DNA of 32,841 bases. Origin: Bacteroidia bacterium (GTDB lineage Bacteria > Bacteroidota > Bacteroidia > UKL13-3). A model generated the notes under the pieces. It did not search any database and was not told the origin of the DNA. It worked only from the letters and a program-made list of their open reading frames with translations. Location of the stretch: contig JALONP010000027.1 in NCBI GenBank assembly GCA_025454875.1, positions 1-32,841 of the forward strand. The letters run 5' to 3'. Both the position numbers and the translations under genes were made by a program. Positions 1 through 32,841 of this stretch are shown here, one piece after another (within the stretch, counting starts at the first letter, position 1; every line of letters starts with the position of its first letter).

Positions 1-2448
1 AGGCCTTGTTCCACCAGCGGCATTAATACTAATAATTCCGTTTGATGCATTAAAACAAGTAGGGTCAGTTGTGGTAATTTGCCCAATAAAAAAAGTATCG
101 AGCGGAGCAATGTTACGGGTAAAAGATGCATCACAATTTGCGCTATCTTTTATGTATACCTTGTAAACGCCTGGATTCAGGCTGTTAAATATATTTGATG
201 TGTTGAAAGTAATGCTATCTAAACTATAACGGTATGGAGGCTTGCCACCAGTGGCGTTGGCGATAATTGAAGCATTGCCTGCTCCCTTACATGTTTCAGA
301 AGTAACTACAATCAATGTATCTTTTAACATTGGAGGTGTTGGTACATTGATATCTGGAAACGTATACAAACAATTATTTATAGAATCTCTTACTTTCAGG
401 CTGTAGTTGCCTGCAGGTAAATTATTAAATACATTTGATGCGGTAAAATTTTCATTATTTAATTGATAAAGATATTGAAACGAAGTGTTGTTCACTGCAG
501 TAATCATCCCATCACTTCCTCCGTTACAAATTGTGCCAGTAGTTATAATATTACTTAGTTCACCGCTTACGTTCACTATGGTTGAGTCATAATTACGGCA
601 GCCAGAAGAATCGCGTACTTGTACAATAAAGGATTTAGAAGAAGCAGGTATGAGAGTAAAAGTACTGATTGAAGTATTGCTATTTAAGGCAGTTGAATTT
701 GTATCGGCCAATGAGTTAAACCATCTATAGGAATAAGGGCTTCTGCCAAGTGAAGCAATTGCAGACAAAGTGAGCGGATTTCCCGCACAGATAACAGTAT
801 CTTTTAGCGTTGTCGTTATCGAAACTATATTTGTTGGTACTGTTAGGGTATCATAAAAAATATAGTCGCAATTGGATGTATTGGGTTGGCTTACAATCAA
901 CCTTACTGCATAAAGTCCTCCTTGTCTAAAAAGCAATAAGGGGGTGTTTGTTCTGTTCACAAACGTGTCTACATCATTGGTAAAACTAAAATCGCCTGGA
1001 TTGCGTGCTATTTCCCATTTCGCGATAGCTCCTAATGGCAACGTTCCCGAATAACTAAACATCCACCTATTACAACCTTGGCTTAATTTATTAATGGAAA
1101 AAGGTAAGTTAGATACAGGGTTTCCTACTTGAATTGTAAATCCGCTTGTTAGTCTTCCCGGAGATGGGCAGCGGTTATCTTTGGCTGTTATTGTAAATAA
1201 ATAGGGTTCTTTTCTAGCTTGCGAGGCTGTAGGAGTCCAACAAAATCGCCATTCATCTTCTCTTGGACCAAGCGTGGTGCGTTGAGCTTGGGAATGGGCG
1301 TATACAGGTTCAAAAGTTGCACCCAAAGCAATCAAGGCGGTATCCCATGATATTCTGGTAGTGTCTGATAAAGCAACGTCTGTATCTTTTGCAGTAACTG
1401 TAAAGCACAATTGTTGCCCTGTGCATACTTGCCAATTTAGCTTTGGCATGTTAGGGTTTGATGCAGCGGGAGGATTGGTGACGAATCTTGGTATATTGTT
1501 TTGTGGGCAATTAGGCAGCAGCACCATTTGTGCATCTCTTCGGGTAATACCCATCACTGTTGGAGTGCCACCAATATTACGCCACTGCTTAATTTCAATA
1601 CCCATCACTCCTGTAAAATTAATCCCAGAGTTGTTAACTGGGGTGAATAAAATATCTCCAGTAAGGGGGTCGCATCGAATACCAGCAGGAAACGGACCTG
1701 TTGCACTTCCAGTCCAAGGCATTGGCCTATCAAACGAGTATGGTGGCGAATAGGTTGCTGAAGTTCCCGAACTGATTAATACGGGTGCGAATGCAAAGCT
1801 CAATGAATCACCATCTGGGTCTGTAGCTCCATAATTAATTACTGCATTTTGCCCGCTGCACATGTAAGTAATAGGGTCGTGGTAAAGATTGGGGGAGCTA
1901 TTACAAGGTGTGGTTGACAAACACCGGTTGATTATTGCATTTGTATAAAAATTTTGGTTTGCGGATCCTGTATTAATTGTGCTGTTGCGGCAGCACAACT
2001 CCCAAGCTAAACTAATATTGCAGCAATTAGCAGGTATGCCACTTGTGGGACCTAAATTAACAAAGCCTTCAAATTGATACCGCTCAAATGCTGGTGCAAA
2101 AGTTCCAGGAATTTTGCAATTTAAATTTGAACAAATATTTGTTGCTGTTGGACACAATGGCTCTGGATTTGCGTCACGCACATTTACCAACTGGCAACTG
2201 ATTGTTTGATTAAGTGATGAGCATCCTGGGTCGGCACTTCTAACAATAATTGTTTGCGGGCATTGTGTAGTACAACTTCCGGAGCAAAGCGAAATCCCTT
2301 GACAGTCGCGGTATATAACCAATATTACTTTAAAAATGCCAGGAGTGGCAGTGCAAGTGTAGGTAATATCCGCACCAGCCACATGTGTTGCATTGCCTAC
2401 TTTGTTAAACAAGGTAATGATAAGAAAAAGGGAAAGGAGTTTTTTCAT
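1..2448 (-). CDS. Large secreted SprB-repeat/adhesin-like protein, C-terminus beyond the left edge
   Basis: Open over 816 codons from ATG at 2448 to the window edge, so the 3' end is missing. The protein starts with a signal peptide (MKKLLSLFLIITLF..., cleavage near GNA/THVAGADITY). It continues with the His-Val-x-Gly...Tyr...YRDC start seen in many Bacteroidota surface proteins that carry gliding/T9SS C-terminal domains. Residues from about 600 onward form repeated units of roughly 80 aa with the pattern CxGxxxGxI...GGxxPYxYSLD...F..L..GxYxVxVxDxxxC, which fits SprB-type repeats. The N-terminal half is Cys-rich. It is probably exported by T9SS and surface-attached as an adhesin or filament, but the sorting domain is outside the window, so that is inference. 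A TTG-N18-TAGTTTTG promoter lies just upstream and the gene reads as a single unit. Confidence 0.85.
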   Translation of the reverse strand, partial: MKKLLSLFLIITLFNKVGNATHVAGADITYTCTATPGIFKVILVIYRDCQGISLCSGSCTTQCPQTIIVRSADPGCSSLNQTISCQLVNVRDANPEPLCPTATNICSNLNCKIPGTFAPAFERYQFEGFVNLGPTSGIPANCCNISLAWELCCRNSTINTGSANQNFYTNAIINRCLSTTPCNSSPNLYHDPITYMCSGQNAVINYGATDPDGDSLSFAFAPVLISSGTSATYSPPYSFDRPMPWTGSATGPFPAGIRCDPLTGDILFTPVNNSGINFTGVMGIEIKQWRNIGGTPTVMGITRRDAQMVLLPNCPQNNIPRFVTNPPAASNPNMPKLNWQVCTGQQLCFTVTAKDTDVALSDTTRISWDTALIALGATFEPVYAHSQAQRTTLGPREDEWRFCWTPTASQARKEPYLFTITAKDNRCPSPGRLTSGFTIQVGNPVSNLPFSINKLSQGCNRWMFSYSGTLPLGAIAKWEIARNPGDFSFTNDVDTFVNRTNTPLLLFRQGGLYAVRLIVSQPNTSNCDYIFYDTLTVPTNIVSITTTLKDTVICAGNPLTLSAIASLGRSPYSYRWFNSLADTNSTALNSNTSISTFTLIPASSKSFIVQVRDSSGCRNYDSTIVNVSGELSNIITTGTICNGGSDGMITAVNNTSFQYLYQLNNENFTASNVFNNLPAGNYSLKVRDSINNCLYTFPDINVPTPPMLKDTLIVVTSETCKGAGNASIIANATGGKPPYRYSLDSITFNTSNIFNSLNPGVYKVYIKDSANCDASFTRNIAPLDTFFIGQITTTDPTCFNASNGIISINAAGGTRP

Positions 2449-2855
2449 AGCGAGTGGAGGTGTTGAGGGTTTAATTACATGCACAAAACTATGTAAAATC
2501 GTTAGAATCCAATGTCATTTACTTCGTAATCTGATCTGCTGCTAATTGCAACGTCAACAGGTTTAGTAGCTGTAGCGTCACGATATATCTGAGACGAAAT
2601 ACTTCAATCGCAGATCCCGATAGCTGCCGGGAAAAGGCACAGTGTTATCTTCTCATTGCCCACAAAACCAATCTCAAATGATCCGCGAACATCAGCGAAA
2701 TCTGCGGGAAATACTTTACCCGAAAATCACAATACATATCGGGAGCAAAGAATTATTGAATACAACTGTGTTATCAGTGGTGCTTTTCACTAAGTACTTC
2801 TCAATATGAGGCTTTGTCTGTGCTCGAAGTAACGAGTGGATTAACCAAGCACTTC
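2449..2855. other. Intergenic region with dispersed-repeat remnants
   Basis: These 407 bases lie between the gyrB stop and the SprB-like start and contain no convincing gene. At 2615-2632 is an imperfect palindrome (TCCCGATAGC/TGCCGGGA). At 2681-2710 is a GCGAA-ATC-GC type iterated stretch (ccgcgaacatcagcgaaatc) resembling dispersed low-complexity repeats common in Bacteroidota intergenic DNA; that resemblance is from memory. I see no clear rho-independent terminator for gyrB. Confidence 0.5.
2484..2512 (-). promoter_or_regulatory. Bacteroidota-type promoter for the SprB-like gene
   Basis: Read on the minus strand there is TTG (2512-2510), an 18-nt spacer, then TAGTTTTG (2491-2484), a full match to the TAnnTTTG -7 box. 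The start codon is about 35 nt downstream of the box. Location and spacing agree with the known Bacteroidota sigma-ABfr consensus. Confidence 0.6.
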
Positions 2856-4928
<2,073 letters not shown>

Positions 4929-4955
4929 TTAAGGCTTTGATTGTCTGTTATTGCA

Positions 4956-7082
4956 ATGGCAAAACGGTTGTTTTTTTTGTTCTTACTTTCAACACAAGTT
5001 GTAATTGCTCAAAGGCAAAACGACACTTGGGTGATGGGCACCGGTTTAGGCATGCAATGGGATGCTAACCGAAGTTTGAGAGTTATCCCCGATCCAGTTG
5101 GTGGTTTTGCCAGAAGATATGCAGCAACGGCTTGTTATTCAAACCCTCAAACAGGGGTATTGCAATTGATTGTTGATCAGGAGCAATTTTATACCGGTAA
5201 TTATCAAGCAATACCCAATAGCAATTGGATTACGCCAAACGGAGATAAAGTGGTTTCGGTAGGTATTGTGCCGCTTTTAAACAATGAATTCTATGTTTTT
5301 GCGGTTACAGAATTTAACAGTTTTATATACAATCGGGTAAAAATAACAAGCCAAGGCGGAACAGTTGTATTTGGCCAAGCTCAACCGTTACTAAACAATA
5401 CCGATAAGCAATTTACGGCCATTCGAATGCCGAATGGCCAGGGATATTGGGTGATTACGCATCAAAATACGTCCAATGTTTTTACGGCAATTCCCATCAA
5501 TGGAATTGGTAATATTGGGCAAAGTGTGGTGTCAGTTGCTGGAGAGTTTACCATACCCCCTTCTGTTTTTAACACTGGCGAAATGATAGCTACCACTGAT
5601 GGCAACCGATTTGTGCTTTTACAAAGCGATCCGAATGGAAGCGTTGGCAACCCTACCTACCTGCAAGAATTTACGTTTGATAAGCGCTGTGGTAAAATTC
5701 AACTCAGGAATACAATTACATTCTCAATTAGTCAGTTGAATGAGTTCTTTGTTTTTGCAGCTTACAGTCCCGATAACCGTTTGTTGTATGTTTCGTCCGA
5801 AAATTCAGTGGGTCAAAATACGATTGTGCAATACAATATGCAGGCCAGCGATCCAAACAGCACACGAACCTTGATTGCCAATTCGAATGAGGTAATTGGC
5901 GATTTGCAAAATGGACCTGATGGAAAAATATATGCTACCTCATCGGTTCAGCGAACATTTACTTCCCGTATCAGTGTGATTCCAAGCCCTAATTCATTGG
6001 GTACAGCTTGTGGTTTTCTGGAAAACAATATTGAACTAAGTAGAAGCCCTTTTTTAGGTTCGATTGGAGTCGAACGATTTCCGCAACTGTTGGCAGATGT
6101 TGATACCACAGGTTTGTTTTATCAAACGCCAGCAATTCAAGTTCGTCAAACTTGCTTGGGAGCTCCAACACTTTTCAGTCTCTTTGGAATAGATGATGTT
6201 ACTCAGGATATTGCCGCGGATTCTTTTTATTGGAAACAGAGTGATGGTACCATTATCCGGATGCAGCAATGGCAGCGATTGTATTCGTCACCCACTGTGG
6301 ATAGCGTTGAATTTGTATGGTTCCTTTGCAATCGGGAGTTTAAGGTTTCGGCCGTTTTTACCATCACACAAAAACCTGGTTTTTCACTCGGGCCCGACCA
6401 AACCATTTGTTTTGGAAGCGCAATCACCTTAACAGGTCCCTCAAATGCCACTCGTTATGTTTGGAATACTGGTGATACCACACAAACCCTTAACGTTGCG
6501 AATCCTGGAACGTATCAATTAACGGTTTGGAATGGCGATTGCCCATCTTCTGATACGTTTGTGCTCTCACAATACGAGCCTATTTTCACCGCATTGGGTG
6601 AAGAGTATTTTATTTGCGAAGATGACAGAGAATTGGTGCGGTTGGATGCGGGCGAACAATTCGCGCAATACAAATGGAGTCCAACCGGAGATACCACACA
6701 ATGGATTGTTGTTGGAAATGTAGGCGATTATTTTGTGGTGGTTAAAGATTTTAGAGGTTGTGATGGGAGTGATGGCACACGTGTAAAAAGAAAGTGCGGG
6801 GTATTGCTGACGTTTCCCAATGCATTTACCCCAAACAACGATGGTGTTAATGATGTTTTTGGCCCAGTATCAAAAGATTTAGTTTCGATTGAATTGATTA
6901 TTTATAACCGCTGGGGCGATGAGGTTTGGCGCACACAAAAAGTTGGCGAGCTGTGGAATGGTGAGGTAAATGGTGTGCCAGCTATGAGTGGGGTTTATAC
7001 CTATTCTTGCAGCTATACAGGTTTCGAAAACAAAAGGATTAAAAATTTCAACAAAAAAGGTACGTTTACCTTATTGCGCTGA
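4956..7082 (+). CDS. T9SS type-B cargo protein with beta-propeller-like N-terminal half
   Basis: A 708-aa secreted protein starting at ATG 4956 (MAKRLFFLFLLSTQVVIAQ signal peptide); an in-frame TTG at 4941 is less likely. The last ~90 residues (FPNAFTPNNDGVNDVF ... IIYNRWGDEVW ... GVYTYSCSY) are a textbook gliding-motility-associated/type-B sorting domain, which routes the protein through the type IX secretion system to the cell surface. Residues ~25-360 hold repeated beta-rich segments (for example DGKIYAT and PDNRLLYVSS) typical of a WD40/PQQ-like propeller. Residues ~460-610 hold two Ig/PKD-like segments containing LGPDQTICFGSAITL and YICEDDRELVRLDAG. The binding target is unknown. Its 3' end overlaps queA tail-to-tail by 12 nt. 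Confidence 0.88.
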   Translation: MAKRLFFLFLLSTQVVIAQRQNDTWVMGTGLGMQWDANRSLRVIPDPVGGFARRYAATACYSNPQTGVLQLIVDQEQFYTGNYQAIPNSNWITPNGDKVVSVGIVPLLNNEFYVFAVTEFNSFIYNRVKITSQGGTVVFGQAQPLLNNTDKQFTAIRMPNGQGYWVITHQNTSNVFTAIPINGIGNIGQSVVSVAGEFTIPPSVFNTGEMIATTDGNRFVLLQSDPNGSVGNPTYLQEFTFDKRCGKIQLRNTITFSISQLNEFFVFAAYSPDNRLLYVSSENSVGQNTIVQYNMQASDPNSTRTLIANSNEVIGDLQNGPDGKIYATSSVQRTFTSRISVIPSPNSLGTACGFLENNIELSRSPFLGSIGVERFPQLLADVDTTGLFYQTPAIQVRQTCLGAPTLFSLFGIDDVTQDIAADSFYWKQSDGTIIRMQQWQRLYSSPTVDSVEFVWFLCNREFKVSAVFTITQKPGFSLGPDQTICFGSAITLTGPSNATRYVWNTGDTTQTLNVANPGTYQLTVWNGDCPSSDTFVLSQYEPIFTALGEEYFICEDDRELVRLDAGEQFAQYKWSPTGDTTQWIVVGNVGDYFVVVKDFRGCDGSDGTRVKRKCGVLLTFPNAFTPNNDGVNDVFGPVSKDLVSIELIIYNRWGDEVWRTQKVGELWNGEVNGVPAMSGVYTYSCSYTGFENKRIKNFNKKGTFTLLR

Positions 7083-8309
7083 GTGTTGTTTCCATAGCAA
7101 CGAACTGTCTCCATAACTTAAAAACCGAAACTGGTTGGTTAAGGCGTAATCGTAAACGGTTCGCCAGTCATTACCAATGAATGCAGCTATTAGCAAAATC
7201 AAGGTGCTTTCAGGTTGGTGAAAATTGGTAACCAAAGCTTCTACAATTTGAAATGGATAACCTGGAGCTATTAAAATTTGGGTACTTCCAACCAATACAG
7301 GCAGTTGCTGCGCATCCATAAATTGCAAAATTGCTTCTATTGATTGGATGGCAGAAACGGGTTGTACTGCAGGTTCATAAGCTTCCCATTGCGAAATAAA
7401 CAATGGATAGTTTTGAATGCCTTTGGTTAATTGCACACCAAACCAATACAAACTTTCAAGGGTTCGCATGCTTGTAGTTCCAACAGCGATGATAGGGCCA
7501 TTTTGTTTAAGTGAATGGTAAATGCTTTCAACCACCTTACGTTCTACAAAAATGGTTTCTTCATGCATTTGATGTTCGCCAAGCGCTTCCGCTTTTACGG
7601 GCTTAAACGTACCTGCGCCTACATGCAAGGTTACTTCCGTTCGTTGAATTTCGTGTTCCGAAAGTGAATCAAAGACCTGAGGTGTAAAGTGCAGTCCAGC
7701 TGTTGGTGCAGCTACAGAGCCTTCTACTTTTGCATATACGGTTTGGTATCGCTCTTCATCTGATTGCTCTGTATTTCGGTTTAAATAGGGAGGTATGGGC
7801 AAAACTCCTGCATAATGCAACAATTCGGCAAATACCAACCGCTCGTTTTCCCACGAAAATTCGATAATAAAAAGTTCGTCTGATTTGCCGTGTTGTGATA
7901 CTTTTAATTGGGTAATACCCATAGGTGTTTCAACAGTTTTAATCAAAACTTCACCCGATTTCCATCGTTTGGCATTCCCCACCATGCATTTCCACAAACA
8001 TTTATTCTTGCTCAAAAAAGCCAATTGGTAGTCAAGATGGTCCAAAGGCTCTATGCAAAATACCTCTATCTGCGCCCCTGTTTCACGCTGAAAAAACAAG
8101 CGTGCATGAATTACCTTAGTATTGTTAAATACCAATAAGGAGTGTGCTGGTAAATGGGTATGCAGTTGATTAAAGATGCTCTCATTGAGTATGCCGTTTT
8201 TATAAACCAATAATTTTGATTCATCACGTTTATCAAGCGGGAAGGATGCAATTTTGGCATCAGGTAAATGGTAATGGTAATCTTTAATGTTGATTTCAGC
8301 AGGTTTCAC
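7071..8309 (-). CDS. queA: S-adenosylmethionine:tRNA ribosyltransferase-isomerase
   Basis: QueA transfers and isomerises the ribose of SAM onto 7-aminomethyl-7-deazaguanine in tRNA, giving epoxyqueuosine at the wobble position of GUN anticodons. Family signatures visible: LLVFNNTKVIHARLFF near residue 57, EGSVAAPTAGLHFT near 194, EVTLHVGAGTFKPV near 222, VGTTSMRTLES near 275, and the C-terminal TNFHQPESTLILLIAAF and YALTNQFRFLSYGDSSLL. At 412 aa it is longer than the ~350-aa proteobacterial enzyme, which matches Bacteroidota versions as I know them. The start ATG at 8309 gives MKPAEINIKDYHYHLPDAKIA. Its stop overlaps the converging cargo gene, and the enoyl-CoA hydratase lies 66 bp upstream on the same strand. 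Confidence 0.95.
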   Translation of the reverse strand: MKPAEINIKDYHYHLPDAKIASFPLDKRDESKLLVYKNGILNESIFNQLHTHLPAHSLLVFNNTKVIHARLFFQRETGAQIEVFCIEPLDHLDYQLAFLSKNKCLWKCMVGNAKRWKSGEVLIKTVETPMGITQLKVSQHGKSDELFIIEFSWENERLVFAELLHYAGVLPIPPYLNRNTEQSDEERYQTVYAKVEGSVAAPTAGLHFTPQVFDSLSEHEIQRTEVTLHVGAGTFKPVKAEALGEHQMHEETIFVERKVVESIYHSLKQNGPIIAVGTTSMRTLESLYWFGVQLTKGIQNYPLFISQWEAYEPAVQPVSAIQSIEAILQFMDAQQLPVLVGSTQILIAPGYPFQIVEALVTNFHQPESTLILLIAAFIGNDWRTVYDYALTNQFRFLSYGDSSLLWKQHSAQ

Positions 8310-8375
8310 GAGAACAAAATTGAAAGTAGGTAATTGGGTGCTTTATCATAATTACAATGGGTGGAAACCGAACGG

Positions 8376-9155
8376 CTACCTGCCAGTAAACTGAGGTTTC
8401 CGTTTTTCAACGAATGCATTCATTCCTTCTTTTTGGTCGCTACTAGCAAAACACATGTAAAAGTTTTTACGTTCAAAATACAACCCTTCTTGCAATCCAC
8501 TATCAAACGCTTTGAGCACACTTTCTTTAGCTAAACGAACTGCCACTGGTGATTGAGCAGCCACTTCTGAAGCCAACTTCACTGCTTCTTCCAAATACAA
8601 TTCTTCGGGTACCACGCGGTTAATTAATCCTGCATCCAAAGCTTGCTCAGCTGTAATAAATTTACCAGTTAAAACCATTTCCATTGCCAATGCTTTGCCA
8701 ACTGCTTTGGTTAAACGTTGTGTTCCACCTGCACCAGGCATAATGGCTAATTTAATCTCGGGCTGACCAAATTTGGCGGTTTCACTGGCCACAATCATAT
8801 CGCAGGTCATAGCAAGTTCGCAACCACCTCCCAAGCAAAAACCACTTACAGCAGCAATCACAGGTTTTCTGGTTTTGCGAATTTGGTCCCAAGTTTCAAA
8901 CTGGTCTATTTTGAGCATGTCAATAGCCGTTCTATTTTCCATTTGTTTAATATCGGCACCTGCGGCAAAAGCCCTTTCGTTTCCAGTAATGATAATGCAG
9001 CGAATGTCATCTATTTGGTCAAATGTGGCCAACGCATGTTTAATTTCTTGCATCAACTGAAGGTTTAATGCATTCAGTTCTTTGGGGCGGTTAAGTTGAA
9101 TGAGCGCAATATGAGGCTTGTATGCGGCTTCGGTTAGAATGTATTCGTATTGCAT
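8376..9155 (-). CDS. Enoyl-CoA hydratase/isomerase (crotonase family)
   Basis: A 259-aa crotonase-fold enzyme, predicted to hydrate trans-2-enoyl-CoA in fatty-acid or amino-acid catabolism. The oxyanion-hole segments are FAAGADIKQM (~63-72) and SGFCLGGGCELAMTCD (~104-119). The two catalytic glutamates of true hydratases are present, Glu113 (GGGCE) and Glu133 (GQPEIKLAIMPGAGGTQRL). The C-terminal FYMCFASSDQKEGMNAFVEKRKPQFTGR is typical of short-chain enoyl-CoA hydratases. Having both Glu residues favours hydratase over decarboxylase or dehalogenase relatives, though chain-length preference cannot be read. No other beta-oxidation gene is adjacent. A TAnnTTTG box lies immediately upstream. Confidence 0.92.
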   Translation of the reverse strand: MQYEYILTEAAYKPHIALIQLNRPKELNALNLQLMQEIKHALATFDQIDDIRCIIITGNERAFAAGADIKQMENRTAIDMLKIDQFETWDQIRKTRKPVIAAVSGFCLGGGCELAMTCDMIVASETAKFGQPEIKLAIMPGAGGTQRLTKAVGKALAMEMVLTGKFITAEQALDAGLINRVVPEELYLEEAVKLASEVAAQSPVAVRLAKESVLKAFDSGLQEGLYFERKNFYMCFASSDQKEGMNAFVEKRKPQFTGR

Positions 9156-9170
9156 TTTTTTTTAAAAGGT

Positions 9171-9202
9171 CAAAAATATTATTATATATTCGAATAACAC
9201 AA
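9171..9202 (-). promoter_or_regulatory. Putative promoter of the enoyl-CoA hydratase gene
   Basis: On the minus strand TTG (9202-9200) and TATTTTTG (9178-9171) are separated by 21 nt. The -7 box matches TAnnTTTG fully; the spacer is slightly long. The start codon is 16 nt downstream of the box. Confidence 0.42.
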
Positions 9203-9250
9203 TACTCACCATTATGAAAACAATTAATCACTTTCGCAATTTGACTAAAT

Positions 9251-9787
9251 TTGGTCTTAGAAACGTTCTCTTCTCTTCTTTTCTTTTCTTTCCTTTTCTT
9301 AATGCCCATAGTAGCATATTGCCAACCTGAGCAGCAACCGAGTCCAATTGGTTGTCCAACTTTTGTGCTTCCTTTTTGGCTTTCTATTTCGGGTGGTAAT
9401 CCTAATGGCGAATGGCCCGAGTTTGGTTTTGAAACAAAATATAAAGACTGCTATAATTGTATTGTTAAGAATCCTGGTGAAGTGAATGTATGCGAATACT
9501 ATAATCAGATAGGATCCCCTTGCCCAATTTGCTTTAATATCATCATGCTTACAGAGGTTTTTAATCCTCGATCGGGTAATTATGAAACTATTTACAAAGT
9601 GATTGAAACTACGAATGGGACTACCCATATTTGGTACACTTACGAAATTAAAAAGGTGCCTATTTACGCCACAGATGCAGATGGTAAAAAATGGGTAATT
9701 GGGTATAAATGGTATTGGAATATTATTCCACGTTTAACAGCCATTGAAACTACCCTAAACGGAGGACGAAGAATGATATTTGAATAA
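9251..9787 (+). CDS. Small Cys-rich secreted protein of unknown function, probably phase-variable
   Basis: Up to 178 aa in the open frame. The mature part (about 150 aa) has nine cysteines, including CYNCIVKNPGEVNVCEYY and SPCPICF, and aromatic beta-rich segments. I recognise no family. The N-terminus FFSFLFLMPIVAYCQPEQQ looks like a signal peptide, so it is probably exported. The start is anomalous: this frame has only a TTG (9251) upstream of the hydrophobic core. A good ATG at 9214 (MKTINHFRNLTKFGLRNVLF, ideal basic n-region) is in another frame and stops at 9328-9330. The two frames meet in a seven-unit TTCTY pentamer tract (9266-9300); one added unit or two lost units would join ATG 9214 to this protein. 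The next gene begins 8 nt after the stop, suggesting co-transcription. Confidence 0.68.
   Translation: MVLETFSSLLFFSFLFLMPIVAYCQPEQQPSPIGCPTFVLPFWLSISGGNPNGEWPEFGFETKYKDCYNCIVKNPGEVNVCEYYNQIGSPCPICFNIIMLTEVFNPRSGNYETIYKVIETTNGTTHIWYTYEIKKVPIYATDADGKKWVIGYKWYWNIIPRLTAIETTLNGGRRMIFE
9266..9300 (+). repeat. Pentanucleotide simple-sequence repeat (TTCTY)x7 inside a signal-peptide region
   Basis: Thirty-five consecutive pyrimidines divide exactly into seven 5-mers: TTCTC, TTCTC, TTCTT, TTCTT, TTCTT, TCCTT, TTCTT. A 5-bp unit is not a multiple of three, so slipped-strand gain or loss changes the reading frame. The tract lies between ATG 9214 and the long frame ending at 9787, which are currently out of register by one base. 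Confidence 0.85.
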
Positions 9788-9794
9788 ATGCGTT

Positions 9795-10802
9795 ATGAAA
9801 ACAGCCATTCTTATTATTTTGATTTTGTTGTTTGGTTCTATAAAAACAAACGCCCAATTCAATAACCACAAATTTACCCAATATGTGCAACCATTTAGCT
9901 ATTTAAGCCAACCCAAACACCTGTTGCATGATACACTTTGGTATGGCAGTTCATATTACAATACCTTGTATGGAGGCACATTGGTTAAGCCTTTGCTTGT
10001 GTTTTATACGGATACTTTTTTGTATTGGAATTTTGAATTGGCTTTAGGTACCATCACCTTGTATAATAAGCAGCCCTACAACACTGTTACTTTTGATTTT
10101 TGTAAATGTCGCATAAGGGAAATTAATAAACAGCCACCGTTTGCTTCGGAAATCAATTACCAATATGATTCCATTATTGGAGCGCACCAATTTGAATACC
10201 GCAATGTGGGTGTGGTTGATACCTTGGATCGACTTGCAGGTGCAGTGAATATGCAGATATGGTTTTACAACAATGGGGTTATTGAGTACCATTTTGGTCA
10301 GAATGAATCTAATACCTTAGGTTTCCTTAACATGAAGTTTTTTAGGTTCGGTTCTTTTTATTGGAGGCAAACAGACACTTCATCACTTGCTTATGTTAGT
10401 ATTTTGACAGAAGACCCATTAAGTCCAACTCATTTAAGATTGGATTTTGATGCTTATAGAGACTTGGCTCTTGCAAATAAGGTACACATAAATGGGTTCC
10501 CTCCAGAAGGTACTGTTTACCGATTTTCCCCACCTGCTACAGGGTTAAATGACAAACATACTAAATTCGTACCACCTATTCTTTCCCCCAACCCCGCCCA
10601 AACACAATTGCAAATTCAATTTGATTACCCTAACAATGTAAATCGCATAGTGGCAATTGATTCCAAAGGAGCACGAACGATATTGGATTTTGATATCCAA
10701 AATCAAACTTTGTTTGTTCAATCTTTGACCAATGGGCTGTATGTATTGGAAATGGAAACCGATGCAGGAGTCATTACCTCACGTTTGCTTATTCAACGAT
10801 AG
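9795..10802 (+). CDS. T9SS type-A cargo protein of unknown function
   Basis: A 335-aa secreted protein starting at ATG 9795 (MKTAILIILILLFGSIKTNAQ signal peptide); an in-frame TTG at 9780 overlaps the upstream gene and is less likely. The last ~75 residues (PPILSPNPAQTQLQIQF ... NGLYVLEMETDAGVITSRLLIQR) form a type-A T9SS sorting domain with its usual SPNPA start, G-LY-LE and K/R-rich end. The central ~230 residues are beta-rich and aromatic; segments such as AGAVNMQIWFYNNGVIEYHFG resemble jelly-roll-like domains often found in front of type-A sorting signals, but no ligand can be named. It follows the Cys-rich secreted gene by 8 nt, so the pair is probably one transcript and the upstream phase switch could affect its translation by polarity. 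Confidence 0.85.
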   Translation: MKTAILIILILLFGSIKTNAQFNNHKFTQYVQPFSYLSQPKHLLHDTLWYGSSYYNTLYGGTLVKPLLVFYTDTFLYWNFELALGTITLYNKQPYNTVTFDFCKCRIREINKQPPFASEINYQYDSIIGAHQFEYRNVGVVDTLDRLAGAVNMQIWFYNNGVIEYHFGQNESNTLGFLNMKFFRFGSFYWRQTDTSSLAYVSILTEDPLSPTHLRLDFDAYRDLALANKVHINGFPPEGTVYRFSPPATGLNDKHTKFVPPILSPNPAQTQLQIQFDYPNNVNRIVAIDSKGARTILDFDIQNQTLFVQSLTNGLYVLEMETDAGVITSRLLIQR

Positions 10803-10837
10803 TTTTGGGAACAAATGGGATATTTTTCTAAAACCGC

Positions 10838-10867
10838 TTGCAATTCAAAATATTTAGCCCATATTTG
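10838..10867 (+). promoter_or_regulatory. Promoter of the rpmB-rpmG-DUF4295 operon
   Basis: TTG (10838-10840), a 19-nt spacer, then CATATTTG (10860-10867), one mismatch to TAnnTTTG. Transcription would start near 10874, about 20 nt before the rpmB start. Confidence 0.6.
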
Positions 10868-10894
10868 CAGTCCTTTTTTAACAAAATACTGATT

Positions 10895-11125
10895 ATGAGA
10901 GTTTGTGATTTAACTGGTAAGAGTGCATTGGTAGGAAACAATGTTTCCCACTCTAACGTGAAGACAAAGAGACGTTTCTACCCGAATTTACAGGATAAAA
11001 AGTTTTTTATCCCTGAGGAAAATATGTGGATTAAATTGCGTGTTTCGACCAAAGCAATGAAAACCATCAATAAAAAAGGTATCAGTGCCGTATTGCGCGA
11101 CTGGGCTAAAAATGGTAAAATTTAA
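10895..11125 (+). CDS. rpmB: 50S ribosomal protein bL28
   Basis: A 76-aa protein starting [20 protein letters not shown], followed by [13 protein letters not shown] and ending RDWAKNGKI: the standard bL28 layout with the Cys-x-x-Thr-Gly-Lys N-terminus and the KTKR RNA-binding stretch. An upstream in-frame start at 10838 would add 19 residues foreign to the family and lies within the promoter, so ATG 10895 is chosen. First gene of a three-gene ribosomal cassette; rpmG follows after 17 nt. Confidence 0.96.
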
Positions 11126-11128
11126 CAA

Positions 11129-11136
11129 GAGGAGGT
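11129..11136 (+). promoter_or_regulatory. Strong Shine-Dalgarno before rpmG
   Basis: GAGGAGGT sits 6 nt ahead of the rpmG ATG. This is near-perfect complementarity to the 16S rRNA tail. It stands out because the other genes in the window have no recognisable Shine-Dalgarno and Bacteroidota generally do not rely on one. Confidence 0.75.
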
Positions 11137-11142
11137 TACAAA

Positions 11143-11325
11143 ATGGCACGCAGCAAAAATAGAATTCAAGTAATTATGGAGTGCACCGAGCATAAAGATT
11201 CAGGAATGCCTGGCACATCTCGCTACATTACCAAAAAAAATAAGAAAAACACAACTGAGCGTTTGGAGTTAAAAAAATACAATCCAATCCTTAAACGTGT
11301 AACTGTTCACAAAGAAATTAAATAA
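11143..11325 (+). CDS. rpmG: 50S ribosomal protein bL33
   Basis: A 60-aa protein with the bL33 pattern: [41 protein letters not shown] and a basic C-terminus. Only one of the cysteines of zinc-binding bL33 is present (Cys14), so this is the zinc-independent (C-minus) form. Start ATG 11143 follows a strong GAGGAGGT ribosome-binding site. The gene is followed by the DUF4295 gene after 8 nt. Confidence 0.96.
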
Positions 11326-11333
11326 GTTTAACC

Positions 11334-11483
11334 ATGGCTAAGAAGGTAGTTGCTACATTAAAAACCGGTGCTGGTAAGGATTTTGCCAAAGTGTACCGAG
11401 CAGTAAAAAATAAAAAAGGATCATACTCTTTTAAATCAGAGATTATTGCCAATGATAACGTTAAATCGTTTTTCAAAGGTTAA
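11334..11483 (+). CDS. DUF4295 family small ribosomal protein (bL38-like)
   Basis: A 49-aa basic protein, MAKKVVATLKTGAGKDFAKV followed by YRAVKNKKGSYSFKSEIIAN and ending VKSFFKG. The MAKK...TL..G.GK...K.....KS.KTGSYSF.E..... pattern is DUF4295, a family confined to Bacteroidota and always near rpmB/rpmG. From memory, a member was resolved as an extra large-subunit protein (named bL38) in the Flavobacterium johnsoniae ribosome; I cannot check that here. It is the last gene of the cassette and a hairpin terminator follows 22 nt later. Confidence 0.9.
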   Translation: MAKKVVATLKTGAGKDFAKVYRAVKNKKGSYSFKSEIIANDNVKSFFKG

Positions 11484-11505
11484 TCGGTAAAGATGGTTTT
11501 TATAC

Positions 11506-11537
11506 AAAGCATTCTGAATAACTCAGGATGCTTTTTT
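11506..11537 (+). terminator. Rho-independent terminator of the ribosomal cassette
   Basis: AAAGCATTCTGA (11506-11517) pairs with TCAGGATGCTTT (11523-11534) with one G-T wobble and a 5-nt loop, followed by a T run. Confidence 0.85.
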
Positions 11538-11575
11538 TGTTAAAAATGAATCCAAAACAAACTGATTTCGCAATG

Positions 11576-11626
11576 CTAATTCGTAATTTATAGTTCGTAA
11601 TTCGAAGTTCTTAATTCTAAATTATA
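11576..11626. repeat. AT-rich TTCGTAATT short repeats upstream of ftsY
   Basis: TTCGTAATT occurs twice 14 nt apart, followed by degenerate copies (ttcgaagttcttaattc). Such iterated motifs are frequent in Bacteroidota spacer DNA as I recall; a function is not apparent. Confidence 0.45.
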
Positions 11627-11628
11627 AG

Positions 11629-12579
11629 GTGGGTATTTTCAGCATTTTTTCAAAAGAAAAAAAGGAAAAACTAAACGAGGGATTGGAAAAAACCAAATCC
11701 AGTTTGTTTTCTAAAATTAGCAAGGCATTGGTTGGTAAAACCACGGTTGATGATGATTTTTTAGATGAACTCGAAGAAATTTTGGTAACATCCGATGTTG
11801 GCATTCACACTACGCTCAAAATTATTGAGCGCTTGCAACAACGTGTGGCAATTGATAAATACATTGGCCATTCGGAGCTTAATGCGCTGCTCAAGCAAGA
11901 AATTGAACAATTGTTAAATGAACATCAGAACAACCACCTTGCTACGTTTGAAAATTTACAAGGCAAAAAGCCTTATGTAATGATGGTTGTTGGCGTAAAT
12001 GGTGTAGGTAAAACGACTACCATTGGCAAATTAGCCAACCAATTTAAGCAAGCAGGTAAATCAGTGGTGTTGGGAGCGGGCGACACGTTTAGAGCTGCTG
12101 CAGTTGCTCAACTTAAAATTTGGGGCGAACGCAATGGGGTTCATGTTGTAGAACATGGCATGAATACAGATCCTGCGGCCGTTTCATACGATGCAGTTAA
12201 ATACGCTAACGAACACAATGCAGATGTTGTCATTATTGATACTGCGGGCCGTTTGCATAACAGGGTAGACCTAATGAATGAATTGAGTAAAATTAAACGG
12301 GTAATGAGTAAAGTAATACCTGATGCTCCACATGAAGTACTCTTGGTTTTAGATGCAAGTACTGGACAAAACGCATTTGAACAAGCCAAACAATTTACTG
12401 CAGCTACCGAAGTGAATGCGTTAGCGTTAACCAAACTTGATGGCACCGCAAAAGGAGGGGTTGTAATTGGTATTGCGGATCAGTTTAAAGTGCCTGTTAA
12501 ATATATTGGTGTTGGAGAGGGTATTGACGACCTTCAGCTATTTGACCGAAAAGAATTTGTAGATTCGTTGTTTAATTAA
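11629..12579 (+). CDS. ftsY: Signal recognition particle receptor FtsY
   Basis: SRP-family GTPase that docks ribosome-nascent chain-SRP complexes at the membrane translocon. The N domain (~1-115) starts MGIFSIFSKEKKEKLNEGLEKTK. G domain: G1 GVNGVGKTTT (~122-131), DTFRAAA (~152), G3 DTAGRLH (~204) and G4 TKLDGTAKGG (~268). At 316 aa it lacks the long acidic A domain of E. coli FtsY, as usual in this phylum. The start is GTG 11629: it gives the family-typical MGIF N-terminus and no ATG is available. The preceding 50 bp contain repeated TTCGTAATT motifs. It leads a co-directional group with rimO 6 nt downstream. Confidence 0.96.
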   Translation: MGIFSIFSKEKKEKLNEGLEKTKSSLFSKISKALVGKTTVDDDFLDELEEILVTSDVGIHTTLKIIERLQQRVAIDKYIGHSELNALLKQEIEQLLNEHQNNHLATFENLQGKKPYVMMVVGVNGVGKTTTIGKLANQFKQAGKSVVLGAGDTFRAAAVAQLKIWGERNGVHVVEHGMNTDPAAVSYDAVKYANEHNADVVIIDTAGRLHNRVDLMNELSKIKRVMSKVIPDAPHEVLLVLDASTGQNAFEQAKQFTAATEVNALALTKLDGTAKGGVVIGIADQFKVPVKYIGVGEGIDDLQLFDRKEFVDSLFN

Positions 12580-12585
12580 GCGATT

Positions 12586-13899
12586 GTGAAAACCAAACGT
12601 AAGGAAGATAAAATCAATATTGTTACCCTCGGCTGCTCAAAAAACATTGTTGACAGCGAGGTATTGTATAGCCAACTTAAGGCAAATGGTAAGGATGTGG
12701 TGCATGAGAGCACAAAGGATGATGCCAATGTAATTATCATCAATACCTGCGGATTTATTGACAATGCGAAGCAAGAGAGTATTGATACCATTTTGCGTTT
12801 TGCTGAGGCAAAACAACAAGGTGACATTGATAAACTGTACGTAACAGGATGTTTGTCGCAACGTTATATGCCAGAGCTGCAAAAGGAAATTCCAGATGTG
12901 GATCAATATTTTGGTACGACCCATTTGCCCCAATTGCTAAAAACACTAGGTGCGGATTATAAACATGAATTGATAGGGGAGCGTTTGCTCACAACGCCAA
13001 CCCACTACGCATATCTGAAAATTTCGGAAGGGTGTGACAGGCCATGTTCATTTTGTGCCATTCCAATTATGCGTGGTAAGCACGTTTCAAAATCATTTGA
13101 ACAACTCGAAACGGAAGTAAAGGGTTTGGTCAAAAATGGAACCAAAGAGGTATTGCTTATTGCCCAAGACAGCACCTATTATGGGCTCGATTTATATGGT
13201 GAGCGTAAACTGGCAGAGTTGCTTACCCGCATGAGTGATATTGATGGTTTGGAATGGATTCGATTGCATTATGCGTATCCGTCACAATTTCCAATTGATG
13301 CATTGGATGTAATACGCGAGCGAAGCAATATTTGTAAGTATATTGATATTCCATTACAGCATACCAGCGATAACATGCTTAAAATAATGCGCAGGGGTAT
13401 TACTTCTCGCAGAACTCAAGAAGTGATTAACACTATTCGTGAAAAAGTTCCAGGTATCGCCATAAGAACAACATTAATTGCAGGCCACCCTGGTGAAACC
13501 GAACAAGATTTTGATGATTTGTGCAAGTTTGTTGAATACAACCGTTTTGATAGACTAGGCATTTTTACTTACAGCCACGAAGAAGGGACACATGCAGGAA
13601 GTATGCTGGACAGTGTACCGCAAGAAATTAAAGAAGAACGAGCGGCAATAGTAATGGATATTCAACAAGGAATTTCTTCTGAGCTGAACCAACAAAAAGT
13701 TGGGCAAACATTTAAGGTATTATTTGATAGAAAAGAAAACGGGCAATTTGTTGGTCGTACGGAGTTTGACTCACCTGAAGTAGATAATGAAGTAATTATT
13801 GATGCAAAAACAAACTTTGTACGGGTTGGCGATTTTGCCCAGGTACGCATTACTGCTGCCGAAGAATTTGATTTAATGGGGGAAGTGGTTGCACCATGA
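12586..13899 (+). CDS. rimO: Ribosomal protein uS12 methylthiotransferase RimO
   Basis: Radical-SAM enzyme that methylthiolates the conserved Asp of ribosomal protein uS12. The N-terminal methylthiotransferase domain carries three Fe-S cysteines: Cys17 (LGCSKN), Cys55 (NTCGFI) and Cys89 (TGCLSQR). The radical-SAM cluster motif CxxxCxxC is Cys150, Cys154 and Cys157 in GCDRPCSFCAIPIMRG. A C-terminal TRAM domain (~370-435) ends DLMGEVV. SKNIVDSE and the SFCAIP-IMRG wording are typical of RimO; MiaB has different signatures here. Start GTG 12586 lies 6 nt after the ftsY stop; the bshC start overlaps its stop by 4 nt (ATGA), indicating translational coupling. Confidence 0.96.
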   Translation: MKTKRKEDKINIVTLGCSKNIVDSEVLYSQLKANGKDVVHESTKDDANVIIINTCGFIDNAKQESIDTILRFAEAKQQGDIDKLYVTGCLSQRYMPELQKEIPDVDQYFGTTHLPQLLKTLGADYKHELIGERLLTTPTHYAYLKISEGCDRPCSFCAIPIMRGKHVSKSFEQLETEVKGLVKNGTKEVLLIAQDSTYYGLDLYGERKLAELLTRMSDIDGLEWIRLHYAYPSQFPIDALDVIRERSNICKYIDIPLQHTSDNMLKIMRRGITSRRTQEVINTIREKVPGIAIRTTLIAGHPGETEQDFDDLCKFVEYNRFDRLGIFTYSHEEGTHAGSMLDSVPQEIKEERAAIVMDIQQGISSELNQQKVGQTFKVLFDRKENGQFVGRTEFDSPEVDNEVIIDAKTNFVRVGDFAQVRITAAEEFDLMGEVVAP

Positions 13900-15491
13900 C
13901 GGTTTTGCATAAAAATATCCCGCTCATTGAAACTGGTTTGGTCAATAAACTAGTAGCAGATTATATTCAACAGAAGGACGCAGTAAAACCTTTTTACCAG
14001 TATGCACCCGAAATGGGGTCATTTGATGAAGTTATTTCCAATCGATCATTTGATCAAAATAAACGTAACCTACTTGCTGATGTGTTGTTTAATCAATATG
14101 AAAAGATTGGCATTAAACGCAAACAAGCCGAACTTGTTTTTGCAAATATTGATTCGCTTCGGTCAGCACAAACATTTACCGTAACAACCGGCCACCAACT
14201 TTCGCTTTTTACCGGCCCCTTGTTTTTTATCTACAAAATTTTATCAACCATAAGGCTTGCCCAAGAGTTAAGCCAACGGTACCCAAACCATACCATAGTA
14301 CCCGTTTTTTGGCTCGCTTCCGAAGACCACGACTTTGAAGAAATTAGCCATGTTCATTTAAAGGGAGCAAAACTGCAATGGAATCTTGACTCAAAACAAC
14401 AACCTGTTGGGACTCTTGAAACCCATTCGATAAAGACCATTTTAGATTCGCTAAGAGAATTGTTAGGCGGAAGCAACAGCCTCGTGGATTTGTTTGAGCA
14501 ATGTTATGTAAGCAGCAATAATTTAAGCGATGCCACACGTAAATTAGTTCATTCATTGTTTGGTCAATATGGTTTGGTAATGATTGAGCCAAATGATGTG
14601 CGGCTAAAAAGGGAATTTATTCCCATTATTAAAGAAGATGCAATTAAACACAATAGTTTTGCTGCGTTACTCGAAACCAATAGTAAACTTGATAAACTTT
14701 ATCCGTTACAAGTAACTGGTCGTGAGATTAATTTTTTTTACCTAAGTGAATCAGGAAGGCAGTTAATAAAAAAAACGCGTTCTGGCTATGAGGTTGCCAA
14801 TACACCAATTGTATGGAATGAACACGAACTCAATGCTGAAATAGAAAGCCATCCAGAACGTTTTAGTCCCAATGTGGTAATGCGGCCCGTATACCAAGAG
14901 CATGTGCTGCCTAATTTAGCATATGTTGGTGGCCCTGGTGAAGTATCTTACTGGTTACAATTAAAAGGGGTTTTTAAAACGCATCGGGTTCCTTTTCCAA
15001 TGGTGGTATTGCGTAATTCTGTTATGCTCATTAGTCAAGCGCATTTACATAAACTCACCAAAAAGAGAGTTGATGTAGAAGATTTGTTTAAACGAGACGA
15101 AGAATGGATAAAGGAATACATACATGCTGTACACCCAATCAATATTGCTGAAGAGACGGAAGCAGTTGGCCGTTTGCTGCAACAAGCCATTGATAAAGTA
15201 ATGGTTTTTGATAACCAAATTGGGTCAAGAATTATCCAATGGAAACTTGAAGCATTGCACCAATTAAAACAGTTACAAAAGGAGCTTAACCAAAGTAAAA
15301 AGCGAAAATCGAAGCTAGATACAGATGCTGTCATTGCAATTAAAAATATCCTTTTCCCTGCTGGAACTCCACAAGAGCGAATATTAAATTTAGCTGCCGT
15401 AACAGGTAATTATTATGAGGCTTTTTTATCGAAGGTAGCTGAACAATTGTTTCCGCTTTCAAACACAATTGATGTTTTAGTTTGGGATTAA
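13896..15491 (+). CDS. bshC: Bacillithiol biosynthesis cysteine-adding enzyme BshC
   Basis: A 531-aa enzyme predicted to ligate cysteine to glucosamine-malate, the last step of bacillithiol synthesis. Family motifs: TTGHQLSLFTGPLFFIYKILS (~91-111), VPVFWLASEDHDFEEI (~130-145), PNVVMRPVYQEHVLPNLAYV-GGPGEVSYW (~325-352), a long coiled-coil (~440-485, rich in KLEALHQLKQLQKELNQ) and the C-terminal PQERILN...YY. It implies that the organism makes bacillithiol as its low-molecular-weight thiol; bshA and bshB are not in the window. ATGA overlap with rimO. Its TAA shares the 4-nt palindrome TTAA with the stop of the converging methyltransferase gene. Confidence 0.95.
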   Translation: MTVLHKNIPLIETGLVNKLVADYIQQKDAVKPFYQYAPEMGSFDEVISNRSFDQNKRNLLADVLFNQYEKIGIKRKQAELVFANIDSLRSAQTFTVTTGHQLSLFTGPLFFIYKILSTIRLAQELSQRYPNHTIVPVFWLASEDHDFEEISHVHLKGAKLQWNLDSKQQPVGTLETHSIKTILDSLRELLGGSNSLVDLFEQCYVSSNNLSDATRKLVHSLFGQYGLVMIEPNDVRLKREFIPIIKEDAIKHNSFAALLETNSKLDKLYPLQVTGREINFFYLSESGRQLIKKTRSGYEVANTPIVWNEHELNAEIESHPERFSPNVVMRPVYQEHVLPNLAYVGGPGEVSYWLQLKGVFKTHRVPFPMVVLRNSVMLISQAHLHKLTKKRVDVEDLFKRDEEWIKEYIHAVHPINIAEETEAVGRLLQQAIDKVMVFDNQIGSRIIQWKLEALHQLKQLQKELNQSKKRKSKLDTDAVIAIKNILFPAGTPQERILNLAAVTGNYYEAFLSKVAEQLFPLSNTIDVLVWD

Positions 15492-16027
15492 CCCAAATAC
15501 ATTTTTTGATAAACATCCCAAAGCACAATTCCTGCACTAACCGATACATTTAGCGAATGCTTGGTTCCGAATTGAGGAATTTCAATTACAGAATCCGATT
15601 CATCAATAATCGCTTGTTGCACCCCATCTACTTCGTTTCCGAAAATAAAAACATACTTTTCTTCAATAGTAGGCTCAAACTGGTGTAATTCGATGCTTTC
15701 ACTTGCTTGCTCAACACTCATTATTCGCCAACCTTTTTCTTTTAAGTTTTTGACAGCTGATAATGCATCGGGTTTATAACTCCACGAAACGGATTCGGTG
15801 CTACCCAAGGCTGTTTTTAAAATTTCCTTATTGGGCGGGGTAGCACAAATACCTGTGAGTATAATTGTTTCAATCAAAAATGCATCCGCAGTTCTAAAGA
15901 ATGAACCAATATTTTGTGCACTTCTGATATTATCTAGTAACAATACAATAGGTCGTTTATTCAATTGTTTGAATTCATTCACATCAATTCTTTCCAGTTC
16001 AAAGAGCTTCAGCTTTTTATTTTTCAT
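15488..16027 (-). CDS. SpoU/TrmH-family RNA 2'-O-methyltransferase
   Basis: A 179-aa SPOUT enzyme predicted to methylate ribose 2'-OH in tRNA or rRNA using SAM. The three SpoU motifs are intact: motif 1 LDNIRSAQNIGSFFRTADA (~30-48) with the catalytic-type N-x-G...R, motif 2 YVFIFGNEVDGV (~125-136) and motif 3 IPQFGTKHSLNVSVSAGIV (~149-167), which form the trefoil knot. It has no N-terminal substrate-binding extension, so this is the short form; the target nucleotide cannot be inferred. The stop overlaps the bshC stop. About 113 bp of spacer separates it from the large T9SS gene. Confidence 0.92.
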   Translation of the reverse strand: MKNKKLKLFELERIDVNEFKQLNKRPIVLLLDNIRSAQNIGSFFRTADAFLIETIILTGICATPPNKEILKTALGSTESVSWSYKPDALSAVKNLKEKGWRIMSVEQASESIELHQFEPTIEEKYVFIFGNEVDGVQQAIIDESDSVIEIPQFGTKHSLNVSVSAGIVLWDVYQKMYLG

Positions 16028-16140
16028 TTTGTAACAATAGTAAAAAATGTGGAATGGATGGTAACTGAACGAATAGCTAATCTGCTAAGACCGATTAGTG
16101 TCTCTGTCTGATGAATTGAATGTATCTTACCGTTTAGCGT

Positions 16141-19100
16141 TTAGTCCTGAATAATTAGCTTTCCTTCAACATATTGATCATCAAACGTGGCGTAAAAAAA
16201 GTACAATCCAGCGGGTAGTTGTTGGCGGTCAATCTTTACCTGAGCATTATTAGACACATTAACCGAACGTACCAACTCGCCAAGTGTATTCACTATTTTT
16301 ATTTGGCCATTCTTATATGCAAATGGAACGGTGAGTATTGTATACTGTGAAAATGGATTAGGCGAGATGTTGTAATTTGGCTTAATGGCATTATTGCGGA
16401 TGTTTGTTAATACAAAGTTGATACAATTGGATGTATCAGTGCAAAATCCGTTAGAGATGATTGCCTTGTAACTTCCCGAAACTGATGGTAAAAATGATCT
16501 TGAGTTAGCTCCCGAAACCAACAATGCTGTGGTACAGTTAATCCATTGATAGGTGCCAAACGGTTGATTGCTAATTAAAGTGTCCCCAACCTGAATAATT
16601 CCTGTATTTAAAGAATCTATCAAAAGATTTAGGCTCATGATGCTGTCGCATCCATTTGCCGAAACAAGTGTGTCATAATAAATACCTGATTGGGTTAATG
16701 TATCTCCGCGCCACACAACCGAATAACAAGCCGTATCAAATTGTGTACTGATTTTTGATGGCAAAATTGTGACCGAAAGTTCTACAATGCTGTCACATCC
16801 ATCTCTGCTTACTAATGTGGATGTGTAAGTGCCGCTGTTTGTAATTGTAATCCCATTCCACAAATATGGTCCACATGCTGTTGTTGTGGTCTGAACAAAT
16901 TTTGGTTTACAAAAAAAAGTGTCAGGAATTTCAAAAACAGCTCCCCATTGTACACCAAGCATGTTAATTGATCCACCAGCAATTGTCCGTAGTCTTGATA
17001 CTTGTTCTACACAAGTTGCCCTATCAGCGCCTTCAATTGGGTTTGGCCTGATATGCACGGTTGGAAATGTTAAAGAAGAGTCTATACTCATCATAAACAC
17101 ATTTGAGGTTAGGTTATTTTCACGCACCGTGCCAACAATAATGATTTGCCTTCTAAATTCATTGTATTCAATATTCAACGGTATTTCGTCTTTTGTACTT
17201 CCCGTTACGTATGTATATGAACGTATCAAATTTCCATTAGATAGTAAGTGTTTTTGTATCCTGATATCATTGGTAGATGTTTTGCCAACAACATACAAGT
17301 GTGTTTTGGCTGAATCAATCACCGTTTGATAAGCTTTAAACGAACTCGGTAAATTAACTGACCAAACCATTTGCATACTGTTGGTATTGAAAACACCATA
17401 AGCCGAGTTAAGGGGAAAGTTGCGGCCTAATAAAAGCACGTTGCTTGTATCAATAGGAGTTGTGTTTTCGATATCGTTAAACAAAGGAAGTGCAAGTGTA
17501 TCAATAACTACAAAAGGATGCTTTCTCAATTTTAGAATTCGGGGGGCTGAAAAGTTTCTTCCAAAAAGAAACAACTCTGAATCATTTTTATCGTAGCTCG
17601 CATTCCAAGTTGTTTCGTTAGTAGATTGATAACGCATTTGGGTATTCACAATGGCAAGTTGTGAGTTGTTTCTGGTTTTAATTGCGTATACAGTGTCGTT
17701 TTGGTGAAACAATAAAATAGCGAACGAATCTTCAGCTATTAATTCAAGCGGAGCTAATTTGCTAAACCTGGATACCCTTTTTACAACACCTTTTAAATTC
17801 CCAAATTTATCCAAGTGAAATACGCAAATTGAATCAGCTATATCTGAAGCAAAGGGTGAGTGTATTGATGTTTTACGAATGATTGCTGAGAAATAAATAT
17901 CGCCTAAAGGGGCTATCGCCAATTGATGGCCTTCAAGAATAGTTGCTGTAAAGGACTTTTCCCATTTAAGTACATTTAAGGTATCAAACATTTCTAGTGC
18001 TATTCCTCTTCCCAATTGCTTAAATACAATGAAGTTTCCATTAGGGTGTTTTTTTACCTCAATGGTTTTAGAAGGGAATAGATAATTGCCAAAACTCTTT
18101 TGCAAGAGAATATCGAAGTTGTTAGGATTTAGAATTGTTAAGTATAAAGCTCTACCTAATCCTGCTGTTTGTTCTAAATTGCCAAACACCAAAATTCTAT
18201 CCGGAAGCGAAACAATACCAAATCCATTGCTCCAGGTTTCTTTATATGGAGGTTGGTTTTTGGAAATCACAATTGAGTTCAACACCGTTCCAGTTAATGA
18301 CTCAATTTTAAGGTTAAGCCATATTCCAGGTCCGTAGTTATCAGATTGGGCATAGCCTGTAGTGTAAACATAGCCTGAGTCATCAACATCAAAATCAATC
18401 GAGGCTTCATGCCCATTACCTGGTGTTTCATAAATTGAATTCCACACCATGGTGTCTAATACCATATCATATTTGGATATGTGGGTATATGAAGGACTTC
18501 CTCCTACGTAAATATGCTGCCAACTAACGTACAAATGATGGTCAATTGTTTTAACTTTATTAGGTTTGATATCTCTATTCATGAGTACTACTTGAAATTT
18601 TTGAAGCACTCCATCTGATGCATTTACCCTCGCAATAAATCCAGAATTTAACGAGTTGTTTCGAGTCCCAACTGCATACAATGATCCGTTTGTATCATTG
18701 TAATACAAATAGTTAATCGTTTGTATTTGTGATGAGGCATATTGCTGTTTCCATATAACAATATTGGGATTGCTGCCTGAAACTTTAGTGATTGAATCGA
18801 CATTGGTAAAATAAATGTCTTTGTTTTGGTCTATCGCCATGGCAGAGCCAAAAGATAGCCAATTGAGATCTCCAATAAAATAAGAGGTCAGTGTATCTCC
18901 TGTTGATTTAGCAATAAACACATAACGCGTTTGGTAATTTATCCCATCATAACTTATTTGGTATGATTGGATAAATGTTGAAGAATCGTAATCAAGGGAA
19001 TTCAAAAAGCTATATGCCCTGTAATTTTTATTCCAAATAATATTACCATTTACAGGGTTTATCTTCCAATAGTTAATCCTACTATTTTCATACAAACTTG

Positions 19101-19386
19101 CATAAACAAATCCATCATTACCGAGTGTAAGCACACTAATCGGATTTTCTTTGTTTAGTTGCAATTCCCAAATACTGTTACCGTTGGAATCAATACTTAC
19201 AATTCCGCTTTTCCCATTTCTGATTAAACCACTTACAAGATAAGTATCTTGAAATCTAAGTTTTGCAGTACCCATCCCTCCAGTAAATTCTGTGGTATCT
19301 CTAAATAACTGTTCGGCAATTTGTGCTGATGATTGAAATGAAAAAAAAGAACATACTACTAACAAGTAATAAACTAGGGTTTTCAT
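16141..19386 (-). CDS. Large T9SS type-A cargo protein with propeller and NGCDSI repeats
   Basis: A 1081-aa secreted protein with signal peptide MKTLVYYLLVVCSFFSFQSSAQ. Residues ~25-780 contain many short beta-rich units of PQQ/SBBP propeller type (for example SIDSNGNSIWELQL, DIYFTNVDSI, HLYVVGKTSTNDI), usually read as large beta-propellers. Residues ~855-960 contain two tandem T.CGPYLWNG...SGTYTSTLVSRDGCDSI-type repeats common in Bacteroidota surface proteins. The C-terminal ~80 residues (YNISPNPFSQYTILTVPF ... LPAGLYFFYATFDDQYVEGKLIIQD) are a type-A T9SS sorting domain, so it should be exported and anchored or released at the cell surface. Substrate or partner is unknown. It is a single gene with spacers on both sides. 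Confidence 0.88.
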   Translation of the reverse strand: MKTLVYYLLVVCSFFSFQSSAQIAEQLFRDTTEFTGGMGTAKLRFQDTYLVSGLIRNGKSGIVSIDSNGNSIWELQLNKENPISVLTLGNDGFVYASLYENSRINYWKINPVNGNIIWNKNYRAYSFLNSLDYDSSTFIQSYQISYDGINYQTRYVFIAKSTGDTLTSYFIGDLNWLSFGSAMAIDQNKDIYFTNVDSITKVSGSNPNIVIWKQQYASSQIQTINYLYYNDTNGSLYAVGTRNNSLNSGFIARVNASDGVLQKFQVVLMNRDIKPNKVKTIDHHLYVSWQHIYVGGSPSYTHISKYDMVLDTMVWNSIYETPGNGHEASIDFDVDDSGYVYTTGYAQSDNYGPGIWLNLKIESLTGTVLNSIVISKNQPPYKETWSNGFGIVSLPDRILVFGNLEQTAGLGRALYLTILNPNNFDILLQKSFGNYLFPSKTIEVKKHPNGNFIVFKQLGRGIALEMFDTLNVLKWEKSFTATILEGHQLAIAPLGDIYFSAIIRKTSIHSPFASDIADSICVFHLDKFGNLKGVVKRVSRFSKLAPLELIAEDSFAILLFHQNDTVYAIKTRNNSQLAIVNTQMRYQSTNETTWNASYDKNDSELFLFGRNFSAPRILKLRKHPFVVIDTLALPLFNDIENTTPIDTSNVLLLGRNFPLNSAYGVFNTNSMQMVWSVNLPSSFKAYQTVIDSAKTHLYVVGKTSTNDIRIQKHLLSNGNLIRSYTYVTGSTKDEIPLNIEYNEFRRQIIIVGTVRENNLTSNVFMMSIDSSLTFPTVHIRPNPIEGADRATCVEQVSRLRTIAGGSINMLGVQWGAVFEIPDTFFCKPKFVQTTTTACGPYLWNGITITNSGTYTSTLVSRDGCDSIVELSVTILPSKISTQFDTACYSVVWRGDTLTQSGIYYDTLVSANGCDSIMSLNLLIDSLNTGIIQVGDTLISNQPFGTYQWINCTTALLVSGANSRSFLPSVSGSYKAIISNGFCTDTSNCINFVLTNIRNNAIKPNYNISPNPFSQYTILTVPFAYKNGQIKIVNTLGELVRSVNVSNNAQVKIDRQQLPAGLYFFYATFDDQYVEGKLIIQD

Positions 19387-19485
19387 GGTTAAGAGTTATT
19401 TCGCGCGAATTTATCGTAAAGGTTTTTGCAAAAAAAAACTGTTCCATTCTAGAACATAAACTTTTACAAAAGTGTAATAGAGTAC

Positions 19486-19692
19486 TCAGCTTATAAATAA
19501 ATCAATAGTGTTCAATTTCGTTTTTGAAAATTCTTGTTCACTGGTTCCTTTGAAAGCAAATTCATCTCGGCTGCATAAAAAGAAGCAAATATTTATTCTC
19601 TTTTGAATTTGATCGGGTATCAATTGGCTATTGGTTGAGGCCAAATTATACAACACAGGCGGATATTGATGGGCCGAGTTGGTTGAATTCAT
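19486..19692 (-). CDS. Possible small hypothetical protein
   Basis: A 68-aa frame from ATG 19692 (MNSTNSAHQYPPVLYNLAST) lying in an otherwise empty 432-bp gap. It is mildly polar with mixed charged residues (SRDEFAFKGTSEQEFSK) and has no recognised domain. I see neither a good promoter box nor a ribosome-binding site. It is divergent from the barrel-SPOR gene. It could be chance coding. Confidence 0.3.
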   Translation of the reverse strand: MNSTNSAHQYPPVLYNLASTNSQLIPDQIQKRINICFFLCSRDEFAFKGTSEQEFSKTKLNTIDLFIS

Positions 19693-19751
19693 GTTTTTTG
19701 TTTTGAATTTAGGTTATTATATCTGTAAAAATCCCATTTTGTCCGAATTTC

Positions 19752-19782
19752 TTTTGAATTTACCCACATATTTTAATCTTTG
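19752..19782 (+). promoter_or_regulatory. Putative promoter of the barrel-SPOR gene
   Basis: TTTTG (19752-19756), an 18-nt spacer, then AATCTTTG (19775-19782), one mismatch to TAnnTTTG. The start codon is 37 nt downstream. Confidence 0.5.
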
Positions 19783-19818
19783 TGAAAATTTGTCTAATTT
19801 AGCACTCAAGCCAAAAGC

Positions 19819-21117
19819 ATGAAACAAGTTATTATTCTCTTCACCCTATTATTTGCCGTTTGCACTGCTAGGGTGAGTGCGCAAGTTAGTCCTGCTAGGT
19901 TTGCAGTGGAGTTTAATGGGGGAGTTCCTCTGATGTTGGGATCTATTCCGGCTAGTTTAAGTACATATGGTGGCCTTGGGTTTCGTTACAGCCTAACCAC
20001 TGCCATTTCCTTTCAAGCTTCGGTAAATGTAGGTACGATGTTGGGTAAGCAAAACCAACAAATTTCTGCATTTCCACAACCAGAGACAGTAGCAAATATT
20101 AAATCTTACCGTACTGACTTTTATACTTATTCTCTTAGAGGGCAGCTCAATTTAGATAGGGTATTAGGATTACGTCAATACAATATGTTTAACAGAATTA
20201 ATCCTTATATTATCGTTGGCGCAGGATACACGGCACCTCGTGGAGACGGGATTGTAGCTGAACGCTATTTTGGTACAACAAAAGTTTACAAAGATGGCTT
20301 CAAAGATTTTTATACCGTACAAGGTGGGCTTGCATTTAGGTACTACCTTAACCCAGCATTGGATTTAAATCTGGGCTGTGAATTTAACTATACCCAAACA
20401 TATTATCTCGATGGGGCTTTCCAGGACAAGAAATACGATCATTATTTGTTGAATTATATTGGTATCAATTACAAAATTGGGGCAAGCAGGAAACGTCAGC
20501 ATATTGAGTGGATGAATATCCGCTTTATTGAGAGAAAACCTCGTAAACCTCGTCCTGATAACGAAACAGAGCCGCAGCCTGATCCTATTTTGGCTCAGCA
20601 AGAACGAGAAAGAGATTCTGTTAATACTGCTAAGGCCAATGCAGTACGAGATAGTATTTCGGCTGCTCAAACTAAAGAAGCCAAGGATAGTGTTATGGCA
20701 ACTACGCCCGATGATTCAGCTACAGCGGCTGCCGATACTGCTAAGCGTGACGTGAAAACGGTGAAAGACCAAGCAACTTTAACAGGTGGCAAACCAGTAG
20801 GAGAGCCTAAGAGAACTCCACCAAAAGCAACAGCTGCAACTGGAGTTGCATTAGCGTCTAATGGTATCACTGAAACACCATTTAAATATAACGTAGTTGT
20901 AGGCGCATACCAAAAACCAAAGTATGCATTTATTTTCAGAGACCAAATGCGTAAAAAAGGATACGATCAAGCATCTGTTTACCGCACAGGAGCAAACTCA
21001 CGCATGCTAAGGGTTGTTATTATCAGCACGGATAACAAGCAAGAGGCACTCAAAGCCTTGAGGAAGGCTAGGAAAGAAATTGATCCAACTGCTTGGATGC
21101 AGGTTGTTAATCCATAA
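19819..21117 (+). CDS. Outer-membrane beta-barrel protein with C-terminal SPOR domain
   Basis: A 432-aa protein. Signal peptide 1-22 (MKQVIILFTLLFAVCTARVSAQ). Residues ~24-222 alternate hydrophobic/polar strands with Gly/Tyr/Phe-rich turns (GGLGFRYSLTTAISFQASVN, PYIIVGAGYTAPRG, YTVQGGLAFRYYLNPALDLNLG), which fits an 8-stranded outer-membrane barrel. Residues ~237-350 form a charged Ala/Asp/Lys/Pro-rich linker (DSVNTAKANAVRDSISAAQTKEAKDSV). Residues ~355-430 (YNVVVGAYQKPKYAFIFRDQ ... SRMLRVVIISTDNKQEALKAL) match the SPOR fold, which binds glycans stripped of stem peptides. The likely role is tethering the outer membrane to peptidoglycan, with SPOR replacing the usual OmpA-type anchor. A perfect hairpin terminator follows. 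Confidence 0.85.
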   Translation: MKQVIILFTLLFAVCTARVSAQVSPARFAVEFNGGVPLMLGSIPASLSTYGGLGFRYSLTTAISFQASVNVGTMLGKQNQQISAFPQPETVANIKSYRTDFYTYSLRGQLNLDRVLGLRQYNMFNRINPYIIVGAGYTAPRGDGIVAERYFGTTKVYKDGFKDFYTVQGGLAFRYYLNPALDLNLGCEFNYTQTYYLDGAFQDKKYDHYLLNYIGINYKIGASRKRQHIEWMNIRFIERKPRKPRPDNETEPQPDPILAQQERERDSVNTAKANAVRDSISAAQTKEAKDSVMATTPDDSATAAADTAKRDVKTVKDQATLTGGKPVGEPKRTPPKATAATGVALASNGITETPFKYNVVVGAYQKPKYAFIFRDQMRKKGYDQASVYRTGANSRMLRVVIISTDNKQEALKALRKARKEIDPTAWMQVVNP

Positions 21118-21124
21118 AAGTTTT

Positions 21125-21157
21125 AATCCCCGTTGCAATGCAACGGGGATTTTTTTT
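21125..21157 (+). terminator. Rho-independent terminator after the barrel-SPOR gene
   Basis: AATCCCCGTTGC (21125-21136) pairs perfectly with GCAACGGGGATT (21140-21151) around a 3-nt loop, followed by seven T. Confidence 0.95.
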
Positions 21158-21362
21158 ACCCAACTTTATGGCTCTATTGCGAATTCTTGGTATCCAAACA
21201 AACCAATTTGTTGTACTTGTACCGTATGAAAAGGTATTTTAACCAATACCCATAACGAAGATTAATAAACATGAATGAGTAGAGCGCTACCGAACCGCCA
21301 GCGGTTTTTGTTAAAAAAATGTGAACTTGGGAAACAATTGCCGTTGTACTTTGCAGGCATCA

Positions 21363-23963
21363 ATGAGCAAGAAGGAACCAGCCGAAACCCCGCTGATGAA
21401 GCAATACAACCAGATAAAGACGAAGTATCCAGGTGCGATTTTGCTTTTTAGGGTTGGTGATTTTTATGAAACTTTTGGGGAAGATGCAATAAAGGCTGCT
21501 CAAATTTTGGGTATAGTGTTAACCAAAAGGGCAAATGGTTCCGCATCACATATCGAATTGGCTGGGTTTCCGCATCATGCTTTGGATACCTATTTACCTA
21601 AGCTGGTAAGGGCAGGCCAACGTGTTGCAATTTGCGATCAACTCGAAGATCCGAAACTCACTAAAACGATTGTTAAAAGAGGTGTTACTGAGCTAATTAC
21701 TCCAGGTGTATCTTACAATGATAAAATTCTAGATCACAAGCGATCAAATTATTTGGCAGCCATCTATTTCGACCAACAAGTTGGAGTAGCGTTTTTAGAT
21801 ATTTCAACTGGAGAGTTTATGGTAGCAGAAGGGGATGCTGACTATATTGATAAGCTCGTTCAAGGGTTTAAGCCCGCAGAAATTATTGTGAGCAAACCGC
21901 AGTATAAAACGTTTCAGAATGTATTTAATGATCGGTTTTATACCTACCAGCTTGATGAATGGGCTTTTCAATATGATTTTGCACGTGAGAAGTTAATTCG
22001 ACATTTTACTACAGCTAACCTGAAGGGTTATGGTATTGAACACATGCAATCAGCTGTTATTGCTGCAGGTGTTTGTTTGCATTATTTATCCGAAACACAC
22101 CATAACCATGTGCAGCACATTCAATCGGTATCGCGCATAGATGAACAGCAATATGTTTGGCTTGATCGTTTCACAGTGCGGAACTTGGAGCTGTTATTTC
22201 CATCCAATGAAGGTGGTGTATCATTGTTGGATGTGTTGGATAAAACCACAACTCCCATGGGTTCCCGCATGCTTCGAAAGTGGTTGGTTCTGCCATTAAA
22301 AGATGAGGTGGCGATTGCTGATAGGCAGCAAGTAGTGGCTTACGCTTGCCAGAATGAAGTTGCTAGGCATACTGTTATTGAACAATTAAAAGGTATTGGT
22401 GATTTAGAAAGGTTGATATCCAAAGTGGCTATGGGGCGCGTAAATCCTCGGGAGTTGCAACAATTAAACAGAGCGCTTAAGCATATTCAGCCGATACAAA
22501 AAGTGCTGCTGCAAAGTCAGAATGAAAAATTGGTGACCATTGCCAACCAACTCCATGATTGCACATGGGTGATGGATAAAATTGATGCAGAATTGCATCC
22601 AGATCCTCCGATTGCGGCCAATAAGGGACAAGTAATTCAGCAAGGAGTGCATCTTGAGCTTGATCAGCTCCGTGAAATTGCTTTTTCAGGCAAAGATTAC
22701 TTGTTAAATATACAAACACAAGAACAGCAACGTACCGGGATTTCATCCCTAAAAGTAGCTTATAACAACGTATTCGGTTATTATTTAGAAGTTACAAATG
22801 CGCATAAAGACAAAGTTCCCCCGGAATGGGTTCGAAAGCAAACCCTAACCAATGCCGAACGCTATATTACCGAAGAACTCAAGCAGTATGAAGAGAAGAT
22901 TTTAGGTGCGGAAGAAAAAATAACAGCCATTGAGGAACGTTTGTATACAGAGTTGGTAACTGCAATTGCTGCATACGTAAGCCAAATACAACAAAATGCG
23001 AGCATCATTGCCCGTATTGATTGTTTGTTTGCATTTGGGGGCATTGCCGAAAAATACAATTATATCCAACCTATATTAAATCAAGGGAAGGGTATTGATT
23101 TAACTGGTGCTCGTCACCCTGTTATCGAGCGGCAGTTGCCAACAGGTGTTCCTTACATCGCAAATGATCTGGTGTTGAATCCCGAAGGACAACAAGTTAT
23201 TATTTTAACGGGTCCCAATATGTCGGGTAAATCTGCCTTACTTAGGCAAACGGCTTTAATCGTGATTATGGCACAGATGGGAAGTTTTGTGCCATGTACT
23301 TCTGCCAATATTGGAATCGTTGATAAAATATTTACGAGGGTAGGAGCAAGCGATAACCTATCTGCTGGCGAATCTACTTTTATGGTTGAGATGACCGAAA
23401 CTGCAAGTATTTTAAATAATATTTCTGAACGAAGCCTCATCTTACTCGATGAAATTGGGCGTGGTACAAGCACCTATGATGGCGTTTCGATTGCTTGGTC
23501 AATTGCTTCCTTTCTAAGCAATCATCCGTACAAGCCTAAAACGTTGTTTGCAACTCATTACCACGAATTGAATGATTTGGAGCAAACCCACGAAGGGATC
23601 CGCAATTACCACATTGAAATTCAAGAAAGTGGGCAACAAATTGTGTTTTTACGCAAATTAAAGCCCGGAGGAAGTGAACACAGTTTCGGAATTCACGTGG
23701 CAAAAATGGCTGGTATGCCACAAATTGTGGTACGTAAGGCCCAACAAATGTTGGCTAGATTGGAGGCACAACGTGAAGATTTGGGAGGAGATAAGTTAGC
23801 AAAAACCACAGACTCGAATTCCATGCAGTTATCCATGTTTCAGTTAAATGACCCATTATTGGAACAATTGCGCGATGAGTTGTTAAACATTGATGTTAAT
23901 ACGTTGTCGCCTATTGAAGCCTTGATGAAACTCAATGAACTGAAAAAGGTGCTGAAAAAATAA
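21363..23963 (+). CDS. mutS: DNA mismatch repair protein MutS
   Basis: An 866-aa MutS1 that recognises base mismatches and small loops and recruits MutL. The mismatch-recognition motif Phe-x-Glu is in FRVGDFYETFGEDA (~31-44). Core and clamp domains follow. The C-terminal ATPase has Walker A GPNMSGKSALLRQ, the conserved TRVGASDNLSAGESTFMVEM, Walker B LILLDEIGRGTSTYDG and the FATHYHEL switch. The C-terminal dimerisation tail is present (PIEALMKLNELKKVL). ATG 21363 gives the usual short N-terminus (MSKKEPAETPLMKQY); an in-frame GTG at 21321 would add 14 unrelated residues. A TACTTTGC element (21350-21357) just before the ATG suggests transcription starts at or next to the start codon, but the -33 box is weak. 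Confidence 0.96.
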   Translation: MSKKEPAETPLMKQYNQIKTKYPGAILLFRVGDFYETFGEDAIKAAQILGIVLTKRANGSASHIELAGFPHHALDTYLPKLVRAGQRVAICDQLEDPKLTKTIVKRGVTELITPGVSYNDKILDHKRSNYLAAIYFDQQVGVAFLDISTGEFMVAEGDADYIDKLVQGFKPAEIIVSKPQYKTFQNVFNDRFYTYQLDEWAFQYDFAREKLIRHFTTANLKGYGIEHMQSAVIAAGVCLHYLSETHHNHVQHIQSVSRIDEQQYVWLDRFTVRNLELLFPSNEGGVSLLDVLDKTTTPMGSRMLRKWLVLPLKDEVAIADRQQVVAYACQNEVARHTVIEQLKGIGDLERLISKVAMGRVNPRELQQLNRALKHIQPIQKVLLQSQNEKLVTIANQLHDCTWVMDKIDAELHPDPPIAANKGQVIQQGVHLELDQLREIAFSGKDYLLNIQTQEQQRTGISSLKVAYNNVFGYYLEVTNAHKDKVPPEWVRKQTLTNAERYITEELKQYEEKILGAEEKITAIEERLYTELVTAIAAYVSQIQQNASIIARIDCLFAFGGIAEKYNYIQPILNQGKGIDLTGARHPVIERQLPTGVPYIANDLVLNPEGQQVIILTGPNMSGKSALLRQTALIVIMAQMGSFVPCTSANIGIVDKIFTRVGASDNLSAGESTFMVEMTETASILNNISERSLILLDEIGRGTSTYDGVSIAWSIASFLSNHPYKPKTLFATHYHELNDLEQTHEGIRNYHIEIQESGQQIVFLRKLKPGGSEHSFGIHVAKMAGMPQIVVRKAQQMLARLEAQREDLGGDKLAKTTDSNSMQLSMFQLNDPLLEQLRDELLNIDVNTLSPIEALMKLNELKKVLKK

Positions 23964-24015
23964 TCGCCCGAAAATCAGCAATATTTATAAAATGTATAAA
24001 GTTTTTAAACCATCG

Positions 24016-24046
24016 TTTGCATGCAACAAGTAAAATAGTATATTTG
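24016..24046 (+). promoter_or_regulatory. Promoter of tRNA-Gly
   Basis: TTTG (24016-24019), exactly 19 nt, then TATATTTG (24039-24046): a perfect match to the Bacteroidota -33/-7 consensus. The tRNA begins 20 nt further on. Confidence 0.82.
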
Positions 24047-24065
24047 CATCCCGTTCATTAAAAAT

Positions 24066-24141
24066 GCGAAAGTAGCTCAGTTGGTAGAGCGCAACCTTGC
24101 CAAGGTTGAGGTCGCGAGTTCGAACCTCGTCTTTCGCTCCA
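24066..24141 (+). tRNA. tRNA-Gly (anticodon GCC)
   Basis: Complete cloverleaf of 76 nt. The acceptor stem GCGAAAG/CTTTCGC is perfect, with a D arm (TAGCTCAGTTGGTAGAGC). The anticodon stem CAACC/GGTTG has loop TTGCCAA, giving anticodon GCC. The T arm has GTTCGAA. CCA is encoded at 24139-24141. Confidence 0.97.
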
Positions 24142-24145
24142 AGTT

Positions 24146-24213
24146 AAGGTCATTGGTCACTGGTCATTTGTTTTACAACAAGGGTAAATGACCATCAACT
24201 AATGACCTTTTTA
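24146..24213 (+). terminator. Long two-part hairpin terminator after tRNA-Gly
   Basis: AAGGTCATT (24146-24154) pairs with AATGACCTT (24201-24209). Inside it TGGTCATTT pairs with AAATGACCA. A short T run follows. The stem-within-stem shape suggests an efficient terminator insulating tRNA-Gly from the repeats and tRNA-Leu downstream. Confidence 0.75.
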
Positions 24214-24259
24214 TTTGATTGGTTTTTCACAAAATACATTGTTGTTTTTGATTGCCAGC

Positions 24260-24411
24260 GTTCTTTAATATGATGCCCGGGTGGTGGAATTGTTCCGAAA
24301 AACCAAGCAGCTTGCGCTGTAGTTTTTCGTGAATCCGCGAAGCAGAGCGAAATCGAAGATTTCGATTGCTTCGGGAGTAGACAAACGAATGTACTTCACT
24401 GCCTGGATTTT
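24260..24411 (+). repeat. 152-bp tandem unit 1 carrying a tRNA-Leu 5' fragment
   Basis: Starts with GTTCTTTAATAT and then the first 18 nt of tRNA-Leu (GCCCGGGTGGTGGAATTG at 24275-24292). Two strong hairpins follow. Hairpin 1 (24293-24333) has stem CGAAAAAC/GTTTTTCG extended by TTC/GAA past a one-base bulge, with inner CAGC/GCTG. Hairpin 2 (24334-24376) has AATCGAA-GAT-TTCGATT inside CGAAGC/GCTTCG. No coding content is credible, and 152 is not a multiple of three. Confidence 0.9.
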
Positions 24412-24563
24412 GTTCTTTAATATGATGCCCGGGTGGTGGAATTGTTCCGAAAAACCAAGCAGCTTGCGCTGTAGTTTTTCGAGAATCCGCGAAGCAGAGC
24501 GAAATCGAAGATTTCGATTGCTTCGGGAGTAGACACACAAATGTACTTCACTGCCTGGATTTT
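24412..24563 (+). repeat. 152-bp tandem unit 2 carrying a tRNA-Leu 5' fragment
   Basis: Differs from unit 1 at three positions only (about 98% identity): one in the unpaired bulge of hairpin 1 and two in the spacer after hairpin 2. Both hairpin stems are preserved. It again contains the first 18 nt of tRNA-Leu, at 24427-24444. Confidence 0.9.
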
Positions 24564-24596
24564 GTTCTTTAATATGATGCCCGGGTGGTGGAATTG
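24564..24596 (+). repeat. Partial third unit merging into the real tRNA-Leu
   Basis: The 33 nt starting GTTCTTTAATAT are identical to the start of units 1 and 2. From 24597 the sequence continues as an intact tRNA-Leu instead of the hairpin segment. Confidence 0.9.
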
Positions 24597-24663
24597 GTAG
24601 ACACGCAGGACTTAAAATCCTGTGTCCTTTAAAGACGTGCGGGTTCAAGTCCCGCCCCGGGTA
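24579..24663 (+). tRNA. tRNA-Leu (anticodon TAA)
   Basis: An 85-nt class II tRNA. The acceptor stem GCCCGGG/CCCGGGT has a terminal G-T wobble, with a D arm (GTGGAATTGGTAGACACG). The anticodon stem CAGGA/TCCTG has loop CTTAAAA, giving anticodon TAA. The variable arm is TGTCCTTTAAAGACG and the T arm GCGGG-TTCAAGT-CCCGC. The next three bases are CTA rather than CCA, so CCA must be added post-transcriptionally or was altered when DNA integrated at the 3' end. A tyrosine recombinase gene follows, making the 3' half the presumed att core. Confidence 0.95.
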
Positions 24664-24721
24664 CTAAATCAAGGTTCTGATTTTCAGAACCTTACAAACA
24701 GAAAAAAAAGCGGAAAAGGGC

Positions 24722-24742
24722 TATCGTCAGCCTTATCGTCAG
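24722..24742 (+). repeat. Two TATCGTCAG direct repeats, 12-bp period
   Basis: TATCGTCAG occurs at 24722-24730 and 24734-24742, between the tRNA-Leu 3' end and the recombinase start. Position and spacing fit arm-type or accessory binding sites of a tyrosine recombinase, but this is inference. They also lie within the open frame upstream of the chosen start. Confidence 0.45.
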
Positions 24743-24744
24743 TT

Positions 24745-25983
24745 GTGAAAACTCCTATTTATCCGTTCAAACCTGCAACCCTTGTCATTCCTGCTCCTTC
24801 CAGTAAAAACCAAAGCTGGTTAATCAAATTCTACGTTTGGCATGTCGGGAAACAAAAACTCGAAATGCAACGCGATTATGAATGCAACTATATTAAGGAT
24901 ATAGAGCAACGAAAAAAGTGGTGTAAACAGCGAATAAAGGAGATAAATGTATTATTAAGTACCGGGGTTTATATTGATGATTCTTCTGAAGGATTTCAAG
25001 CAACAACACCAGTCCAAAACTCCTTACCTCAAAATCCAATTCAGCAACCCACTTACAACCATATTGAACATGGAATGTCGGTTCCAACAATTATTGAAGG
25101 TATTGACCTTACCTTAAAGGAAAAGAGGGGGCTGAAACACTTTAGGGACTATAACCAAAAGCTGAACAAATTTAAGGATTGGATATATGAATTTGGTCTA
25201 CAAGGACACAGTTTAACCAGTTTCTCACATAAGTACATTAAGCAGTTTATTGAAAGCTTAAAACAGGATGGTTTGCAAACAAGAACCATTAATAACTACA
25301 TCAACACTATCGGTTTAGTTTTTAATACCTATAATGAACAAGAGGATAATGAGAATACAGTAAAGAATCCGATTGAAAAGATAAAAAAGGACAAGAACCC
25401 CAAAGGAAAGAATATTGCTTTTGTTCAGGAACAACAAAAGAAAATTCTCGAGTTTATAGCCCAATCAAATTTCCCGCATTACGAACTGATTAGCATAACC
25501 ATGTTTTATACGCTTGCCCGAACCAAAGAACTATCATATTTGCAACCTTGGATGATAGGAGCTAAACAACATGACCAAATCCATTTCCCGGCTGAAATAT
25601 GTAAGAATGGAATTGAAAAGAATGTTACAATTACAGATGAACTGGAGGAAATTTTTACCAAATACCGTATTCGTGAACTTCCCAAAAATTGGTATGTATT
25701 TGGCAAAGGACTAAAACCGGGTTCTGAACATTACAACGAAAAATTTATTGGTACTCGCTATCGAGAAAATGTACTTGACAAATTGGATTTCTCAATGGAC
25801 TATACCCTTTATAGCTGGAAGCACACAGGAGTATGTATGTATTACTTGAATGGAGTATCTGTTGCGCTACTCATGATGCAAGCAGGTTGGGAAGACCCCC
25901 ATACATTTAAGAAATATTTAAAAAGCCTTGGTCTTTTTGATAACACTGAAATAAAGGCCAAAAGCCCTAAACTTCCGATGTAA
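24745..25983 (+). CDS. Tyrosine recombinase/integrase of a tRNA-Leu-targeting element
   Basis: About 412 aa from GTG 24745; the frame is open back into the tRNA, but those residues only translate the tRNA and att DNA. The N-terminal arm-binding domain (~1-75) has SWLIKFYVWHVGKQKLEMQR and the ERxKWCKQRIKEINVLLSTG helix. The SAM-like core-binding domain is at ~135-230. The catalytic domain has Arg in FYTLARTKELSYL, then KNGIEKNVTIT, then LYSWKHTGVCMYYLNGVS, AGWEDPHTFKKYLKSLG with the presumptive nucleophile Tyr. Compared with the canonical H-x-x-R-H...H, this protein has Tyr-Ser-Trp-Lys-His and Trp, so Arg II is Lys. It sits right after tRNA-Leu, the usual site for an integrated element. A strong hairpin terminator follows. 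Confidence 0.88.
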   Translation: MKTPIYPFKPATLVIPAPSSKNQSWLIKFYVWHVGKQKLEMQRDYECNYIKDIEQRKKWCKQRIKEINVLLSTGVYIDDSSEGFQATTPVQNSLPQNPIQQPTYNHIEHGMSVPTIIEGIDLTLKEKRGLKHFRDYNQKLNKFKDWIYEFGLQGHSLTSFSHKYIKQFIESLKQDGLQTRTINNYINTIGLVFNTYNEQEDNENTVKNPIEKIKKDKNPKGKNIAFVQEQQKKILEFIAQSNFPHYELISITMFYTLARTKELSYLQPWMIGAKQHDQIHFPAEICKNGIEKNVTITDELEEIFTKYRIRELPKNWYVFGKGLKPGSEHYNEKFIGTRYRENVLDKLDFSMDYTLYSWKHTGVCMYYLNGVSVALLMMQAGWEDPHTFKKYLKSLGLFDNTEIKAKSPKLPM

Positions 25984-25986
25984 GAG

Positions 25987-26015
25987 AAAAGCCCCACATT
26001 TTTGTGGGGCTTTTT
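25987..26015. terminator. Bidirectional terminator between recombinase and mini-ORF
   Basis: AAAAGCCCCACA (25987-25998) pairs perfectly with TGTGGGGCTTTT (26003-26014) around a 4-nt loop. T runs occur on both strands, so it can serve the plus-strand recombinase and the converging 46-aa gene, whose stop lies inside it. Confidence 0.93.
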
Positions 26016-26154
26016 AACGTTTCGATTTTGGAGGAGTTGGGCTAATCTTGCTACTTGAAGGTTTTGGATTAGCTGGAGGATTGTTTCCCCTGTTTCCTCC
26101 GGAAGGTTTTCCTGTTGTACTTGGTGCATTAGCAGGTCTTGATGATTTAGCCAT
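26014..26154 (-). CDS. 46-aa Pro/Ser/Lys-rich hypothetical protein
   Basis: A clean small frame from ATG 26154: MAKSSRPANAPSTTGKPSGG, then NRGNNPPANPKPSSSK and ending PTPPKSKR before TAA. It is strongly basic (nine Lys/Arg, no acidic residue) and Pro/Ser/Asn-rich, so intrinsically disordered. There is no signal peptide or domain. The stop codon lies in the bidirectional terminator shared with the recombinase, which supports it being a real transcription unit. Function is unknown; a nucleic-acid-binding accessory peptide would fit the charge, but that is speculation. Confidence 0.6.
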   Translation of the reverse strand: MAKSSRPANAPSTTGKPSGGNRGNNPPANPKPSSSKISPTPPKSKR

Positions 26155-26300
26155 AAGTATTAGTTTTAGTTATTGCAATTTAAAAAAAAAAGTAGGATTC
26201 GCACAGATACTCGAAATTCGACCAAGAGTAGAACTGAGATAATAAATATTCTCTTATTCATGAGAGCATTTCATTAATTTTAGTATAGTTTAAAATAACC

Positions 26301-27167
26301 TCATGGGTTAATTTTTTTACCCTTATCAAAGATTTCTGTTTTCAAGATACGCTCATTTAAGTCATAGTGAATAACTTCTCCATTGTAAGGCTTATATTCA
26401 AAAGAGAATGGATTAAAAGCAATTAATTCAAAGCTATCGGCATTAGGTTTAAAATATGAATAATACCCGTTTGCCTGTAATCGAACTTTATCTGAGCCTG
26501 AATGATATTCAATATATCTAAAAAAGCCATTTTGATAAATAATTACCCTTTGTGTTACAACATTATTAGTGTCGTAGTTAGTTATTTCAGAGGAATCCGA
26601 ATTTATTCTCTTTCCAATAAGTGCAACTGATGTAGTTCCTTCAAAGTATCTTGTATAGTTTGTCAAGGTATCATTGTAATAGAATGCGACTGAGCCAATA
26701 CTTTTGGTTGGGTATATCAGTCCCCATTTGATAAAAAGTCCATGTCTTTTCCCCTCAAAAAAATTACCAAGTTCAAAGGTAGAACCAAGATTTGTGTAGC
26801 TTTCATATCTTCCATGTAAAACTCCATTTTTATAGGTATAAACTGACTTAGGGTTCTCTCCTAAAGCATAATACTTGAATATGCCATCTCTAGCACCATT
26901 TTTGAACTGCCCAATAGCATATAACTTCTTTTTCTTTCTTACAATTTCATACATAGTCCAAGAACCATCAGATAAACTATCTGCAAAATCATAATACAAG
27001 CCGTGGTAATACTTTAATTCATTAGTTCCGTTGTTTAGGCTATCAGTAATGTTTCTACCAACAACTCTAACATACAATGAATCTTTTGTTAATATTTCAT
27101 GCCGTTGTGCATTTGCAGTATCAAGAATGAAGTACATTATAACAATGAATATGCAGCGTTTTTTCAT
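26301..27167 (-). CDS. Secreted MORN-repeat-like protein, possible immunity partner
   Basis: A 288-aa protein with signal peptide MKKRCIFIVIMYFILDTANAQ. The body contains MORN-like beta-hairpin units of the pattern YxxG.xxGxxxxY: DGSWTMYEIV, GQFKNGARDGIFKYY, YKNGVLHGRYESY, GNFFEGKRHGLFIKW, and later NGEVIHYDLNERILKTEIFDKG. The family resembles the MORN/YwqK-type proteins widespread in Bacteroidota, some annotated as toxin-antitoxin components. It is the last gene of a minus-strand operon, starting 10 nt after the stop of the RHS-core lipoprotein. That is the usual place for an immunity protein, but secretion and a scaffold role are equally possible; no direct evidence of function. Confidence 0.7.
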   Translation of the reverse strand: MKKRCIFIVIMYFILDTANAQRHEILTKDSLYVRVVGRNITDSLNNGTNELKYYHGLYYDFADSLSDGSWTMYEIVRKKKKLYAIGQFKNGARDGIFKYYALGENPKSVYTYKNGVLHGRYESYTNLGSTFELGNFFEGKRHGLFIKWGLIYPTKSIGSVAFYYNDTLTNYTRYFEGTTSVALIGKRINSDSSEITNYDTNNVVTQRVIIYQNGFFRYIEYHSGSDKVRLQANGYYSYFKPNADSFELIAFNPFSFEYKPYNGEVIHYDLNERILKTEIFDKGKKINP

Positions 27168-27177
27168 AGTTAACTAT

Positions 27178-29442
27178 TTATTTTCTTGGTGCAGGAGCGG
27201 CTTCATTCAGTCCTTCAAGTAAAGCCCCTTTTTTCTGGTCAACAGTTTTTAGATTTGTTTGGTCTATTATAAGTACACCTTTAATATTTGTTTCTACGGT
27301 GCCCATTTGCACTTTGGGATTGTACTGGTTATTGTCAATAAACTGAACAGGGTCTGTGCTAGTTCCATTTATTATCTCTTGGGTAGCTTGAGTTGCCTGT
27401 CCATTAGCCATTGTTTTCATATCATAGCCACCTTTTATTTTTTCACCCACTATTACCGTTCCCCCCTCACCCGTAGCATACGTAGTCGCTTGCCCTTGAG
27501 TTGCTACTTGCAATTCTATTATATCTTTTGAACTTAAGCTTTGGTACATAGAGTATGCATCCTGTAAAGCTTGTCCTTTAAGCTTTACTCCTGCATGTTT
27601 TGCTCTCTTTCCGAAGTCTTTAATGGTTAAAGTCTTTTCATCAGCAGAACTAAATATTCTATTATTCTTTTCATGACCTGGTGTTAAGTTAAATACTTGC
27701 TGCCATTTATCCTGAGGAACAAGGGTTGACATTGAGGCAGTAAAAAGTTTTTCTGCATCAGGGTTAGCAGGTTTAATAGAACGGCCTTTATGATCTACAA
27801 ATATTAGAGGACTGTTATTTACAAAGCTGTATGGGCTTAGTTCAGGATATAGCTTATTTTCAGGGTCAATAGTAATAAAACGCCCTATTCTTGCATCGTA
27901 CATTCTCGCTCCAAAATCGTAAGCAAAAGCCACGGGGTCAATTAAGCCCCCTTTTTGGCTTGTGGTATCCATTGCTTTCAGCTTTCCTGTTGCGGTAGTT
28001 ATGGTATAATGCCCATAAGTTTCTTTAGCTGTCGGTTCCCATATTTCTTTAAACATACCTTTGGTCAGTGTCCAATACTCGGCATCTTTAGGGTCTGGTG
28101 GTTCAAAGCTGCTGAAAGGTCTTGCATTTTGAGATTTTCGATTCCATTTTGTTGGGTCATATCCGAATGGGTTCATAATCAATTCCTGCATGTCCAAAGG
28201 CATTTCACGGTAACCTAAGTTGTATAATAATGCCAAATGTTTTTCCAGTTTTAATGCTGTCTTGGCAATTCCAGTATCCTGTTTTAGTTTTTGTATACTG
28301 TTTATCCCGTTTTTAACAGCGTATTTGGTAACTCTTGTATCCAACACCTGTTGTTTTAATAGCAGGGCATTCAGGTTAAGCGAATCGTGCGCCAAAGCCA
28401 GTTCTGCACAACGGAGCAGAAACTCATCATCCTTGGCATTAAATTTACGTTCATAGCTTTTGGCAAGGTTTACTATACATAATCCAATACTTTGTTTGGT
28501 GGTATAATCGCGCAACGCAATTCCACTCAGAATACCCTCAGTAGGCGTGTAAGTAAGGGTTTGGATAATGCCATCACCGGGATGTCCTGCTGTGGCCATC
28601 TCCACATTGTAATACTGGCCTTTAGGGTCTTGGTGTTGGATGTAAATATGCTGTGGTGCAGTGCAAATCCGTGAGTTTGCATTAAAACGGTCAGACAGTA
28701 TTTTAAACAAGGCTGTGAGGGCAAAACAATTCCCTTTATTTTCTTCAGAAATCAACAAGTTCATTACTTGGGAATGCCGCCAGTCTTTCATACCGAAGGG
28801 GTCTGAAGTTGAGTAACCGTATGGTGCATGATAAAACGCAAAAAGGGAACTGTCTTTTATTGAGTATATTTCTACGGTATCTGTAAGGTATTTAAAAATA
28901 GCCCAATTGCAAAGAGCCATTCGATAAAGTTCCTTTCGTTCTTCGGGCATATACTCCAAGTCTTTAAGGTTGAATCTCCCATATTGATTTACTTTTCTAT
29001 CAAATTCTATTGTATCACTATTGTCGTTTGCTTGAATCAGTTGTTGAATAACCATTTGTAATTCAGTTACACTATTCTGAAAAGCAGAATAAGTAAACCA
29101 ACCATTGTTGTAAGGATTTTCACTCAGAAATACAGCTCGCTCAAAGCTTAATTCTGTTTTCTCTTCCAGCATATCCTTCAAATCTATTAGTGCAAGCTCG
29201 TAAATGTCTTTTGAACTTAGTTTAACAGGTTTAGGATTTAATTGCTGAACTGGCAGTTGATAACTTAGGTGTGGCTGATAATATTGTTTCAGGGGTTCGT
29301 AGGAGGACGTATCCGTTGAGGGATTTTGCGCCCCTGAGGTTGCGGTATTGGCAGTTGTGTTTACCTGTTTTTTGGTGCTACACGAGCCAAAAAAAATTAC
29401 GCCTAACAAAATAGGGGTAATAAGATTAACGTAGGCTTTCAT
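27178..29442 (-). CDS. Lipoprotein with transglutaminase-like domain and RHS core plus unique C-terminal tail
   Basis: 754 aa from ATG 29442 (MKAYVNLITPILLGVIFFGSC; lipobox cysteine 21); the frame is open to 29595 but overlaps the upstream gene. Residues ~75-345 form a transglutaminase/papain-like domain with Cys239 (ENKGNCFALTALFKIL), His265 (APQHIYIQ) and Glu281 or Asn279 as candidate catalytic residues. Residues ~310-430 form an alpha-helical, TPR-like section. Residues ~505-553 form one RHS-associated core (AYDFGARMYDARIGRFITID ... SPYSFVNNSPLIFVDHKG); the usual DPxG is DHKG here and no YD-repeats precede it. Residues 554-754 form a tail I cannot assign. A polymorphic-toxin-like surface effector is one reading; a secreted housekeeping enzyme is another. 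It lies 22 nt after its paralogue. Confidence 0.78.
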   Translation of the reverse strand: MKAYVNLITPILLGVIFFGSCSTKKQVNTTANTATSGAQNPSTDTSSYEPLKQYYQPHLSYQLPVQQLNPKPVKLSSKDIYELALIDLKDMLEEKTELSFERAVFLSENPYNNGWFTYSAFQNSVTELQMVIQQLIQANDNSDTIEFDRKVNQYGRFNLKDLEYMPEERKELYRMALCNWAIFKYLTDTVEIYSIKDSSLFAFYHAPYGYSTSDPFGMKDWRHSQVMNLLISEENKGNCFALTALFKILSDRFNANSRICTAPQHIYIQHQDPKGQYYNVEMATAGHPGDGIIQTLTYTPTEGILSGIALRDYTTKQSIGLCIVNLAKSYERKFNAKDDEFLLRCAELALAHDSLNLNALLLKQQVLDTRVTKYAVKNGINSIQKLKQDTGIAKTALKLEKHLALLYNLGYREMPLDMQELIMNPFGYDPTKWNRKSQNARPFSSFEPPDPKDAEYWTLTKGMFKEIWEPTAKETYGHYTITTATGKLKAMDTTSQKGGLIDPVAFAYDFGARMYDARIGRFITIDPENKLYPELSPYSFVNNSPLIFVDHKGRSIKPANPDAEKLFTASMSTLVPQDKWQQVFNLTPGHEKNNRIFSSADEKTLTIKDFGKRAKHAGVKLKGQALQDAYSMYQSLSSKDIIELQVATQGQATTYATGEGGTVIVGEKIKGGYDMKTMANGQATQATQEIINGTSTDPVQFIDNNQYNPKVQMGTVETNIKGVLIIDQTNLKTVDQKKGALLEGLNEAAPAPRK

Positions 29443-29464
29443 TATGGTAAATATAGTTAGTTTT

Positions 29465-31009
29465 TTAGTTGATAAACAATGACCTTTTTTCTTTTGAGTT
29501 AATACCCTTTGCTGTTTGCAGTTTTCCTTTGGTATCCATGTATTGCGCCAAGCGTAATTCTTCTTCAGCAGGAATATCCTGAACCCCCAATGCACGTATC
29601 TTTTTTATATATTCTACGTATTGCAGGTATGCCTTGGTTATTTCAGGGTATTTACTCATTTCACTTTCTGATTGAATATTCCTTGCCTCAACCATTGCAT
29701 TCAACTCACGGGCATAAATCTTTTTCCAGAGGTGGCTTTCTGTTCCATTTACATAGCCATGCTCAGGGAAGTATGGTTTTGCTATTTCTACACACTGTTT
29801 AATGACTTGTTGGTCTGATACCCAATGTTCGTCAATAAAGTTTGCCGCAAGGTCATACAACACCGAAGCTACAACCTGTTTTTTGGTCATGTTGTAGGTG
29901 TATATCTTATTTTTTTGCGCGGTGGCCATCACGGGCATGGACATGGAATAAAAGGCATCACCCATAAAGCGGTCAACGGTGGTTTCGTAGCTGATAATAG
30001 TTCCGTTGTTGTTCTTAAAGCGGATAAAGGAATGTTTAGGGTTGTACGCTAAATATGCTTCAACACCAAGTGCCTCGGCCAGTATCAGGTACATAACAGG
30101 AAAGGTATGGCATTGCCCTGTTCCTGTGGCAAGGGTTTTGGTAACAAAATAGTTGCGCTGGTCATCTTTGGCCTGAAAGTCTATATAATCATAGTAATAT
30201 GGAACATGCTTTATGCGCTTCCCATTAACGGTGATGTATAGTGTATCCGACATAAATTCCTGTATGCCGAAATGCACCTTTTCAGGATTGTTTAAATCGT
30301 ACTTGTTTTCAACTAACCATTGCCTGATAAAATCTGCATTGGACTTTATCAGGGAATTATACTCATCATAGGTTAAGTGTAACCTGCCAAAAGCAGCCTC
30401 AGCTTTGTAGTAAGCATCTTTTACAGATAGTTTTCTTTTGCCTTCCAACATCTCCCTAATAAAATCAATTGCACCTGTATAATTAGGAAGGTCTGCGATA
30501 TACTCAGGTGAGTGGTAGTAATCTGATTGTACAACTTCCGAATTGCGCTTTTGGTCTTGAACAAGTGATTCATTGACTTGTTGCATCATCTTTTCTCTTG
30601 GAGTTAATTCAGGTGGTTTGCCGTTTCTCTGACGTTCCTGTGCATCTGCAATACTTTGTTGGGTTGGTTGCGGGTCATGCCCAAATTTTTGCCTATACTC
30701 AAGGTTTTGTAAAAATTGTTGCCAAAGGCTTTCTTCTTGCATTACAACCAATCCGTTTAGTGTGTAACGGTTTTGTTCAAGTATGGCATCAATCTGTTGT
30801 TGGTATTGGGCGGCCATACTTGGAAAGCTGCTCATCAAAGTCATCATCTCATTAATTCTATCCCAATCGGTAGAATTGACGATGTTCTCATAAATTTTTT
30901 GCTTATCGTAACTCGATAGGGGGCGTGGGGGTATGGGTTTATTTTGCGCCCTTACAGATAAGGTTAAAACCAAACCCAACAAGAGTAGCAAGTTGGTTAT
31001 TTGTGTCAT
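29465..31009 (-). CDS. Secreted transglutaminase-like protein, paralogue of the next gene
   Basis: A 514-aa protein with signal peptide MTQITNLLLLLGLVLTLSVRA|Q. After a Gln/Glu-rich helical region (~30-160), residues ~190-355 form a transglutaminase-like domain: Cys300 in GTGQCHTFPVMYLILAEALG, His326 in NPKHSFIRF, and Glu342 (ISYETT) or Asp346 as the third residue. Residues ~370-490 are helical. The order of features (KLSVKDAYYKAE, catalytic Cys/His, TKKQVVASVLYDLA, ECxEIAKPYF-like helix, LGVQDIPAEE) parallels the downstream lipoprotein (ELSFERAVFLSE, TKQSIGLCIVNLA, LRCAELALAHD, LGYREMPLDMQE), showing tandem duplication and divergence. First gene of the three-gene operon; probably periplasmic or surface-exposed. 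Confidence 0.78.
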   Translation of the reverse strand: MTQITNLLLLLGLVLTLSVRAQNKPIPPRPLSSYDKQKIYENIVNSTDWDRINEMMTLMSSFPSMAAQYQQQIDAILEQNRYTLNGLVVMQEESLWQQFLQNLEYRQKFGHDPQPTQQSIADAQERQRNGKPPELTPREKMMQQVNESLVQDQKRNSEVVQSDYYHSPEYIADLPNYTGAIDFIREMLEGKRKLSVKDAYYKAEAAFGRLHLTYDEYNSLIKSNADFIRQWLVENKYDLNNPEKVHFGIQEFMSDTLYITVNGKRIKHVPYYYDYIDFQAKDDQRNYFVTKTLATGTGQCHTFPVMYLILAEALGVEAYLAYNPKHSFIRFKNNNGTIISYETTVDRFMGDAFYSMSMPVMATAQKNKIYTYNMTKKQVVASVLYDLAANFIDEHWVSDQQVIKQCVEIAKPYFPEHGYVNGTESHLWKKIYARELNAMVEARNIQSESEMSKYPEITKAYLQYVEYIKKIRALGVQDIPAEEELRLAQYMDTKGKLQTAKGINSKEKRSLFIN

Positions 31010-31021
31010 AATGTGGCAGTG

Positions 31022-31050
31022 TAAATGTAACTTTTTTAAAGAAATTTCAA
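31022..31050 (-). promoter_or_regulatory. Possible promoter of the transglutaminase/RHS operon
   Basis: On the minus strand TTG (31050-31048), 18 nt, then TACATTTA (31029-31022), one mismatch to TAnnTTTG. The start codon is 13 nt downstream. A second perfect TATATTTG box at 31259-31252 would instead give a long leader running through the inverted repeat. Confidence 0.38.
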
Positions 31051-31076
31051 AAAAATAGCGTGGGACATTAGCCTAC

Positions 31077-31184
31077 TGTAATTGAGGTACCGCGAAGCAC
31101 CCACAGACAAATAGACCAAGCCCACGCATAGCGTAGCATTGAGTCTATTTCCTGTCTGTTTCAAATTCGCGGTTTTCAATTACA
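31077..31184. repeat. 108-bp imperfect inverted repeat upstream of the transglutaminase operon
   Basis: Nested complementary arms: TGTAATTGA (31077-31085) with TCAATTACA (31176-31184), CCGCGAA with TTCGCGG, and CAGACAAATAGAC with GTCTATTTCCTGTCTG (a 3-nt bulge). A small inner hairpin ACGC-ATA-GCGT sits in the loop. It can fold into one long rod. Possible roles are a terminator/attenuator for the collagen-like gene, a structured leader, or a miniature inverted-repeat element. Confidence 0.8.
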
Positions 31185-31286
31185 AGAAATTAACTAACGC
31201 AATATTTTATTTACTTCCTTTGGGTTTATTTCATTCAGTTTTTATTTATTACAAATATATATTTTTCATGTTACGGTGTTGCACTT

Positions 31287-32841
31287 TTAACAATCAATCA
31301 CTTCCCATTTATTGGTATCATGTTCGTAAAGTATCTGAGCCGATTTTCCTATCAGGATATTCTTTATAGGAATTTCATCCAAGTCCTGAACCATTAGTGT
31401 ACCATGACCACCTTCTGTTTCTGTATTTTTAATGGTAAAACACATAGAGGTTGTCGGAACATCAAGATAAACTTTTTTTTCACTACCTCCCGGATTAAAT
31501 AAGTAAAAGTTATTATGAACAGGGGTAAACGTGTAATCTTCTGTTAAGTCCTGCCTTTGGATAGAAACCGTACCAGTATCTCCACCGCCTGAATTGCCTT
31601 TGTATTGCACCCAAAGGCCGTCAAAAGTGGATTGGCTTATGTCAGTAGGTTCAGTCGCCTGAAACAGTGCAATGAAGTTTTTATTCGGGTCGAACGTGGC
31701 CGTGTATCCGTTTCCTCCGGCATCATCAGCATAAGCAATGTATAGAAAAGCATTCTGCCCGTTCAGTCCGTTTGAACCATCTGAGCCATTAGTACCGTTT
31801 ACTCCAGCTTGCCCTTTATAATTAAACCAAAGGCCGTTAAAATCACTTTGCACAGGTGTTAATGGCACGGTTGAAGTCTTGATAGCAATGTAGTTTTTAC
31901 CTGCGTTAAAAGCGATTGTAAAGCCTGTTCCTGTATTGCTATCGGCATAGGCAATATACACATAGGCACTTTGTCCGTTTAAACCATTTGTGCCGTTAGT
32001 GCCGTTAATTCCGGGTTCACCCTTATATTTAAACCAAAGCCCTGCAAAATCTCCCTGAACTGGTGTTAGTGGTACAGTTGAACTTTTGATAGCAATATAA
32101 TTCTGCACTCCTGTAAAAGCCGTTGTAAAGCCACTACCTGCTGCATCATTGGCATATCCAATGTACACATATGCGCTCTGTCCGTTCAATCCGTTTATAC
32201 CATTGGCTCCCGTGTTGCCCTGTTGTCCTTTATAATTAAACCAACGTCCTGCAAAATCTCCCTGTACAGGCGTAAGCGGAACGGTTGAACTTCTGATAGC
32301 AATAAAGTTTTTTGCTGGGTTAAAAACAGTAGTAAAACCAGCACCGTTATTGTCATCTGCATAGGCAATATATACGTATGCGCTCTGTCCGTTTTGCCCT
32401 GCAACTCCATCATCACCCTTATACTTTGTCCAGTAACCTGCAAAAGTTCCAGGATCCTGACCGTCCATTTCCCAAGTGGTGTGCCTTATGGCAATGTAAC
32501 TTTTATGAGGGTCGAATACTTCACTGAATCCGTCTCCGTTTTCATCATCTGCATACCCTACATACACAAATGCACTTTGCCCGTCTTTTCCGTCCGCTCC
32601 ATCGGCTCCGTCCGCTCCGTTGTTACCATTGTTGCCGGGGTCGCCTTTTTGCCCCTTGTAGTTAAACCACAGCCCGACAAAATCTGCCTGAACGGGTGTA
32701 ATAGGGTTAGAGGTATGTTTGATAGCTATATAATTTTTAGCAGGGCTGAATACTGTAGTAAACCCGTTTCCATTTGCATCATCGGCATAAGCGATATTCA
32801 GGTATGCATTTACACCTGAACCGGATTCATCGGCTGCTATC
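31287..32841 (-). CDS. Collagen-like modular repeat protein, N-terminus beyond the right edge
   Basis: Open in one frame for 518 codons to the window edge, so the 5' end is missing. It has six modules of about 69-72 aa. Each has a globular part (QSAYVYIAYADDNNGAGFTT ... NFIAIRSSTVPLTPVQGDF) ending in W.NYKG, and then a Gly-X-Y collagen-like linker (GNTGANGINGLNG, GINGTNGTNGLNG, GADGADGADGADGKDG). The three central modules repeat at DNA level with an exact 207-bp period. The C-terminal ~100 residues (VSIQRQDLTEDYTFTPVHNN ... KSAQILYEHDTNKWEVIDC) form a distinct beta-rich domain. The layout resembles phage tail-fibre or surface stalk proteins; which one applies here cannot be decided from the window. 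Confidence 0.82.
   Translation of the reverse strand, partial: IAADESGSGVNAYLNIAYADDANGNGFTTVFSPAKNYIAIKHTSNPITPVQADFVGLWFNYKGQKGDPGNNGNNGADGADGADGKDGQSAFVYVGYADDENGDGFSEVFDPHKSYIAIRHTTWEMDGQDPGTFAGYWTKYKGDDGVAGQNGQSAYVYIAYADDNNGAGFTTVFNPAKNFIAIRSSTVPLTPVQGDFAGRWFNYKGQQGNTGANGINGLNGQSAYVYIGYANDAAGSGFTTAFTGVQNYIAIKSSTVPLTPVQGDFAGLWFKYKGEPGINGTNGTNGLNGQSAYVYIAYADSNTGTGFTIAFNAGKNYIAIKTSTVPLTPVQSDFNGLWFNYKGQAGVNGTNGSDGSNGLNGQNAFLYIAYADDAGGNGYTATFDPNKNFIALFQATEPTDISQSTFDGLWVQYKGNSGGGDTGTVSIQRQDLTEDYTFTPVHNNFYLFNPGGSEKKVYLDVPTTSMCFTIKNTETEGGHGTLMVQDLDEIPIKNILIGKSAQILYEHDTNKWEVIDC

Follow-up and report, generated by a model that had tools for sequence, protein, structure and literature searches.

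A putative opa-like phase switch in the signal-peptide coding region of a gene for a predicted secreted protein of a Bacteroidia bacterium

Reading frames, repeat tract and neighbouring genes

The window, i.e., the whole stretch of 32,841 nucleotides analysed here, carries a gene for a predicted secreted protein between a divergent enoyl-CoA hydratase gene and a gene with a T9SS sorting domain (Table 1). No Pfam family was matched above the cut-off by the 178-aa protein, and its AlphaFold model (pLDDT 48) was too poor for a fold search. When checked on the sequence, the frame of ATG 9214 translates as MKTINHFRNLTKFGLRNVLFSSFLFFPFLNAHSSILPT and ends at TGA 9328-9330. This leading ORF likely holds the proper start and the basic n-region of the signal peptide, out of register with the body. 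TTG 9251 was confirmed as the sole canonical start of the long frame 5' of the hydrophobic core, and a start at this codon gives an n-region without any basic residue. The two frames cross within the pentamer tract. The long frame is offset by +1 from ATG 9214, and register is regained by adding one pentamer or removing two. An earlier note on this DNA had described a basic n-region with an early stop, a 178-aa frame one frame away without an ATG before the core, and the arithmetic of restoration, and all three were confirmed on the sequence.

The consensus of the Bacteroidetes -7 element is TAnnTTTG. A candidate element, TATATTCG, stands 21 nt 5' of ATG 9214, and a comparable -7-like element was found approximately 23 nt 5' of the ATG in the orthologue of strain UKL13-3 (locus L002).

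Table 1. Features of the locus in the window, and signal-peptide repeat arrays of other Bacteroidia genes
Feature	Position	Strand	Basis or register of the body
Divergent enoyl-CoA hydratase gene	8376..9155	-	same neighbour in UKL13-3
Candidate -7 element	9185..9192	+	sequence reading, putative; one mismatch to TAnnTTTG
Short leading ORF, 38 aa, stop TGA	9214..9330	+	reading frames
Long frame, predicted secreted protein of 178 aa from TTG 9251	9245..9787	+	open after TGA 9242-9244, to TAA 9785-9787
Imperfect pentamer array in the signal-peptide core, 35 bp	9266..9300	+	sequence, periodicity
In-frame ATG where the hydrophobic core ends; product without signal peptide	9302..9304	+	sequence
Downstream gene, T9SS C-terminal sorting domain (Por_Secre_tail PF18962)	9795..10802	+	profile match
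G074 (L056, C38), (CTCTT)9			out of register, offset other than +1
G024 (L057, C71), (CTCTT)4			out of register, +1
G083 (L058, C8), (CTCTT)6			out of register, +1; short body, weak case
G084 (L083, L092; C98), (CTTTT)3			L083 out of register, not +1; three pure units, weak case
G067 (L069, C19), (CTTT)8			in frame
G224 (L106), outside the family, long CT array in the signal-peptide region			out of frame, not +1
G284 (L109), outside the family, long CT array in the signal-peptide region			out of frame, not +1
G264 (L124), outside the family, CCCTT array in the signal-peptide region			in frame

The tract consists of seven units, in order two TTCTC, three TTCTT, one TCCTT and one TTCTT. It therefore holds three unit types, with at most about three identical units in a row, and pure repetition extends for no more than 14 bp in the TTCTC type and 16 bp in the TTCTT type. 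The earlier note had counted seven TTCTY pentamers; the number and the position stand, but the TCCTT unit is not TTCTY. Slippage should be rare in impure arrays with so few consecutive identical units, and a low present rate is to be expected in the window strain.

In the whole 2.98 Mb genome, the tract was the only site of four TTCTY units at 0 or 1 mismatch. The other genome-level statistics on the tract come from a sample of approximately 400 kb per genome. No pyrimidine/purine run in a 395-kb sample exceeded the tract (35, the next being 25), which was also one of two 35-bp sites with at least 90% periodicity (periods 4, 5, 7, and 8; 392 kb). Its periodicity score of 0.90 compares with a maximum of 0.78 in the first 120 nt of 367 sampled ORFs of at least 100 aa. 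Pyrimidine-rich signal peptides were found in 48 of 295 genomes of the class. Because they are common, T/C bias alone is no evidence for a switch, and pyrimidine runs as such were rejected as evidence.

The downstream T9SS gene starts from an ATG of its own, which lies 7 nt past the stop of the secreted-protein gene, where the earlier note had given 8 nt. In UKL13-3 the gap is 1 nt. Conserved adjacency is the sole basis of the idea that the T9SS gene is co-regulated via polarity or translational coupling, which is plausible. Elsewhere in the window, a 152-bp direct repeat occurs in roughly two copies, 98% alike, at positions 24260-24596, just ahead of an integrase-like gene (24622-25983, labelled from ORF reading). 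A gene on the minus strand (31287-32840), which runs off the contig end, contains 207-bp coding repeats at 31786-32393 with collagen-like Gly-rich linkers.

The orthologue in UKL13-3

The gene was found in one other genome of 64 family genomes, Bacteroidetes bacterium UKL13-3 (CP012155.1, G001), which was the only other genome of the same genus examined. No homologues beyond UKL13-3 were found in the family and order searches (64 genomes), and a plasmid search gave no match. A match in genome G004 (L003) was discarded as chance similarity to an ABC transporter. The UKL13-3 gene is flanked by the same enoyl-CoA hydratase and T9SS-tail genes, i.e., synteny holds on both sides. The two secreted proteins are about 43-47% identical, and a signal peptide is visible in the sequence of both, next to a neighbour with a T9SS sorting domain.

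In the orthologue, a pure (ACAA)9 array at 1389-1425, near 1104893-1104929 of CP012155.1, comes after ATG 1377 and precedes the hydrophobic core and the body. The ATG frame meets a stop, and the body is offset by +1, so that 8 or 11 ACAA units (-1 or +2 tetramers) place it in register. Both species thus have an array of units that are not multiples of three between the start codon and the body, and the comparison with a related genome that the earlier note had proposed revealed a perfect repeat, also out of register. The frame break is the same and the repeat is different, a tetramer in the n-region of UKL13-3 versus a pentamer in the core of the window gene. In both genes, a change of whole units shifts the body into or out of the ATG register, and no stops lie within the array. 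It is very unlikely that this shared architecture and frame break arose in two species by chance. UKL13-3 was the only case of this kind of array among 62 family genomes, and no other tetranucleotide arrays of at least 18 bp were found in a 400-kb sample of its genome.

Comparison of the N-termini, likewise proposed before, showed that the body frame of L002 has no ATG, GTG or TTG before TTG 1642, approximately 90 codons in; a start like TTG 9251 was not seen there. Over 130 codons of the body, dN was 0.54 and dS 1.99 (NG86), with dS saturated and the ratio only indicative. The changes gather at third positions, stops are absent, and conservation is seen in the cysteine motifs and the C-terminal half. 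A gene long OFF should not have kept this constraint, so that ON phases probably occur, either in a fraction of the population or for some of the time.

The UKL13-3 genome comes from a co-culture of Upper Klamath Lake and was assembled with HGAP from PacBio reads alone at 112x, and in Copco Reservoir the strain had approximately 151x Illumina coverage (PMC5248499). It also holds an intergenic-looking heptamer array (CTATCAT / CTATTAA) of approximately 150 bp at L016:6405-6560.

Arrays in other Bacteroidia genes

Arrays soon after ATGAAA, in the signal-peptide region, were found in other genes of the family, which are of secreted type and unrelated to the window gene, and comparable loci lie outside the family (Table 1). 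These loci were found via pyrimidine patterns and therefore give neither a full count nor estimates free of bias. Among ten loci, i.e., the window, G001 and eight others, the body was in frame at two (G067 and G264), where random phase expects one third; this is unremarkable and compatible with random phase. At the eight OFF loci the two offsets were equally frequent, L056, L083, L106 and L109 having an offset other than that of the window.

G024 and G084 each encode a Peptidase_S74-type protein, and these orthologues are 97% identical. The tracts of the two are of different unit types and 8 bp apart in length, and each body stands in a wrong frame of its own. In G032, a homologue with 50% identity (L100) is repeat-free and in frame from the corresponding ATG, and thus marks the true start of the S74-type gene. 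In contig C98 of G084 the gene is present twice, approximately 3.9 kb apart (L083 at 13364 and L092 at 17229), and the copies share an identical block of approximately 1.2 kb around the ATG and the repeat.

The pattern ATGAAA-N0-30-(CTCTT)4 was not found in 395 genomes of the class, of which only 16 came from the family with no known positives among them. L118 was rejected as a repeat-bearing gene since its array sits between genes, and the array of L067 was hexamer-like and frame-neutral. At L046 (G000:C13, minus strand, 13833), a CoA-transferase-like ORF, labelled from reading, has an in-frame ATG further upstream with a CATCATCT-type repeat just behind it. What reads as coding there is probably an untranslated leader.

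It stands at about an even chance that Bacteroidia hold widespread, so far undescribed opa-like contingency genes of secreted or T9SS-associated type. Their slippage-prone arrays (CTCTT, CTTTT, CTTT, ACAA, CT, and CCCTT) in the signal-peptide coding region would have arisen independently on repeated occasions, and would be replaced from species to species within a given gene, as at this locus.

Phase switching and other explanations

The locus is likely a translational phase switch of the opa kind, in which a simple sequence repeat in the signal-peptide coding region sets expression and the sequenced state is OFF. Translation would begin at ATG 9214, and the repeat number would set the frame of the ribosome, i.e., the secreted-protein frame when ON and the early stop when OFF. 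Slipped-strand mispairing at replication would alter the unit number. Slippage, its reversibility, the ON product and an effect on the downstream T9SS gene are all predicted. The array of the window has collected point differences and is probably slow or frozen OFF now, with UKL13-3 keeping a pure, presumably fast array.

Against a switch stand the impure tract of the window, the single orthologue, and the independent gain or turnover that different repeats need. As for hypermutability, at most about three identical consecutive units in the window compare with nine pure units in the orthologue. Differences in repeat number were seen between species only, e.g., the 8-bp difference between G024 and G084. 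The earlier note's view of a contingency locus was thus supported in its architecture, by the out-of-register (ACAA)9 of the orthologue and the arrays elsewhere, but the interrupted tract speaks against fast switching here. It is fairly probable that the gene is a contingency gene now or was one recently in this genus, and fast switching in this strain is doubtful.

An ordinary frameshift in a pseudogene or decaying gene, i.e., a base or unit lost by chance without any switch, is an improbable alternative. The impure, OFF tract would suit such decay, as would the presence of the gene in two genomes and its absence from the rest of the family. However, the frame break of the orthologue lies in the same interval within a pure repeat, and both bodies are open and conserved, where a long-OFF gene should have collected stops.

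Still less probable is a sequencing or assembly error that hides a constant, in-frame gene. The same interval would have to be in error in both genomes despite their different repeats, and most of the similar arrays in several other genomes are likewise out of register. The T-rich tract is error-prone and the assembly of UKL13-3 comes from PacBio reads only, yet the pure (ACAA)9 remains a slippage site regardless.

Least probable, by a little, is a constitutive product from another start, TTG 9251 or ATG 9302, which are in frame, or from ribosomal frameshifting on a slippery tract, for which the +1 offset at four of the five OFF loci that were examined first would speak. The non-basic n-region from TTG 9251, the lack of starts before position 1642 in the body frame of L002 and the ATG start of the repeat-free L100 speak against such a product, and the equal offsets at eight OFF loci, with L069 and L124 in frame, are not explained by a programmed shift in one direction.

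The phase-switch reading has its closest model in Neisseria opa, where CTCTT repeats in the leader-peptide region drive the switch (PMC3960869, PMC5354566). As in opa, pentamers of this kind lie in the hydrophobic core of a signal peptide, two of those in the window gene being exact CTCTT units; the unit number sets the register with the ATG, and the product is predicted to be secreted or at the surface. Unlike opa, the array is impure, and the protein and phylum are unrelated. Opa is an outer-membrane protein, whereas the window gene predicts a secreted protein that contains Cys residues, and has a T9SS cargo gene next to it. Membership of the Opa family was rejected, as no Pfam family was matched above the cut-off.

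A general precedent is given by the phase-variable genes with tetranucleotide repeats of Haemophilus influenzae (PMC2651432). Phase variation through a like tetranucleotide array, (ACAA)9, is proposed for the orthologue, but its gene is unrelated, and the repeat stands ahead of a signal-peptide core in a member of the Bacteroidota.

In Bacteroidota, invertible DNA is the main known route to phase variation. The available part of a 2025 review names Bacteroides for invertible DNA only, which is inverted by recombinases (PMC11868660). The stochastic ON/OFF of surface or secreted functions in Bacteroidota would be shared with the present locus, but a change of repeat length is proposed here instead of an inversion. 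No case of phase variation by simple sequence repeats in Bacteroidota or T9SS genes was described in the literature searched, which is weak evidence of absence. If the switch is true, a contingency mechanism would have evolved convergently beyond the host-adapted pathogens, in a lineage linked to blooms of freshwater cyanobacteria, with a repeat unit of the opa kind in one species and another repeat in its sister species.
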